From Pseudomonadota bacterium (GTDB taxonomy: Bacteria; Bdellovibrionota; Bdellovibrionia; Bdellovibrionales; JACTMU01): DNA of 64,000 nt. The DNA is taken from the NCBI GenBank assembly GCA_014584465.1, contig JACTMU010000112.1:1-64000 (forward strand), read 5' to 3'. Shown piece after piece: positions 1 through 64,000 of the stretch. Both the position numbers and the translations under genes were made by a program. The first letter of the stretch is position 1. The number at the start of each line of letters is the position of its first letter. The notes below the pieces were generated by a model that made no database searches, was not told the DNA's origin, and saw only the letters and a list, made by a program, of their open reading frames with translations.

Positions 1-399
1 ACCATGAAAGCGATCTTCGAGTTTTCGAGAAAATTCAAAGATCTGGTCAAGTTCGATGAGCCCCATGTAGTTGAGCCAACGAGACAAGTTCACACACAGG
101 GAAGCTGAGGTGCCAAGGCCACGAGCTAAGGGAAGATCACTGTAGACGGTCAGCTCTCCCGTCGTTGAAAAGGCATTGAAGCTGAGATGTTTTTCCACTT
201 CAGAGAGAAGCAATGAAAGCACCTCGACACAGCTTGTGCCAAAGAGCCCATCACTACGAATCACAAACTTCTCATCATTTTGACGGTAGCGAAACGTCAT
301 GGATCGAGAAAGCAGAGGAAAGACGAGAGCGGATCCTCCGCGAAGCACGGCATGTTCACCTGTTAAAATCCATTTTCCATAGGTGGTAGAGTTAAACAC
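1..399 (-). CDS. mvk: mevalonate kinase (GHMP family), N-terminal part
   Basis: This reverse-strand gene is cut by the left edge; 133 codons are visible. It would phosphorylate mevalonate, the first committed step toward isoprenoids. The N-terminus has the GHMP-kinase segment GKWILTGEHAVLRGG, and near residues 105-115 there is the ATP-binding glycine loop LARGLGTSAS. I start it at GTG (399) because a GGGAG lies 7-8 bases upstream and no in-frame ATG precedes the conserved GEHAV segment. It overlaps the end of the decarboxylase gene by 8 bases, so the two are probably cotranscribed. Phosphomevalonate kinase is a possible alternative, since both are GHMP kinases. Confidence 0.8.
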   Translation of the reverse strand, partial: MFNSTTYGKWILTGEHAVLRGGSALVFPLLSRSMTFRYRQNDEKFVIRSDGLFGTSCVEVLSLLLSEVEKHLSFNAFSTTGELTVYSDLPLARGLGTSASLCVNLSRWLNYMGLIELDQIFEFSRKLEDRFHG

Positions 400-1393
400 C
401 AAATTGCTCCCACCCCTCTGGCGGTTGTTGCAAACTGGAAGATCGAGAGTCTAGGACCATGAAACGATCACCCCAAAACTTTGCGATTTGATCGGCCATA
501 GAGGCTTGGTCCAAACGATAGAGAAGGTGAACGTTGGGGCCCGCATCCATTGTGACCAGTGGACCATCCCCGCAATGATCCCATCGGGCACGCAGATCAT
601 CCAAGACAGACAGAGAACGTGCGTTCAGATAACCAAATGGCTCCGGGGAGGTCTCAAAAAGGGCCATCATGTCCCAAAACTCAGCCCAGACGATGTTACG
701 AATTTCAGACCATCGATCTTCTCGCAGAAGATGCTCCTTAAGAAGGGATAAGCGGCGACGGGCCCGCTCGGGGCGATCGCGAAAGAGTTCGCTTTGAACC
801 ACTCGGCGATGGGCCTCTGATGAGGAGACCTTCTTCTGTTCAGAATCAACCACAATGACCTGATGAATGAGAGAGGTGTAACAAAAAGAGAGGGGTTGGA
901 CATCCTCTCCACTCCACTCGGCCCACGGCGAAAAAAAAGAGCGGATCGATGAACCAGACCCTTTTTGCGAAAGTTGAGCAAGTTTTGTGGTCTCTAAATG
1001 AAGTCCTCGAGATCTTTCGAGGTACTTTGCAAACGCTTGCGTGAGGGCAGCGAAACTTGAAGCAGAGCTTGCAAGACCGCATCCTTGAGGAAATCCATTG
1101 GATGAGCGAAGAAGAAACGATCCATGGACCTCAAAGGTTGATTTCAAAAATTGCAGATGGCCTAGAAAACGTTTTTGCCCCTGCTCAGAAAGGGTAAATC
1201 CTGGTTCAAGGGGCTCCCAGATGTCCATTGATTTGAGATCATCTCTCTCTTCAAGTTCCACAAAGCTTCTTAGATGATTCAGGGTGTAGGAGAGAGAAGG
1301 GTTGGCAGAAATATTTTGTGAAAGATCGCTCTTTCCCATGTACTTGATGAGCGCGATGTTGGATGGGGCGCTAGCTCTTACAATCAGCTCCAT
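392..1393 (-). CDS. mvaD: diphosphomevalonate decarboxylase
   Basis: The 333-residue protein converts diphosphomevalonate to isopentenyl diphosphate with ATP, in the cytoplasm. The N-terminus SNIALIKYMGKSD matches the family's IALIKYWGK segment with Met in place of Trp. The GHMP phosphate loop QGCGLASSASSFAAL lies near residues 105-118, and the C-terminal DAGPNVHLL supplies the family's catalytic aspartate. Length is normal for bacterial MvaD. It lies between mevalonate kinase (8-base overlap) and type 2 IPP isomerase (10-base overlap), so the three form one tight operon. A related phosphomevalonate decarboxylase cannot be excluded by motif alone. Confidence 0.88.
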   Translation of the reverse strand: MELIVRASAPSNIALIKYMGKSDLSQNISANPSLSYTLNHLRSFVELEERDDLKSMDIWEPLEPGFTLSEQGQKRFLGHLQFLKSTFEVHGSFLLRSSNGFPQGCGLASSASSFAALTQAFAKYLERSRGLHLETTKLAQLSQKGSGSSIRSFFSPWAEWSGEDVQPLSFCYTSLIHQVIVVDSEQKKVSSSEAHRRVVQSELFRDRPERARRRLSLLKEHLLREDRWSEIRNIVWAEFWDMMALFETSPEPFGYLNARSLSVLDDLRARWDHCGDGPLVTMDAGPNVHLLYRLDQASMADQIAKFWGDRFMVLDSRSSSLQQPPEGWEQFGV

Positions 1394-2436
1394 CGAAGAA
1401 GTTCTCGGCGTTTGAGGTCATTCAATGTTTTTGAACCTGTGCAAAAGAGCGCGATCTTAAGCTCCATTTCAATCAGAGACATCTTCTCTTCAACAAACCG
1501 AGCCCCTTTCATAGCCGCCTCAAGCATGGGCCTGGCAAAACCCACCATCTCCGCACCCATTGCAATGAGTTTTGCAGCATCAAGCCCACTGCGAACGCCC
1601 CCTGAGGCCCAGATCTTGAAATTGGGTTGAAGTTCCACAGCATTCTTTAGTGAATTCACGGTCGAGCAGCCCCAGTTTGCAAAGGTCTTTGCAGCATGGA
1701 AATTAAGGCTTCCCTGAGGAGACCTGAGTCCTTCAATTCGTCCCCAATGGGTGCCACCAAATCCACTTATATCCAGACCATATAGATCAACATCGCTCAG
1801 GCGCCTCATCGTATTTTTAGAAAACCCACAACCCACTTCTTTTAAAATCACAGGAACCGAGAGCTCCCGACATGCTCGCTTCAATGCTTCATGGCCACCA
1901 CGAAAAAAGGGTGTGCCCTCTTTTTGGAGGGCCTCTTGTAGAGGATTGGTGTGAACAAAGATACCCTTAGCGCCTAAAGCTTGGACAAGAGACTCTATTT
2001 TTTCAATGGGGGATTCAATCAATTGAGTGATGCCGATGTTTCCAAGCAACAGGACATGAGGAACCTTTTCTCGAATCTTCTGCCACTCGTTGGAAGAGGC
2101 GGGATCAAGGAGCTCTCTTCGTTGAGATCCAACTCCTAGGATCCAGTGATGTTGGGCGCTGGCTTGAGCAAGTCGCAGGTTGATCTCATAGGCTCCGGCA
2201 TGTCCCGCGGTCATTGAACTGACATAGAGAGGCATGACTTTTTCAGAGAGAAATTCTGTGGTGAGATCTGCTTCATCGAGGTTCATCTCGGGGAGCGCTT
2301 CATGTTCCAAATGCACTCGATCGAGACCACAGCCCTCGGTCACCTCAGACCAACTGTGAAAGGCTGCTTCAATGTGCTCCTCTTTTCTTCGATCAAAGTC
2401 GGCGACGCTCTCAGTCAACCTTCCCCCTTCATCCAT
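1384..2436 (-). CDS. fni: type 2 isopentenyl-diphosphate isomerase (FMN)
   Basis: This flavoprotein interconverts IPP and DMAPP. From the chosen start it has 350 residues, the family size. The N-terminal FDRRKEEHI is the usual RKxEHI opening. FMN/substrate segments follow in order: SMTAGHAG, GVGSQRREL, GNIGITQL, HTNPLQEALQ, LKEVGCGFSK, DISGFGGTHW and the C-terminal ASGGVRSGLDAAKLIAMGA. The frame stays open 28 codons further upstream, but ATG 2436 has GGGAG five bases before it and begins just ahead of the conserved part. It is the promoter-proximal gene of the mevalonate operon and is divergent from the barrel gene at 2586. Confidence 0.9.
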   Translation of the reverse strand: MDEGGRLTESVADFDRRKEEHIEAAFHSWSEVTEGCGLDRVHLEHEALPEMNLDEADLTTEFLSEKVMPLYVSSMTAGHAGAYEINLRLAQASAQHHWILGVGSQRRELLDPASSNEWQKIREKVPHVLLLGNIGITQLIESPIEKIESLVQALGAKGIFVHTNPLQEALQKEGTPFFRGGHEALKRACRELSVPVILKEVGCGFSKNTMRRLSDVDLYGLDISGFGGTHWGRIEGLRSPQGSLNFHAAKTFANWGCSTVNSLKNAVELQPNFKIWASGGVRSGLDAAKLIAMGAEMVGFARPMLEAAMKGARFVEEKMSLIEMELKIALFCTGSKTLNDLKRRELLRWS

Positions 2437-2585
2437 CGATTCTCCCGCAGTGCGAAGGTTTTCAGGCAAAGTGGGGATCAATGTTTGGTGCGCTTTTACC
2501 ACACTCAGGCCAAAATACAAAAAGGGATTCTTTATTGCGGGAGAGGCAGTGCCATGCTCTTCATAATGAGTTATATTTGCCAGTG

Positions 2586-3305
2586 ATGTCGATGTTGAAG
2601 TCCTCTTTAAGAGCCATCTTTTTGACTCTAGCCCTTTTTGCTTCCTGCTCTGGCCTTGGCTCAGAGCCCTATGATCCCTTTGCAGACTACTCCGATTTTG
2701 ATGAGGATACTTCTCAAGAACAGGGCTCCAGCGCCCCCGTGGGTGGCCGAAGGCTGAGCGTGGGTATTGTCAACGGAGTTCGAAACTACACGGACAGCTT
2801 AGAGAAGAGTTTCAAGTCGAGCTCAGTTCTTGGAGCCTCCATGACCCTCTTTTTTAGCTTGGGGGGTCTTCATTTGGCTCTTGAGGGCACCTATTTGATC
2901 GGAGAGTCCATATGGATCTTAAGATCGAGCACCGATGAGGAGGGGGGAGTTGCTTCAATTCAAGATGCGGGCGTGAATCTTAGGTACTATTTCATTACGG
3001 ACAATGTCTCAGTTGGAATATCCGATTTTGCCCCCTATGTGGTCTTAGGATATTCCCAAATCAGTCGTGAAATTAGGGGGTTATCGAGGCCAACAGGGCG
3101 TGACTCAAGTTCCGCCGGCAATGGTGGCTTCGGGCTTGAGATTCCCCTTATTGGGGGGCGCGCCTTTTTGGGTTTTCAGGGGGTCTACCAATTTGTGAAT
3201 TTTCCTAATGAAGACCAACCCGTAGCCGTAGGTCAAGGAGAGGGCCTGGCCCGACTGGACGGGAACACCTATCTGCTCACCCTCTCATTTGGTGCAAACT
3301 TTTGA
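2586..3305 (+). CDS. predicted outer-membrane beta-barrel protein, unknown role
   Basis: The product has about 239 residues and starts with a signal peptide (MSMLKSS then a hydrophobic run ending LFASCSG). The cysteine could be a lipobox residue, although LFASC is not a strong match. After an acidic linker (DPFADYSDFDEDTSQEQ) the rest alternates hydrophobic and polar residues with glycine turns and ends in LTLSFGANF, which resembles a barrel with a terminal aromatic. ATG 2586 and ATG 2592 are both possible; neither has a strong SD. The family is not recognised. It is divergent from the mevalonate operon. Confidence 0.65.
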   Translation: MSMLKSSLRAIFLTLALFASCSGLGSEPYDPFADYSDFDEDTSQEQGSSAPVGGRRLSVGIVNGVRNYTDSLEKSFKSSSVLGASMTLFFSLGGLHLALEGTYLIGESIWILRSSTDEEGGVASIQDAGVNLRYYFITDNVSVGISDFAPYVVLGYSQISREIRGLSRPTGRDSSSAGNGGFGLEIPLIGGRAFLGFQGVYQFVNFPNEDQPVAVGQGEGLARLDGNTYLLTLSFGANF

Positions 3306-3326
3306 TTCAGAGCCCAGGTTTTGAGG

Positions 3327-3355
3327 TTGCCAAGATTCGTTGCAGTGCCTATATT
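3327..3355 (+). promoter_or_regulatory. sigma-70-type promoter, probably for tRNA-Gly
   Basis: TTGCCA (3327-3332), a 17-base spacer and TATATT (3350-3355) give a near-consensus promoter. Transcription would begin near 3362, about 12 bases before a foldback element. Removing the element and one copy of its target repeat puts the start about 14 bases upstream of the tRNA, a typical tRNA arrangement. Inferred from sequence only. Confidence 0.55.
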
Positions 3356-3374
3356 TCGACAAATGCAGTACTTA

Positions 3375-3536
3375 GTGGCTGGTGCGAAACCTGCTTTCGA
3401 GTGAATTTGCATAAGTTTTTCTTATACCGAGACGGGCCGACGAAGGGCTAGCCAGAGGCGCTAACTCGAGGAGGCTCAACGAAGGTATAAGGAAAACTTA
3501 TGCAAATTCACCGAAATGAGGTTTCGCGCCAGCCAC
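3375..3536 (+). mobile_element. foldback element, arm type B (copy 1)
   Basis: The 162-bp element has inverted ends GTGGCTGGTGCGAAACC / GGTTTCGCGCCAGCCAC, followed inward by complementary arms (CATAAGTTTTTCTTATACC against GGTATAAGGAAAACTTATG). The apex carries the shared core, which begins CGACGAAGG, contains GGCTAGCC and CTCGAG, and ends GGAGGCTC. The hexamer TACTTA is repeated exactly at both ends (3369-3374 and 3537-3542), as expected for a target-site duplication. It carries no coding sequence. The right target repeat ends one base before tRNA-Gly. Confidence 0.85.
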
Positions 3537-3543
3537 TACTTAT

Positions 3544-3616
3544 GCGGCAGTAGCTCAGTTGGTAGAGCACTAGCTTCCCAAGCTGGGGGTCGCGAGTTCG
3601 AGTCTCGTCTGCCGCT
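3544..3616 (+). tRNA. tRNA-Gly (anticodon CCC)
   Basis: A 73-base cloverleaf. The acceptor stem is GCGGCAG/CTGCCGC with discriminator T; the D arm is GCTC..GAGC; the anticodon stem is CTAGC/GCTGG with loop TTCCCAA, giving anticodon CCC (reads GGG); the T arm is GCGAG-TTCGAGT-CTCGT. CCA is not encoded. The gene lies directly behind a foldback element and its TACTTA target repeat, 33 bases before the norC-like gene. Confidence 0.95.
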
Positions 3617-3647
3617 TTCTCTTTTAGGAGGTTAAATCCAACCATCG

Positions 3648-4088
3648 ATGAAGCAATGCCCGCCGACTCTTCGCAAATTGATGATGGTTGTGCTGTTGGG
3701 ATGTTTTTCCCTACAGACTTGGTTGATCTATTCAGATGAGACAGGTTACGAACACCCACCTCTTTCACATTCGGCCTCGCGAGGGCGCACACTCTGGGCA
3801 AAAAATAACTGTCAAAGTTGTCACCAGCTCTATGGGTTTGGTGGATTTCTCGGACCTGATCTCACCAATCGTGCCTCTTATCTGCCACAAGAGGCCTTTG
3901 AGGCCATTGTGAAATTTGGTCCCCGTCAAATGCCATCCTTCTCTTTTTCTCAAGAGCAATTCAATGATCTCTACGCTTTTTTGAAGGAGATGGATCAAAC
4001 AGGGCGTGGGCAACCTCGTGTCTCCTATTACAATCCGCCCGGGGATCGCAGTTTTCGGTTTGAATACTTGCCGTGGTTCACCTACTGA
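3648..4088 (+). CDS. NorC-like membrane-anchored cytochrome c
   Basis: The 146-residue protein has one N-terminal membrane helix (about residues 11-28) and one heme-c site, CQSCH, in the context LWAKNNCQSCHQLYGFGG. This closely resembles NorC, the cytochrome subunit of cytochrome-c-dependent NO reductase (VWENNNCIGCHSLLG). A methionine in QMPSF, the expected heme ligand, lies near residue 100. It would pass electrons to the NorB-like protein encoded next. The SD AGGAGG is about 16 bases upstream of the ATG, unusually far, but no other in-frame start exists between them. Confidence 0.82.
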   Translation: MKQCPPTLRKLMMVVLLGCFSLQTWLIYSDETGYEHPPLSHSASRGRTLWAKNNCQSCHQLYGFGGFLGPDLTNRASYLPQEAFEAIVKFGPRQMPSFSFSQEQFNDLYAFLKEMDQTGRGQPRVSYYNPPGDRSFRFEYLPWFTY

Positions 4089-4099
4089 ATCAAGGAGGA

Positions 4100-5548
4100 A
4101 TGATGAAAAGAGAGACCGCAGGGGTGGGACCTTCTTCAGACAAGACCTTGGATAAGACGACGGACGAGTGCAAACTTGCCAAAAAACCTGCCACCATGGC
4201 GAGCTGTGCGCTCCTTTCACTGGTCATTTCGATTGTGGCGGGCATGCTGGGTGCTCTATATTATGTGCCGTCGTTTTTTCCATTTCTCAAAGAGCGAGGG
4301 ATTCAATTTCAGACTCTCAGACCTTTACACACTCTCTTTGCCGCCGGATGGATCTATGTATCAGGTGCAAGCATGGTCTACTTCTTTCTCATTCGGTCTG
4401 GGAGGTTTCAGCGACTTCAAGGCAATCTCTATCGAGTGCAGATGGTTCTGTGGGGAGTTGCGGCTCTTGGTGGGTTGATCTCCCTTTCACTGGGAATTTT
4501 TTCTGGGCGTGAGTATTTAGAATTTCCCCCCATCTTCTCTCTCTTTATTTTAGGAGGTTGGTTCATCTTTGCGTGGAATTTCTTCTCTCAAATCAAGGGG
4601 GGATTTTGGGGGCAGCCAGTCTACATCTATATGTGGAGTGCCAGCATCATCTTCTTCACCTACACTTTTTTTGAGACCCACAGTTGGCTTCTCCCATGGA
4701 TTTGGGAGCGTCCCTTGGTGGACCTTCAGATCCAATGGAAATCGGCTGGACTTATGGTGGGGTCCTTCAATCTTCTTGTCTATGGAACTATAGCCTATTT
4801 GGGTGAAGAGATTTCTCAGGATCGAAAGAGCGCACACTCTTTTTGGGTCTTTGCACTTTTTTGGTTGGGACTTTTGAACTCTCTCACGAACTACACCCAC
4901 CATACCTATCACATCCCTCAAAGAGAGATCGTGAAGTGGATTGGATTTAGTATCAGCATGACAGAAAGTATCATCTTGATCAAAGTCATCTCGGACTTGA
5001 TTGCGATGATGCGTGCTCAAAGGAAAGATGCTGGTGAGTTGAGCACCACGATGTTTCTCATGCGCTCGGCCAAGTGGTGGACGGCGGGCAATTTGGCACT
5101 TGCAATCATTATATCGATTCCCCCCATAAACACTCTGATTCACGGCACTCATGTCGTATTTGCCCATGCAATGGGTTCAATGATTGGGATTGATACTATG
5201 GCTCTTTTTGCAGGACTTTCGTATATGTTGGTTCAGTGGTTTCCAAGGAGAGTTGAAAAGAGAGCCACAGTTCCAATGTTGTGGGTAGCTCAGTGGAGCC
5301 TTGTGGGATTGGTGGGGGTCATGACTTTTTTTGGAACCTTTACCGGGGTGACTCGTTACCTTGAACAGGGTTTGCCCGAGGGAGTCTCAAACGTGGTGCC
5401 CTACCTCTTTGCTCTTTGTGCGTTGGGGTTGGCCCTCTCCCTTTTGGGTGTGGCCACCCATTGGATCATTGAGATGTGGCCCATTGTTCGTGGCGAAGCA
5501 GAGACTCAGACGGTCCTTAAGAAGCTCCCTTCCCCCGTTGAGAATTGA
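4100..5548 (+). CDS. NorB-like heme-copper oxidase superfamily subunit with altered ligand positions
   Basis: This integral membrane protein has about 482 residues and roughly 12 helices. It resembles NO reductase NorB and cbb3 oxidase subunit I: a helix II histidine in LRPLHTLFAAGW, a metal-site pair in TNYTHHTYHIP, and a conserved HGTHVVFAHAMGSMIG segment. Two usual ligands appear absent when aligned from memory. The first non-heme-metal histidine, about 50 residues before the HH pair, is Gly/Ala in KSAGLMVGSF, and the second histidine of the HxH heme pair is Met in HAM. It follows the NorC-like gene and is probably its catalytic partner. AGGAGG sits just before two tandem ATG codons (4100, 4103), the second better spaced. 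Activity (NO reduction, oxidase or other) cannot be decided here. Confidence 0.8.
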   Translation: MMKRETAGVGPSSDKTLDKTTDECKLAKKPATMASCALLSLVISIVAGMLGALYYVPSFFPFLKERGIQFQTLRPLHTLFAAGWIYVSGASMVYFFLIRSGRFQRLQGNLYRVQMVLWGVAALGGLISLSLGIFSGREYLEFPPIFSLFILGGWFIFAWNFFSQIKGGFWGQPVYIYMWSASIIFFTYTFFETHSWLLPWIWERPLVDLQIQWKSAGLMVGSFNLLVYGTIAYLGEEISQDRKSAHSFWVFALFWLGLLNSLTNYTHHTYHIPQREIVKWIGFSISMTESIILIKVISDLIAMMRAQRKDAGELSTTMFLMRSAKWWTAGNLALAIIISIPPINTLIHGTHVVFAHAMGSMIGIDTMALFAGLSYMLVQWFPRRVEKRATVPMLWVAQWSLVGLVGVMTFFGTFTGVTRYLEQGLPEGVSNVVPYLFALCALGLALSLLGVATHWIIEMWPIVRGEAETQTVLKKLPSPVEN

Positions 5549-6166
5549 GGGACCTTTGATCCGCTGAAGTGAGGTCATGGTGGCTGCAGGAAATCCACAA
5601 GGGTGAATGCCATGAAAGGCGAGAGGATCCTCTTCAATGTTGATCGACATTCCATGAAATGTGATCCACCGTTTGAAACCTATGCCAATTGAGGCAATTT
5701 TGTGAGACCCCACCCACACGCCGGTCACATTGAGATCGGATGGAGACTCCAGTGGCTGCATTGAGGCCTGAATGTCCCAAATCTCCCAGAGCGTTTGAAT
5801 TAACGATGATTGTAAGAATCTCAAGTAACCTTTGACATCGATCGATGTGGTGGCACCAGCGGAGGCAAAGCGTGGATCGCACTTTCTCTTTTTGAGATTC
5901 AAGAGAGGGTAGACCATCAACTGATGGGGGCCATGATAGGTCGCGCGTCCTCCACGATTCACGTGAACGACCTCTCCATTCCATCCCCAAACATCACTTG
6001 GACGAAAGTCTCGACCCACCGTCACCACAGGCAGATGGGTGCAGACCACCAACTTTTCAGAAATCGAATCTGAGGAGATGGCCTCGACCCATTTTTCTTG
6101 CTGTGCGAGCCACTCATTGTAGCCAATGAGACCAAGGTCGATGCACTCAATCTCGTGACTATTCAT
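5387..6166 (-). CDS. lipB: lipoyl(octanoyl) transferase
   Basis: LipB moves octanoate from acyl-carrier protein to lipoyl domains. Family motifs are clear: RGGRATYHGPHQLMVYPLL, GVWVGSHKIASIGI with the catalytic lysine, and HPCGFPAATMTSL with the catalytic cysteine. Several in-frame ATGs exist up to 6235. I chose 6166 because it begins just before the domain (MNSHEIECIDLG) and overlaps the lipA stop by 8 bases; the extra upstream codons lie inside a 24-bp direct repeat (6168 and 6192) shared with the lipA 3' end. The C-terminus runs about 36 residues past the usual end and overlaps the 3' end of the opposite NorB-like gene by 162 bp. Confidence 0.88.
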   Translation of the reverse strand: MNSHEIECIDLGLIGYNEWLAQQEKWVEAISSDSISEKLVVCTHLPVVTVGRDFRPSDVWGWNGEVVHVNRGGRATYHGPHQLMVYPLLNLKKRKCDPRFASAGATTSIDVKGYLRFLQSSLIQTLWEIWDIQASMQPLESPSDLNVTGVWVGSHKIASIGIGFKRWITFHGMSINIEEDPLAFHGIHPCGFPAATMTSLQRIKGPSILNGGRELLKDRLSLCFATNNGPHLNDPMGGHTQKGEGQPQRTKSKEVGHHV

Positions 6167-7133
6167 GTGAGCACTCATTTGCATAGCCACTTGAGCACTC
6201 ATTTGAATATTCATGATGAGTCGCTGAGTACTCACTGAGATTCTTCTCAGTGAGTTCCCTCGACTTTAGTCTTACGAAATGTTCTCCAGCTCGATAGGAA
6301 CTTCGAACCATGGGACCACTTGCCACATATCGAAACCCCATCGACTCTCCAATTTTTTCCCACTCTTTAAACTTCTCGGGCGAGACAAACTCCACCACAG
6401 GAAGTTGTTTTGAGCTTGGCTGAAGATACTGGCCCAAAGTCAAGAGGTCACAACCAACGGATCGCAAATCCTTCAAACTTTGGATCACCTCATTTTCTGT
6501 TTCGCCCAAACCGAGCATCAATGAAGATTTGGTCAAATGTGAACCTGAAATGGATTTTGCCATCTCCAAAACACGCAGAGATTGACGATAGGTTGCTCGG
6601 CGATCGCGCACACGTGGGGTTAATCTCTCTACGGTTTCTAAGTTATGGCCGAAGACATGGGGGCGTGCTTGAATCACCAACTCAATTTGCTCCAACATCC
6701 CAGAGAAATCAGGAGTGAGAACTTCGACAAAGAGCTTTGGCAAACTTGAGCGCAACACCCTTATGGTTTCAGCAAAATGGGAGGCCCCCTGATCCAGGAG
6801 ATCATCTCGGTCCACACTCGTAAGCACCACGTAATCAAGTTTCATATGAGTTACGGCGTAGAGAACCTTCTCGGGCTCTTTCGCGTCGAGAACTCCACCT
6901 GGATGCCCAGATTTGACATGGCAAAACCGACACCCTCGGGTGCAGGTTTCACCCATGAGCATGAAGGTTGCAGTGCCTCCATTCCAACATTGACCTAAGT
7001 TTGGGCACTGGGCCTCTTGGCAGACTGTGGAGAGTTTGAGATCCTTCACAATCTCTTTGATGCGCAGGTAGTTCTCCCCGCTGGGGAGCTCCATTCGGAT
7101 CCAATTCGGTTTTCGTTGTTTTGGTTTGGTCAT
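6159..7133 (-). CDS. lipA: lipoyl synthase (radical SAM)
   Basis: LipA inserts sulfur into octanoyl groups to make lipoyl cofactor. The auxiliary cluster motif is CQEAQCPNLGQC, the radical-SAM motif CTRGCRFC, and the C-terminal GPMVRSSYRAGE contains the RSSY motif that binds the auxiliary cluster. The product has 324 residues. ATG 7133 has AAAGG about 7 bases upstream; an ATG at 7154 is also open but poorly placed. The last residues (YSNECSSGYANECSHE) come from a 24-bp direct repeat and lie outside the domain. It is followed directly by lipB, giving a complete lipoate assembly pair. Confidence 0.93.
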   Translation of the reverse strand: MTKPKQRKPNWIRMELPSGENYLRIKEIVKDLKLSTVCQEAQCPNLGQCWNGGTATFMLMGETCTRGCRFCHVKSGHPGGVLDAKEPEKVLYAVTHMKLDYVVLTSVDRDDLLDQGASHFAETIRVLRSSLPKLFVEVLTPDFSGMLEQIELVIQARPHVFGHNLETVERLTPRVRDRRATYRQSLRVLEMAKSISGSHLTKSSLMLGLGETENEVIQSLKDLRSVGCDLLTLGQYLQPSSKQLPVVEFVSPEKFKEWEKIGESMGFRYVASGPMVRSSYRAGEHFVRLKSRELTEKNLSEYSATHHEYSNECSSGYANECSHE

Positions 7134-7194
7134 AGCGAGCCTTTCATGCACCATCTACAATGAACTTGAAAGGCCCGTCAAATATTTCGTCAGA

Positions 7195-7971
7195 CTACTT
7201 GGTCAGATGACGATCGATGACCTCTTTAAAAGCTTCAAATGGGTATGCACCCTTTAATGAGACTCCGTTGACCAAATAACCTGGAGTTCCAGACATGCCG
7301 AACTTCTTGGCCTCTTCCATGTCGGCTTTGACCGTAGCTTTGACATCTTCAGAATCGATATCTTTAGAGAGCTTTCCCATATCTACGCCAAGTTTTTTAG
7401 CCACACTCTTCATGAACTCTTCACCTTGGCTTTTGAAATCCTGTTGGTTTTCAAAAACCTCATCATGCCATTTGTAAGCCTTTTCACCACTCTGCTTTGC
7501 AATTGCCTCAAAATATCTCGCAGCTGGTTCGGCCTTGGGGTGAAAATCAAGTGGTAGATGTTTAAAGATAATTCGGACTTTATCCCCATACTCTTCCATG
7601 ACCTTCTTCATTGTGCTGTGTCCGCGAGCGCAGTAGGGACATTCAAAATCAGAGTACTCAACGATGGTCACAGGGGCGCTCTTATTGCCAAGAATGGCAC
7701 GCGAGTCTGAGATAACTGGAGTTTTGGGATTCTTAAATTCGGCCTCCATCTCCTGCTTTTCATCATCCTCAGCCTTCTTGCGTGCTCGGGACTGCGCTTC
7801 ACGGGCCGCCTTATTCACAACATCCAAAAATTGGTCCGGATTTTTCTCAATGACCTCAAAAAGGATGTCGGGATTTTCAGATAGAGTTTTTTTGAGCTGG
7901 CCTGCATTTGGAGCACATCCAAAAAGAGCCAAGAAGAACAAACCATAAATGTACACTACAAATTTTCGCAC
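7195..7971 (-). CDS. DsbA-family thioredoxin-fold lipoprotein
   Basis: The 258-residue protein starts with a lipoprotein signal (VYIYGLFFLALFGC; LFGC is the lipobox). A charged helical stretch follows (residues about 25-90), then a DsbA-type thioredoxin fold with active site CPYC in YSDFECPYCARGH and the cis-proline segment MSGTPGYLVNG. It probably oxidises or isomerises disulfides in the periplasm while anchored to a membrane. I place the start at GTG 7971 because GAGGAGGT lies four bases upstream and the codons before it give no signal peptide. Close to DsbA/DsbG/BdbD-like reductases; the exact subgroup is unresolved. Confidence 0.85.
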   Translation of the reverse strand: MRKFVVYIYGLFFLALFGCAPNAGQLKKTLSENPDILFEVIEKNPDQFLDVVNKAAREAQSRARKKAEDDEKQEMEAEFKNPKTPVISDSRAILGNKSAPVTIVEYSDFECPYCARGHSTMKKVMEEYGDKVRIIFKHLPLDFHPKAEPAARYFEAIAKQSGEKAYKWHDEVFENQQDFKSQGEEFMKSVAKKLGVDMGKLSKDIDSEDVKATVKADMEEAKKFGMSGTPGYLVNGVSLKGAYPFEAFKEVIDRHLTK

Positions 7972-8302
7972 CGTTACCTCCTCATTTTCCCGCGACTCGC
8001 AAATTAAAATCGACTCTAAAGAACAGACGCCATTCTGACACATTCAGTACCAAAATCAAACTCCAAAATAGGATCAAAAGGATCAAAGGGTTCGAAATTG
8101 CATCCACAATTGGATCGCTACCTGCGAGACAGTGCTTTGATATCGAATATGGGGTTGCCACCCATCGGCCTAAAGTTGATTTAAAAACATGCCGATAGGA
8201 CTAAGATCTGGATCAAAAAAAGTGGTGCATTTGCGATCAGCTGGACGACAAAGCTATTTTTTGGTGGTAACTCTTTGATCAAAGGAGATCTGGCTAAGTC
8301 CT
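7972..8302. other. intergenic region with a possible sigma-28 promoter
   Basis: A 331-base divergent region without a gene. It contains TAAAGTTG (8171-8178), 12 bases, then GCCGATAG (8191-8198), close to the enterobacterial FliA consensus but one base longer in spacing. The same stretch can form a 6-bp hairpin, ATCGGC/GCCGAT, so the match may be structural. A palindrome CTTTGATCAAAG lies next to the SD of the 8303 gene. Nothing else was recognised. Confidence 0.35.
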
Positions 8303-8863
8303 ATGCGAAAAGCTCAATACTTAGAAATTATTCTAATAACGTCTTGCATCATTGGCGCCTTGGGCTGGCTGACCATTCGTAGCTTCTCTCCCTTACGGCC
8401 AAAGAATTGGCAGAGAGAGTTGACCCAGAACAACAGTGCCTCAATGGAAGTTGCCAGAGAACCCTCTTCTGAAGGAGGAAGATTGCCCCCACCCCAAGGA
8501 GGCTCGCAACCGGGAGCCACCGTGGTCATAATAAGTTGCGCGAAGCAGCAAAACGTTGAGATTGAGAGCACGACCCCTTTCGTTCGAGTTCGAACCGTAG
8601 ACTGCGCAAAGCATGTCGTCAACCAACCGACCTCTTCTAAGGAGGGGGCTGAGAGCAAGTCCGATGAGTTCAAGGAGAGCGATGTGACCGTGACAAATCT
8701 TACAACGGGCTATACGGCCACGGTTGTAACACTTCCCGACGGGAACCACACAACCGACTTCATTGATCTCAATGTCGGTAAAAATCAGATTTTGGTCTCT
8801 ATTGGAGAATTAAACAAAGAGACCTTTTCTCAGGAATTCAGTGTCACCTATACAGCACCCTAG
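8303..8863 (+). CDS. membrane-anchored protein of unknown function
   Basis: The 186-residue protein has a single N-terminal hydrophobic helix (about residues 8-26, IILITSCIIGALGWLTI). A proline/glycine-rich linker and a C-terminal domain rich in beta strands follow (ATVVTLPDGNHTTDFIDLNVG), resembling a bacterial Ig-like or carbohydrate-binding fold. Two cysteines (SCAKQ and DCAKH) could form a disulfide. It is probably exported and tethered. AAGGAG is about 16 bases from the ATG, longer than ideal. The family is not recognised. Confidence 0.6.
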   Translation: MRKAQYLEIILITSCIIGALGWLTIRSFSPLRPKNWQRELTQNNSASMEVAREPSSEGGRLPPPQGGSQPGATVVIISCAKQQNVEIESTTPFVRVRTVDCAKHVVNQPTSSKEGAESKSDEFKESDVTVTNLTTGYTATVVTLPDGNHTTDFIDLNVGKNQILVSIGELNKETFSQEFSVTYTAP

Positions 8864-8904
8864 TCCCAACCTCTGGGGGATCATCAACGTGCGCGTTTTA
8901 CTTG

Positions 8905-9834
8905 CTACCACCAGGTCAGACCAAGCATGATCTGGTGGTCCCTAACGAGAGAGATATCTTCAGTAGAGATCTCATAGGTTGGTGTGAGACTCTGGGTCTC
9001 CTCTCCCACCTTTCCTGTGGAGAGTGTGATGTTTCCCTCGAGATCAGGTCGAAGTTTTTTGCGCGTAATCAGCCAATAGCGGTCCAGAGTGTCTTTATAG
9101 TGAGACTCAATACTCACTGTGGGAGAGATTTGTTTCTGTACAGAGACCCAGCGTTCCATCACAGGACCAGGTCCCGTCGTCTTTGGATCCATCAAGAGCA
9201 CAACCTTTGTGGTGAGATAGGGGTTCACTAATGAGGATTCTAAGTAGTTTCCGCTAAAGGAGTAGTTGGCAGCCAGTGTGTATCCTGGACTGACTTCGAC
9301 CTTCACTTGACGAATGCGTTCTTTGAGTTCCCACACGGGTCTCACAGCCGGTTCATTCTTGGCGTAATGGTCGAAATGAAACTCGGCCAGCCGTCGAAAC
9401 ATGTAGACGCCAAAGTCTCGCTTCTTCTCAGAGTCTTCCAAGGCTGTCCCACTGAACTCTCCGCCGGTGGCTTCGTAGTAGGAATAGGGATTTGGAAAGA
9501 AAGAGATCCGCTCAGCTTCGGTCTGCCCAAACTCGTAGCGATATCGCTCTTTGAATTCATTGGTAAGCTCCGTCGTGAAGATCTTCTCTGAGAGGGGCTT
9601 TTCAGGCGGTGGAAGTTGTGGGACTGGGGCAATCTCAAAGATTCGTAAGTTTCGCTCCCCTTCAATGGTGGTCAGATATCCTGGATGGTCGGATACACCA
9701 AGCGAACTCAAAGAGCGATCCGCCGACTTCGACCGCGGATCGTTGGCCAACGACAAGGTCGAACGGGTCCACCCTAAAACCAACAGGAGGAGGAGCGAAA
9801 AGCATAAGATGAAGGTCCCTCTTTTTCGTCTCAT
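8905..9834 (-). CDS. exported protein, probably outer-membrane associated, unknown role
   Basis: The product has about 309 residues from ATG 9834. It begins MRRKRGT followed by a strongly hydrophobic signal segment (FILCFSLLLLLVLGWT). The middle is rich in charged and aromatic residues, and the C-terminal half alternates like beta strands and ends in an aromatic (IMLGLTWW), consistent with a small barrel. The frame stays open 21 codons further upstream, but those residues do not fit a signal peptide. No SD is obvious. It ends 42 bases from the convergent 8303 gene. Confidence 0.6.
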   Translation of the reverse strand: MRRKRGTFILCFSLLLLLVLGWTRSTLSLANDPRSKSADRSLSSLGVSDHPGYLTTIEGERNLRIFEIAPVPQLPPPEKPLSEKIFTTELTNEFKERYRYEFGQTEAERISFFPNPYSYYEATGGEFSGTALEDSEKKRDFGVYMFRRLAEFHFDHYAKNEPAVRPVWELKERIRQVKVEVSPGYTLAANYSFSGNYLESSLVNPYLTTKVVLLMDPKTTGPGPVMERWVSVQKQISPTVSIESHYKDTLDRYWLITRKKLRPDLEGNITLSTGKVGEETQSLTPTYEISTEDISLVRDHQIMLGLTWW

Positions 9835-9995
9835 AATAAGATAAGTAGCAAAAATTGGTCCAAAATGGGACAGAACAGAGTGGCCACGGACTGCCATTGT
9901 CTATATCTAGTCCTATTACCTGTTGCCGATTGTCAAAAAGATTGACACCTTATGCATAAGCACGCAAAAAAAGCCTCAAAAGGAAAACTTAACTC

Positions 9996-10625
9996 ATGTG
10001 GATGCTCAAACCGAGGTCAGATCTTCATCTTATTCGAAAAGTCTATCATGTCCTTGGTGTATTGGTCATGATCGTGCTTCATCACAACATGACGCGTTCG
10101 CAGGCCCTTTATGCTCTGGCCATTTCGGCAGCCATCATTCTCTCGGTTGATTTTGGCCGTCAGAAAATCAAGTTTCTAAACAAAGTAGCCTACTATGTTT
10201 TTGGACCCTTCATGCGACGAAACGAACTTCATGGAATCACCGGAACATCCAACATGGTTCTTGGTGTCTACTTTATGGTGTATCTCTATCCTCAGTCGGT
10301 CGTAACGTTGACACTCTATTTTTTGGCTTTAGGCGACCCTGTCGCCAGTACATTTGGGATCTTATTTGGGAAAGATCGTTTGATAGGTGAGAAGACCCTT
10401 CAGGGGACGACGGCCTGTTTTATCTGCTGTACCGTGATCGCAGGTCTATACTATTTGAACCACAATCTCATGGTGGATCGATTTGTCATGGCAAGCATCT
10501 TGTCGGGTCTGATTGGTGCCTTTTCTGAGTTGATCCCGATTGGACGACTTGATGACAATTTGACTCTTCCCGTAATTAGTGCCACCCTTCTCTACATTCT
10601 TTTTGGACTCTTTGGAGCCCTTTAG
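9996..10625 (+). CDS. CTP-dependent diacylglycerol/dolichol/phytol kinase-like membrane protein
   Basis: The 209-residue protein has about six membrane helices. It resembles the SEC59/DGK1/VTE5 family of CTP-dependent lipid kinases: LALGDPVASTFGILFGK, GEKTLQGT and DDNLTLPV match the conserved loops near the active site. It would phosphorylate a lipid alcohol such as diacylglycerol or a polyprenol. It sits just before pssA (10640), so a role in phospholipid supply is likely. ATG 9996 has AAGGA about 11 bases upstream; ATG 10002 is an alternative. Confidence 0.75.
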   Translation: MWMLKPRSDLHLIRKVYHVLGVLVMIVLHHNMTRSQALYALAISAAIILSVDFGRQKIKFLNKVAYYVFGPFMRRNELHGITGTSNMVLGVYFMVYLYPQSVVTLTLYFLALGDPVASTFGILFGKDRLIGEKTLQGTTACFICCTVIAGLYYLNHNLMVDRFVMASILSGLIGAFSELIPIGRLDDNLTLPVISATLLYILFGLFGAL

Positions 10626-10639
10626 GGGGAGTGAGATCA

Positions 10640-11482
10640 ATGGCCCATTTTCGCATTAAGAAACAGCGCTTGAAACTTAAGCAGCGTGTCTCGATGCACA
10701 TCTATGTTCTCCCCAATCTTCTCACGACCGGCACCCTCTTTTTTGGCTTTTATGCGATCATTCATGCAATCAAAAGCAACTTTATGATGGCCTCCTATGC
10801 GATTGTGGCAGCGGCCATTTTTGATCTTCTGGATGGAAGAGTGGCCCGCCTGACCCGTTCCGTAAGTCAGTTTGGTGCTGAGTACGACTCCCTTTGTGAT
10901 CTTGTGAGTTTTGGAATTGCCCCAAGTCTTCTGCTCTTTCTTTGGGCGCTCCATCCATTTGGTCGATTGGGTTGGCTTGCAAGTTTCGTTTATGTGGCTT
11001 GTGGTGCTTTGCGATTGGCTCGATTCAATGTTCAAGCAGCCGTGGTGGAGAAAAACTATTTTCAAGGGCTGCCCATACCGATGGCGGCCGGGATTGTTGC
11101 AGGCTCTGTTTTGGCCTTTGATGATCTGGGGTGGGAAGCAAAAAAATCTCTACCGCTTCTTTGCATGACCTTTCTTTTGGCCTTGGTGATGGTGAGCAAT
11201 TTTCGGTATCGCAGTTTCAAAGATATCGATCTTAAGCGCCGACTTCCATTTTACTATCTGATTGGTGGAGTGATCATTTTCTTCTTGGTTGCTCTTCGGC
11301 CAGAGGTGATGATTTTTGTCATGTTCTTAAGTTATGCCCTTTTGGGTGCGATCTTTGGAGTTCTAAGACTTGGGAGGCCGGTTAAGGGTGAATCCACCCT
11401 CTACTCAACCCATTCTTTGAGAGACGAAGGGGATGATCTTCATGAGCCAGTCATCACGACCGAGGAGGAGAATGGAGTATAA
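10640..11482 (+). CDS. pssA: CDP-diacylglycerol--serine O-phosphatidyltransferase
   Basis: This membrane enzyme makes phosphatidylserine from CDP-diacylglycerol and serine. The CDP-alcohol phosphatidyltransferase signature is complete: DGRVAR, eight residues, G, then AEYDSLCD with both metal-binding aspartates. About seven helices are predicted in 280 residues, and the early PNLLTTGTLFFGF segment is typical of the Bacillus/eukaryote-like PssA subfamily. ATG 10640 has GGGGGAG about 8 bases upstream and follows the lipid kinase-like gene by 14 bases. Its end overlaps asd by 11 bases. Confidence 0.88.
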   Translation: MAHFRIKKQRLKLKQRVSMHIYVLPNLLTTGTLFFGFYAIIHAIKSNFMMASYAIVAAAIFDLLDGRVARLTRSVSQFGAEYDSLCDLVSFGIAPSLLLFLWALHPFGRLGWLASFVYVACGALRLARFNVQAAVVEKNYFQGLPIPMAAGIVAGSVLAFDDLGWEAKKSLPLLCMTFLLALVMVSNFRYRSFKDIDLKRRLPFYYLIGGVIIFFLVALRPEVMIFVMFLSYALLGAIFGVLRLGRPVKGESTLYSTHSLRDEGDDLHEPVITTEEENGV

Positions 11483-12467
11483 GGTCGGCATCGTTGGGGC
11501 TACAGGTTTGGTCGGCGAAACTTTTCTAAAGATTCTTGAGGAGCGAAAGAGTCCCGTGGGGAGTTTGCGCCTTTATGCAAGTGAAGCCTCTCGAGGAAAG
11601 AGAGTCTCTTTTCGAGAGACTGCGGTCGAGCTTGAAACTCTCTCTGAGGGGTGTTTCAAGGGTCTTGACTTTGTCTTTTTCTCTTCAGGCGACGAGATCA
11701 GTCGAATCTGGGCTCCTCAGGCTGTTCAGTCTGGGGCCTATGCAATCGACAACTCAGCCGCATTTCGTATGGATCCCAAGATCCCGCTCATTGTGCCCGA
11801 AGTGAATGGAAATTTGATACCGCGCACTCCTCAAATCATCGCAAATCCCAACTGTTCTACGATTCAATTGGTGGTGGTCCTTAAGCCTTTGCTTGACCAA
11901 TTTGGTTTGGAGTCGGTTCAAGTGGCCTCCTATCAATCTGTGAGCGGAGCCGGCAAGGAGGGAATTGAGGAGCTTCAACGTCAGTTGCAAGATGAACTTC
12001 AAGGACGAGAGGTTACCCCATTCACCTTTCCTGCAACCATTGCCTACAATTGCGTTCCCCAGATTGGAAGTTTTGATTCGCAAGGTCTTTGCTCTGAAGA
12101 GCAGAAGATTCGAAATGAGACTCGTAAGATATTGGATCAACCTGAACTTCCAGTCTCTCCCTTTACGGTGCGTGTTCCCTCTGCCCACTGCCACGCAGAG
12201 GTGGCCTGGATCAAATTGAAAAAGAACGTTGAGACGACCGATCTGCTCTCCGTCTTAAAGAGAGCACCCGGCGTGGTCCTTTCAAGTGAAACGAAAGCTC
12301 CCCCCTATTTCACTCCTCGAGAGATGAAAAATTGCAACGACACCTATGTCAGTCGGATTCATCGTGATCTAGATGATTCTAAGTGTTGGATCATGTGGAT
12401 TGTGGCCGACAATCTTCGCAAAGGGGCCGCCTACAACGGACTTCAGATCATGGAAGCCCTCTTTTGA
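11472..12467 (+). CDS. asd: aspartate-semialdehyde dehydrogenase
   Basis: The 331-residue cytoplasmic enzyme reduces aspartyl phosphate with NADPH, supplying lysine, diaminopimelate, threonine and methionine synthesis. GIVGATGLVGE is the nucleotide-binding loop. The catalytic cysteine is C128 in NPNCSTIQ, the GAGKEG segment follows, and the base histidine is in RVPSAHCHAE (about residue 241). GAGGAGGAG immediately precedes ATG 11472, and the gene starts inside the pssA 3' end, so the two are translationally linked. Confidence 0.93.
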   Translation: MEYKVGIVGATGLVGETFLKILEERKSPVGSLRLYASEASRGKRVSFRETAVELETLSEGCFKGLDFVFFSSGDEISRIWAPQAVQSGAYAIDNSAAFRMDPKIPLIVPEVNGNLIPRTPQIIANPNCSTIQLVVVLKPLLDQFGLESVQVASYQSVSGAGKEGIEELQRQLQDELQGREVTPFTFPATIAYNCVPQIGSFDSQGLCSEEQKIRNETRKILDQPELPVSPFTVRVPSAHCHAEVAWIKLKKNVETTDLLSVLKRAPGVVLSSETKAPPYFTPREMKNCNDTYVSRIHRDLDDSKCWIMWIVADNLRKGAAYNGLQIMEALF

Positions 12468-12519
12468 AGGGTGCAAATATTTTTTGACATCGTTGAGGGG
12501 GCAGGGGATCCTCATTGAT

Positions 12520-15021
12520 ATGAGAATGACTCTTTCAATTTTGGCAATCGTTGTGGCCGTTGCGGCAACTTCGTCACCTGGGTGGGGTAAGATCACCATC
12601 AGCTCAGTCTCAGGCGCCTCTGCCTATGTCCCAAGTGAATCAGATGGAGGCACGGTCTTCGGTGGCACCGCAGGAGACCCCTGCAATGACGGCTCAGCGC
12701 TTTGTAACAACTGTCTCTATGCAGGGACGGCCTGCAATCCTCGACGAATACAAGATGGACTCTTGCTAACCTTTAACATTGTTTCGGACACCTATGGCGG
12801 CAAAGCTGTGATCGCGGATGAAGGCACTAAGTTGGTAATTTCAAATGCAGCATCAAGTTCCAACTATTCAAAGGGCGCGGTTGCAACAGTTTCCATCTTA
12901 TGGGGTGATCTCTGTGACCACCTTGACCCAGAGGCAGGCTCTTGCGATGATGCGGCATTTGCTTTAAAAGTGCGGGTGGGAATTTCCAGTGATGAGAGCA
13001 AAGCTTCCGCTGAAGACAACGATTTGGAGGATAGCCACGATGACAGTATTGATGTAACGATCGCAGTTCACGGCAACTACTATTCCGGTGGCATGGGTGA
13101 TGTTCACTCAACGTGCGAAGAGCCCGACGGTGAAGAAGATGCCATTTGCTACGTTGAGATGGGTCGGGGTGACGAGAAGGCCTACATTCAAGACATTCAA
13201 CATGTGCCGTCAAGAGGATTCCCCAGTTCTAGTAACAATTATGTCTACAAGAAAATTCGAGTGATGTATGCGACATCACCAAGCGCTACGGATTGCAATG
13301 GGGTGACCCCTGAGTCCTTTCTTGTTGAAGAGACAACAAACAAAGCAGATTTGGATATTTCTGCTGAGAGCAGCTCAAGTGTGGTTCTTGAGAAGGATTT
13401 TGTGGATGGACTCTCCAACGGGACCCCCTACTGTTTTAAAATTGGGGTCATTGATAGCGGTGGAAACATTGGTTGGTTTTCGCCTGAACCAATTGGGCCG
13501 ATCGTGCCTGAAGCAGTCTATGGTCTTCTCACTGAAGATATGAACTGTTTTATTGCCACAGCGACCTACGGGTCTCCGTTGGCTCCAGAAGTGCAGGTGT
13601 TTCGAAGTTTTCGTGATCAAATTCTTCTTAAGAGCTCATGGGGGAGATCTTTTGTCAAAGCCTACTATCGTTGGAGTCCGCCGTTTGCTCAATTGATCCG
13701 AGAACAACCCACTCTTCGTAAGCTCTCCGAGATTCTTCTTTGGCCTCTGTGGGCTTTTGCTAAAGTTGCGACAAGTGGAAATCTCCTTCTCGCCTTTTTC
13801 ATGAGTGGCTTTCTCTTGCTCTTCTTCTTATGTTTGGTCGGAGTTGCATTTTATCGAATTCGAAGAGTTCAGCGGGTGGCAAAATGGTCTCTCTTTTTTT
13901 TTCTCACTCTTGCGATAGGTGAAGGTCTTTTTCTTGGTGAAGCCCAAGCACAAGTGAACAGGAAAAAGGGGGATAAGCTCTCTGTTGAGGACCTTGTTGA
14001 GGAAGAGCGAAAGGATCCAGAACCCGCACCGATTGAGTCCACACTTCCTAAAGATGAGGAGGAGGCTCTGACGATCCCAAGCCCAGATGATGGTGAGGAG
14101 GCGCCGCCCCCAGTGGAATTCCCCTATCCAGTGGTTCAACCCAAAGAGGAGTCCCCAAAATCTCCCGTTGTGAAAAAGAAGAAGCTTAAGAAGAAGCGGG
14201 TGAAAGATCAGGAGTTCGAAGATCAAGACGACGACACTTTTGATGAATTTGATGAAGGTGAGTTTGCAGCTCAGAGCGGTCAAGGGACGATCGAGGTGGA
14301 GTCCGAAGTTGTGGACCCCATGGGGAGAAAGAAAAAGAGGGTAAGAAAAATCCACCATCCTCTTGCAAAGAAGGGGCTCTATCGAATCACCTCCAAAGGG
14401 GAGTACCTCTACCGTACGAACAAGAGCGAGCAACATCGGGCAGGCTCACTTCGTTTTGGGGCGCTCTATTTGGACAAGTTTGCCAACCCCGCCAGCACCA
14501 ATGTCACCTTTGAGAGCATTTACGGTGGGGAGGCCACACCAGCCCTCTTTTTTGATTATGAGTGGCAGCTCTTTCGAGGTTACGGCAAAGGAGGCTGGAA
14601 GGTTGGAACGGGGTTTATGATGGCCTCTGGAAACGGTCGATTTGCTGACGGCACCATTGCGCAAGAGTCCTTTGATTTTGTTGTTTTTCCAAACAGCGTC
14701 AGCGGGATCTATCGATTTCAATATTGGGATCGGCAGTTTTTGGTCCCATTTGTCGAAGCGGGCCTTGATTATTTCGCCTTTGCGGAGATTCGGGATGACA
14801 ACAAACCACCGAAATTTGGCGCTACTCCAGGGCTTCATGCAGCTGCGGGGCTGAACATCTCCCTGACTGCGTTTGGAAAGAGAACGGCCAATCAGATTGA
14901 TTCTGAATATGGGGTCAATGACATCTATTTGACCATTGAGGGTCGAGTGATTCATGGCCTTCACTCCTCAATGGACATCTCGACTGAAGTGATCGATGCC
15001 GGATTTACAGCCGAATTCTGA
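12520..15021 (+). CDS. large envelope protein: CFI-box domain joined to a C-terminal beta-barrel
   Basis: From ATG 12520 this is 833 residues. Order: a signal peptide (residues 1-24); an extracellular domain with several cysteines and a fibronectin-like stretch (to about 340); a CFI box (CFIATATYGSPLAPEVQVFR); one or two membrane helices (about 425-475); a low-complexity linker rich in Glu, Pro and Lys (about 485-610); and a C-terminal barrel-like domain ending ISTEVIDAGFTAEF. The second hydrophobic segment, LTLAIGEGLFLGEAQAQ, looks like a second signal peptide with an AxA cleavage site. This suggests two exported proteins fused into one. The last 26 bases overlap truA. Confidence 0.7.
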   Translation: MRMTLSILAIVVAVAATSSPGWGKITISSVSGASAYVPSESDGGTVFGGTAGDPCNDGSALCNNCLYAGTACNPRRIQDGLLLTFNIVSDTYGGKAVIADEGTKLVISNAASSSNYSKGAVATVSILWGDLCDHLDPEAGSCDDAAFALKVRVGISSDESKASAEDNDLEDSHDDSIDVTIAVHGNYYSGGMGDVHSTCEEPDGEEDAICYVEMGRGDEKAYIQDIQHVPSRGFPSSSNNYVYKKIRVMYATSPSATDCNGVTPESFLVEETTNKADLDISAESSSSVVLEKDFVDGLSNGTPYCFKIGVIDSGGNIGWFSPEPIGPIVPEAVYGLLTEDMNCFIATATYGSPLAPEVQVFRSFRDQILLKSSWGRSFVKAYYRWSPPFAQLIREQPTLRKLSEILLWPLWAFAKVATSGNLLLAFFMSGFLLLFFLCLVGVAFYRIRRVQRVAKWSLFFFLTLAIGEGLFLGEAQAQVNRKKGDKLSVEDLVEEERKDPEPAPIESTLPKDEEEALTIPSPDDGEEAPPPVEFPYPVVQPKEESPKSPVVKKKKLKKKRVKDQEFEDQDDDTFDEFDEGEFAAQSGQGTIEVESEVVDPMGRKKKRVRKIHHPLAKKGLYRITSKGEYLYRTNKSEQHRAGSLRFGALYLDKFANPASTNVTFESIYGGEATPALFFDYEWQLFRGYGKGGWKVGTGFMMASGNGRFADGTIAQESFDFVVFPNSVSGIYRFQYWDRQFLVPFVEAGLDYFAFAEIRDDNKPPKFGATPGLHAAAGLNISLTAFGKRTANQIDSEYGVNDIYLTIEGRVIHGLHSSMDISTEVIDAGFTAEF

Positions 15022-15802
15022 GGATCTGCGAGTCAAGCTCGTGATCTCCTACGACGGCACCAACTATCTGGGTTGGCAGCGTCAACGCCTTCACCGAGAG
15101 ACCATTCAGGAGACCCTTGAAAACTCCCTCAAGAAACTCTTTGGAAGGCCAGTGTTGCTCCACGGATCTGGAAGGACCGACACTGGGGTCCATGCTTGGG
15201 CCCAAGTGGCCCACTTTGATCCACCGAGTTCAATAGAGCGAATCCACATCATTAAGGCTATCAATCGATTCTCCCCTCAAGACATCGTGGTCCAAGAGGC
15301 TTATCTGGCGCCCAGAGAGTTTCATAGCCTCCACTCGGCCGTCGGCAAGCTCTACCGTTATCGAATCCTGAATCGCCCCTACAGGTGCCCGCTGCGCCGA
15401 GCCTATACGACCTGGATACCTCAGCCATTGGATTTGGAGCGGCTTCAAGAGTTCGCGACCCACCTGCAGGGGGAGCATGACTTTAAAAGCTTTCAAAGTG
15501 CAGGATCCAACGTAAAGAGCACGGTTCGCACCCTTTTTAGCGCATCATGGCAAAGAATTGGGAGTGATGAGATCCATTTTTTGGTGCATGGGAGTGGATT
15601 TTTGAAGCAGATGGTGCGCAACCTGGTTGGAACTATGGTGGCCCTGACTCTTCGCAAGGAGCCTCCTCGGCGGCTCACAGAGATTCTTCTGGCACTGGAT
15701 CGACGCGAAGCTTTGAAGAGCGCTCCTCCCCAAGGGCTTGTGCTGGAGCGGGTCTATTACTCACCTGAGCTTGACAAGAAGTGCCGTAAACTCTATGAGT
15801 AG
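14996..15802 (+). CDS. truA: tRNA pseudouridine(38-40) synthase
   Basis: TruA isomerises uridines 38-40 in the anticodon arm of tRNAs. The 268-residue product has the N-terminal ISYDGTNYLGWQRQ and the catalytic aspartate in GSGRTDTGVHAWAQVAHF. FKQMVRNLVGTM is the conserved C-terminal segment (present as GSGFLKQMVRNLVG). It starts 26 bases inside the preceding envelope gene and runs toward the ribosomal protein operon. Confidence 0.93.
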   Translation: MPDLQPNSEDLRVKLVISYDGTNYLGWQRQRLHRETIQETLENSLKKLFGRPVLLHGSGRTDTGVHAWAQVAHFDPPSSIERIHIIKAINRFSPQDIVVQEAYLAPREFHSLHSAVGKLYRYRILNRPYRCPLRRAYTTWIPQPLDLERLQEFATHLQGEHDFKSFQSAGSNVKSTVRTLFSASWQRIGSDEIHFLVHGSGFLKQMVRNLVGTMVALTLRKEPPRRLTEILLALDRREALKSAPPQGLVLERVYYSPELDKKCRKLYE

Positions 15803-15832
15803 AAAATTCATTTTTGAAGGAGCGAACGGACT

Positions 15833-16270
15833 ATGAAGAGTTGGATGGCCAAATTTGAAGATGTGAAGCGAGATTGGTGGATTGTGGATGCTGCTGACAA
15901 GAATGTGGGACGTCTTTCAACTCAAATTGCAAACGTTTTGCGTGGAAAAAACAAGCCCACCTTCACACCTCATGCAGACACAGGTGATTTTGTTGTGGTG
16001 ATCAATGCCGATAAGGTGAAGTTTACCGGGAAAAAGTGGGACGAAAAGAAGTACTATCGTCATTCGGCCTATTTTGGATTGAAAGAATTTTCAGCCGGTG
16101 AGATGAAAGAGCGCGATGCTTCGGAGATTTTGCGCAAATCGGTTCAAGGGATGCTTCCCAAGAATCGATTGTCCAACAAATTAATTCAAAAATTAAAGAT
16201 TTACAGTGGACCAGAACATCCACATGCAGCCCAAAAACCAGCTCAACTTAAATTAGTGGAGAGAGCATAA
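15833..16270 (+). CDS. rplM: 50S ribosomal protein L13
   Basis: The 145-residue protein has the L13 features: [34 protein letters not shown], and the [28 protein letters not shown] end. GGAG lies 10 bases before ATG 15833; the ATG at codon 5 is an alternative. It overlaps rpsI by one base (TAATG), the usual L13-S9 pair. Confidence 0.97.
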
Positions 16271-16665
16271 TGAGTACCGAAAAAGTTTACTATGCAACAG
16301 GCAAGAGAAAGACAAGTTCAGCACGCATCTTTTTAAAGGCTGGTTCAGGCAAAGTTCAGATCAACAAATTGCCTGCAGAAAAATATTTGAAACGAATCTC
16401 CTCACAGAAAATCTTTGTTCAACCGCTTGAAGCTACAAATATGAAACAAAAAGTGGACCTCTTTGTAACAGTTGCCGGCGGGGGAGAGTCGGGTCAAGCT
16501 GGCGCCATTCGGCATGGGATCTCACGAGCGCTTGTAGCGTTCAATCCCGATCTTCGTCCGACTTTGAAAGAGGGTGGGTATTTGACCCGTGACTCTCGAA
16601 TGGTTGAGCGTAAGAAGTACGGGCAGCATAAGGCACGTAAATCCACACAATACTCCAAACGTTAA
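16270..16665 (+). CDS. rpsI: 30S ribosomal protein S9
   Basis: The 131-residue S9 begins [21 protein letters not shown] and ends with the conserved basic tail ([20 protein letters not shown]). That tail enters the ribosomal P site next to tRNA. It follows rplM with a one-base overlap. A hairpin at 16696-16729 probably ends the transcript. Confidence 0.97.
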
Positions 16666-16695
16666 TCGGCACCTTTCGGCATGCCAGTTGAGGAT

Positions 16696-16729
16696 CACCC
16701 GGTCTCGAAATCAGATTTTGAGACTGGTG
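16696..16729. terminator. hairpin between convergent genes
   Basis: CACCCGGTCTCGAAAT pairs with ATTTTGAGACTGGTG around loop CAG, about 14 pairs with two G-T pairs and one bulge. It lies between rpsI and the convergent gene ending at 16733. Neither side has a strong T run, so it may be a weak terminator or only an RNA-stabilising stem. Confidence 0.4.
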
Positions 16730-16732
16730 TGG

Positions 16733-17179
16733 TCATTTCATGAGTTTGAATTCTGGGACTTCAAGATGACAGTCCGTTGCAGAGGTGTTGAGCTCAGATT
16801 TCTCTGATTCGTCGGAGGAGTTTGTCTTAAACCGCATGGTCAGCCTTAACTCAGTGTGAGCATCTTCGGTAAGCTCAAAGGTCTCATTTTCACCCTTTAA
16901 ATTAAGAATCCTTGAAATTCCATTTTCGTCCTTGTCCACTCGACTGAGAACCTTCATGTCGCTTTTAAAAATGAGCACGTCAAATTGATCTGACTCTAAG
17001 TTTTTGCTGAGAAGATAAACAACATGGGACCCTCTTATGTCGCCAAAGTCTTTCACAACCAGCATGCGAGGTTCGCCCTTTCGGTTTTTTCCTTTGCAAG
17101 ACATATCAAAGGCAAGAGCACTTAGAGTGCAGAGGTTGATGGCGGTGGCGACAAAACCTAGAGTTATCTTAAAATGCAT
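16733..17179 (-). CDS. small secreted protein, unknown function
   Basis: The 148-residue protein starts with a signal peptide (MHFKITLGFVATAINLCTLSALA, likely cleaved after ALA). The mature part has two cysteines (DMSCKGK and ATDCHLE) that could bridge, and predicted beta strands. AAAGGAG precedes the ATG at good spacing. No family was recognised. It is convergent with rpsI. Confidence 0.65.
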   Translation of the reverse strand: MHFKITLGFVATAINLCTLSALAFDMSCKGKNRKGEPRMLVVKDFGDIRGSHVVYLLSKNLESDQFDVLIFKSDMKVLSRVDKDENGISRILNLKGENETFELTEDAHTELRLTMRFKTNSSDESEKSELNTSATDCHLEVPEFKLMK

Positions 17180-17311
17180 TATTTGAGTCTCCTTTTTTGT
17201 AGAGCTTACTTTAGCTGCTCAAGGAGAAAAAGGCTCATGATAAATACCCTCGTGAAGTATTTATACAGTTCTGGTAGCCAGTGATTGTCAATTGTGTGTA
17301 GAATCTACATA

Positions 17312-17468
17312 GTGGCTGGCGCGAAACCTCATTTCGGTGAATTTGTCATAAGTTTTCCTTATACCTTTGTTGAGCCTCCTCGAGTTAGCGCCTCTGGCTA
17401 GCCCTTCGTCGGCTCGCCTCGGTATAAGAAAAACAAATTCACTCGAAAGCAGGTTTCGCGCCAGCCAC
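17312..17468 (-). mobile_element. foldback element, arm type B (copy 2)
   Basis: A 157-bp element with ends GTGGCTGGCGCGAAACC / GGTTTCGCGCCAGCCAC and an exact TACATA repeat outside each end (17306-17311, 17469-17474). The arms and apical core match copy 1, here with the core in reverse orientation. A few bases around CTTATG are missing from the right arm, so the foldback is slightly asymmetric. It fills most of the 330-base gap before the methyltransferase gene, starting 132 bases after the secreted-protein ATG. Confidence 0.85.
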
Positions 17469-17509
17469 TACATAGTACCTGGCGAACACGAGGAAGAAAG
17501 GGGAGGGTT

Positions 17510-18535
17510 TTGACAGTTCATTATCTAAAAATTGATGAGGAGGGCTTTCTCATTGATGAACAGGGCCTTCGAATTCAAGATGTTGAGTACGGAAGATCAC
17601 TCCTTTGCGCAATTGCAAGAGCTCCAGAACAAAAACACTTTGTGACCAAGTATCAAGAACACTCTTTCATCGTCGAGGCGTTTGATGAGCCTTATGTGGC
17701 GTTGCAGATCGACAAAAATCCTTGGAGAATCCACCTCCCTTACGGGTTTGAGGCAAACTTTGAACTTGAATCTCTCAGCTTGGATCCCTGGGACCGTTTT
17801 CATGGAGTCACTCAATTAGGTGTCCCATTTGTCTTGTCACGTGCGGCGCAGGCGAGATTCTTTGATCTGCTGGATGAGTTTGATGATCAGTCCATCACTG
17901 CCGACCAAAAGAGGTATGAGATGCCCAATTGGTTAAGTGACGAAAAATCTGTGGAGAGTTCCGAATTTTGGAGTCGCAAGTATCAAAGCGGAGAGACTCG
18001 ATGGGACTTGGGTAGCCCCAATGAGCCACTGCGATCGATCCTCCCGCGTCTTAAGCTTCCCAAATCTCGAATTTTAGTTCTAGGGTCAGGCAATGGGCAC
18101 GATGCAGCTCTTCTTGCCAAAATGGGGCACTTGGTCACGGCGGTCGATTTTTCTCCAGAGGCCATATCAAATGCCAAGAGGTCTTACGGAGAGGGCTCCA
18201 ATCTTCATTTTGTCCTTAAGGATGTCTTTGATCTTGATGCAACCTACATGGGCGCATTTGATATCGTTTTTGAACACACATGCTTTTGTGCTATTGCACC
18301 GCACAGAAGAGAGGCTCTCATTCAGGTGTGGCGAAGAGTCCTAATTCCTGGCGGGCATCTGCTTGGAATTTTTTTAGCTGTGGATCATTTTGCAGGGCCG
18401 CCATTTGGATCATCAGAGTGGGAGATTCGGGAGCGACTCAGAAAGAGTTTTCAATTTCTCTACTGGCAAAGGTGTCGCGATTCAATGGAGCATCGACGAG
18501 GGAGCGAACTCCTTATCTATGCCCAAAAGAGATAG
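17510..18535 (+). CDS. thiopurine-methyltransferase-like SAM-dependent methyltransferase
   Basis: The 341-residue protein has two parts. The first 145 residues have no family I recognise. The C-terminal part is a class I methyltransferase of TPMT type: FWSRKYQSGETRWDLGSPNEP opens the domain, ILVLGSGNGHDAALLA is the SAM-binding motif I, and VDFSPEAI is motif II. The substrate is unknown; relatives methylate thiols, metalloids or small molecules. The start is TTG 17510, with AGGGGAGGG directly upstream. It stands alone behind a foldback element that must lie in its leader or promoter. Confidence 0.78.
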   Translation: MTVHYLKIDEEGFLIDEQGLRIQDVEYGRSLLCAIARAPEQKHFVTKYQEHSFIVEAFDEPYVALQIDKNPWRIHLPYGFEANFELESLSLDPWDRFHGVTQLGVPFVLSRAAQARFFDLLDEFDDQSITADQKRYEMPNWLSDEKSVESSEFWSRKYQSGETRWDLGSPNEPLRSILPRLKLPKSRILVLGSGNGHDAALLAKMGHLVTAVDFSPEAISNAKRSYGEGSNLHFVLKDVFDLDATYMGAFDIVFEHTCFCAIAPHRREALIQVWRRVLIPGGHLLGIFLAVDHFAGPPFGSSEWEIRERLRKSFQFLYWQRCRDSMEHRRGSELLIYAQKR

Positions 18536-18633
18536 AGTGAGGATTAATCTCCTCATTGGAGTTGGACTCCAAAATAGTGTAATTTTGTAGGATCGATTCA
18601 TGAGTTCAGAGATTGAGGCGTGAAGGAGAGGCT

Positions 18634-19731
18634 ATGGGGTCAAAAAGAAAGAGAGTCGCAATATTGTTCGGTGGTCGATCTTCGGAACATGAGGTCTCCT
18701 TGGTTTCGGCCAGAAATGTGGCCATGGCACTTGATCGTGAAGATTATGAGCTCGTGCTGATTGGTATTGATCGAAATGGAAAATGGCACTTGGACATTAC
18801 AGGTGAGAAGCTCATCAAGTGTTCGGATGTCCGCTCTCTTGTGGCAAAGGAGGTGGGTCCAGAGATCTCTTTGACGCCATCAGAGCATGGAGGTCGTTTG
18901 GTTGAAGCCAATGGATCCTCCCAATTTGGATCTGTGGATGTGGTCTTTCCAGTGCTTCATGGGCCCTACGGAGAGGATGGTACAATTCAAGGATTGTTGA
19001 AGCTCGCGAACATTCCATTTGTGGGACCATCGATATTAGGATCTGCCGTGGGCATGGACAAAGATGTGATGAAGCGACTTTTGCGCGACGCGGGCATTCC
19101 CATAGGGAACTTTTTGGTTCTTCATCATCATGAGCCTCGGCTTCGTTGGAGTGAGGTGATCAAGAAGTTAGGTTCACCGGTATTTATTAAACCCGCCAAC
19201 CTTGGATCTTCCGTTGGCATCAGCAAGGTTTCAGATGAACAGGGCTATGAGCAGGCAGTTGATAGAGCATTCCAGTATGATCGTAAGATTCTTCTGGAAG
19301 AGACCATTCAGGGCCGAGAGATCGAGTGTGCAGTTCTTGGCAACGAAAATCCTCGTGCCTCTCTTCCTGGCGAGATCATTCCTCAAAGTGAATTTTATAC
19401 TTATGAGGCAAAATATCTTGATGAAAATGGTGCAATTTTAAAAATTCCTGCAGAACTCTCCAAGGAGCTTGTTGCGGAAGTGCAGGACCTCTCAATCAAA
19501 ACCTTTAAGGCCCTCTGCTGTGAAGGTATGGGTCGAGTCGATCTCTTTCTCACTTCGCAGGGAAAGCTCTTGGTCAATGAGATCAACACGATTCCAGGAT
19601 TTACCGAGATCAGCATGTACCCAAAGCTTTGGGAAGCAAGTGGACTTAGCTATAAAGAACTCATCTCAGAGTTGATTCGACTTGCGGTGGACCGCCATGA
19701 GAAGGAATCTCGCTTGAGCACTTCATTTTAG
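18634..19731 (+). CDS. ddl: D-alanine--D-alanine ligase
   Basis: This ATP-grasp enzyme makes D-Ala-D-Ala for peptidoglycan. Motifs: ILFGGRSSEHEVSL at the N-terminus, PVLHGPYGEDGTIQGLL, VFIKPANLGSSVGISK, and the metal-binding end MGRVDLFL...LVNEINTIPGFTEISMYP. The size (365 residues) is normal. ATG 18634 has AAGGAGAG three bases upstream; the frame is open for seven more codons, with no better signal. It ends 10 bases from the convergent sigma-54 activator gene. Confidence 0.95.
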   Translation: MGSKRKRVAILFGGRSSEHEVSLVSARNVAMALDREDYELVLIGIDRNGKWHLDITGEKLIKCSDVRSLVAKEVGPEISLTPSEHGGRLVEANGSSQFGSVDVVFPVLHGPYGEDGTIQGLLKLANIPFVGPSILGSAVGMDKDVMKRLLRDAGIPIGNFLVLHHHEPRLRWSEVIKKLGSPVFIKPANLGSSVGISKVSDEQGYEQAVDRAFQYDRKILLEETIQGREIECAVLGNENPRASLPGEIIPQSEFYTYEAKYLDENGAILKIPAELSKELVAEVQDLSIKTFKALCCEGMGRVDLFLTSQGKLLVNEINTIPGFTEISMYPKLWEASGLSYKELISELIRLAVDRHEKESRLSTSF

Positions 19732-19741
19732 TTTCTGTGTT

Positions 19742-21004
19742 TTAGGCCGAAGTGAGTTCATCGATGTTGATGTTGTAGGCCTTAATGCGGTCGTGAAGTG
19801 TGCTCTTTGGGATCTTGAGGTCGGCAGCTGTTCGTCTTTGGTTTCCACGATTTGCAATGAGTCGTTCGATGATCATCTCTCGTTCAATCTCTTTGACGAC
19901 CGACATATTGGATGTGCAGGGAGTTGTCTCGAGCAAATGGGCCGTTGGAAGTGGAGATAGGGGTTCTCTTTCAATGAGAAGCTCTATGTCATTTGCGTGG
20001 ACTGTGTGTTTACCAAAGAGGACTGAGGCCCGTGCCACAACATTCTTGAGTTCCCGGATGTTCCCTGGCCAGTGGTGTTCTTTGAGCTGCAAAATGGCTT
20101 CATGAGAAAAGCGAACCTTCTGATCTTTTGCAAAACGAAATAGAAAGGCATCAAAATCTTCCATTCGATTTCGAAGAGGAGGGGTGTTGAACTTCATGAC
20201 GTTGAGCCTGTAGTAGAGATCGAGTCGAAATTGTCCTCTTCGAACCTTTTGTCTCAAATCTTGATGGGTGGCCGCAAGGATACGAACATTGGTGGAGATG
20301 ATCTGATCACTTCCCAAGGGCCGAATCTCTTGATTTTCAAGAACTCGAAGAAGTTTAGGTTGAATCGAAAGAGGAAGATCTCCGATCTCATCTAAGAAGA
20401 GAGTTCCGTTTCTTGCAGACTCAAACGCCCCTTTTCGATCTTCAAGAGCACCTGTGTAGCTGCCTCGAATGTGTCCAAAGAGCTCACTTTCAATGAGTGA
20501 ATCCGTAAAGGCTCCACAATTGACGGAGTAGAAGGGTCCAGAGGCTCGTAGAGAGAGTTCATGAATCTTCTTGGCCAAGACATCCTTTCCCGTTCCTGAT
20601 TCTCCAGTGATCAATATAGGAAGGTGGGTGCGTGCAATATCAGAGAGTCGGGAAAGCTGTTCTGACCAAAGTGGATGCTTCGTTTGAATCTCGTCTTGAG
20701 CCTTTGAGGGGGTTGTCGTAGATTGGTATTTCAGCTCAATTTCGCCAACGCGGATGCAATCGCCATCCTGGAGTATGGCCTCAATGATCCGGGTTTCATT
20801 GAGGTAGGTGCCGTCGGCGGTTTTTAGATCCCTGAGAATGTATCCGTGATCGCGTCGTTCGATTCTTGCATGACGTTCATTGATTTTGAGGTTGCTCCCA
20901 GGAAGATAACTAAGGAGATTTTGGCCGAGAAGTGTGAGATCCTCAAGTTGAATTGGATGTTGGTTGGAAAGCAAAATGAGGTGTGGAGTTGAAATCGATG
21001 TCAT
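19742..21004 (-). CDS. FHA-domain sigma-54-dependent transcription activator
   Basis: The 420-residue regulator has an N-terminal FHA domain (residues about 5-90; SNLKINERHARIERR and DLKTADGTYLNETRI are the phosphothreonine-binding loops). Next is an AAA+ sigma-54 activation domain (Walker A GESGTGKD, Walker B GTLFLDEIGDLP, sensor and R-finger regions), then a Fis-type helix-turn-helix (RGNQRRTAADLKIPKSTLHDR). The sigma-54-contacting loop reads GSYTGA rather than GAFTGA. It probably responds to a phosphorylated Ser/Thr kinase target. GGAG is 9 bases before ATG 21004. The frame continues upstream into a foldback element, so longer forms are artefacts of that insertion. Confidence 0.88.
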   Translation of the reverse strand: MTSISTPHLILLSNQHPIQLEDLTLLGQNLLSYLPGSNLKINERHARIERRDHGYILRDLKTADGTYLNETRIIEAILQDGDCIRVGEIELKYQSTTTPSKAQDEIQTKHPLWSEQLSRLSDIARTHLPILITGESGTGKDVLAKKIHELSLRASGPFYSVNCGAFTDSLIESELFGHIRGSYTGALEDRKGAFESARNGTLFLDEIGDLPLSIQPKLLRVLENQEIRPLGSDQIISTNVRILAATHQDLRQKVRRGQFRLDLYYRLNVMKFNTPPLRNRMEDFDAFLFRFAKDQKVRFSHEAILQLKEHHWPGNIRELKNVVARASVLFGKHTVHANDIELLIEREPLSPLPTAHLLETTPCTSNMSVVKEIEREMIIERLIANRGNQRRTAADLKIPKSTLHDRIKAYNINIDELTSA

Positions 21005-21029
21005 TGTGGAGTCTCCTTTTGGGTAGTTA

Positions 21030-21165
21030 GGGGCTGTCCGGTAATTCCATTTTTGCCGATTTCTATAAGTTTTCCTTATACCTTCGTTGAGCCTCCTCGA
21101 GTTAGCGCCTTTGGCTAGCCCTTCGTTATCAAAATCGATCAAAAAGCGAATTACCGGACAGCCCC
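21030..21165 (-). mobile_element. foldback element, arm type A (copy 3, internal deletion)
   Basis: A 136-bp element with ends GGGGCTGTCCGGTAATT / AATTACCGGACAGCCCC and TAGTTA repeated outside both (21024-21029, 21166-21171). The arm next to the core's CGACGAAGG side has lost about 26 bases, leaving CTTCGTTATC, so only the outer arms pair fully. It lies 25 bases upstream of the activator gene start and must sit in its leader or promoter. Confidence 0.85.
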
Positions 21166-21180
21166 TAGTTATCAACCACG

Positions 21181-21203
21181 TCGAAGTTGGTTGCCAACTT
21201 CGA
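21181..21203. repeat. perfect 10-bp hairpin in divergent region
   Basis: TCGAAGTTGG, loop TTG, CCAACTTCGA. It lies between the FHA activator and engB, ten bases from the TAGTTA target repeat of the foldback element. There is no T run, so an operator or a leader-RNA stem are both possible. Confidence 0.6.
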
Positions 21204-21339
21204 ACCATTTCAAAGAGTGTGCCGAGATGAGGGTCGATTTGGAGCGTTTCTATTGGATTTTATTTTGAAATGGAGTGCGAATTCCAAGAAATTGGACTAA
21301 GAAAATGGATAGTCTAGATTGAGCGGGAAGGAGAATTTT

Positions 21340-21918
21340 GTGAAGATGCAATTTATTAAGAGTGCCACCAAGCCTTCGGAGTACCCTGAGGGATTTAAGT
21401 ACGAGGTGGCTCTAGTGGGAAGATCCAACAGTGGTAAATCCTCTCTGATCAATGCGTTGGCTCAGCAAAGAGTTGCAAAGGTAAGTTCAATGCCGGGGAA
21501 AACCACACTTCTCAATTTCTTTGATGCAGGAGATTATTACCGTCTTGTCGACATGCCCGGCTATGGTTTTGCTCAAAGATCCCATGGGGATCAAAAGGGA
21601 TGGCGCAACGTCGTGGAGACCTATCTTGCCACCCGTGAGCTGCTTGCGGGCCTCGTCTTGGTTATGGATATTCGGCGGGATTGGTCAGAAGATGAGAGAG
21701 ACCTCTTGTCATGGATTGCTCCAAGGGGGCTTCCGGTTGCGCTTGTTTTGAATAAAGGAGATAAGCTTTCAAAGAGTCAGGTGACCAAACGAAGAACTCT
21801 TTTGAAAGAGGAATCAGGGTTAGATATGATTTGGATGACCTCGGCTCTGAAGAGGTCGGGAGTGGAAGAGCTTGAAGAGTCGATCTTTGATCTCTGGATT
21901 AAGCCACGGATCAGGTAG
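21340..21918 (+). CDS. engB: ribosome biogenesis GTP-binding protein EngB/YsxC/YihA
   Basis: This small GTPase of 192 residues acts in large-subunit assembly. Motifs: G1 GRSNSGKSS, the G2 threonines in MPGKTTLLNFF, G3 DMPGYGFA, G4 LNKGDKL and G5 MTSALKRSG. I start it at GTG 21340, six bases after AAGGAG. The frame is also open from a TTG at 21319, and an ATG lies two codons downstream. Confidence 0.93.
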   Translation: MKMQFIKSATKPSEYPEGFKYEVALVGRSNSGKSSLINALAQQRVAKVSSMPGKTTLLNFFDAGDYYRLVDMPGYGFAQRSHGDQKGWRNVVETYLATRELLAGLVLVMDIRRDWSEDERDLLSWIAPRGLPVALVLNKGDKLSKSQVTKRRTLLKEESGLDMIWMTSALKRSGVEELEESIFDLWIKPRIR

Positions 21919-22027
21919 AGTACGGCATAAGACCAAATGGAGTTTTGGTTGTTGAGTACGATGGACATGAGTTCTGTAGATGGAGTTTAGGCACTTTGGA
22001 TCTGGGATGTAAAGGGGGAGTGGGGCC

Positions 22028-25588
<3,561 letters not shown>

Positions 25589-25628
25589 TTCATTGCATCT
25601 TGTTAAATCTTGGTAATAGACTCTAGTT

Positions 25629-26144
25629 ATGGATGAGTTGCTGATCGACTTTAAGACAGAGTCTTCAGATTTGATACATCAGATGATGGAGATTTTGGAG
25701 ACCGTTGAGACGGATCACAGCCAGCAATCATCGTTGGAAAGATATGGTCAATTTGCAGACCGAATTATGGGTGGCGCAAAGAGTTTACTTATGGCCATCG
25801 ACACAGGACATGATTTCATTACGATGATCAGCAACTACACGGAGCTTTGCAAAGCGGTCGGTTATCAGGCAAGTCAGATTGAGGACAACAATGAATTTCT
25901 CAACATTGTGATTGCCTTGCTTCTTGATGGAACCGAAGTTTTAGAGCAACTCGTTGAAACCGTAGGGACAAGCAAAAGTCTTACAATTCAAGAGGTCGTC
26001 ACAGAGACCTTTCTAGAGAGATTGAAGTGGGTTTCAAAGCAGTTTGATCAGACCGTTCGAACAAGTGTGGCCGTGGATAAGGATGCCAAGAAGAAGCTCA
26101 ATCAAGATCAGATCAATGCTCTTCTGAAGCAGCTTGGCCTTTAG
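25629..26144 (+). CDS. Hpt-like helical protein lacking the phosphorylatable histidine
   Basis: The 171-residue, mostly helical protein starts MDELLIDFKTESSDLIHQ, like the first helix of CheA-type Hpt domains (LxxFxxEaxexL). Its next helix reads FADRIMGGAKSL, where Hpt domains have FRxFHTVKGGAGFL; residue D44 occupies the phospho-histidine position. The C-terminus KLNQDQINALLKQLGL resembles the short FliM-like SQDEIDALL motif. It could be a pseudo-Hpt adaptor in chemotaxis or motility signalling (inference). It is not overlapped by its neighbours. Confidence 0.6.
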   Translation: MDELLIDFKTESSDLIHQMMEILETVETDHSQQSSLERYGQFADRIMGGAKSLLMAIDTGHDFITMISNYTELCKAVGYQASQIEDNNEFLNIVIALLLDGTEVLEQLVETVGTSKSLTIQEVVTETFLERLKWVSKQFDQTVRTSVAVDKDAKKKLNQDQINALLKQLGL

Positions 26145-26165
26145 ACACCACAACCGTGACAAATT

Positions 26166-26193
26166 TTGTGTTGCATTTTGTATTCATTATAGT
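26166..26193 (+). promoter_or_regulatory. possible sigma-70 promoter for the 26258 gene
   Basis: TTGTGT, a 16-base spacer and TATAGT lie 65 bases upstream of the ATG at 26258, in AT-rich DNA. The -10 box is good, the -35 box weak. Confidence 0.3.
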
Positions 26194-26257
26194 ACGCAGT
26201 GTCAAAAAATTATGCTATTTTCCTTTGAGACGTTAAACCTTATACAAAGGAAAATTT

Positions 26258-27127
26258 ATGAGTTTTTCTCTTAAAAGACGAGTCGATCTTTTTTTGTTTT
26301 CATGTGTGCTTGTTGCATTTTCTGCTCCTGCATTTGCGACCATTCCTGGCCCCAATGATCCAAATACAGGACGCTGGGACTCTTTCTCTGAAGATGTGCC
26401 GGATTGGGCTATTGCGGTTGTTCCGCAAGCAGAAGGTCAGAACAGTCAGGAGCTGGTTCAGAAGGTCGATGTACCTCTCTATGGACGTCGAGTGTTTCGA
26501 AGTGAGGAGGCTCTTGTGGATGTAGAGCTCGATAAATCTCTATTTGGCAGAATTCCCTTGGTCGGTGCGATCACACGAAATCACCACCTCACGGTTCGTT
26601 ATATGCCTCTGGAAATCCAAGATGGTAAATCGTGTCGAAGAGAGGCACAGATGGCAAAACTTAGAATTCCTCTCTCACGTGGAGTAAAGGGAAAGATTTT
26701 GCCAGGTGAGTATCCGGTGTTCGAAGATGACGGCTCCGGTCTTGAGAGAGAGGTAGGCGTATTTTCTGCATGTAGCAACAGTGTGTGCTCGATCAATGTA
26801 ACGGGGTCACACCAACTTCTTTTGGATGAGGGAGTTTCAGCAACTGTTGAGCGTTCGGTTACTGGAAACAGAGCCACCACCACAATCAGCGTCGATGAAG
26901 ATGAGTTTACAAGTTCCAACCTCTTTCTCGGTTTTCACTCCAGAATCACAGAGAAGATTCCTGCCAAATGGCTTGTCCTTGGTGTGAAAGTCGCAATTCT
27001 CGGTACACTTGCAAGCCCAATTCCCGGAGTCTCATTGGCCGCCAATGGAATCAAGCTGGGTGTCGAAGAGCTTTTGGAGAGCGCCAAGATTCATAAGGTG
27101 CTTAAAGAACATCCTCAGTGTAGGTAG
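26258..27127 (+). CDS. secreted protein, unknown function
   Basis: The 289-residue protein starts with a signal peptide (SLKRRVDLFLFSCVLVAFSAPAFA, cleavage likely after AFA). The mature region is beta-rich with four cysteines. Near the C-terminus is a hydrophobic stretch (WLVLGVKVAILGTLASPI) that may be a membrane or hairpin segment. AAAGGA precedes the ATG. No family was recognised. The stop codon TAG takes its last base from a small repeat footprint at 27121-27143. Confidence 0.65.
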   Translation: MSFSLKRRVDLFLFSCVLVAFSAPAFATIPGPNDPNTGRWDSFSEDVPDWAIAVVPQAEGQNSQELVQKVDVPLYGRRVFRSEEALVDVELDKSLFGRIPLVGAITRNHHLTVRYMPLEIQDGKSCRREAQMAKLRIPLSRGVKGKILPGEYPVFEDDGSGLEREVGVFSACSNSVCSINVTGSHQLLLDEGVSATVERSVTGNRATTTISVDEDEFTSSNLFLGFHSRITEKIPAKWLVLGVKVAILGTLASPIPGVSLAANGIKLGVEELLESAKIHKVLKEHPQCR

Positions 27128-27143
27128 TGCCAACTACTAGGTA
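27121..27143. repeat. 11-bp insert flanked by TAGGTA repeats, footprint-like
   Basis: TAGGTA GTGCCAACTAC TAGGTA. The flanking hexamers fit the TANNTA target repeat of the foldback elements, and the insert begins GTGCCA like a heavily deleted type B element. It may be a deletion relic. Confidence 0.35.
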
Positions 27144-27159
27144 GCGGCGGAGAGAGTCA

Positions 27160-28470
27160 CTAAGTTTGCAGAGCGATCTTAGCCCCATCCCTTGTTTGAG
27201 TCTTGGATTCGCTCGATCGAGGGATGGAGCTTAACACCGAATAGGGTGGTGGAGGTTCATCAAGCTGGATAAAGAAGGTTCCAGACCCACTGTGGGCAAT
27301 TTCCGTTTTTTGACCACGGGAGTTTACGATTTCAGAGATCGTAATGGTTTTTGAGAAGAGGTGGGGGCCGATGATCTCGGCCTTCATGCCTTTGCGGATC
27401 TGCCCTCGAACATCAATGGGGTAAAAGCCTTCAAGTGGGGTCGCGCAGTCATCCTTGAAAGCTCCCGCGAAATTCTGAGTGAAGTTACGTGAAAGACTCG
27501 TGTCATACAGGTTGGAATCTTTGCCGGGTGAACCCATCATGAACCCTGTGTGATATCCGCGATTGGCGATCTTATCGAGTTCATCTAAGAGTGAAGGATC
27601 AAATTTGCAGCCTTGATCAAGGTCATCAATGGCCTTTCGATAGGCTCTGGTGACCAAAGCCACATAGTAAAGGGATTTCGTTCTTCCTTCAACTTTGAAG
27701 GATTCAATCCCAGAGTCTCGAATCTCCTTAAGGTGCATGATCAAACGAAGATCTTTTGCATTCATTATGTAGGTGCCATTTTCATCTTCATCGATTTTAT
27801 AGAGTGGTCCAGGGTCTCTCATGTCCTCAAGAAAGAACTCTTGAGTCTCCCTTGGTTGACCGTAGAGCTGAAATTTTTCTCGGCAAGAGTTGTCACACAC
27901 CCCCTGGTTGGCGTCCCGATAAGAGAAGTAAGAGGATAAGAGGCATCGCCCTGAAAAGGCAATGCAGATGGAGCCATGGACGAAGGCCTCCAACTCGACA
28001 TCAGGGACACGATCTTTGATCTCACGAATCTCATTGAGATTCAATTCTCGGCTGAGGATGATTCTTTCTACGCCCACAACTTCATGCCAGAACTGAACCG
28101 CTTTCCAATTCATACAGTTGGCTTGAACCGACAAATGGATTGGAATGTCCGGCAACTTTTTTCGAACCTCCATAATGAGGCCAGGATCGCTCATGATCAT
28201 GGCATCAGGTTTCAAAGACTTCCATTGATCGAGGCTCTCCTCAAAGGCGCTTAGCTTTCGATTGCGCGCAAAAATATTGGCTGTAACGTAAACACGTCGA
28301 TTTTGAGCATGAGCAAACTCAATGCACTCTTGAACTGATTCATAATCAAAGGGGTTCTCTCGTGCGCGCAAGCTAAAAAATGGCAGTCCGAGGTAGACGG
28401 CATCGGCACCGTAGGCAAGGGCGTACTTAAGTTTCTCAGGTGATCCCGCAGGAATAAGCAATTCAGTCAT
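27160..28470 (-). CDS. U32-family protein, TrhP/YegQ-like tRNA uridine hydroxylation protein
   Basis: The 436-residue protein begins ELLIPAGSPEKLKYALAYGADAVYLG, the standard U32 opening. LSVQANCMNWKAVQFWHE, RIILSRELNLNEI and the cysteine-bearing GRCLLSSYFSYRDANQG..CDNSCRE match YegQ/TrhP. That protein helps convert U34 of some tRNAs to 5-hydroxyuridine using prephenate. Older annotations call the family a peptidase; no protease motif is visible. An open frame extends 15 codons upstream of ATG 28470, but conservation begins here. Confidence 0.82.
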   Translation of the reverse strand: MTELLIPAGSPEKLKYALAYGADAVYLGLPFFSLRARENPFDYESVQECIEFAHAQNRRVYVTANIFARNRKLSAFEESLDQWKSLKPDAMIMSDPGLIMEVRKKLPDIPIHLSVQANCMNWKAVQFWHEVVGVERIILSRELNLNEIREIKDRVPDVELEAFVHGSICIAFSGRCLLSSYFSYRDANQGVCDNSCREKFQLYGQPRETQEFFLEDMRDPGPLYKIDEDENGTYIMNAKDLRLIMHLKEIRDSGIESFKVEGRTKSLYYVALVTRAYRKAIDDLDQGCKFDPSLLDELDKIANRGYHTGFMMGSPGKDSNLYDTSLSRNFTQNFAGAFKDDCATPLEGFYPIDVRGQIRKGMKAEIIGPHLFSKTITISEIVNSRGQKTEIAHSGSGTFFIQLDEPPPPYSVLSSIPRSSESKTQTRDGAKIALQT

Positions 28471-28710
28471 TTCCGGGCACCCTACCCCGTCTTCTTGCCA
28501 TGGGCAAGAGTGCAATCTTTACATGGTTTGGCTCCAATTTGGATTCTAGGCGCTCCCGCATAGGAATTGAGAGGGTTCAAGTCGACCGTAAGAGCCCTCA
28601 AGCCGATGTTTTCGCCCAACTCTGGCCTGGGGATTGCTATGAGAAAGGATTGGGATGAGTCTCTGTTGCCAAGCGCGGGTCTTCGTGTCAGCGACGAACT
28701 AGGAGGGGTT

Positions 28711-28896
28711 ATGGTTCAGTCGATTTTAAATCTAATATCACTCATATTGGTCGCAATTGGCCTTCTTGCGGGCTTAGCCGCCGAACACTTTCCCTATTCT
28801 CAATCAAGGGGTGAACTGGAGATCTCGGCACAACAGAGAAATTCACTCGAGGAGCTTCAGCCCCAGCGCATTTTTATTGCAACCCGCATGAAATGA
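28711..28896 (+). CDS. small membrane protein, 61 residues
   Basis: A strong SD (AGGAGGGG) lies just before ATG 28711. The protein has one membrane helix (SILNLISLILVAIGLLAGLA, about residues 4-23) and a polar tail ending RIFIATRMK. The frame is open upstream to 28567, but the added residues have no SD and no membrane character. Function unknown. It lies upstream of valS. Confidence 0.55.
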   Translation: MVQSILNLISLILVAIGLLAGLAAEHFPYSQSRGELEISAQQRNSLEELQPQRIFIATRMK

Positions 28897-29005
28897 GCCC
28901 GCGATCTGAGCGGTTCCGGCTTGAAACCCGGATTCAAAAGGTGATATTCTTTGAGAGTTAAGTCGAATCGTAATTACGCCTTGCGGCACCACCAGGAGTA
29001 TCTCT

Positions 29006-31687
29006 ATGGCGGACGAACTTTCCTCAAAGTACTCTCATGCAGAAATCGAAGAGCGCATCTACAAATGGTGGGAGGCAGCCGGGTATTTTGAGGCTGAAGA
29101 TCGCTCCACCAAGCCCCCCTATTGCATTGTGCTGCCGCCCCCGAATGTGACCGGATCTCTTCACATGGGACACGCGCTGGATCACACACTTCAAGATGTG
29201 TTGATTCGTTGGAAGCGCATGTGTGGGTTCAATGCTCTTTGGCTTCCCGGAACAGACCATGCCGGAATCGCCACTCAAAATGTAGTTGAAAAGATGCTTC
29301 GAAAAGAGGGGAAGAATCGTCATGATCTAGGAAGAGAAGCCTTTGTAGAACGTGTCTGGGAATGGAAGGAGCAGTATGGTGGCCGCATCATTGAACAGAT
29401 GCGAAGACTTGGGGATTCGTGTGATTGGAGTCGACTTGCATTTACATTAGATGAGAATCTATCTCGAGCGGTTCGAAAGGTCTTTGTAGATCTCTACCGC
29501 AAAAAGACCATTTATCGAGGACAGCGTCTCATCAATTGGTGTTCGCGTTGTGAAACGGCTCTTTCTGATCTTGAGGTTGATCACAAGGAGGTCAAGGGGA
29601 CGATGTGGGAAATTGCCTATCCCCTTGAGGGCACAAAGGAGAGCTTGGTGGTGGCCACCACTCGACCCGAGACGCTCCTTGGAGATACAGCACTTTGTGT
29701 TCATCCTGAAGATGAGCGATACAAACATCTGGTCGGCAAGCGGGTACTCCTTCCTCTTACCAAGAGAAAAATTACGGTCATCCAAGACAGCTATGTCGAT
29801 CGAGAATTTGGTTCTGGTGTTGTAAAAATCACTCCGGCTCATGATTTCAATGATTATGAAATTGGGCAGAGACACAGACTTGAGGCGATCAACATACTGA
29901 CTGAAAGTGGCAAATTGAGCGAAACTGCCGGGAACGATTACAAAGGTCTGACGGTCAAAGAGGCTCGAGAAAAGGTCCTTAATGATTTGAAGAGTCAGAA
30001 CCTTCTTCGAAATGAAAGGGATCATGTTCATTCTGTTGGTCACTGTTCAAGATGCCAAACTGTGATCGAACCCTTTTTGTCTTCTCAATGGTTTGTAAAG
30101 GCCGAACACCTTGCGGGACCTGCTCGTCGTGTTGCTGAAACTGGAACGGTCATGTTTGAACCTGAAAGTTGGACGAAGACCTATCTGCACTGGATGTCCA
30201 TCATACAGGATTGGTGTATATCGCGACAGCTTTGGTGGGGCCATCGGATTCCTGCCTGGTATTGCTCCAAATGCGATGAGATCACCGTTTCAGAGAAAGA
30301 TCCAAGTGCGTGTCAAAAGTGCAAGTCCACGGAGATTCGACAGGATGAAGATGTTTTAGATACATGGTTCAGCTCGGCTCTCTGGCCATTTAGCACCATG
30401 GGATGGCCTCATGAGAGTGAATCCCAAATGACCTTCTATCCCACCAACGTGCTGGTCACAGGTCACGACATCATCTTCTTTTGGGTTGCAAGGATGATCA
30501 TGATGGGTCTTGAATTCAAAAAAGATGTGCCATTTCGGGTGGTCTACATTCACGGTTTGATCCGTGATGCTCAAGGGCAGAAGATGTCGAAGTCCTTGGG
30601 AAACTCTGCTGATCCCGTGGATCTTATTGAAAGAAATGGCGCAGATGCCTTGCGTTTTACGCTTCTTGCCCAGGTGGCCTCAGGGAGAGATCTCAAATTT
30701 TCTGAACAACGTCTTGAGGGATATCGCAACTTCATGAATAAGATCTGGAATGCCACCAGATTTTCACTTTCGGCGTTGAAGGATTTCTCAGTTCCTGAAG
30801 AGGGAGTTGAGAGTCTACCATCGAAGAATGATCTATCACGTGCCGACCAGTGGATTACCTATAAGCTTCAACTCGTTGAAAAGACGGTTGAAGAGGCGCT
30901 TGAAGGTTACCGTTTTTCTGACGCAGTCAATTCGATCTACAGTTTTGTATGGCATGACTTCTGTGATTGGTATTTGGAGTTCATTAAACCTATCATTTAC
31001 GGTCCATCGTCTTCAGAAAAGGGGGCGACTCAACTGGTTTTGGCTCAAACACTCAATCGAATTTTAAGACTCCTTCACCCTTTCATTCCATTTATCACCG
31101 AGGAGCTCTATCAGAAACTTCCAATTCGATCCGAAGCTCTCATTGTGGCAAGGTACCCAAATGTGGTCAACGATGCCCTCTGGCTTTCGGTGGGGTCAGA
31201 GCAAGCTGCTCGAGAGCTTGAAATCATCAAAGAGGTGATCGTTGCTCTTAGAAACATTCGTGGAGAAAATCGAATCAGCCCAGCAAGCAACATCACTGCT
31301 CGACTTGCTCCAAGTAACGGAGAGTTACAGAAGATCTTAGGGGAGAACAAGAAGGCAATCATGAAACTGGGTTCTCTAGAGACTTGCGATATTGGAACAG
31401 TTGAAAGTTTGAGCAAGTGTGCGGTCTCTACGGTCATTCTTGGCAGTGAACGAATCGAGGTGGTGGTACCACTCGAGGGTTTGGTCAATTTCGAAGAAGA
31501 GATCTCTAGGATCAACAAGGCAATTGATAAGGCTCAAAAGGATATCAGTTCGATTAACAAAAAGCTTCAAAATGAGAATTTTTTGAAAAATGCTCCAGAA
31601 GAGATTGTCGAAGCGGACCGTCTTCAACTTGAAAAACTCAAGCAGAGCGTACAGAGTTTTCGAGAGAGTCTTCATCGTCTTCAGTAG
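29006..31687 (+). CDS. valS: valyl-tRNA synthetase
   Basis: This class I synthetase has 893 residues. The HIGH-type motif is NVTGSLHMGHALDHTL, the KMSKS motif is GQKMSKSLGN, the CP1 editing domain contains TTRPETLLGDTALCVHP, and the C-terminal coiled-coil arm occupies about residues 820-893. SNADP/DALRFTLLAQ segments fit ValS rather than IleS. CAGGAG lies about 9 bases upstream of ATG 29006. Confidence 0.97.
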   Translation: MADELSSKYSHAEIEERIYKWWEAAGYFEAEDRSTKPPYCIVLPPPNVTGSLHMGHALDHTLQDVLIRWKRMCGFNALWLPGTDHAGIATQNVVEKMLRKEGKNRHDLGREAFVERVWEWKEQYGGRIIEQMRRLGDSCDWSRLAFTLDENLSRAVRKVFVDLYRKKTIYRGQRLINWCSRCETALSDLEVDHKEVKGTMWEIAYPLEGTKESLVVATTRPETLLGDTALCVHPEDERYKHLVGKRVLLPLTKRKITVIQDSYVDREFGSGVVKITPAHDFNDYEIGQRHRLEAINILTESGKLSETAGNDYKGLTVKEAREKVLNDLKSQNLLRNERDHVHSVGHCSRCQTVIEPFLSSQWFVKAEHLAGPARRVAETGTVMFEPESWTKTYLHWMSIIQDWCISRQLWWGHRIPAWYCSKCDEITVSEKDPSACQKCKSTEIRQDEDVLDTWFSSALWPFSTMGWPHESESQMTFYPTNVLVTGHDIIFFWVARMIMMGLEFKKDVPFRVVYIHGLIRDAQGQKMSKSLGNSADPVDLIERNGADALRFTLLAQVASGRDLKFSEQRLEGYRNFMNKIWNATRFSLSALKDFSVPEEGVESLPSKNDLSRADQWITYKLQLVEKTVEEALEGYRFSDAVNSIYSFVWHDFCDWYLEFIKPIIYGPSSSEKGATQLVLAQTLNRILRLLHPFIPFITEELYQKLPIRSEALIVARYPNVVNDALWLSVGSEQAARELEIIKEVIVALRNIRGENRISPASNITARLAPSNGELQKILGENKKAIMKLGSLETCDIGTVESLSKCAVSTVILGSERIEVVVPLEGLVNFEEEISRINKAIDKAQKDISSINKKLQNENFLKNAPEEIVEADRLQLEKLKQSVQSFRESLHRLQ

Positions 31688-31724
31688 GGTTGAAGTGGGA
31701 CATTGAAATATTTCACGGTATGTA

Positions 31725-31759
31725 GTGCTTGGCGCGAAACCCGCTTTCGAGCCAGGCAC
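31725..31759. mobile_element. foldback element relic, arm type B (35 bp)
   Basis: GTGCTTGGCGCGAAACC, CGCTTTCGAG and a terminal CCAGGCAC are the outer end of a type B arm joined directly to the opposite tip; the core is gone. The flanking hexamers TATGTA and TAGATA both fit TANNTA but differ from each other. It lies 37 bases after valS. Confidence 0.55.
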
Positions 31760-31995
31760 TAGATAAATTCTCGCCCCTGATCTAAACTCATTTTTTGAGT
31801 CTGTATTTTTAATTGCGCTGAATAATGAGGAGCAAACTGATTAAATTCCTTAAGCAAAACTCCTCTCGCATACAAATAACAAGACATTCCTGTTTCATAC
31901 ATTAGATTTCGAATGCTGCCATGAAAGATCATTCGATCAAATCCAGATAAAGCACCTAAAATCTTATCGCCGCTATGAGTTCTTCTGTACAGAGA
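31759..31995 (-). pseudogene. fragment of a widespread unclassified bacterial protein family, N-terminal part
   Basis: The reverse strand carries about 78 open codons without a start, ending TAG at 31759-31761. The text includes GDKILGALSGFDRMIFHGSI, then RNLMYETGMSCYLYARGVLL and KEFNQFAPHYS. This resembles, from memory, the first 70 residues of a common uncharacterised protein of about 400 residues often found near mobile DNA (GFDR..FRGTLR..YL....VLLKDF). The rest is missing. It lies between a type B relic and a decayed element core. Confidence 0.45.
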
Positions 31996-32108
31996 GGTGG
32001 GGCCCCACGAAAGGCTAGCCCGAGACGTTCACTTGATGGGATCTAACGAAGGTATAGGCAAAAACTATAGAAATTCATCAAGATGAAGTTTCGCGGCACC
32101 AACTCCAC
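31992..32108 (+). mobile_element. decayed foldback element, arm type B
   Basis: The segment aligns with the apical core and right arm of copy 1: CACGAAAGGCTAGCC, CTAACGAAGGTATAGG, AAATTCATCAAGATGAAG and TTTCGCGGCACCAACTCC match with scattered substitutions. The left arm is missing. This is the most diverged copy in the window. Confidence 0.6.
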
Positions 32109-32180
32109 AGTCTTTCGACTGGGACGGCCTGTTCAGAAGTCATTTAACTTTATGAAATCACTCAAATTTCCGATTCATAG

Positions 32181-33110
32181 ATGGATATGAAAGAGAAAAA
32201 GGGGCGACAGTTAACATCAGATCTTGTTGAGTCATTGCTCAAAGAGCAAAAGACACAACTGCCAGCCAAAGAACCTCCATTGACAAAATCCAAGGAGCAG
32301 CCTCTTCTTGATGATGTCCAAACTCTAAAGATTAGTGAAGATCTTAGTCAAACCATGGACATTTCAAGAGATGTGTTTGCCGTCAATCGAGAGTTGAAGG
32401 ATACAAAAACCGATGTTTCCCAATCTGAGAATTCGCAACATCCACCTGAAAAAAATAGTCCGACACCATTTTTGGAGAGACAGTTCCTGGATCTGCCGAG
32501 TCCTCGAAATGCAGATCCTGTACTTGTTCAATCGGAACATCTACGAATTGCACAGAGCCGAATTAATGACCTTGAAAGAGAGGTAGATTGCCTTCGGAGA
32601 GAAAATGAGGAGCTCGCATCTGCTTGCGAAACATTAAAGCGTCGAGGAACTGAACATCTATCTGCTGCGGAACACGCCGAAAAGCGATTCAAAGAGTCCC
32701 AAGATTTCTTCAATGCAGAAAAGGAGATTATGAGACAAAGTCTGCATGCAAAGACTCTTGAAGTTGATGAGCTAAGATCCAAGGTGGAGAACCTTGAACT
32801 GAGACTCAGTAGTGATCTTAAGAGAATTCGGGTGCGAGAACGAGAGTTGGAGAATCGACTGGAGCTCATGAGGATGGAAAATACAACACTGGTTCGATCA
32901 AAAGATGAGATTATTTTAGATCTCAAGAGGCAAATTGATCAGCTTACAGGAGAAGCAGAAAACTATCGGGCTAAGTGCCAGGAGCTCTACAAGCAGATTG
33001 AAGCGAGCCGGGAGCAATTCAGTCGAACAGTAAGAGCCCTTCGAATTGCTTTGGCAGGACTTGAGGGATTTGGAAATGAGTTGGCAATTCCTCTAAAAAA
33101 GGTGGAGTAA
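32181..33110 (+). CDS. coiled-coil protein of unknown function
   Basis: The 309-residue protein starts with a charged, probably disordered region (residues 1-115). It continues as a long coiled coil (about 118-285, for example SRINDLEREVDCLRRENEEL) and ends with a short helix. There is no signal peptide. The next gene, a diguanylate cyclase, begins at the base after its stop codon (TAAATG), so the two are tightly coupled. It may be a scaffold for the cyclase or for other components of this block (inference). A start two codons downstream is possible. Confidence 0.65.
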   Translation: MDMKEKKGRQLTSDLVESLLKEQKTQLPAKEPPLTKSKEQPLLDDVQTLKISEDLSQTMDISRDVFAVNRELKDTKTDVSQSENSQHPPEKNSPTPFLERQFLDLPSPRNADPVLVQSEHLRIAQSRINDLEREVDCLRRENEELASACETLKRRGTEHLSAAEHAEKRFKESQDFFNAEKEIMRQSLHAKTLEVDELRSKVENLELRLSSDLKRIRVRERELENRLELMRMENTTLVRSKDEIILDLKRQIDQLTGEAENYRAKCQELYKQIEASREQFSRTVRALRIALAGLEGFGNELAIPLKKVE

Positions 33111-34199
33111 ATGCGATCAAAGAAGAGTGTGGATAAAATTAAACTCAAGCTACCGAAAAACTTTGATGCCCATAAGAGGTCACACCAGCTGTTGTTGAGG
33201 TTTCAGGTCTCTGAACAGATGGATGGATTCTATCGGCTTGAGATCGTGTCGAATATGGTCGATCGAAACCTGTCTGTTTTGGGTTATACATTCGACTCTG
33301 AGAACATTCTTTGGTTTACCTATCAAAATTTCAATGAGTTCATTCTTTGGACTCAACGATGTCGCAGAAATAAGAGGATTGAAAAGTTTTCTGATCCAGA
33401 TCATAAAATGTACAGGTCGTGGAGGCCTGTGACCGATGGTGAGATTTTTTCGTTGATCAGTCATTTTAAAGACCATCTTCCTCGAGAATGGAGAGATCTT
33501 CCTTTCTTTGAAATTGAGATGAATCAAGAAACGGCAATAGTGATGAATTTGAAATCAGTTGACAAAAATCTCGAGTCGGCTCTTTTTGTCATTTTCAATC
33601 CAAGAAGTGATGAAGTTTTGAGGTCGTCCACGGTTCTGAAGATCATTGGTTTGAAATTACAAAGATACTATCACCTGTCTGCAAGATTTGAGAGGGTCAA
33701 AAAGCTTTCTTATGTAGATGATGTGACTGGATTGTTCAATCAGAGGTTCCTTCCGATCGCGCTGGATAGAGAAATAGAGAGAGCATTACGTCACAAAGCG
33801 AAGTTCAGTATACTGTTTTTAGATGTTGATTATTTTAAGGCGATCAACGACACTTATGGCCATCTGGTTGGATCTCAGGTGTTGCGAAATATTGGGCAAA
33901 TGATTGGTCAGTTGATTCGAATCAGTGACTATGGCTTTCGATATGGTGGTGATGAATTTCTGATTTTGTTGAGTGGAGCCAGCACGGAGAATTCACGACT
34001 TGTAGCTGAACGACTTCGCAGTCAGGTTGAGAAGACCGAGTTTGCGATTGATGGGCACAAGATCAATGTTACAGTCAGTATTGGGGTGGCAACTTATCCT
34101 GAACATGCTCAAACTCGGGAGAAGTTGATTGGTCTAGCCGATGTGGCGATGTATTATGCGAAGGGGCGGAATCGAAACACCGTATGTGTTGCAAGCTAA
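33111..34199 (+). CDS. GGDEF diguanylate cyclase with a novel N-terminal domain
   Basis: The 362-residue protein has a C-terminal GGDEF domain (about residues 200-360). The active site RYGGDEFLIL is intact, so c-di-GMP synthesis is expected, and RISD four residues earlier forms the RxxD product-inhibition site. DVDYFKAINDTYGH is the metal/substrate segment. The first 190 residues have no recognised sensor domain and no membrane helix. It starts directly after the coiled-coil gene. Confidence 0.85.
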   Translation: MRSKKSVDKIKLKLPKNFDAHKRSHQLLLRFQVSEQMDGFYRLEIVSNMVDRNLSVLGYTFDSENILWFTYQNFNEFILWTQRCRRNKRIEKFSDPDHKMYRSWRPVTDGEIFSLISHFKDHLPREWRDLPFFEIEMNQETAIVMNLKSVDKNLESALFVIFNPRSDEVLRSSTVLKIIGLKLQRYYHLSARFERVKKLSYVDDVTGLFNQRFLPIALDREIERALRHKAKFSILFLDVDYFKAINDTYGHLVGSQVLRNIGQMIGQLIRISDYGFRYGGDEFLILLSGASTENSRLVAERLRSQVEKTEFAIDGHKINVTVSIGVATYPEHAQTREKLIGLADVAMYYAKGRNRNTVCVAS

Positions 34200-34229
34200 A
34201 GAAGAAATGAAACGTATTGTAGAGAGAAG

Positions 34230-35309
34230 ATGAGAAAGATTAAGTTGGTCATCAGTGATCTTCATTTGGGTTTGGGAAGAACTCTAGACAATGGCGCCAG
34301 TAACTCATTGGAAGAGTTTTATTATGCTGAGAAGTTCGTTGAATTTCTTCACTATTACATGTCTGGCGAATATAAAGAATGCAACGTCGAGCTGATCATC
34401 AATGGAGATTTTCTCAACTTTCTTCAGGTGGACTATCGGGGTCACTTTCTTTCTGTGTGTACCGAAAGTATCTCAATCGAAAAACTGAAGAGAATCATCG
34501 ATGGACACAGAATTGTGTTTGACGCTCTTAAGAGGTTTGCCTCAGTAGAGGGCAATTCCATCGTCTATGTCGTCGGGAATCATGATCAGGCCATGCTTTG
34601 GCCCGAAGCCAAAGCCTATTTGAACCAGATATTAGGAACAGCTGTCCGCTTTAAAAACATGGTCTATTTTTTTGATGGTGTCCATATTGAACATGGTCAT
34701 ATGCATGAAGCGGCCAATCGGCTTGATCCGCGCAAATTCTTCTTGAAGAAGAACTTGCCTGAACCGATTTTAAATCTTCCATTTGGCGCTCACTTTTTTG
34801 TCGAATATGTTATGAAGATCAAACAAGAACACCCCTATGTTGATAAGATTCGGCCGTTTCATCGAATGGTTCGCTGGCTGATCTTCAATGAGACACTTTT
34901 TTCTGTTCGAAATGTCTTTACGCTTATCTACTATTTCGTTCGCTCGACCTTTAGAAAGGATCCCCGAAGAAACTGGTCCTTCAAACGAATTATGCAGGTG
35001 ATTGTTGAGAGTGCGGTGTTCCCCGACCTTGGTGAGTCGGCTCGCCGCATTCTTTTGGATGAGCGCATTCATACGGTGATTTTTGGTCACACCCATGTCT
35101 ACGAATATCGGCAATGGGCGCCAGACAAAGAGTATTTCAACACAGGGACTTGGACGGAACTCACTTCAATTGATCTTCCCAATTTGGGAAAGATCACAAA
35201 ACTGACCTACGTCCTGCTCGATTACCAGGAGGGTCAGGATCGACCAAGGGGTCGACTTAAGGAGTGGCGAGGCTATCATAGAATTGAAGAAGACGTTGTA
35301 ATCAGTTAG
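34230..35309 (+). CDS. calcineurin-like metallophosphoesterase, LpxH-related
   Basis: The 359-residue protein has all metallophosphoesterase motifs in order: SDLHLG, NGDFLNF, VVGNHDQ, HIEHGHMHEA and VIFGHTHV. Relatives hydrolyse UDP-2,3-diacylglucosamine or other phosphoesters. It is longer than LpxH (about 240 residues), with an insertion of about 100 residues between the fourth and fifth motifs (basic and aromatic, RPFHRMVRWLIFNETLF), which may bind membranes. It lies between two diguanylate cyclase genes; a link to nucleotide or lipid signalling is inference. Confidence 0.78.
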   Translation: MRKIKLVISDLHLGLGRTLDNGASNSLEEFYYAEKFVEFLHYYMSGEYKECNVELIINGDFLNFLQVDYRGHFLSVCTESISIEKLKRIIDGHRIVFDALKRFASVEGNSIVYVVGNHDQAMLWPEAKAYLNQILGTAVRFKNMVYFFDGVHIEHGHMHEAANRLDPRKFFLKKNLPEPILNLPFGAHFFVEYVMKIKQEHPYVDKIRPFHRMVRWLIFNETLFSVRNVFTLIYYFVRSTFRKDPRRNWSFKRIMQVIVESAVFPDLGESARRILLDERIHTVIFGHTHVYEYRQWAPDKEYFNTGTWTELTSIDLPNLGKITKLTYVLLDYQEGQDRPRGRLKEWRGYHRIEEDVVIS

Positions 35310-35320
35310 CATGGAAGTAT

Positions 35321-36274
35321 ATGGGGAAGGATTTTTCAGAAGATACCGAAAATACCATTGATGAGGATGCCGAAGAGACTCGTATCATCGAGAGCGACAC
35401 GTTTAAGGGTCGCCTTGAAGAGGCGCGAAAGGCGCCGCCCTGTTTGGTTGTTCTTGTGGGGCCGGCTTTCTATCAGGGGAAACTATGGTCCATCACTGAT
35501 CCCGAATATGTGGTTGGGCGAGCGATTCAATCCTCTATCTATGTGGATGATCGAAGCGTCAGTAAGACCCATGCGAAAATTCTCTATGTAGGTGGAGAAG
35601 TTTCGGTTATGGATATGAAGTCCACGAACAAGACGGTGGTCAATGGGAAAATATTACCACCGCTTGTATCTGTAAAGCTTGAAAACAATGACCAGATTAA
35701 GATTGGAAATATCATCTTTAAATTTCTTGAAGAGGGAAGTCTTGAGACGGTCTCCAATCAGTACAACTTCGACATGCGTCTCAAAGATGCTCTGACGGGC
35801 ATCTACAATAAAGGCGGCCTACAGGCAAAGGCAGAAGAGTCTTTTAAACGAGCTCTCCTTCTCAATACCTCCCTGAGCATTATTGTCTTTGATCTTGATC
35901 ACTTCAAAAGGGTCAATGATACTTATGGGCATGCGGCCGGTGACTATGTGTTGCGGGAGATGGCCTCGATCGTTCAAAGTCGAGTCATTCGTGCGGGAGA
36001 CGTCTTTGCTCGGTATGGCGGAGAGGAGTTCGTGGTGTTGCTTGCCGACACCAAGCTGCCACGTGCTTCAGAGATTGCAGAGAGGATTCGTATGACCATC
36101 GAGACCCACCTCTTTGTCTTTGAAAACAAGACACTCCCTGTGACGATCTCAGCCGGAGTGGCCACAAAATCTGAACAGACCAAGGCCTGGGAAGAACTCT
36201 TCCAAGAGGCCGATAAGGCTGCCTATCTCTCCAAGCAGGCCGGTCGAAACCGAGTGACTCCCACGGCAGCCTAA
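35321..36274 (+). CDS. FHA-GGDEF diguanylate cyclase, DgcB-like
   Basis: The 317-residue protein has an acidic N-terminal tail containing threonines (DTENTIDEDAEETRIIES), an FHA domain (about residues 60-135; VVGRAIQSSIYVDDRSVSKT is the phosphothreonine-binding region) and a GGDEF domain (about 150-315). The active site is RYGGEEFVVL, with RAGD as an RxxD inhibition site. This order matches Bdellovibrio DgcB, known to be needed for prey invasion and to have a phosphorylated tail bound by its FHA domain. Orthology is inferred from architecture. Confidence 0.85.
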   Translation: MGKDFSEDTENTIDEDAEETRIIESDTFKGRLEEARKAPPCLVVLVGPAFYQGKLWSITDPEYVVGRAIQSSIYVDDRSVSKTHAKILYVGGEVSVMDMKSTNKTVVNGKILPPLVSVKLENNDQIKIGNIIFKFLEEGSLETVSNQYNFDMRLKDALTGIYNKGGLQAKAEESFKRALLLNTSLSIIVFDLDHFKRVNDTYGHAAGDYVLREMASIVQSRVIRAGDVFARYGGEEFVVLLADTKLPRASEIAERIRMTIETHLFVFENKTLPVTISAGVATKSEQTKAWEELFQEADKAAYLSKQAGRNRVTPTAA

Positions 36275-36412
36275 AGCCCTTTCTTAAAGCCTGGATCTGA
36301 AATTGGGAATGGGTTTAATACCATGAAAAATCTTTAGAAATTCATTACGAAAGCACGGTTTGTGACAGGCAATGGAGTCTTGTCAGGACTTTACGCCAGG
36401 TATCATTTTGGC

Positions 36413-36428
36413 CGGCACACTTATCGCA
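36413..36428 (+). promoter_or_regulatory. possible sigma-54 promoter
   Basis: CGGCACACTTATCGCA has GG and GC dinucleotides 12 bases apart (-24/-12 type) and matches most of TGGCAC-N5-TTGCA. It lies 117 bases upstream of the ECF sigma gene. A sigma-54 activator exists at 19742-21004, but no link is shown. Confidence 0.3.
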
Positions 36429-36545
36429 ATTAGACCTTATGTGGAGCGCTTTGGATCAGTGGATTGGGGTTCAAGGTGTTTCGATTAAATTGTGGCATTT
36501 TTTTTAACCGAAATGGTCTTAAGACCAGTCAATGAAGGCGGGGTC

Positions 36546-37151
36546 ATGAAGGAAGAGTGGCAAATCATTGCAGATGTTCTGCAAGGTCAAACACATCGAT
36601 TTGGGGAGTTGGTAGGAAAATATCAACGCGACCTACTGAGGATGGTAATGAGACTGATATCCAATGTCGAGCTGAGTGAGGAAATTGTTCAGGAGAGTTT
36701 CATAAAGGCCTTCAAGAAACTTCATCTATTTGAAGGAAAGGCCTCATTTCGAAGTTGGCTCTATCAAATTGCAATCAATACCGCAAAGAACAAGTTTAGG
36801 GAGTGCAAGAAACAGGTGGTGAGCATTGACAACGTATCCATTGCGGTCGCAAGCAATTCAGATAGCCTTCTTCAGAGTCTTGATCTCAAGACTCTCCTTC
36901 AGAGCGAGGTTCAACTGCTTCCAAACAAGCAGAGAATTGCCCTGATTTTACGGATATTTGAGGACTTAAGCTTCAAAGAGATCTCACACATCATGGGATG
37001 TCCTTATGATACGGCGAAGGCCAACTATCGGCATGCGCTGATGAAGCTTCGTCGGCGCTTGATGGACCATTCCCACCTGACCGGTTGGAATGAAATTGAG
37101 ACCCATCAGGCACCAGAATTTCTAGGCTTTCTCGCCGAGGCAAAACAATGA
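36546..37151 (+). CDS. ECF-type RNA polymerase sigma factor
   Basis: The 201-residue protein has region 2 (about residues 20-85; LSNVELSEEIVQESFIKAFK and ASFRSWLYQIAINTAKN) and region 4 (about 115-175; LPNKQRIALILRIFEDLSFK, then EISHIMGCPYDTAKANYRHA). It has a long tail after region 4. The next gene encodes a small acidic protein that may be its anti-sigma factor. ATG 36546 is preferred over an upstream ATG because the sigma fold starts here. Confidence 0.88.
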   Translation: MKEEWQIIADVLQGQTHRFGELVGKYQRDLLRMVMRLISNVELSEEIVQESFIKAFKKLHLFEGKASFRSWLYQIAINTAKNKFRECKKQVVSIDNVSIAVASNSDSLLQSLDLKTLLQSEVQLLPNKQRIALILRIFEDLSFKEISHIMGCPYDTAKANYRHALMKLRRRLMDHSHLTGWNEIETHQAPEFLGFLAEAKQ

Positions 37152-37277
37152 AACGATGGACTTTGGATGTTTGGAAGCGGGAGATCCAAACAGCTCAGAG
37201 TTCTTAATGGTTGCGGTCATCAGAGCTTCAAGTGAGGTTTTGTGACCGAGACAAAATAAAGGGAGGGGGAAATTTCA

Positions 37278-37607
37278 ATGGCGCCAATGCAAGAAGAAGA
37301 TTGGATCGATTATCTTGAGGGGGATATCGATGCCGAAATCAAGATGGAACGAGATTTGATTTTAAGCTATTCTCAAACAGATCACAAGATTCTGCGAGAT
37401 TATCAGGAACTGAGAGCCCTTTTAGTTAAAGAGTTGACTATAGAGATGCCTAATGACACCTATTTTGACTCTCTTCAAAATAAGATCATGAGTGAAATTC
37501 ATTTCACAGCCATTGAGGTCGATCGAAAAGAGTGCGAACCTCAAGATCACATCCTTCCTTGGAGAGTCCCCAAAGAGCCCTGGAAGCTCAAATTGACGCA
37601 AAAATGA
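37278..37607 (+). CDS. short anti-sigma-like protein, possibly frameshifted
   Basis: The 109-residue protein starts MAPMQEEDWIDYLEGDIDAE, like cytoplasmic anti-sigma domains that open with a 'dYldGel' helix. It has no zinc-binding HCC motif and no membrane helix. AGGGGG precedes the ATG. It follows an ECF sigma gene and so probably regulates it. Just after the stop, an overlapping frame (to 37671) encodes a hydrophobic stretch, LIALILTLIVAA, and ends in an ATGA overlap with the next gene. The original protein may have carried a membrane anchor now lost through one extra base at CAAAAATGA. Confidence 0.6.
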   Translation: MAPMQEEDWIDYLEGDIDAEIKMERDLILSYSQTDHKILRDYQELRALLVKELTIEMPNDTYFDSLQNKIMSEIHFTAIEVDRKECEPQDHILPWRVPKEPWKLKLTQK

Positions 37608-37667
37608 TTTGATTGCTCTCATTCTCACGCTTATAGTGGCTGCAAACGAAACTCTCAAGGAGGGGTT

Positions 37668-39725
37668 ATGAGAGCATTCCTATTGTTTGTGACACTGTTT
37701 GTATCGTTGGGAGCATGGACTGAGCCACTGAGCAATGAGATTGTCTCTCATCAGATGAAAGTGGCGCTCTTTCCGATGGTTGAGGGTGGTTATCTTACGA
37801 TCACAGACAGCCTGGAGAGTGCCAAAAGACCAAATCGATTCACGATACCTCAAGTTGTGACCGATTTGACCCTCTTTTATGAAGGGGTTGAGACTCCATT
37901 TGAAGTTCTATCGGGTGGTCAAAAGGCCCGTTTTCAAAAGATCAAACCACTTTACGGTGATGGAGCTCCTGAAAAGGGAGTTCTTACCATTTCTTATTCA
38001 TTTAAACCTGTGTTTGAAGATCATGAAGGTGGAGGAATGGGTCACGATCAGATTTCAGATGAAGTTGATGCTGTGATTCTTGATGTCGGAGTCTATTTGG
38101 CACCAACAAGTTATTGGTACCCCTATGTTGAGACTCCATTTGAGAAGTTTGAAATTGAGGTCTCTTCCCCTTCTGGCTGGGCCACAATGACCTCAGGCAC
38201 CCTTGCTTCAAGTGAGGAGCTCGATGGTTGGCGAGTGGAAAAGTGGTCCATCAACCATCCAAGTGAACCCATTCACTTCATTGCCAATCAGTTTTCAATT
38301 TATGAAGAGGTCTATCGAGGTGTAAAGCTTCAGACCTATTTTCATAGTGAAGTCAGCTCGCACTCTGATGCCTACATTCAAAAACTTAAGAGCTATCTTG
38401 ACCTCTATCTCGATTTTTTTGGCAACTACCCCTATGATAAGTTTGCTGTGGTGAGCAACTTCTTCTCCACAGGATATGGAATGGCCTCTTACACGCTTCT
38501 TGATAAGAACATCATTCCATTTCCTTTCATTGTGGACATCTCCTTAGGGCACGAGCTGCTGCACAATTATTGGGGGAACTCAGTCTATGTCGACTACTCT
38601 TGGGGGAATTGGTGTGAGGGGCTCACGGTTTATCAATCCGATTACCTCTACGAGAACCTCAAAAGTAAAGATGCTGCGATTGAGTACCGAAAAAATATAG
38701 TGCGAAAATACGAAAATTTCGTTGATGAAGAAAACGCCATTGCAGTGAAGGAGTTTTTAGGACGGTACAACTCAGCGACTCAAGTGATCGGGTACGGGAA
38801 AGTGATGATGATCTTTCACATGTTGGCCCAAGAGCTTGGCTTGCCCATCGTGAATGAGGGTTTGAAGACCCTTGCAGAGAGGGGACGATTTCAATACATC
38901 TCGTGGATGTACATCAAAGGAATCTTTGAGGAACTTTCTGGAGAGAATCTTGTAACTTTCTTTAGTCAGTGGATTGAACGCAAGGACGTCCTTGATCTTG
39001 AAATCGGCTCTTTTTTGAAAGAGGGGGATCGATTGTCAATTGAAATATTGCAGAAAACCCAAACCCCCTATGTGGCCACGGTTCCTGTTCGAATCTCATT
39101 TCAAAACTCAGAACCACAGTGGGAGAGGGTCAAGGTTCGCGATGCTGTGACCTCTGCCCAACTTTCATTGAAAAGTGATGAGGTGATTACAAAGGTTGAA
39201 ATCGACCCCGAGTTTGAACTCATGCGGCGGCCATTTTCTTTTGAAAATCCTGCGACGTTAAGTAAGTTTTGGGGTCGTAGGGATGCAACCTACCTTGCGA
39301 GTTATCCTGAGTCGGCAGAGCTTGCAAAAGGTTTGAACGAGGTGATGTCGCAGTACGATAACCGGGATCCCAATGCGAAGATCTCCTTCTTTGATCCCTC
39401 ACAGAAGGGGTTGAATTTGGGTGATTCAACCTTTATCTTTCTGCCTCACACAGACCTTGCAAAACCCTTCTTCTCGATGCTGTTAGCGCAACAGGATAAG
39501 ATCAAAGTCGATGGCAATAGGATCACATTGGCGGGTCAGCAGTACGATCTTTCGCAGGTCACATTGGCCTTGTCATTTGAGACGGGGCATCAGGTTGTGG
39601 TTTTGTACGTCAGCCCTGAATCTCAGTCGCCCGTCACCTTTTCAGGAAAGCTGAGCCACTTTTCCAAGTACAGCTACTTGCTCCTCGATGAACGTGGCCG
39701 CCGCATCGATGCCGGCATCTGGTGA
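37668..39725 (+). CDS. exported M1-like metallopeptidase
   Basis: The 685-residue protein has a signal peptide (MRAFLLFVTLFVSLGAWTEP), an N-terminal beta region and a gluzincin catalytic domain. HELLHNYWGN (about residue 300) is the zinc motif HExxH, and WCEGLT provides the third ligand glutamate 18 positions later, as in M1 aminopeptidases. FSTGYGMASYTLL occupies the place of the GAMEN substrate loop but differs from it. The C-terminal part may bind substrate. It is probably periplasmic or secreted. AAGGAGGGG lies directly upstream of the ATG. Confidence 0.8.
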   Translation: MRAFLLFVTLFVSLGAWTEPLSNEIVSHQMKVALFPMVEGGYLTITDSLESAKRPNRFTIPQVVTDLTLFYEGVETPFEVLSGGQKARFQKIKPLYGDGAPEKGVLTISYSFKPVFEDHEGGGMGHDQISDEVDAVILDVGVYLAPTSYWYPYVETPFEKFEIEVSSPSGWATMTSGTLASSEELDGWRVEKWSINHPSEPIHFIANQFSIYEEVYRGVKLQTYFHSEVSSHSDAYIQKLKSYLDLYLDFFGNYPYDKFAVVSNFFSTGYGMASYTLLDKNIIPFPFIVDISLGHELLHNYWGNSVYVDYSWGNWCEGLTVYQSDYLYENLKSKDAAIEYRKNIVRKYENFVDEENAIAVKEFLGRYNSATQVIGYGKVMMIFHMLAQELGLPIVNEGLKTLAERGRFQYISWMYIKGIFEELSGENLVTFFSQWIERKDVLDLEIGSFLKEGDRLSIEILQKTQTPYVATVPVRISFQNSEPQWERVKVRDAVTSAQLSLKSDEVITKVEIDPEFELMRRPFSFENPATLSKFWGRRDATYLASYPESAELAKGLNEVMSQYDNRDPNAKISFFDPSQKGLNLGDSTFIFLPHTDLAKPFFSMLLAQQDKIKVDGNRITLAGQQYDLSQVTLALSFETGHQVVVLYVSPESQSPVTFSGKLSHFSKYSYLLLDERGRRIDAGIW

Positions 39726-39727
39726 GG

Positions 39728-40095
39728 GTGCCAGGTTCCGTTTGCTGGTCACGGCACGTCAAAGTCGAATGGGTATCAGAGACCGCAGTCTCGGATTGCG
39801 GTCGGAAACCCACGGCATTGGCTGGAAGTGGCCAACTCTATTTTATCTTAGATAGGGGCTGTCCGGTAATTCGCTTTTTGATCGATTTTGATAAGTTTTT
39901 CTTATACCGAGGCGGGCCGACGAAGGGCTAGCCAGAGGCGCTAACTCGCCCCTAGATAAAGCGTTCCCCACGACGATCAATAGGGGACGTGATTGATCAC
40001 AAAGTGAGGATGGTTGCACGGGGCTTGTGGTTTGGGTTGCTTGGTAGTGCGTCGGTGATCATGTCTGGTTGCGTCCAGCATTTGGAACCTGGCAC
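39728..40095. repeat. 368-bp unit bounded by 21-bp inverted repeats between two stop codons
   Basis: The left end GTGCCAGGTTCCGTTTGCTGG (39728-39748; first 20 bases GTGCCAGGTTCCGTTTGCTG) is repeated in inverse form at 40075-40095 (CCAGCATTTGGAACCTGGCA and a final C), with three mismatches. The unit fills the gap from the stop of the M1-like gene (39725) to the stop of the convergent dehydrogenase gene (40096). Inside is a nested hairpin (39770-39812: TGGGT/ACCCA around GACCGCA/TGCGGTC) and a type A foldback element at 39855. No gene was found in it. Confidence 0.6.
39855..39952 (+). mobile_element. foldback element, arm type A (copy 4, right arm deleted)
   Basis: A 98-bp element starting GGGGCTGTCCGGTAATTCGC and running through the whole left arm and half the core (GGGCTAGCCAGAGGCGCTAA). 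It then ends abruptly as CTCGCCCC. TAGATA is repeated outside both ends (39849-39854, 39953-39958). Only CCCC of the right arm remains, so the deletion occurred after insertion. Confidence 0.8.
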
Positions 40096-41262
40096 TTACC
40101 GGTAAGCTGGGATTCCTGTCACAGTCTGACCAATCACGAGGCGATGGATGTCTTCCGTTCCCTCGTAGGTGTTGACGCTTTCAAGGTTCATCATGTGGCG
40201 CCCACACTGGTACTCATCGGTGATGCCACTTGCGCCCAATATGTCTCGAGTCAAGCGAGCAATCTTGAGAGCTTCCGACACGTTGTTCATCTTTGCCATT
40301 GAGACCTGGTGGGGCTGCACCCTTCCTTGATCTTTGAGTCGTCCAAGCTGTAGTGCGAGAAGTTGGCCCTTGGTGATCTCGGTCACCATGTAGGCAAGTT
40401 TGGCTTGGACGAGCTGAAAGCTTGCAATGGGTTTATCAAACTGAATTCGCGTCTTGGCATAGTTGAGGGCCTCATCGTAACAGGCCATGGCTGCTCCCAA
40501 GGCGCCCCATGAGATTCCAAACCGGGCGTTGTTTAAGCATGAAAAGGGGCCACGCAACCCTTCGACTTGAAGTTGGTGAGTTGCAGGGACGCGACAATCC
40601 TCAAAGATCAACTCCGAGGTGATGGAGGCTCGCAGACTGAACTTATTGTGAATGTCTCGAACCGTAAAACCTTTAAGCTCCCGATCGACGATGAATCCAA
40701 TGATCTTGTCATTGTCATTCTTAGCCCATACGATTGCGAGGTCTGACATTCCACCGTTGGTGATCCACATCTTTGAGCCATTGAGAATGTAGTGGGAGCC
40801 ATCTTTCTTTGCTCGGGTCACCATTCCGCCGGGATTGGATCCGTAGTCGGGTTCGGTCAAGCCAAAGCATCCAATGAATTCACCAGTTGCCATTTTTGGA
40901 AGGTACTTCTTCTTGAGCTCTTCTGAGGCAAAAGCATGAATGGGGTACATGCAGAGGGCGCCCTGCACACTCACAAAACTTCGAATTCCACTGTCCCCAC
41001 GCTCAAGTTCCTGCATGATAAGGCCATAGGCTGTGTTGCTGAGTCCCGCGCAACCATATCCCTGCAAACTTGCTCCTAATGTGCCAAGCTCCCCTAGTTG
41101 TGGGATCAACTTTTTTGGGAAAGTTCCTTCGCGATACTCTTTCTCGATGATGGGCATCACCTCTCGATCCACAAATTGGCGGATCGTTGAGCGGACCATC
41201 TTCTCTTCATCGCTGAGGAGATCGTCTATTTCCATATAATCGGGGGCTTCAAATGGTTTCAT
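40096..41262 (-). CDS. acyl-CoA dehydrogenase, glutaryl-CoA dehydrogenase type
   Basis: The 388-residue flavoprotein has the acyl-CoA dehydrogenase fold: CFGLTEPDYGSNPGGMVTRA, GSKMWITNGGMSDLAIVWA, and the C-terminal catalytic glutamate in NTYEGTEDIHRLVIG. The motif YEGT, the arginine in MVTRAK and the length fit glutaryl-CoA dehydrogenase (lysine and tryptophan breakdown), although other short-chain dehydrogenases remain possible. It is 19 bases downstream of the SDR gene on the same strand. Its stop codon abuts the 40075-40095 repeat. Confidence 0.82.
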   Translation of the reverse strand: MKPFEAPDYMEIDDLLSDEEKMVRSTIRQFVDREVMPIIEKEYREGTFPKKLIPQLGELGTLGASLQGYGCAGLSNTAYGLIMQELERGDSGIRSFVSVQGALCMYPIHAFASEELKKKYLPKMATGEFIGCFGLTEPDYGSNPGGMVTRAKKDGSHYILNGSKMWITNGGMSDLAIVWAKNDNDKIIGFIVDRELKGFTVRDIHNKFSLRASITSELIFEDCRVPATHQLQVEGLRGPFSCLNNARFGISWGALGAAMACYDEALNYAKTRIQFDKPIASFQLVQAKLAYMVTEITKGQLLALQLGRLKDQGRVQPHQVSMAKMNNVSEALKIARLTRDILGASGITDEYQCGRHMMNLESVNTYEGTEDIHRLVIGQTVTGIPAYR

Positions 41263-41281
41263 AGTTGCTCCTAATTAGATT

Positions 41282-42049
41282 TCAAAGGGTCAGTGACCCC
41301 GCAGAGACGTATTGCCCAGTGACTCCAGTGCCTCCGGACCCAATCAGAAATGCCACAAGTTCAGCTATCTTGTCCAGTGAAGTCAACCTAATGCCTGGGA
41401 TCTCCTGTTGAAAACGCTTTTCGGCCTCGCGCAACGTCATTTCTGGGTAAATCTTCAAGAGATACTCCTCTGTAAGTCCAATTCCTACGCAGTTGACGGT
41501 GATGTTGCCATATCCAAGCTCTCGCGCAAGTCCACGAGTGAGCCCGATGAGACCAAGTCGCGTTGAGGCCTCAAGACTCAACCCTGGGTGGCCCCAGCGC
41601 AAAAGATCATGAACCAAATAGATGATCGAGCCACGTTTCCGACCCTCCATGTACTTCAAGATGGACTGAGTGAGACAGAGGGGAGATCTCAGGTTGGTTT
41701 GAATCAACCGGTCGATCTCATCGATTTTGAGCTCTTCACTCACAAGCCCCACATGGTGGAACATGTTGGCGTCAATGTAGGCATCAATCCCACCAAAGCT
41801 CTCGGCCACTCGGGCAACTCCATCGGTGAGGGAGGTCTTAGAGTCCAACTGTGTAGGGACTGTGATGGCACGGCCAAACTTCTCATTCACTTCACGTTGA
41901 TCCATGAGTTGCAGGGTGAATCGTTCCGACAGAGGATCTTCATTGAGGAGTGCTACATCGCCACCCAATGAAGTCAAATGGATGGCTACGAATTGAGTGA
42001 CGCGGTGGCATGGCCCCGAAATCAATGTGGTTCTCTCGAGCAGTTTCAA
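41282..42049 (-). CDS. short-chain dehydrogenase-like protein lacking catalytic residues
   Basis: The 255-residue protein keeps the SDR outline: helix-strand pattern, IDANMF in place of NNAG, NITVNCVGIGLT, and the C-terminal VAFLIGSGGTGVTGQYVSAG. The glycine-rich motif TGxxxGxG reads SGPCHRVTQ, and the YxxxK catalytic pair is replaced in SLEASTRLGLIGLT. It is unlikely to be an ordinary NAD(P)H oxidoreductase and may have a binding or scaffold role. I chose TTG 42049, five bases after GGAGG; a GTG at 42085 has no SD. Confidence 0.68.
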   Translation of the reverse strand: MKLLERTTLISGPCHRVTQFVAIHLTSLGGDVALLNEDPLSERFTLQLMDQREVNEKFGRAITVPTQLDSKTSLTDGVARVAESFGGIDAYIDANMFHHVGLVSEELKIDEIDRLIQTNLRSPLCLTQSILKYMEGRKRGSIIYLVHDLLRWGHPGLSLEASTRLGLIGLTRGLARELGYGNITVNCVGIGLTEEYLLKIYPEMTLREAEKRFQQEIPGIRLTSLDKIAELVAFLIGSGGTGVTGQYVSAGSLTL

Positions 42050-42122
42050 CTTCACCTCCACGCGAAAAGAGCTTACTGACAGCACTGAGAATTTAGAGTA
42101 ATGAGGAATAAAAAAGGGGTCA

Positions 42123-43409
42123 ATGATGAAGGTACTCGTAACAGGACAAGGTGGGAGAGAGCATGCAATTGTAAGAGCCCTGAAGATGTCAGCTTCAGTG
42201 AGCGAGGTCCATGCAATTCCAGGGAGCGATGGAATCTCGAAAGAGGCCTTGTGTCATGATACTGACATCAATGATTTTGCGTCTGTTCTGAGTTTGATTC
42301 GTCGTACCGAAATTCATCTGGTTGTGGTTGGTCCTGAGGTTCATGCAGCTTCAGGATTGACCAACTATCTTCGAGATCACGGGGTTTTGGTGTTTGGTCC
42401 AAGTCAGCAGAGTGCTCAGCTTGAGACCAGCAAACTCTTTGCGAAGGAGTTTATGAAACGAGCCTCCATTCCAACGGCACAATATTGTTTGGTCTCTTCG
42501 GTCCCTGAGGCCCTTGAGCAGGCAACCCATTTTTCACCACCCTACATTTTGAAGGCAGATGGGTTGGCGGCGGGTAAAGGGGTCTTCATTTGCTCCTCGT
42601 TGCAGGAGCTCAAAGAGGCCGCAACGATGCTTTTTGAAAAGGGATGCTTGGGTGAATCTGGAAAGAGGGCCCTTCTTGAAGAGGCGCTCTTTGGATATGA
42701 GACGAGTCTCTTTGTCATCACTAACGGGAGCGACTACGAAATCCTGCCATTGACTCAGGATCATAAGAGGCTCCTAGATGGAGACAAAGGGCCAAATACC
42801 GGTGGAATGGGGGTTGTGGGACCTCTCAGACTCTCTGAGATGTTGAGAAGACAGATTGAGCTTCAGATTGTGCAGCCGACTTTGAAGCAACTTCAAAGAG
42901 AAGAGCTCCCCTACCGGGGAGTTATCTATATCGGTCTTATGATCACCACTTCAGGAGCTAAGGTGCTTGAATACAATGTGCGCTTTGGAGATCCGGAGTG
43001 CCAGGTGCTCCTTCCACTTCTTGATGGGGATTGGGGGCGCGCCTTTGAAGCCACGGCGATGGGGAATTCCTTGCCGCTCAAGTGGAAGCCGCTCTTTTGT
43101 TCCTGCATTGTTCTGGCATCAGAAGGTTATCCGGAAAATCCCAAGAAAGGCGTCGTGATTGAGGGAGATCCGCTCTACGAAACCCCTTCAAGTTACTTTC
43201 TTCATGCCGGGACCCATGAGTCGAGCTTGGGGCGATGGGAGACTGCCGGTGGACGAGTTCTCAACGCAATAGGAATTGGAGGTTCCTTGAGGGAGTCTCT
43301 TGCTCAAGGATATGCCCAGGCTCGACAGGTAAGGTGGCACTGCATGCTAATGAGAGAGGATATTGGATCAAAGGTACCTCATGAAGAACTTCGGCAACCC
43401 ACCATTTGA
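42123..43409 (+). CDS. purD: phosphoribosylamine--glycine ligase
   Basis: PurD catalyses the second step of purine synthesis. Motifs: VLVTGQGGREHAIV, VVVGPEVHAASGL, ILKADGLAAGKGVFI, TGGMGVVGPL and the metal-binding YNVRFGDPECQVLLPLL. The 428-residue length is normal. Two ATGs (42123, 42126) follow AAGGGG. The last codons overlap the TsaC-like gene. Confidence 0.94.
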   Translation: MMKVLVTGQGGREHAIVRALKMSASVSEVHAIPGSDGISKEALCHDTDINDFASVLSLIRRTEIHLVVVGPEVHAASGLTNYLRDHGVLVFGPSQQSAQLETSKLFAKEFMKRASIPTAQYCLVSSVPEALEQATHFSPPYILKADGLAAGKGVFICSSLQELKEAATMLFEKGCLGESGKRALLEEALFGYETSLFVITNGSDYEILPLTQDHKRLLDGDKGPNTGGMGVVGPLRLSEMLRRQIELQIVQPTLKQLQREELPYRGVIYIGLMITTSGAKVLEYNVRFGDPECQVLLPLLDGDWGRAFEATAMGNSLPLKWKPLFCSCIVLASEGYPENPKKGVVIEGDPLYETPSSYFLHAGTHESSLGRWETAGGRVLNAIGIGGSLRESLAQGYAQARQVRWHCMLMREDIGSKVPHEELRQPTI

Positions 43410-44022
43410 ATTCTCAGGGAATCTCGATCTCTTCTGTCAGGCCCTGAATGAAGGTGAGATGATCGCCTATCCAACCGAAACGGTTTGGGGTTTGGGTGTG
43501 GACATTCGATTTGAGAAGGCCATTGAGGCGCTGTTTGCTCTCAAAGGGAGATCATCTCAGAAGTCTGTAAGTCTCTTGGTTTCAGATGTTTCGATGGCAA
43601 AGCAACTCGCTGAGATCGATCCTCAGACTGAGCACCTCATTCATCTTTTTTGGCCAGGCCCTGTGACCTTTGTTTTACCAGCAAAGAAAACGGTTCCCTC
43701 TTCCATTCATGGAGGAACGGGTTTTGTAGGTCTACGCCGTTCCAATCATATTTTTGTTCGAAAACTCTTTGAAAAGTACGACCACCCCATTACCACTACC
43801 AGTTTGAATCAAAGTGGAGAACCTGCTGCGAGATCTTTTGAAGAGACCCAGTGGCTTCCGTCCGAGGTCAAAGTTGTGCCGTGGAGCGAGCAACTTACGG
43901 GATGCGGGAGCAGTGTTGTTCGCATACAGGGTCGTGCGATCGCCTGTTTACGACGGGGAGATTTTGATATGGAACTTTTTAGAAGAATGGCAGAGAGTCT
44001 AAATTTTGTTTTTGAATCTTAG
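43381..44022 (+). CDS. TsaC/YrdC/Sua5-domain protein, threonylcarbamoyl-AMP synthase
   Basis: The 213-residue protein has the YrdC fold motifs AYPTETVWGLGVDIR, ALKGRSSQKSVSLLV, FWPGPVTFVLPAKK and TTSLNQSGEPAARSF. It makes threonylcarbamoyl-AMP for the t6A tRNA modification. ATG 43381 has AAAGGT upstream and lies 29 bases inside the purD 3' end. It lacks the Sua5 C-terminal domain, so TsaC is the best name. Confidence 0.86.
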   Translation: MKNFGNPPFEFSGNLDLFCQALNEGEMIAYPTETVWGLGVDIRFEKAIEALFALKGRSSQKSVSLLVSDVSMAKQLAEIDPQTEHLIHLFWPGPVTFVLPAKKTVPSSIHGGTGFVGLRRSNHIFVRKLFEKYDHPITTTSLNQSGEPAARSFEETQWLPSEVKVVPWSEQLTGCGSSVVRIQGRAIACLRRGDFDMELFRRMAESLNFVFES

Positions 44023-44034
44023 AATTAATCAAGC

Positions 44035-44586
44035 TTACCATTTGTAGTCAAATGTGACTGAATTTTGATTGGAATCACCCTTTGCTTTGTGAGAGAAGAG
44101 TAAGTCAAGCGACTGAGTCAGTGAGTTGGCCATCTCAACTTGAAAGGAGGCTTGTTGAAAATCATAGCTAAGGTCACCACGAAAGACTCCTTTAAGAAGA
44201 AGCTTGGCGACGTTTGCAGCCACCTTGAAATCGACATCATAATTGGTTGCTTTGGTTGAAGCTAGAACAAAGCCATTGGCCATTCCTGAGATCAACAGAG
44301 CCGAATTTCGATTCTGTTCGTTTGCGAGCTCGGGTTTAAGAAGAGCTTCGGTTGTTGCCCAGGGGTTTGCAGGATGGACAACTTGAACTTCGGAAAGATC
44401 AAGATCTTCCCCTTCGAAGCGGGTCCCATCTGCAAAGCTTCTATTTGCCAAAACGATGAAGAGTCCAATGGTGAGGACGGGAATGAGTCTCTGTCTCAAC
44501 CAGGGACAGATGGAGCGAGACGGAGGGGGTGCTGTGTGATGACTGTTGATCGGATCTTTATGGATGTCGTTGAAATGGGTCTTCAT
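44035..44586 (-). CDS. exported protein, unknown function (pair member A)
   Basis: The 183-residue protein has a long polar N-terminus (33 residues) and a hydrophobic segment (LIPVLTIGLFIVLANRSFA) that can serve as a signal or anchor. The C-terminal half is predicted beta strands and ends VTFDYKW. It is divergent from the 44793 gene, whose product has a similar size, an N-terminal signal and an end in NLRWHW. The two may be distant relatives or partners. No family was recognised. Confidence 0.55.
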   Translation of the reverse strand: MKTHFNDIHKDPINSHHTAPPPSRSICPWLRQRLIPVLTIGLFIVLANRSFADGTRFEGEDLDLSEVQVVHPANPWATTEALLKPELANEQNRNSALLISGMANGFVLASTKATNYDVDFKVAANVAKLLLKGVFRGDLSYDFQQASFQVEMANSLTQSLDLLFSHKAKGDSNQNSVTFDYKW

Positions 44587-44792
44587 GCTCTTATAAGAAG
44601 CAAAAGTAAGACCAGTTGGGGTGCTTGCCAGATCCTATTTACGAGGTTTTGCCACTGATGTTGTTTCATCTTAGGACATTCGACCGAATAACAAAAGATC
44701 AGTCGTCCATGAGATCATCAGATTTGATCTGTTTCATCTTGAGTCAGTTTGCATCGTTCATTAAATGAAGAAAATGACGATAAGTATGAATT

Positions 44793-45326
44793 ATGAGACT
44801 TGCTTTTCGTCTAGCCACAGCTTTGTCGATCTTTCTCCTGAGTTGGTCACTTTGGGCTGGAGAGGAGTTTGAACTTCCTAAGATGAAGAAACCGAAACCT
44901 CCAGCAAAGAGGCGACAGATCGTTCCATCTCGAATCGAGGCAGGTGGCAATGAACGAGACATTGCCTCTCGAGTTGTGAGCCACAATCTTGAACAGATGC
45001 TGCAAGATCATTACATTAAAAATCCCTTTCTTGAGACAACGGAGAGGCTGGACAGCTATTTTGAACACAGCCTAGTCAAAATGGGGTCACGGTCGAAAAA
45101 CCAAAATCTTCATCAAATTAATTTCGAAATTCGATCTGCAGAGTCTAAAGCTCGAATCAAGTATCGAGGCTTTGTTGAAGCTCATGTGACCTACAACTTC
45201 GTCGGCCAAGATGTGTTGTTTGAGATGTTCAAAAGGGTAGGAAAGAAGACTGATCTTGTCTACCAACATCGTGATTTTCAGCCCCACAGTTACAGCGACA
45301 CGGTCAATTTGAGGTGGCATTGGTAA
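44793..45326 (+). CDS. exported protein, unknown function (pair member B)
   Basis: The 177-residue protein has a signal peptide (MRLAFRLATALSIFLLSWSLWA), a basic proline-rich stretch (LPKMKKPKPPAKRRQ), a helical part, and a beta-rich C-terminus ending TVNLRWHW. This resembles short outer-membrane or periplasmic proteins. Its stop codon TAA forms the left end of a perfect hairpin shared with the convergent gene. Confidence 0.55.
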   Translation: MRLAFRLATALSIFLLSWSLWAGEEFELPKMKKPKPPAKRRQIVPSRIEAGGNERDIASRVVSHNLEQMLQDHYIKNPFLETTERLDSYFEHSLVKMGSRSKNQNLHQINFEIRSAESKARIKYRGFVEAHVTYNFVGQDVLFEMFKRVGKKTDLVYQHRDFQPHSYSDTVNLRWHW

Positions 45327-45382
45327 GGTGCCAGGCATATTTTTCGGATGCAACGCATCCGAAAAATATGCCTGGCACCTTA
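45324..45382. terminator. perfect 28-bp stem hairpin containing both convergent stop codons
   Basis: The left arm starts TAAGGTGCCAGGCATA, the loop is AAC (45352-45354), and the right arm ends TATGCCTGGCACCTTA. The outer TAA/TTA are the stop codons of the 44793 and 45380 genes. It probably works as a two-way terminator. The head GGTGCCAGG matches other repeat ends located just after stop codons in this window. Confidence 0.75.
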
Positions 45383-46507
45383 TAAAGAGGTGCACTCGTA
45401 TTTGAGATGAACTTTGGTTCCAGGTGGGAGCGCTTCGTCAAATCGAACAACTCTTTCAGAAGAGTCAAACGACCAACCAATGTCATCACGAGACTCCAAA
45501 AACTCAAATTCAATGGAGATCTCATTGTCGATGGGGTCAGAACATGCAATCGAAAGAGTCTGTTTCACATCTTCTTCAACACCGTAGGCAATTTCACCAA
45601 GCTCCCTTCCCCAGTCTGCAGCGCAAACACTTCCTAAAACGCCTGAGGTTAGGTCGACAAGGTCCGAATAGATGTTTCCGGCGTGCCCCTTGACTCCGTG
45701 GGTTTGGCTCTCTTGCACGTTAAGACAGGAGCTGTCCCCAGGTTTGACAATCACGGCATGCACACTGAAGGTCTTGCCGGTTCCAAAGGTCTCTTCAACC
45801 TTGTCGACAAGAGATTGGGGTTCATCATTGGCTTCGAGTTTGTACCCTTTGGTCTTGCCTCCAGTGCTCCTTTCATCTTCATCAGAGAGTATGATGACGG
45901 CCAGATGGGCGTGAGTACGAATGAATCCAGAGGGAAGCTTGTCGAGCGAGAGAATTGCAGCATAAATTCCTCGTTCGTCCATCGAAGGACAGAGGGCGGA
46001 GTCTGTTTTTTTGCCCGTCTGATCAAGTTCATTTTCACAATCGAGGGTCTCTTGTCTCTTGATGGTACTTGAAAAAAGATCCGCGACATCGCTGGAATCA
46101 GATGTAAGGTAGTAGGAACCATCATCGAATTTCAGAAAGTTGCCATCTTGAAGCGCGCCAAAACCATTGATCTCTCGAGGTTCATTCCCTGCAGACGAGA
46201 CGTCCGTGGTAATAATGCCAATGTGATAGTCAAGATCCGAAAGGGAATCAATAAAGTCTGGGAAGTGATCGCCCATGTTCTTTTGTTCCGTCGACATCGA
46301 TCCTGAATTGTCATCAACAAAAATGATGTCAACGGCACCTTTGCCAATCGTCATCGAGTAATCGAACTTGTCGATTCCATCCAATTCGGTGCATTGAAGC
46401 CCCGAATTCTGACACTTTGGAGTGTACTCAGGATCGCGTTCAAAACGAACATCGTTGCATCCAAAATACATCACGGCCAGTATGAAAAAAATGAGCTTAC
46501 GTTTCAA
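45380..46507 (-). CDS. von Willebrand factor A-domain lipoprotein
   Basis: The 375-residue protein has a lipoprotein signal (MKRKLIFFILAVMYFGC, lipobox YFGC) and a VWA domain (about residues 55-260) with the metal-ion site DDNSGSMS and later ILSDEDERS. The C-terminal part contains several cysteines and a beta-rich tail. It is probably surface- or periplasm-exposed and binds another protein through the metal site. Similar VWA lipoproteins occur in Bdellovibrio and myxobacteria. No neighbour identifies its partner. Confidence 0.75.
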   Translation of the reverse strand: MKRKLIFFILAVMYFGCNDVRFERDPEYTPKCQNSGLQCTELDGIDKFDYSMTIGKGAVDIIFVDDNSGSMSTEQKNMGDHFPDFIDSLSDLDYHIGIITTDVSSAGNEPREINGFGALQDGNFLKFDDGSYYLTSDSSDVADLFSSTIKRQETLDCENELDQTGKKTDSALCPSMDERGIYAAILSLDKLPSGFIRTHAHLAVIILSDEDERSTGGKTKGYKLEANDEPQSLVDKVEETFGTGKTFSVHAVIVKPGDSSCLNVQESQTHGVKGHAGNIYSDLVDLTSGVLGSVCAADWGRELGEIAYGVEEDVKQTLSIACSDPIDNEISIEFEFLESRDDIGWSFDSSERVVRFDEALPPGTKVHLKYECTSL

Positions 46508-46739
46508 GTCACATACCTCTTTCCCGCAACTGGCTACTCCAAGATCTATGCCAAAGAGGCCGGTCTTCTAAGTTATTGATTGTACGAAGAAAAAGATTTG
46601 GTCTTAGAAGCTGGGTTGACGAAATCTGCGACAGAAACTCAATGGGTCCTCCGACCCTATAAATTCTTCAATAGATTCAACACCTTAACGTGTCAAAAAT
46701 GGGCGCCGAAGGTTCAGCGAAGGGCTCTTTTGTGTCACT

Positions 46740-47756
46740 TTATGGAGATTGAGTAATCGGAGTCTTTTTTCCGGCAATGTTTCGAAAGGTCTTATCGAGC
46801 ATCCCTTCGGTCTCGTCATGACTCGTTAAAACTCTGGCATTGCATTGGGGATTCTGTTTGAATTTACGCTCCATTGCCCCCTTCTTAACCTTCTGGACTA
46901 TTTGTTTACCGATGAATGGGCCGTAATGTGGAAGCTTTCCAATAACTTTCCAAAATTTGGTCCAAAAGGTCGGAGCTTTTCGTTGGTTTGCGGCACAGAG
47001 TGGATTCTCATCCCCGCGTGTTACCCGGAGGTCCATGGGTTGAAACTCTTTGTATCTATGGGTTTCAAAAGTGAGAACAGTCGTTTCACACGGGTCGACT
47101 GATTCACTTCCTGAACCAATTCCTGAACCAAAGGTGATTGTACAGATCTCCTTTTCTTCACATTTTGGATCTCTTGTGGCGTCTTCGGGTGTGATTCTTG
47201 TGTTTGTTTTTGATGATTCGGCAGTTTCATGTGTGTCTGGGCAAGAAAATCGTTTGCACTCAAGTTCGCCCAGCTTTTGTTTCTCTTTATTGGTCACTGG
47301 GATTGGCCCCTTCTGAGTGACGAGGGAGGGATCATTGGGCTTAAAGAAAAGTTCCAGCTCTGATGGAAGACCACGGCAAAACGAATCATCAGTGTCGTCC
47401 ATGTAGAGATTGGCCGCTTTGATGTTCAGACGATATTTGCCAGAAAACATACCGCCTAATGTTTTGTTCATCGAGACTGCGACAGACGATCCATGCTCAT
47501 TTGCGGTTGGCTGAGTCTCTAAGTAGTAGTGTCCCAAGAGCAGCGAATCTGGGTCTTTTTGTAAAGGAGGAAGATCGTAGATCGGCGAACTCATCTTTTC
47601 GTTTACGAGTCTTTGACAATCGAGTTCTGTAGTCAAGCCAGTGCCACCGTCGTAAGCTTCGACAAGACTTTCGTACTCCTTTAAGCAGGGTTTCTGTGAC
47701 ATTGCATTTTGATGAAAAAACAATGATAACGCGATCAAAGCGAATGGGACTCTCAT
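46740..47756 (-). CDS. secreted cysteine-rich protein, unknown function
   Basis: The 338-residue protein has a signal peptide (MRVPFALIALSLFFHQNAMSQ) and about ten cysteines in the mature part (for example KRFSCPDTHE, KEICTITFGSG, VDPCETT). GGAGGAGG precedes ATG 47756 at good spacing; the frame is also open upstream to 47819. A basic stretch near the C-terminus (FIGKQIVQKVKKGAMERKFK) could bind membranes or nucleic acid. No family was recognised. Confidence 0.6.
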   Translation of the reverse strand: MRVPFALIALSLFFHQNAMSQKPCLKEYESLVEAYDGGTGLTTELDCQRLVNEKMSSPIYDLPPLQKDPDSLLLGHYYLETQPTANEHGSSVAVSMNKTLGGMFSGKYRLNIKAANLYMDDTDDSFCRGLPSELELFFKPNDPSLVTQKGPIPVTNKEKQKLGELECKRFSCPDTHETAESSKTNTRITPEDATRDPKCEEKEICTITFGSGIGSGSESVDPCETTVLTFETHRYKEFQPMDLRVTRGDENPLCAANQRKAPTFWTKFWKVIGKLPHYGPFIGKQIVQKVKKGAMERKFKQNPQCNARVLTSHDETEGMLDKTFRNIAGKKTPITQSP

Positions 47757-48160
47757 ATTCGACCTCCTCCAGGTTTTGAACTTTTTAATAGCAATCTGAG
47801 TGCCGAAAAATGTCCCCATCAGCTAAAATCAGAGTCGATTTGAGCGAAGCTCAGTGATCAACCAATGTACATCCTTTTGCGGAAAACCCAGTTATTGAAG
47901 GGATCCAGGTGGTTAACCGGGGAAAAAAGGAGGGTCCAGTGACCAAATTGGGCACATTGCATTTCATAGGGGTAATTTCTAATTGGATGTTGGTCGGGTC
48001 GAGGTGAGGATTCATTGGTCGAGGTTCCAACATGGGACCTGAAACGAAATGGGCTCATCATTCCATTGAAAAAAGCCGTTAAGAGTAATGGATAGTACCA
48101 TTGCCATTGCCATTGCCATTGGAAATGGAGATGGCGCTTACAAGAATATAGGATGATTGG
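47757..48160. other. intergenic region, 404 bases
   Basis: I see no convincing gene here. Short open frames lack SD sites and family resemblance. The only notable structure is a hexanucleotide repeat at 48098-48121. The promoter of the sensor kinase gene at 48161 must lie here, but no clear boxes were identified. Confidence 0.5.
48098..48121 (+). repeat. (CCATTG)4 microsatellite
   Basis: Four perfect 6-bp units, followed by GAAATGG. It lies 40 bases upstream of the heme-sensor kinase start. A hexamer keeps any reading frame, so an effect would be on promoter spacing. Confidence 0.9.
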
Positions 48161-50473
48161 ATGCAAAATTCGAATGATCAGAGCGAGAACATTCGGCGCA
48201 CGGGGATTGACCGCCACATTCAGTTCATCGTAGAGCATCCTCGTATCACATTGACGTTCTTGTTTGTACTTTCACTGTTGATGATCACACTTCCTCTTCA
48301 GGAATTGAGGGATAAGGTCGTAGAGGTTACCGCACTTCGTGATGGCATCACCTATTCAGATCTCATCCGAGAGGTTCGAACGGTCTACACCTCCGAGGTG
48401 GTCAATCGCCTTGAGGGCATCGATGTCCATGTTTCCCATAATTACTCGGAAGTCGACCATGCCATCCCGATTCCTGCAAAATTTATAGAGGAAGTCGGAA
48501 GAAAGATGAATGAAGTGCATCCGGGGTCTCAAACTCGAGTTTACGGTCCCTTTCCGCTCAACCAGGAAAAGGGCCTTGCGGATGGGTTTGCCAGAGAGGC
48601 ATGGCAGGCATTGAGTGCGGGGGAGAGTGAGTCCTTTTATCGATTCGATACTCTCGAAGGAATTCCAGTCTTGAGAATTGCGGTAGCAGATCGAATGAGG
48701 CAAGGATGTGTTGATTGCCACAACCATCACCCCATGGCTCAAAAGAGAGATTGGAAGGTGAATGAAATCGGTGGGATCGTTGAAGTCATTAGACCCGTGA
48801 AGGAGTCCATACGGATCTCTGAGGTGCTTGAAAGTCGCACAGTGCTCGCGGGACTGCTGATGAGTTTCATTATATTCTTCATCCTCAACATGATGATCGC
48901 CTATTTGAAAAAGACTTCAAGCAATCTTAGAGAGAAAGGTGAGGAGTTGCGTGCCAGTGAATTGCGGCATAGAGCTATTCTTCAGACAACACCCGCAGCA
49001 GTCATTACAATCAACTCCCACGGAATCATTCAACATTTCAATCCGGCGGCGGAAAAGATCTTTGGATATCGAGAAAAGGAGGTCTTGTTCCGAAAGGTCA
49101 ACGTTCTCATGCCAAATGATGTAGCTAAGATTCATGATGGTCTAATCAAGACCTATCTTGATACGAAAGTTGCGAAAGTAATAGGAATTGGCCGTGAGGT
49201 TACGGCTCGTCATCGAGATGGCCATGAATTTCCAATTCGATTGAGTCTTGGGGAGATCAACATCCACGACGAGACCTATTTCACTGCAGTGATAGAAGAT
49301 GTAAGTGATGCAAAGAGAATCGCCAATGAACTCTTGGAAACGCGAAACTTTGCGGAAAACATTATTGAGTCGATGACGGACATGTTGATGGTCGTTGATA
49401 CTGAAGGGTCTCTGCAGAGAGTCAACCATAGATTCTTGGTTGCGCTCGGATACTCTGACGAAGAGATCTTTACGAAGAAACTCAGTGACATTTTGTCGTT
49501 TGGATCTCGAGATGGGGTCGGTGTTCGTTTCGAATCTTTGTATGAAGAGGCCATTAAAGGCAACTTGATTGAGAGTGAGGCTCAATTTAAGACTCGAAGC
49601 GGAGAAATCATACCGGTTCGAATTTCTGGGAGCGCACTTATTGATACAGGCCAGGACAAGATCAAGGGGGTCATCTTTTCTGCACAAGATGAGCGAGATT
49701 CACGATTGGTCAAGGAGCTTCAAGAGACTCATCTCCAGTTGGTTCAAAAGGGAAAGATGGCAGCACTTGGCGAGTTGAGTTCGGGAATCGGCCATGAGTT
49801 GAACAATCCTCTGCATTTTATCAAGGGATTCAATGATCTGATTCGCGTGGCTTTTGAGAAGGGCCGACCCGTCACCTTTGAGGAGATTCAAGATTATCTT
49901 GAGAGCATCGATCGAAACTGCAATCGAATGAAGACCATCATTGAACATTTTAGGAACTTGGCCGGACAATCTGAAATGAAGTTCCGACTCATATCGATCA
50001 ATAAGGTTCTGGAAGACTCCTTTATTCTGCTCAACGAACGGATGAAGCTCTCTTCAATCACAATTCTTAAGGAATTTGCAAATGAAGATCTTCATGTTTT
50101 TGGAGATCCTCATCGACTGGAGCAAGTCTTTATAAGTATATTGACCAATGCGAGAGAGTCCATCGAAAAGGCTCATGGTGTCCACGGAGGAGAGATTGCC
50201 ATCTGTACTTTCGTCGATGAGGGCTCTGCCGTCGTGGAGATTCGAGATAATGGTCTGGGGATTGCCCCTGAGAATCTTGACCGGATTTACAATCCATTTT
50301 ACACGACCAAAGAGACGGGTGCGGGAACTGGGTTGGGTTTATCAATTGCACATGGAGTCTTAAAAGATCATAATGGAAGAATAAGTTGTAGTTCCACTTT
50401 GGGAGGTGGTGCAATGTTTAGGATTGTTCTCCCTTTACAGATGAGTAGAGGAGAAGCATTACGTGCAGGATAA
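48161..50473 (+). CDS. membrane histidine kinase with a periplasmic heme-c (DUF3365-type) sensor
   Basis: The 770-residue kinase has membrane helix 1 (about residues 32-48), a periplasmic domain of about 180 residues containing the heme-c motif CVDCHNHHP, and helix 2 (about 232-250). Two PAS domains (about 265-510) follow, then a HisKA domain (GELSSGIGHELNNPLHFI with the phospho-histidine) and an ATPase domain (DNGLGIAPENL, GAGTGLGLSIAHG). The layout fits Tll0287/DUF3365 heme sensors for redox or gas ligands. The receiver-kinase hybrid gene starts inside its last codons. Confidence 0.88.
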   Translation: MQNSNDQSENIRRTGIDRHIQFIVEHPRITLTFLFVLSLLMITLPLQELRDKVVEVTALRDGITYSDLIREVRTVYTSEVVNRLEGIDVHVSHNYSEVDHAIPIPAKFIEEVGRKMNEVHPGSQTRVYGPFPLNQEKGLADGFAREAWQALSAGESESFYRFDTLEGIPVLRIAVADRMRQGCVDCHNHHPMAQKRDWKVNEIGGIVEVIRPVKESIRISEVLESRTVLAGLLMSFIIFFILNMMIAYLKKTSSNLREKGEELRASELRHRAILQTTPAAVITINSHGIIQHFNPAAEKIFGYREKEVLFRKVNVLMPNDVAKIHDGLIKTYLDTKVAKVIGIGREVTARHRDGHEFPIRLSLGEINIHDETYFTAVIEDVSDAKRIANELLETRNFAENIIESMTDMLMVVDTEGSLQRVNHRFLVALGYSDEEIFTKKLSDILSFGSRDGVGVRFESLYEEAIKGNLIESEAQFKTRSGEIIPVRISGSALIDTGQDKIKGVIFSAQDERDSRLVKELQETHLQLVQKGKMAALGELSSGIGHELNNPLHFIKGFNDLIRVAFEKGRPVTFEEIQDYLESIDRNCNRMKTIIEHFRNLAGQSEMKFRLISINKVLEDSFILLNERMKLSSITILKEFANEDLHVFGDPHRLEQVFISILTNARESIEKAHGVHGGEIAICTFVDEGSAVVEIRDNGLGIAPENLDRIYNPFYTTKETGAGTGLGLSIAHGVLKDHNGRISCSSTLGGGAMFRIVLPLQMSRGEALRAG

Positions 50474-51575
50474 AGAAAAGCCAAAGATCAAGGTCCTAGC
50501 TGTAGATGATGAAGAAGATGCTCGAAAGCTTATAAAAGCCATTCTTGGGTCAATATATGAAATTCAATTGGCAGAGTCGGCTCAGGATGGAATATCTAAA
50601 TCTGACGAGTTTAAACCTCAGATTGTCTTAACGGACCTGAAGATGCCAGGAGAAAATGGGATGAGTCTCCTTGAGGCCATTCGAGCGAAAGATCCCTCGG
50701 CACTGGTGATCATTATGACGGGGTATGCTGACAAAGCAACAGCGATTGAAGCTATCAAAAAGGGAGCCTTTGACTTTCTTGAAAAACCTTTTAGTCCTGA
50801 TGAACTGCGAGCGGCCATTGGGAGGGCTGCTGAAAAGGTCAAGCTCAAAGAAGACTTGCGAATTGCGGAGATCAAAGCATTTGACAATGCGAGGCTTGCC
50901 GCATTGGGAGAGATGGCTGCGGGGGTAGCTCATGAGGTCAACAATCCAGTCACCATCATTCAAGGGTATGCAAGAGTTTTAAAGAAGCTCGCGGGTGGTG
51001 TAACTTTGGACAAGAACAAGGTGCTTGAGATTGCTGAGATCATTGACAAGACCTCGGTTCGAATTGCGAAGATCATCACGAGTCTTAGAAAACTGGCTCG
51101 TCCCGACACCAAGGAGTTTTCGCTGATCTCTGTGAGGGAGATCATTGATGATACAATAGGTCTCTGTGGTGAACGTTTTAAGAACAGTGGAGTTCAACTT
51201 ACGATTCCTGAGATTTCATCCAACCTGGTTTTGCAGTGCAATCAACTGCAGCTGTCCCAAGTGATTTTGAACCTTCTCAACAATGCGTATCATGAGGTGT
51301 CGAAAAAAGATGAGGGGGGATGGATTCGCATTTCGGCCAAAGACGAAGGGGATCAGGTGGAAATTGCGGTCACCGATTCTGGACATGGGATTCCTGCTGA
51401 GCTTCATGATAAGATTTTCCAGGTCTTCTATACAACAAAGGATGTTGGAGAGGGTACGGGTCTTGGACTGAGCCTCTCTCGACAGATGGTAGAGCACCAC
51501 AATGGAACTCTGACCATTGACAAAGATTCCCCCAACACCTCTTTTGTGATTCGGATACCGAAGAGTGCCGCTTAG
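50463..51575 (+). CDS. receiver-histidine kinase hybrid
   Basis: The 370-residue cytoplasmic protein has a receiver domain (residues 8-125; DDEEDAR acid pocket, TDLKMPGENG with the phosphoacceptor aspartate, FLEKPFSPDE with the lysine). A HisKA domain (GEMAAGVAHEVNNPVTIIQG) and an ATPase domain (DSGHGIPAELHDKIF, GEGTGLGLSLS) follow. The start is GTG 50463, six bases after GGAGAAG, overlapping the sensor kinase gene by 11 bases. It is likely phosphorylated by the heme-c sensor kinase and then signals onward. Confidence 0.9.
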   Translation: MQDKEKPKIKVLAVDDEEDARKLIKAILGSIYEIQLAESAQDGISKSDEFKPQIVLTDLKMPGENGMSLLEAIRAKDPSALVIIMTGYADKATAIEAIKKGAFDFLEKPFSPDELRAAIGRAAEKVKLKEDLRIAEIKAFDNARLAALGEMAAGVAHEVNNPVTIIQGYARVLKKLAGGVTLDKNKVLEIAEIIDKTSVRIAKIITSLRKLARPDTKEFSLISVREIIDDTIGLCGERFKNSGVQLTIPEISSNLVLQCNQLQLSQVILNLLNNAYHEVSKKDEGGWIRISAKDEGDQVEIAVTDSGHGIPAELHDKIFQVFYTTKDVGEGTGLGLSLSRQMVEHHNGTLTIDKDSPNTSFVIRIPKSAA

Positions 51576-51611
51576 GAGTGCCTGGCATTAAGCAGTGTCA
51601 AACACTAGGTA

Positions 51612-51751
51612 GGGGCTGTCCGGTAATTCGCTTTTTGATCGATTTTGATAAATTTTTCTTATACCGAGGCGGGCCGACGAAGGGCTAGCCAGAGGCGCTA
51701 ACTCGAGGAGGCTCAACGAAGGTATAAGGAAAACTTATAGAAATCGGCAAA
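51612..51751 (+). mobile_element. foldback element, arm type A (copy 5, right end lost)
   Basis: It starts GGGGCTGTCCGGTAATTCGC after TAGGTA (51606-51611). Left arm, full core and most of the right arm are present (GGTATAAGGAAAACTTATAG, then AAATCGGCAAA). The final tip ending GGACAGCCCC and the second TAGGTA are missing. The break lies eight bases from the stop codon of the convergent response-regulator gene. Confidence 0.8.
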
Positions 51752-51759
51752 TTCAATGA

Positions 51760-52293
51760 TCAACTTGCTTTAGATGCTTTCTCTTTGGAGGTCTTATTTT
51801 GGATGCGGAGCTGAATGACCGCACGTTTTGCCTTTCGATAGTAATCAATTCGCTCCTTAGAGATTTCCGATTTTTTGCAAAGTTCTTTAATCTCCTCTTC
51901 AAGCATTCGACTTTCGTAACCGAGCTCGACGGCTTTACGCATGACCTCAACCAACGTATCTTCTTCGAATGGTTTATCTAGAAAATCAAGGGCGCCCATC
52001 CTGAGAGCCTGGACTGCGCTGTCTTTGTCTCCATGGCCTGTAAGAATGACAAAGGGAATGTCGATCTCTTTGCTGCGAATCGATTCTAGGAGTTTGATCC
52101 CGTCCATCTGTGGCATTTTGATGTCCGAAAGGATTGCGTCAACAACGCTGGATTCGATGATTTTAAGCCCCTCTTTCCCGTTGTGGGCAGTCAAGATCCT
52201 TACATTGAGGACACTCAAGCCCATCGAGATCAACTTCTGAAGCTCTGGTTCATCTTCCACAATCAAGATGGTCTTCTCACTTTTAGTGCTCAT
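51760..52293 (-). CDS. response regulator with a helical C-terminal tail
   Basis: The 177-residue protein has a receiver domain (residues about 8-125; LIVEDEPELQK, LSDIKMPQMDG with the phosphoacceptor aspartate, FLDKPFEEDTL). A charged helical tail of about 50 residues follows, with no DNA-binding or enzymatic domain. It could be a phosphorelay intermediate for the adjacent kinases, encoded convergently. GGAG lies 9 bases before ATG 52293. The frame continues upstream into a foldback element, which I treat as accidental. Foldback elements of two different arm types bracket this gene. Confidence 0.85.
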   Translation of the reverse strand: MSTKSEKTILIVEDEPELQKLISMGLSVLNVRILTAHNGKEGLKIIESSVVDAILSDIKMPQMDGIKLLESIRSKEIDIPFVILTGHGDKDSAVQALRMGALDFLDKPFEEDTLVEVMRKAVELGYESRMLEEEIKELCKKSEISKERIDYYRKAKRAVIQLRIQNKTSKEKASKAS

Positions 52294-52418
52294 CGATTCA
52301 GTCTCCTCACATATCTTCTCAAAGGTTTTCGGCCCAACCTTCCATGAAAGGCCACGGCTATTGCCGGCACCTAGCTTACATCTTTCTATCGACATTCGTA
52401 GCCTAAAACATAAATGAA

Positions 52419-52591
52419 AAATACAATCCAATCGGAATATTCTACGACACAACTTGCTTGTTTTTTTTCACCAGATTGAACAAAGATCTCCTCGAATTAG
52501 CTTCTGGCTAGTCCTTCGTCGATCTTTGTTCAAACTGGTAAAAAAACCCTTCGCAATTTGCATCGTAGAATATTCCGACTGGATTGTATTT
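52419..52591 (-). mobile_element. foldback element, arm type C (copy 6)
   Basis: A 173-bp inverted repeat: left arm AAATACAATCCAATCGGAAT continuing ATTCTACGA, right arm TCGTAGAATATTCCGACTGG continuing ATTGTATTT. Arm sequence is unrelated to types A and B. The apex again carries the core in short form (rc: CGACGAAGGACTAGCCAGA, then AGCTAATTCGAGGAG), flanked by GAACAAAGATC and its complement. No clear target repeat. It lies 125 bases upstream of the response regulator and 103 bases before the FecR-like gene. Confidence 0.8.
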
Positions 52592-52694
52592 CGGCCAATG
52601 GATGCGCTACATCAAAACAGGTGTTTCAATCTGGAACGTTTGGTTGGTCCTGAAGAATGGTGTTACCATTAGAAGATTGAGGAGTTGACCTTCC

Positions 52695-54050
52695 GTGAGT
52701 CGGGCAGGAATGGACTTAAATCGAGTGACCAGAGGATTCAATTTTAGATTGATCAAGAATGAAGTAACTGTTCATTTGCTGTTGATTCTGTTTGCACAGT
52801 TTTTGGGACTCTCTTTTGTGGAGTCTCAGGAGCTTCCGTCACGGTTACCCAAGAAGATTGAATCTAAGCGTGACGGCCAAGAGCATGATGAGTCTCTGTC
52901 TCCTGGAGAGATTGGCCCGGTGGCAATGGTTCAGTTTGTTCAAGGTGAGGGCCATCACTCGAGCCCAGAACTTGGAAAGCTTGAATATCAAACACTGATC
53001 CCCATCAAACAGACTTTGAGCGTGGGATCATCGGGAGTGATGAAACTCTACACAAAAGAGGGGTGTGTTGGTGTGCTTTACCCCGGAAGCAAGATGACGG
53101 TTCTTGGGCGATACGACAACCCCATTTGGAAGGTTCAAAGCGGATCTTTTCGATGGATTTGCCCTCAGGGGAGCAGACAAAAGATCTACTTTGCGGATGA
53201 AATCTACTATATGGAGGAGAGCGAAGTTCTTTGCCATGAAGAGCGCTGTTTGATTCGTGGTGCTGGGGTGAGGAGAAAGAGTGGAACGCTCACACCTGGA
53301 ATCTATGAGAGTGACGAGGGGGCTCCGCTGGATAGAGAACCATCTACAACCTCTACCTACAAACAGTGGGAGCTTCATCAAGAGCTTGCTGTACCACGTG
53401 AAAGTCTTGAGTTTGCCAAGCCTGAAAAGATCGCCGAGAGTCGATGGATGTTAGGCCCCTTCTTTGGAGCTGGGCGCTACCAACATCAAAACAGCACCTA
53501 TTCGTTGGCCCCTCCTGTTCATGGCATGAGGCTCATGAGTCAGTTTCGCGCTGGCGAGAGGTCATGGATCTTCAATCTTGATTTTGTAGAGTTTGAAAAT
53601 CGAGAGAATAATGAATCGGTATGCAGTTCTGGTTCGTGTTCCGGAGCTGATCTTTCGCCAACTGCATCCAACAGGTATGAGATGTTTTTGGCCGAGATGG
53701 GTTTAAGATTTTCTCATCAGAGAAGTTGGTCTTTTTTTGGTCGTGCAGGATTGGGGCTAAGTAAATTTCGATTGAATCCCCGGATTGCCAATGAAGGGTT
53801 CTTCTGGGGAGAATACACCTATTACGTTTTGAGTCTCGTTGGAGGTGTCGATAAGATGTGGTTATTGACATCCACCTTTGGAGTGGTTGTGAGCGCAGAG
53901 GTTCGTCTCAGCCGTACCCTTGCACTCAACTCATCTCGAGAGGATGAAATCTCAAGTAACTGGAGTGATGTGCCTGAACTTCAGGATCGAAGTGGAAATG
54001 TATTGAGCTCGGAACTCACGGTCTTTGTGGGTCCGATGCTGGAGTTTTAG
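52695..54050 (+). CDS. FecR-like domain and beta-barrel envelope protein
   Basis: The protein has about 451 residues. A signal-type helix (VTVHLLLILFAQFLGLSFV) precedes a FecR-like region (about 80-170; IKQTLSVGSSGVMKLYTKEG, LYPGSKMTVL). The C-terminal half has repeated amphipathic strands with aromatic ends (SWIFNLDFVEFEN, SWSFFGRAGLGLSKF) and ends VFVGPMLEF, typical of outer-membrane barrels. GTG 52695 is ten bases after GAGGAG; an in-frame ATG follows at 52710. Function unknown. Confidence 0.65.
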   Translation: MSRAGMDLNRVTRGFNFRLIKNEVTVHLLLILFAQFLGLSFVESQELPSRLPKKIESKRDGQEHDESLSPGEIGPVAMVQFVQGEGHHSSPELGKLEYQTLIPIKQTLSVGSSGVMKLYTKEGCVGVLYPGSKMTVLGRYDNPIWKVQSGSFRWICPQGSRQKIYFADEIYYMEESEVLCHEERCLIRGAGVRRKSGTLTPGIYESDEGAPLDREPSTTSTYKQWELHQELAVPRESLEFAKPEKIAESRWMLGPFFGAGRYQHQNSTYSLAPPVHGMRLMSQFRAGERSWIFNLDFVEFENRENNESVCSSGSCSGADLSPTASNRYEMFLAEMGLRFSHQRSWSFFGRAGLGLSKFRLNPRIANEGFFWGEYTYYVLSLVGGVDKMWLLTSTFGVVVSAEVRLSRTLALNSSREDEISSNWSDVPELQDRSGNVLSSELTVFVGPMLEF

Positions 54051-54055
54051 GATCA

Positions 54056-54082
54056 TTGAGATCCTTGAGATCCTTGAGATCA
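54056..54082 (+). repeat. three 9-bp tandem repeats
   Basis: TTGAGATCC, TTGAGATCC, TTGAGATCA, between the barrel gene stop and the RND pump gene. No clear role. Confidence 0.85.
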
Positions 54083-54130
54083 TTTGACCATTTTTAGACC
54101 CTTAGGTGAAAGATATGAGTGTGATGATCT

Positions 54131-57100
54131 ATGAGAATTTCTGACATCTCAATTCGACATCCTGTTTTTGCCTGGATGTTGATGGGTGGGCTCATATTTT
54201 TTGGAATTTTGGCTTTCAAGAAAATGGGCGTAAGCCAAAATCCCGACGTAGATTTTCCGATCATCAATGTGAGAGTGGTCTATGAAGGAGCCGCACCTGA
54301 GGTTATCGAGAAAGACATTGTGGACCCCATTGAAGGGGCGTTGGCCTCCATCTCGGGAATCAAGCAGCTTTCGGCCACTGCAGAGATGAGTCGAGCCAAC
54401 ATCACTGTAGAATTTGAGCTCGACAAAAACATTGATGTGGCTGCTCAAGAGGTTCAAACGGCTCTAAGTCGAATTCAACGCGAGCTCCCTTCAGAGATTG
54501 ATCCCCCCACAGTTCAAAAATCCAATCCGGAGGATCGACCCATTATGTGGCTCTCAATTCGATCTCGAGAGCTTTCGGTCTATGAATTGATGAAGCTTGT
54601 GAAGTATCAGGTTCGTGACCAGTTTACGACTGTTTCTGGGGTCTCTGAAGTGATCTTGGGGGGGTACGTTGAGCCAGCTCTTCGAGTCAATCTAAAGAGT
54701 GAAAAGATGCGAGAGTATCAGTTGACGGTTGAGGATGTGATCTCCTCGATTCAAAGAGATCATCAAGAGAGCCCCGCAGGCTATTTGGAGTCCCATGATC
54801 GTTATGAGGGCATCAGGGTCAAGGGAGAGGCCACCTCCATTGGAGAGTTCAAGCAGATCTCCATCAAACGAAGGGGAGGTTCGCCCAATTATACGCCGAT
54901 CGCACTCTCTCAAGTGGCGGACATTCGTGAAGATCTGATGGAGGTGCGCCGTATCAGTCGTGTTCATGGAGACTCCTCTGTTGGAATTGGAATCAAGAAG
55001 CAGCGTGGGACCAATGCGGTTCAAGTTGGACGTGCCGTTAAAGAGAAGGTCGAGAGAATTCAAAGCCAGTTGCCGAAAGGAGTCCAACTCGATGTCAACT
55101 ATGACACCACACCTTTCATTCAAGAATCAATACGTGAGCTCAATTTCACCCTGATTCTCTCGGCTGTTTTGACTGCTCTTGTTTGTTGGCTCTTCTTGGG
55201 ATCCTTTGCAGTTACGCTGAACGTGATACTTGCCATACCGACCTCGATCTTTGGAGCCTTTATCTTTATTGAGATGTTTGGTTTCACACTCAACTTCTTC
55301 TCTCTTCTTGCACTCGTCTTGGCGATTGGCATCGTGGTCGACGATGCCATCATCGTACTTGAAAATATTGTTCGCCATCGGTCCATGGGAAAGAGTCGAA
55401 TTCTTGCAGCAAGCCAAGGGGCCCAACAGATCACACTGGCGGTGCTTGCAACCACAATTGCGGTCATTGCGGTCTTTGCTCCCGTGGCCAACATGGAAGG
55501 AATCTTGGGAAAATTTCTACTTCAATTTTCAGTTACGCTCTGTGTGGCGGTTGCTCTCTCGGCGGTTGAAGCACTGACGTTGACTCCTATGCGGTGCTCT
55601 CAGTTTTTGCCCGAAGCTCACTCGTCACCCATGGATCATCTTCTGGAGAAACTGAAGGGTCTCTACGCAAGGGCCCTAAACCAAGCACTGAAGTATCGAG
55701 TTTTGTCGATTCTGATCTCGCTTGTCTTTTTTGGAAGCACCCTCTATCTGTTTCAGGTGATCAAGAAGGAGTTTGTTCCGGACCAAGACGAATCGAGGCT
55801 CTTCCTTCGCTTGCAAACGGAAGCTGGATCTTCGCTCCAGTTTACCGATGAAAAGATGAAACAGATCGAAGAAAGAGTGAGTGAAGATCCCAACGTGGAG
55901 AGATACTTTTCCGTCATCGGGGGGTTTGCAGGAACAGAGCCCAACAGTGCGATGATGTTTGTGACTCTAAAAAATTTGGATGAGCGAAGTTTTGACGATC
56001 ATCTTGGCCGGCGCCCCGATCAACAGGAGGTGGCAGAGGATCTGCGTGGCAAGCTCAAGTCCATAACGGGAATTCATGCATTCATTCAGTCTTCCACAGG
56101 ATCCCTCTTTGGGGGAAGGGGAGGATTTCCCATTGAGTTTTCTCTGCAAGGGCCCGATTGGGGCAAATTGCTTGAGCTGACCGCTCAGATGAAACTTGCG
56201 ATGGAAGAGAGCAACTTCTTTTCAGACATTCAAACCGAAGAGCTTAAAGGAAATCCCCAGATTGATGTGGTCCCAAAGAGATCGCGCGCTCAAGAACTTG
56301 GTGTCGACATTGCGGAGATTTCAAAGTCCATTCAAGTTCTCTTTGGAGGAAGTCGGTCGGGTCTTTACACTCAGGGTGGACAGCGATTGGATGTCTATGT
56401 TCAGTACAGTCCAGAGGACCGCAGCTCATTGGAATCGCTCAAGGAGATTAAGGTACGCAACAACCGCGGGGAGTTGATCTCGCTCAACGAGGTTGTGGAA
56501 GTTCAGCGGGGTTTGGCTCCATCTTCGATCAAGCGTGAAAATCGAATCAGGGCCTCTGCGATGAGCGCCAATCTTGCCAAAGGGATCTCTCAAAAGGAAG
56601 GAATGGACAAAGTGGAGGAGATAGCGGTAAGGATCTTACCCAGGGATTACTACCTGGGTGGATCTGGCAGCGGTGCTCTTTTTAAGGAGTCCTTTGCCAG
56701 CTTAGGTGCGGTTTTGCTCTTGGGCCTTGTCGTGGCTTATATGGTTTTAGCCTCTCAATTCAACAGTTTTTTGGATCCATGCCTCATTCTCATGGCACTG
56801 CCCTTTGCCATTTCGGGGGCGCTCATTTCACTTTGGATGGCAGGGCATACAATCAATGCATTCAGTGTGATTGGCATTGTCCTTCTTATGGGGCTTGCTA
56901 AGAAGAACTCGATACTGCTTGTGGAGTTCTCCAATCAACTTGTACAAGAAGGAAAGACCGTTCGTGAGGCATTGCTCGAGGCTTGCCCGCTGCGCCTTCG
57001 TCCTATTCTTATGACCACAGTGGCAACGCTGGCAGCAGCGTTGCCCGCTTCACTGAACCTGGGTCCAGGATCAGAGAGTCGCATCCCAATGGCGTTGGTT

Positions 57101-57283
57101 GTGATCGGGGGAATGGTGTTTTCCACACTCTTTACGCTTTTCATCGTTCCTGCTCTTTATGACCTCTGTGCTCCTTTCAAATCCCCGCCTGAAGTTCGAA
57201 GGTATAGTCCGTTCCGAAAATTCTGCGACACAGATTGCGAAGGTGTTTTTGATCAGATTGAACAAAGATCGACGAAGGACTAG
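54131..57283 (+). CDS. RND efflux transporter (HAE1/AcrB type) with element-derived C-terminus
   Basis: The inner-membrane proton-driven pump has 1050 residues and twelve membrane helices. Motifs: DVDFPIINVRVVYEGAAPE near the N-terminus; GIVVDDAIIVLENIVRH in helix 4, with the paired aspartates used for proton transfer; and a second repeat with VLLMGLAKKNSILLVEFSNQ. Neither a membrane-fusion protein nor an outer-membrane channel gene is adjacent, so it must recruit partners from elsewhere. From residue 1025 the sequence (YSPFRKFCDTDCEGVFDQIE..) is encoded by a type C foldback element, and the stop TAG lies in that element's core. Confidence 0.92.
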   Translation: MRISDISIRHPVFAWMLMGGLIFFGILAFKKMGVSQNPDVDFPIINVRVVYEGAAPEVIEKDIVDPIEGALASISGIKQLSATAEMSRANITVEFELDKNIDVAAQEVQTALSRIQRELPSEIDPPTVQKSNPEDRPIMWLSIRSRELSVYELMKLVKYQVRDQFTTVSGVSEVILGGYVEPALRVNLKSEKMREYQLTVEDVISSIQRDHQESPAGYLESHDRYEGIRVKGEATSIGEFKQISIKRRGGSPNYTPIALSQVADIREDLMEVRRISRVHGDSSVGIGIKKQRGTNAVQVGRAVKEKVERIQSQLPKGVQLDVNYDTTPFIQESIRELNFTLILSAVLTALVCWLFLGSFAVTLNVILAIPTSIFGAFIFIEMFGFTLNFFSLLALVLAIGIVVDDAIIVLENIVRHRSMGKSRILAASQGAQQITLAVLATTIAVIAVFAPVANMEGILGKFLLQFSVTLCVAVALSAVEALTLTPMRCSQFLPEAHSSPMDHLLEKLKGLYARALNQALKYRVLSILISLVFFGSTLYLFQVIKKEFVPDQDESRLFLRLQTEAGSSLQFTDEKMKQIEERVSEDPNVERYFSVIGGFAGTEPNSAMMFVTLKNLDERSFDDHLGRRPDQQEVAEDLRGKLKSITGIHAFIQSSTGSLFGGRGGFPIEFSLQGPDWGKLLELTAQMKLAMEESNFFSDIQTEELKGNPQIDVVPKRSRAQELGVDIAEISKSIQVLFGGSRSGLYTQGGQRLDVYVQYSPEDRSSLESLKEIKVRNNRGELISLNEVVEVQRGLAPSSIKRENRIRASAMSANLAKGISQKEGMDKVEEIAVRILPRDYYLGGSGSGALFKESFASLGAVLLLGLVVAYMVLASQFNSFLDPCLILMALPFAISGALISLWMAGHTINAFSVIGIVLLMGLAKKNSILLVEFSNQLVQEGKTVREALLEACPLRLRPILMTTVATLAAALPASLNLGPGSESRIPMALVVIGGMVFSTLFTLFIVPALYDLCAPFKSPPEVRRYSPFRKFCDTDCEGVFDQIEQRSTKD

Positions 57284-57533
57284 CTAGGGGCTGTCCGGTA
57301 ATTCCATTTTTGCCGATTTCTATAAGTTTTCCTTATACCTTCGTTGAGCCTCCTCGAGTTAGCGCCTCTGGCTAGCCCTTCGCCCGCCTCGGTATAAGAA
57401 AAACTTATAGAAATCGATCAAAAAGCGAATTACCGGACAGCCCCTAGCTAAAAGCTAATTTGAGGAGATCTTCGTTCAATCTGGTGAAAAAGAACAAGCA
57501 AGTTGTGTCGTAGAATTTTCGGAACGGACTATA
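57203..57533 (+). mobile_element. foldback element, arm type C (copy 7), carrying a nested element
   Basis: Left tip TATAGTCCGTTCCGAAAATT, right tip AATTTTCGGAACGGACTATA. The arms contain CTGCGACACA / TTGTGTCGTAG and GATTGAACAAAGATC / GATCTTCGTTCAATC. The core GACGAAGGACTAGCT..AGCTAATTTGAGGAG is split by a 158-bp type A element at 57287-57444. Without it the unit would be about 167 bp. It supplies the last 26 codons and the stop of the RND pump. Confidence 0.8.
57287..57444 (-). mobile_element. foldback element, arm type A (copy 8), nested
   Basis: The most complete type A copy: GGGGCTGTCCGGTAATTCCA to GCGAATTACCGGACAGCCCC, 158 bp, with arms pairing along nearly their whole length and the core in reverse orientation. 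TAGCTA is repeated at both sides (57281-57286, 57445-57450). Removing the element and one TAGCTA restores an ordinary type C core. Confidence 0.9.
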
Positions 57534-57547
57534 ATGCAAGAGAGTTT

Positions 57548-57805
57548 ATGAGCATTGAAGATCGAAAATTCACTCTATCCAACTTCGAGATTGGTCCTGA
57601 GATCGGAAATGGGTCCCAAGGAGTCAGGTCCTATTGTTCGCTGAGAGAAAGAGCTTAAACTGTTAATGGAAACTTGCAGACTTGCAATCAAAAAGGGAGG
57701 ATGGGTTAAATTGTGGATCGATCGCTACGTGAGTTGTCCCATCTCATTCAGAAGCTTCATCGAGAGGGACTTGTTGATAGCATGATCCATCATGATTTCA
57801 TTTGA
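57548..57805 (+). pseudogene. possible decayed protein-kinase N-terminus
   Basis: One frame from ATG 57548 reads MSIEDRKFTLSNFEIGPEIG then NGSQGVRSYCSLRERA, where IGNGSQGV resembles a kinase glycine loop. It is followed by in-frame stops at 57656 and 57707, and then VDRSLRELSHLIQKLHREGL before a third stop at 57803. The segment sits beside a nested foldback element. The resemblance is weak and by eye, and the frame could be chance. Confidence 0.25.
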
Positions 57806-57841
57806 GAGCCTCAAGTGGCTCCCAGCAAATCGTTGAATGAA

Positions 57842-59029
57842 TTACTGAAGTTTCAGCAACAGCCCATTGAACACATCATGATTGTCTTTCTTTGGTTTTG
57901 GAGGTGTCATCCCAACGCCGGACGTTGGAAGGTTTCGATCGGCGTGCAAGAGAGCTCCAATGTAGGCTTGACCCTCCCTGGTTGGAGTCAGATTGATCTT
58001 TTTCTCAGCACACTCTTCTTTAAGTTGAACGTAACCAGAGAGATATTTGAGAACTTCGGCCTGTTCAGCGACATGAAATTCGGGATCCATAAAGTGACTC
58101 TCCCAAACTTCGGAATTCAGTTGTTTGATGTAATCCTGAGGATCTGTCTGGATCTCAAGATCAGATATTTTTGCCACTGTAACAAGAAGGAGAGCGTCCA
58201 TTCGTTCCACAACCATCTGCTTGGCCACCTTCAGTCGCGCTTGCACCATAGTTTCTGGGAGGGTTAGGTTCTCCAGAATAGGACTGTTGAAGATTCCCTC
58301 TTGGTTGGTCTGATCTGCGGTTGCAAGGCCAGAGAGAGTCATGGATAGGATCGAGGCAACCTTTTTCTCGACGGGGCAGTCACAGCTCTTGTCATCTTCG
58401 GCCCTGTCATATTGGTCGTGCTTGATGAGATGCATTGTCAGAGCCAAGGCTCGGACATTGTTTTGAGCATCGGTCAGTTGAGCCATCTCAGGTGCAATTT
58501 TTGCAGATAGAGCCGAGATCTCCTCTTCGACTTGAGTGCGCGAACCACTGGATGTGCCTGCTTCAAGGGAAGCTTTTTTTTCTGCAATCTGTTTGAGTGT
58601 TGGTGCCACCTTGTTTTTCAAGCGATCACGAATGGTGAGCAATTTCTGGGCTTGATTGAGATATTCTCGAATTCCATCCACGCGCATTTGAATTAACTCT
58701 TCTTGTGAGTCAAATTTTCGAGGTGACTGAAATTCAAGAGCGTAAGTGAACTTGGCGGCATATTCAACCTTTGTCGTGAGCGAATCCCCAGGCTCTTCGA
58801 GCATTGCCGTAAGGTTGGCAAGTCGTGCTTCTGTGGCATAACTTTCCCTTAGCCCTCCTGCAAGATCATCCCCACTTTTGTATATCTCCTTGGTTGTGGC
58901 ATTCATGTCCTTCGTTGTTTCATTCATTTCATTGGTCGTCTTTTGGGTCTCATCGAACTTTCGATTGAGGTCACATCCCGTAAGGAGTGCGACAACACTC
59001 AATGCAACCATAACTTGATATCTATTCAT
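57842..59029 (-). CDS. lipoprotein with helical repeats, unknown function
   Basis: The 395-residue protein has a lipoprotein signal (VALSVVALLTGC). It is followed by a Thr/Glu/Met-rich coiled stretch (TQKTTNEMNETTKDMNATTK) and a mostly helical body with two close cysteines (SCDCP). AAGGAG lies six bases before ATG 59029; an ATG two codons earlier has no space for the SD. No recognised family. Envelope-anchored scaffold or stress proteins can look like this. Confidence 0.65.
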   Translation of the reverse strand: MNRYQVMVALSVVALLTGCDLNRKFDETQKTTNEMNETTKDMNATTKEIYKSGDDLAGGLRESYATEARLANLTAMLEEPGDSLTTKVEYAAKFTYALEFQSPRKFDSQEELIQMRVDGIREYLNQAQKLLTIRDRLKNKVAPTLKQIAEKKASLEAGTSSGSRTQVEEEISALSAKIAPEMAQLTDAQNNVRALALTMHLIKHDQYDRAEDDKSCDCPVEKKVASILSMTLSGLATADQTNQEGIFNSPILENLTLPETMVQARLKVAKQMVVERMDALLLVTVAKISDLEIQTDPQDYIKQLNSEVWESHFMDPEFHVAEQAEVLKYLSGYVQLKEECAEKKINLTPTREGQAYIGALLHADRNLPTSGVGMTPPKPKKDNHDVFNGLLLKLQ

Positions 59030-59186
59030 ACTCATCTCCTTCTTCTCACTTTAGATGGATCAGTTCATTGCCATAGGGAATCGATCCCTGGCGTTCAGAA
59101 TGAAACTTAACTCAACTCCCAAGGGTTGTGGAGAAGGATCTACAGATCGTGTAAAAGTTACTTTAGGGTGACCATTTTTGTGAGAG

Positions 59187-60686
59187 TCACCTCATTGAGG
59201 ATTGAGGCTCGGGACTGTTGGTGCAAGAGCGGCCTAAGTGTCGAAAAAGGTAACAGCGCTCAAGTGCAGCTTCAATCAATGCAGAATAGCTCCAGGAGAG
59301 GTCGCGCGCACCCCTCATAAAGCCATTATTTCGATCAAATTGTTCCGACATCGAACGCTCTCCATCCATGTGCTTTTTGACTCGATTGATGAATTGGTCA
59401 CCCTTCTCAATCAATTCATCAATGACGGCCAAAAACGACGTTTCATCTTTGGCGCGTTCCAGAGCTCTGGCAGAGCTCAACAGAGAGAAGAGCTCTGGTC
59501 GATCGCTAAGGAGCGATCTCCAAAATTTGCGATTGATGGGGGTCAGAGGGATGGCCTTTTGCAAATGGAGTGCATCGGCAAGACGATAGTAGTATTGGGC
59601 AAAACCGAGAGTCGTAAGAAACCAGGGATTGCCCCGAGAAGAGCCAGTGCCATCATAGAGATCTTCAGGGTAGCGCCCAATGGCTGGGGCCATTTGATGG
59701 GTGTCTTGGTTGATTCGGTAGATTCGAGAGAAGCGCTCTTCCAACTGCAAAACGGTCGATTGGTAGCGATCATCGTGGATTCCAAGTTTGGAATCCTTTC
59801 GGTCATTGAGAAGGAGAGCCAAAATCACAGAGGCGTCCAGACCCGATTTGTAACTTACACCGCTGATCCGATCAAGGTGAGCCAAAAAAGACCCTTCCGA
59901 TGGAGCCCAATGCTTCTCAAGCTCAAGATCGATGAGAGTGGCCTGTCGATGGTACCATTGGGCCGCGAAGGGATCATCAAGGAGTATGGCCAGATCTGCA
60001 CCATTTTTTAAAGCGGTCGACTGCGCCAATCGAGTGAAAAAATGGTGAGCCTTGACCTCTTCCCAGAGGTCGAAGTCATGATCTCTCCAATGTTCAGAAA
60101 TGTATTCCAAATCTCGTTTGATGATCGAACTTGTGGGCATCTGACTGTCATAGAGTTTGACCAAAAGATCTGGGTGACTTCCGTTATAGTAGAGTTTGTG
60201 CGCAAGTGCAGTCAAAGTAATAGCTCTAAGTGCAGGGCCATCATTTTGAGGTCTTCCCCAGGGGCCGGTGAAGGGAGTGCCATCCACATAGAACTTGACC
60301 TCACCGAGAGAGCCGGGCGTTTCAGAGTTTTGGTGAATCTCTGAGAGGTTTGCAAAGTCGATCACGAGATCGAAATAGGAATTTGCGGTAGAGTTCTGAT
60401 TGCCAAAGGCGCTGAGGTGAAAAATCGTCTTCATCACCAGAGCGCCATCACGGATCCAATGGTAGTAGTAGTTGGGATTGGATCGCGACGGCGATGCAAT
60501 CACTGTACCCCTTAGGCCATCCCAGGGCGAAATGTTCTCGACCAAACGCATCTGTGCTGCTTGAAACTCCTCTTCCATCCACGGAGCGATGTCAAGAGGC
60601 CCATCTGCAAAGAGTCGAGGAGAGCACAAAAAGGTGGTTGCTACGAGAAGAAAACTCAAAGTTCTCACATATCGCATTATGGTCAT
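59187..60686 (-). CDS. exported glucoamylase-like glycoside hydrolase, family 15
   Basis: The 499-residue protein has a signal peptide (MRYVRTLSFLLVATTFLCSPRLFA). The (alpha/alpha)6 barrel of GH15 follows: SPSRSNPNYYYHWIRDGALV near the N-terminus, GRPQNDGPALRAITL, DFDLWEEVKAHHFF with the general acid, and SMSEQFDRNNGFMRGARDLS with the base. It should release glucose from starch or related alpha-glucans outside the cytoplasm. GGAGG is five bases before ATG 60686; the frame continues to 60728. Confidence 0.88.
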   Translation of the reverse strand: MTIMRYVRTLSFLLVATTFLCSPRLFADGPLDIAPWMEEEFQAAQMRLVENISPWDGLRGTVIASPSRSNPNYYYHWIRDGALVMKTIFHLSAFGNQNSTANSYFDLVIDFANLSEIHQNSETPGSLGEVKFYVDGTPFTGPWGRPQNDGPALRAITLTALAHKLYYNGSHPDLLVKLYDSQMPTSSIIKRDLEYISEHWRDHDFDLWEEVKAHHFFTRLAQSTALKNGADLAILLDDPFAAQWYHRQATLIDLELEKHWAPSEGSFLAHLDRISGVSYKSGLDASVILALLLNDRKDSKLGIHDDRYQSTVLQLEERFSRIYRINQDTHQMAPAIGRYPEDLYDGTGSSRGNPWFLTTLGFAQYYYRLADALHLQKAIPLTPINRKFWRSLLSDRPELFSLLSSARALERAKDETSFLAVIDELIEKGDQFINRVKKHMDGERSMSEQFDRNNGFMRGARDLSWSYSALIEAALERCYLFRHLGRSCTNSPEPQSSMR

Positions 60687-60746
60687 CGCCACCTCCACGA
60701 GCCCTTGATCAAGGGGTTGTTCGGTCATTCCAAGTTTGACTTATCT

Positions 60747-60800
60747 TTACAGCCAGGATCCGCGTTACAACCAGGATCTGTGTTACAGCCTGGGTCAAGT
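60747..60800 (-). repeat. three 18-bp tandem repeats, reverse frame reads DPGCN/T/A units
   Basis: TTACAGCCAGGATCCGCG, TTACAACCAGGATCTGTG, TTACAGCCTGGGTCAAGT. On the reverse strand they read CELDPGCNTDPGCNADPGCK then DKSNLE and a TGA that overlaps the ATG at 60728 of the glucoamylase frame. A stop lies directly upstream and no start codon is present, so this may be the broken end of a cysteine-rich gene. Confidence 0.55.
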
Positions 60801-60945
60801 TCACATTAGGATAACGTATGATATTCAGATTTTACGCAGTGGTAAACCAAGAGTTTGATGTATGTCACCATGGGTCAGGGCCAGCGAGCCCGTTCGAAAA
60901 AGCCATTGAATGAGTTGCCTTTGCACCATTTTTTAGCTCTATTTA

Positions 60946-61050
60946 GGGGCTGTCCGGTAATTCGCTTTTTGATCGATTTCTATAAGTTTTTCTTATACCG
61001 AGGCGGGCCGACGAAGGGCTAGCCAGAGGCGCTAACTCGAGGACAGCCCC
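60946..61050 (+). mobile_element. foldback element, arm type A (copy 9, right arm deleted)
   Basis: A 105-bp element starting GGGGCTGTCCGGTAATTCGC, with a complete left arm and core to CTCGAG, then directly the tip GACAGCCCC. TATTTA is repeated at both sides (60940-60945, 61051-61056). The right arm was lost except for its last nine bases. It lies about 100 bases upstream of iorA. Confidence 0.85.
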
Positions 61051-61148
61051 TATTTAGTGCATAGCAAGAGGGTTGATTCCGTGTAGCTCACTATTGAGTG
61101 GTGGGCGTTAACGAGTTAAGACGTTGAGGAAGGGAAAGGAGAGGCGTA

Positions 61149-63089
61149 GTGCATCATGATGTGACACGAGATGAACCAGGTACTCATGTGAACCTCCTTG
61201 GCAATTTGGGCATTGTCCGAGGAGCTTTAGAAGCGGGAGTCGATTTCTTTTCATGCTACCCCGGAACGCCTTCATCCGAGATTGGAGATACATTTGCCAT
61301 GATCTCAAAGAGCCAGGGGATTGAATTTGAATATTCCGTCAATGAGAAGATTGCCGTTGAGATTGCATTTGCCGCAAGTCTTACCGGAGCTCGATCCATG
61401 TGCAGCATGAAACATCTCGGTCTAAATTATGCCAATGATCCTGTTTCGACGATGCCCTATGTTGGAGTCGAGGGTGGAATGGTCATCGTCTCGGCAGGAG
61501 ATCCCTCTGCAATCACGAGTCCTAACGAACAGGATCAGCGCCATTTTAGCAAGATGCTCTTCTACCCTATGTTTGATCCGTCCTCTCCCGAGGAGGCGCG
61601 AAGGATGACCCGATTTGCCTTTGAGCTCTCAGAGAAGAGTCGATTGCCTGTGATCATGCGTCCAACGACACGAGTTTGTCACTCAAGTGGAGCTGTGACC
61701 TTGGGGGGGCGCCCAAGTCAGAAGAGGAAGATTCACTACGAAAAGAATCCTGAGCGGCATGTGCCGATCCCTGCCAACGCGAGACGAATGCGAAAGGAGC
61801 TGACGGAGCGTTTTCGCCTTGCGGAAGCTTTGTTGGAGGAGAGTGAGTTTTTTCCTCAAAAAGGAGAGGGTCGTTTTGGGATCATAGCCAGTGGAATTGG
61901 CTACATTTATGCAGATGCTGCGATCGAGAAGCTAGGACTTAGGGATCAGGTTGTTTTGCAAAAGATTGGTGCCTATCCAGTTCCGCAAAAGGTTCTCTCA
62001 CGATTTTTGGAGCAGGTGGAGAAGGTGCTGGTCGTGGAAGAGTTGACCCCTTTTGTTGAAGAAGAGGTGATGGTCTGTGCTTTTCGAGATCGAAGGGATG
62101 TGAAAGTTTCTGGGAAGAAATCGGGAGATCTTCCTTATGAATATGAATACTCTCCGATGATAGTGGAAGATGCTGTGAGAAAATGGCTTGATCTACCAGA
62201 TCGTGAAAAGAGAGTTGTGAAGCCCTTAGAGTTGCCTCCACGACCTCCTGTCTTATGTGCGGGATGTCCTCACCGAACAAGTTATTACTTTGCAAAAAAG
62301 GTGTTTGGTAAAAAGACCACCTATTGCAACGACATTGGTTGTTATACCTTAGGATATGGAAAACCGCTCGATGTTTGTGATGTGTTGCTCTGTATGGGTT
62401 CATCCATCAGCCAAGCCTCTGGAATTTTTCGAATGACACGCGAGAGAACGGTCGCTTTCATTGGGGACTCCACGTTTTTTCACAGCGGGCTTCCTGCTCT
62501 TGCCAATGCCGTTCAGGCCGGAGATGACATCACGTTGGTCGTTCTTGACAATGATGTGACGGCGATGACGGGTTTTCAGCCCTCGATCTCTACAGTGGGA
62601 AAGGAGCACCAAAAACAATTTGAAGGGTTTTCAATTGAGAATGCTGCGCGAGGACTTGGTGTGAAAGAGGTCTTCTCCGTGGATCCGTTTGATGAAGAGG
62701 CAACCTTAATTGCATTTAAAACAGCCAAGAAAGGCAAGGGAGTGAACGTCGTCGTCACTCACTCGCCTTGCGTGGTTCATCAGGCCAAAGTTGCCCCAGT
62801 CCGCGAAAAGAAGAGCTATCAGGTTGATGAAGCCCGCTGCAATCAGTGTTCGCTCTGTGTAAGGGTGCTGGGTTGCCCTGCCATTTGGGTCGAGGACGGA
62901 GCCTATTCAATTGACCAAGATTTGTGTGATGGTTGCGATCTTTGTGCTCGAGTTTGCAATCGAGGGGCGATTCATGCAGTTCAAAGAGAAGATGGAGGTA
63001 GAGGTGATGGTGAACCCAAGACCAATACGAATGATATTTGTGGGAACAGGAGGCCAAGGGGTCCTGACCGTCGCGCGCCTTCTGTCTGA
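61149..63089 (+). CDS. iorA: indolepyruvate ferredoxin oxidoreductase, alpha subunit
   Basis: This thiamine-diphosphate enzyme oxidises aryl pyruvates to aryl-acetyl-CoA, reducing ferredoxin. The 646-residue protein has the N-terminal pyrimidine-binding domain (GVDFFSCYPGTPSSEIGDTF), a TPP-binding domain (CAGCPHRTSYYFAKK; GDSTFFHSGLPALANAVQAG; VLDNDVTAMTGFQPS) and two C-terminal cluster motifs, CNQCSLCVRVLGCP and CDGCDLCARVC. The start is GTG 61149, preceded by AAAGGAGAGG. The 3' end overlaps iorB by 83 bases. Confidence 0.93.
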   Translation: MHHDVTRDEPGTHVNLLGNLGIVRGALEAGVDFFSCYPGTPSSEIGDTFAMISKSQGIEFEYSVNEKIAVEIAFAASLTGARSMCSMKHLGLNYANDPVSTMPYVGVEGGMVIVSAGDPSAITSPNEQDQRHFSKMLFYPMFDPSSPEEARRMTRFAFELSEKSRLPVIMRPTTRVCHSSGAVTLGGRPSQKRKIHYEKNPERHVPIPANARRMRKELTERFRLAEALLEESEFFPQKGEGRFGIIASGIGYIYADAAIEKLGLRDQVVLQKIGAYPVPQKVLSRFLEQVEKVLVVEELTPFVEEEVMVCAFRDRRDVKVSGKKSGDLPYEYEYSPMIVEDAVRKWLDLPDREKRVVKPLELPPRPPVLCAGCPHRTSYYFAKKVFGKKTTYCNDIGCYTLGYGKPLDVCDVLLCMGSSISQASGIFRMTRERTVAFIGDSTFFHSGLPALANAVQAGDDITLVVLDNDVTAMTGFQPSISTVGKEHQKQFEGFSIENAARGLGVKEVFSVDPFDEEATLIAFKTAKKGKGVNVVVTHSPCVVHQAKVAPVREKKSYQVDEARCNQCSLCVRVLGCPAIWVEDGAYSIDQDLCDGCDLCARVCNRGAIHAVQREDGGRGDGEPKTNTNDICGNRRPRGPDRRAPSV

Positions 63090-63648
63090 TGCTTATATGA
63101 AGTTGGGTTATGAAGTGGTCAGTGGACAACTTCATGGTATGGCCCAACGAGGTGGTTCAGTGCAATCTTCAATCTGTGTCAACGCAGGAGCCTGTCCTGT
63201 GATCGCCGAGGGGGAGTCTAACTGCCTCGTTGGATTTGAACCTATAGAAACGGCACGAGCACGTTCCTTCTTAAATTCAAAGTCTTTGGTGATCATGAAT
63301 ACGGCCAAGGTGAATCCCTTTGTGTTGGCCCAAAGGCATGTGCAGGGCTCTCCCGAGAGTGGTCGATACCCCTCGGTGGAGGGAATGATGGAGAGTCTTG
63401 AGGAGATCACCCCTCGAGTCTACGCTTTGGATGGGTCGAAGCTTGCAGAAGAAAATGGAACCCTTAAGAATCTGAACATGGTGATGCTTGGAACTTTGCT
63501 TGGATCTTCTGATTTTGTTAAAGAGATGGATCAACTTTGGGGTGTCATGAGTGAGGCGATTCCCTCAAGAATTCGGGAATCCAGTATGAGGGCCTTTCTT
63601 TTGGGAGTTTCATCGATTCAACGTTTGGAAAAGGAAAAATATCTATGA
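63007..63648 (+). CDS. iorB: indolepyruvate ferredoxin oxidoreductase, beta subunit
   Basis: The 213-residue gamma-type 2-oxoacid oxidoreductase subunit pairs with IorA. RMIFVGTGGQGVLTVARLLS and GQLHGMAQRGGSVQSSI are the family segments. I start it at ATG 63007, eight bases after GGAGG; the frame is open farther upstream inside iorA. Its stop overlaps the next gene as ATGA. Confidence 0.9.
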   Translation: MVNPRPIRMIFVGTGGQGVLTVARLLSDAYMKLGYEVVSGQLHGMAQRGGSVQSSICVNAGACPVIAEGESNCLVGFEPIETARARSFLNSKSLVIMNTAKVNPFVLAQRHVQGSPESGRYPSVEGMMESLEEITPRVYALDGSKLAEENGTLKNLNMVMLGTLLGSSDFVKEMDQLWGVMSEAIPSRIRESSMRAFLLGVSSIQRLEKEKYL

Positions 63649-64000
63649 AGTATCGAATTGGAATTGATGTTGGAGGAACGTTTACCGATTTCTTATTGAC
63701 GACGGTAGAAAGGGGTGGGTTTGCGCCCAAGATCTTCAAAGTTCTCTCAACCCCGAAAGACCCTTCACAGGCGTTGATTGGAGGTCTCAATGAGATGGCC
63801 ACCTCACTCTCACTCTCGTTAAGAGAGTTTGCCGCTTCAGTTGAGACCATCGTGCACGGCACCACGGTTACGACCAATGCCGTGCTCACCCATCGCGGAG
63901 CAAAGACGGCACTGCTGACCACTCGGGGCGTGAGAGATGCCCTTGAGATGCGACGGGGAATTCGTGAGGAGCAGTACAACAATCGTTATCAGAATGTGGA
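63645..64000 (+). CDS. hydantoinase/oxoprolinase family protein, N-terminal part
   Basis: The gene is cut by the right edge; 118 codons are visible. MKYRIGIDVGGTFTDFLLTT is the N-terminal phosphate-1 motif of the HyuA/5-oxoprolinase/acetone carboxylase-beta family, and IVHGTTVTTNAVLTHRGAKT and LLTTRGVRDALEMRRG are strongly conserved. Such ATP-dependent enzymes open lactam or hydantoin rings or carboxylate ketones. The four-base overlap with iorB suggests a shared amino-acid breakdown operon. The subtype needs the rest of the gene. Confidence 0.88.
   Translation, partial: MKYRIGIDVGGTFTDFLLTTVERGGFAPKIFKVLSTPKDPSQALIGGLNEMATSLSLSLREFAASVETIVHGTTVTTNAVLTHRGAKTALLTTRGVRDALEMRRGIREEQYNNRYQNV

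Follow-up and report, generated by a model that had tools for sequence, protein, structure and literature searches.

A MITE/REP-like mobile hairpin with a conserved folded tip in the leader of a tRNA-Gly(CCC) gene in the Bdellovibrionales

Two groups of prokaryotic elements resemble the sequence described here. The MITEs of prokaryotes (Correia elements, MITEAba12, QMITEs; PMC10969869) are short, noncoding, high-copy elements with long terminal inverted repeats, which duplicate their target, lie mostly between genes, and may sit just downstream from a promoter, as the Correia element at mtrCDE does. REP, REPIN, and BIME sequences with TnpA-REP (PMC8266576, PMC3116915, PMC2817692) are extragenic hairpins that occur in hundreds of copies and in tandem groups, some of them with conserved mismatches in the stem. 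Both sets of properties recur in a foldback element in the leader of a tRNA-Gly(CCC) gene, found in a stretch of 64,000 nucleotides (here called the window) from contig JACTMU010000112.1 of a Bdellovibrionales assembly. Also relevant to it are integron attC sites, which are recognized by structure as a folded single strand and in which the foot of the hairpin, rather than its tip, is conserved, and the Correia element, with its Neisserial 26-bp ends and its TA duplication.

The tRNA-Gly(CCC) locus and the inserted element

The features of the locus are as follows; R1 is a covariance model of the loop of the element and R2 the refined model.

3327..3355, forward strand: tRNA promoter, TTGCCA-17-TATATT; the sole sigma-70-type match in 3250-3700, 10/12
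3369..3374, forward strand: target-site duplication, left copy, TACTTA; read directly
3375..3536, forward strand: foldback element, A subfamily, full length, 162 bp, GTGGCTGG...CCAGCCAC; inverted repeats, fold z = -12.7, family alignment
3375..3428, forward strand: left arm of the hairpin; arms 89-96% complementary, terminal pairs co-vary between copies
3425..3485, forward strand: conserved tip at the apex, built of C-G pairs and tandem G.A mismatches in alternation under a short stem-loop cap; model R2, 67.1 bits; covariation over 25 diverse sequences
3484..3536, forward strand: right arm of the hairpin; arms 89-96% complementary
3537..3542, forward strand: target-site duplication, right copy, TACTTA; read directly
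3544..3616, forward strand: tRNA-Gly(CCC), intact, without an encoded CCA; ARAGORN, Rfam RF00005, 68.5 bits

The initial annotation described a foldback element that separates the body of the tRNA gene from its promoter, and every coordinate it gave holds. The promoter comprises TTGCCA (3327-3332), a 17-nt spacer, and TATATT (3350-3355), a match for which shuffled sequences give an expectation of 0.2; 19 bases separate its -10 box from the element and 7 bases separate the element from the start of the tRNA. The element begins with GTGGCTGG (3375) and closes with CCAGCCAC (3536), and its foldback arms, which had also been proposed earlier, are borne out by the computed inverted repeats and by an RNA fold of 3362-3620 far below that of shuffled sequences (-138 kcal/mol versus -81 +/- 4.5). 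Within the tip of this copy the tandem G.A mismatches are partly replaced by pairs. Two features were missing from the initial annotation, namely, the perfect 6-bp direct repeat TACTTA on both sides of the element and its family context (at least 109 loop cores and about 28 full-length A copies). When the element and one repeat are removed, the -10 box ends 20 nt 5' of the tRNA, a spacing inside the span seen between candidate promoters and the genome's other tRNA genes.

We favor the reading, with a probability of about 0.7, that a nonautonomous MITE/REP-like mobile hairpin inserted in the tRNA leader, and that its folded tip is recognized while its arms only pair. The short tRNA-Gly(CCC) leader took up an element that is a single hairpin throughout, at the target TACTTA, whose six bases were duplicated, as the flanking repeats and the other family members show. 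The upstream promoter would still start transcription; a sequence scan found no promoter-like or terminator-like site inside the element, and the leader of about 180 nt with a long hairpin that had been proposed earlier is what the promoter position predicts. This leader, mostly hairpin, would stay removable by RNase P because its last 7 bases and the tRNA fold are unchanged, and double-strand-specific RNases may first trim the hairpin.

Leader processing and decoding of GGG

Duplication of the target has left bases -7 to -1 as they were prior to the insertion: with T3543, the right TACTTA repeat restores the original leader TACTTAT, with U at -1. In the predicted fold, acceptor pair probabilities exceed 0.96 with the hairpin leader present, and the main stem reaches to -8, or to -6 if the TA pairs are counted. 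In E. coli, RNase P cleavage drops about 10-fold with a stem-loop placed two nucleotides into the leader, and RnpA contacts leader bases beyond -3 (reviewed in PMC10731613). With the main stem ending where it does, a modest slowing of RNase P by the hairpin leader is plausible.

The supply of glycine tRNAs suggests how much such slowing might matter. Among 35 tRNA matches in the assembly, which is 99.67% complete, Gly(CCC), Gly(UCC), and Gly(GCC) are each found once; a second tRNA-Gly(CCC) gene without the element, named in the initial annotation as evidence that would speak against its proposal, was not found among them. The tRNA-Gly(UCC) gene at C6:44195 provides the other expected reader of GGG. 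Since tRNA-Gly(UCC) should read GGG by wobble, tRNA-Gly(CCC) is helpful but probably dispensable, and the effect of the insertion on GGG decoding would probably be small. GGG itself is not rare, making up 23% of the glycine codons in the open reading frames of the window. Among the loci examined in the best-matching relatives, Gly(CCC) occurs in only two genomes; a search of relatives for an orthologue of this tRNA gene free of the interruption gave none, the best matches being tRNA-Gly(UCC), and a search of GTDB genomes for relatives of the neighboring oxidase-like gene returned none.

A hairpin leader could also be a selected regulator that sets the level of tRNA-Gly(CCC) by slowing RNase P or by making processing dependent on RNase III or on protein. 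The position of the element between promoter and tRNA would suit this role, as would the single tRNA-Gly(CCC) gene found, the frequency of GGG, and the slowing of cleavage by leader stem-loops (PMC10731613), but the element is one of more than 100 mostly intergenic copies, at none of the other 29 loci checked first is there a tRNA next to the element, the genome also has tRNA-Gly(UCC), and the leader at the cleavage site is unchanged; we therefore regard selected regulation as improbable. Reduced GGG decoding through the insertion is possible, but nothing in the sequence gives a sign that the hairpin regulates tRNA supply, and the insertion is most likely near-neutral. As a mobile hairpin tolerated in a tRNA leader, the locus is a tidy, modest case, and it offers a natural experiment on the amount of leader that RNase P will accept.

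The element family and its conserved tip

The 32-nt loop-core pattern occurs in at least 109 places in the genome; a DNA search with the element scored at least 40 places, and 154 pieces of two subfamilies could be aligned after their neighborhoods were fetched, a copy number that is affected by assembly faults in the B copies. The two subfamilies have their central part in common: A, to which the window copy at 3375-3536 belongs, ends in TAGTGnnTGG and GTGnnTGGCG, and B, whose copies are nearly identical, ends in TAGGGGCTGTCC and GGGGCTGTCCGG. Perfect 6-bp repeats flank 43 of the 73 copies with both ends readable (TAnnTA in 42 of the 43 and TACGGT in one), and several other copies have a 7-bp duplication. 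This perfect duplication, nearly always of TAnnTA, shows that the family is mobile. Its copies avoid genes, with 13 of 122 lying in long open frames, compared with 44% of the window's TAnnTA sites and 61% of points placed in it at random. The variable terminal pairs of A copies mostly match within a copy (CG, GC, UA, and others) and vary between copies. The window holds these further members:

17310..17470, reverse strand: second A-type copy, target-site duplication TATGTA; family alignment, R2 model match
21030..21165, reverse strand: B-type copy with an internal gap (assembly suspected), target-site duplication TAACTA; family alignment
31990..32054, forward strand: degenerate member of the tip family; R1, 29.3 bits
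39855..39948, forward strand: B-type copy, left part only (assembly suspected); family alignment
51612..51751, forward strand: B-type copy, right end missing; family alignment
52478..52533, reverse strand: diverged member with the same tip and unrelated long arms; R1, 39.5 bits, fold -117 kcal/mol
57287..57444, reverse strand: B-type copy with a short deletion, target-site duplication TAGCTA; family alignment
60946..61043, forward strand: B-type copy with an internal gap (assembly suspected), target-site duplication TATTTA; family alignment

A deletion hotspot after CTAACTC in the B copies was considered and rejected as an assembly artefact. Of the 63 partial B copies, 52 are missing the portion toward higher contig coordinates and 11 the portion toward lower ones (some of these 11 stand at the start of a contig), irrespective of the orientation of the element, and the kept length is most often exactly 93 nt. 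Loss thus follows the contig coordinate and not the orientation of the element, which points to the assembler and not to biology. The copies at 21030-21165, 39855-39948, and 60946-61043 are affected, and the same artefact ends several contigs (G000); the tRNA-leader copy is of type A and complete.

Several individual copies stand out. Three (L030, L073, and L071) are chimeras that combine an A end with a B end; at L030 the TAACTA duplication is perfect, as though unlike ends could be moved together. One A copy sits inside a fragment of an IS256-type transposase gene (L189:1689-1855; G000:C47:1888-2054), and an open reading frame judged by eye to resemble a group II intron reverse transcriptase lies near another (L188:3-617; G000:C43).

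Comparison between genomes separates the tip from the arms. The tip, about 60 nt at the apex of the hairpin, is conserved, while the arms are unrelated between genomes yet self-complementary: tips are 69% identical and arms 49% (shuffled, 45%), and the arms are 77% self-complementary. The same loop is carried on quite different arms in G002, one relative from outside the family. An alignment of 25 diverse tip sequences (A4) has the consensus C[GA]AGGCG-CGACGACGAAGGnnTAGC...GCTAnnTCGAGGAGGAG-CAACGAAG, and the fold proposed for it has single C-G pairs and tandem G.A mismatches by turns (5'-CGACGAC opposite 5'-GGAGGAG) below an eight-pair stem cap. Paired cells amount to 92.5%, versus 72.2% in shuffled alignments; changes on both sides (compensatory changes) occur in 13 of 15 pairs, a result reached by 0 of 500 shuffles; and the covariation score is 0.538, versus 0.183 after shuffling and no more than 0.077 when partners are slid, figures that lean to the structure of the model insofar as the alignment rows were found by a model of the same loop, although the R1 structure was without several of the covarying pairs. 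Column pair 18/47, for example, is C-G in 20 sequences and G-C in 5, and pair 15/50 is C-G in 21 and G-C in 3. Judged by these sequence comparisons, the tip is under selection for its fold.

Within one genome, arm complementarity could stem from template-switch correction and not from selection. That template-switch (quasipalindrome) correction alone keeps the arms complementary, with the structure unselected, would agree with terminal pairs that match within most copies and vary between copies. It would leave unexplained both the non-complementary G.A positions conserved in the tip across the phylum and the compensated single C-G pairs between them, and we consider it very unlikely. The reading that we prefer is that the tip is conserved as a folded single-strand structure, whereas the arms would need only to pair.

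The tip is widespread in the phylum. Of 141 genomes of the order, 21 contain a match to model R1; across the phylum, R2 detects the tip in 74 of 369 genomes and in 45 of 182 genera, with copies per genome ranging from one to more than 100. Tandem arrays of left arm plus tip, in units of 82 to 116 bp, occur at L292 and L293 (G034), L294 (G018), and L295 (G027), with the long right arm only after the last unit. Inverted tip pairs lie closely spaced, about 110 bp apart, in G086 (C3:204826-204997 and C4:24168-24337), at L251 (G105), and at L305 (G351). In other genomes, 17 of 39 tips have their 3' end no more than 32 nt from the end of an opposite-strand gene, and none lies so near the end of a same-strand gene; the loci are listed here.

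Tip near the end of an opposite-strand gene: L261, L245, L248, L292-L297, L299, L301, L304, L278, L285, L289, L326

This placement, as if in 3' untranslated regions, bears on whether the tip is an RNA element whose transcribed copies are bound by a host RNA-binding protein, the mobile form merely spreading it. Its sequence-conserved G.A mismatches with covarying pairs would suit such a role, but a folded single-stranded DNA would give equal covariation, and in the present genome the orientation of tips relative to neighboring genes is close to even. In Rfam 15, only the tRNA reaches the gathering score in the window, the element itself gives a subthreshold hit to a repeat-like miRNA model besides weak matches at chance level, and 12 loci from other genomes give none at E <= 0.1. 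An RNA element bound by a host protein is unlikely, if less so than selected regulation of the tRNA. Searches of the literature with tip sequence terms returned nothing relevant, and the exact loop core was found in neither GTDB nor viral contigs; a viral contig with an 18-base match to the tip fails the tip model.

Mobilization and comparison with known systems

The likeliest reason for conservation of the tip is that an enzyme acting in trans recognizes it, folded as single-stranded DNA or as RNA, and duplicates TAnnTA on insertion. No mobilizing enzyme was identified: no autonomous partner with these ends was found at PF01609 (IS4/IS5-type) or PF00872 (IS256-type) loci of this genome or on its short contigs. 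A Y1 (HUH) REP-associated transposase moving the hairpins, as in a REP/RAYT system, would account for folded-hairpin recognition, high copy number, and BIME-like tandem arrays, and Y1 transposase genes, present in 269 of the 369 genomes, occur in 66 of the 74 genomes with the tip versus 203 of the 295 others, a comparison that ignores kinship. At only 1 of 20 Y1 loci examined, however, does a tip lie near the Y1 gene (within about 1.3 kb), and we rejected the linkage on this ground; a Y1 match is absent from 8 genomes with the tip, including the complete genome G034 with at least 10 tips, and the GTAG foot is lacking. Y1 enzymes are not generally expected to leave target duplications of 6 bp, so the duplication also argues against a Y1 mechanism, and we hold a REP/RAYT system to be decidedly improbable. 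A Y1/REP-associated-type transposase gene of 236 amino acids, not flanked by the hairpin, lies at L314:892-1602 (G000:C107).

The trans-acting recognition that we favor can be extended, more tentatively and at somewhat less than even odds, to the proposal that the tip is a new structured motif, the recognition signal of an unknown phylum-wide mobilization or RNA-binding system with exchangeable arms. That the tRNA-leader copy is one product of a system recognizing the tip is a suggestion we hold equally tentatively. Absent from the RNA library searched, the tip occurs in about one in five of the phylum's genomes sampled, where its arms are unrelated, and this raises the question of which protein reads it, as DNA or as RNA.

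Set against described systems, the family combines properties of several. An attC reading of the core was rejected, with no attC core motif visible by eye and no gene cassettes seen; the structure-based use of a folded single strand would be alike, but attC sites conserve the foot and this family the tip. The TAGTGG ends, which we take to resemble Correia ends, accompany a duplication of 6 bp and not of TA. Like REP and REPIN sequences, the element is an extragenic hairpin with conserved stem mismatches. Unlike them, it is much longer, has target duplications of 6 to 7 bp, and carries no GTAG-type foot (TAGTGnnTGG in A, TAGGGGCTGTCC in B), and no tip lies near the TnpA-REP (Y1) gene at 19 of the 20 loci examined. 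It resembles MITEs in being short and noncoding with inverted repeats to both ends, in its target-site duplication, and in its high copy number and dispersed, mostly extragenic distribution. Among the IS4/IS5- and IS256-type loci and short contigs no parent IS was found, and no internal promoter was found in the window copy. The terminal repeats of MITEs are normally conserved and shared with a parent IS, whereas here the center is conserved and the ends differ between subfamilies and genomes, a layout with a constant tip and free arms that inverts the usual pattern of conserved ends and a free middle. We read the family as mobile hairpins of a MITE/REP-like kind, notable for a tip whose fold is conserved and for arms that are free to vary.
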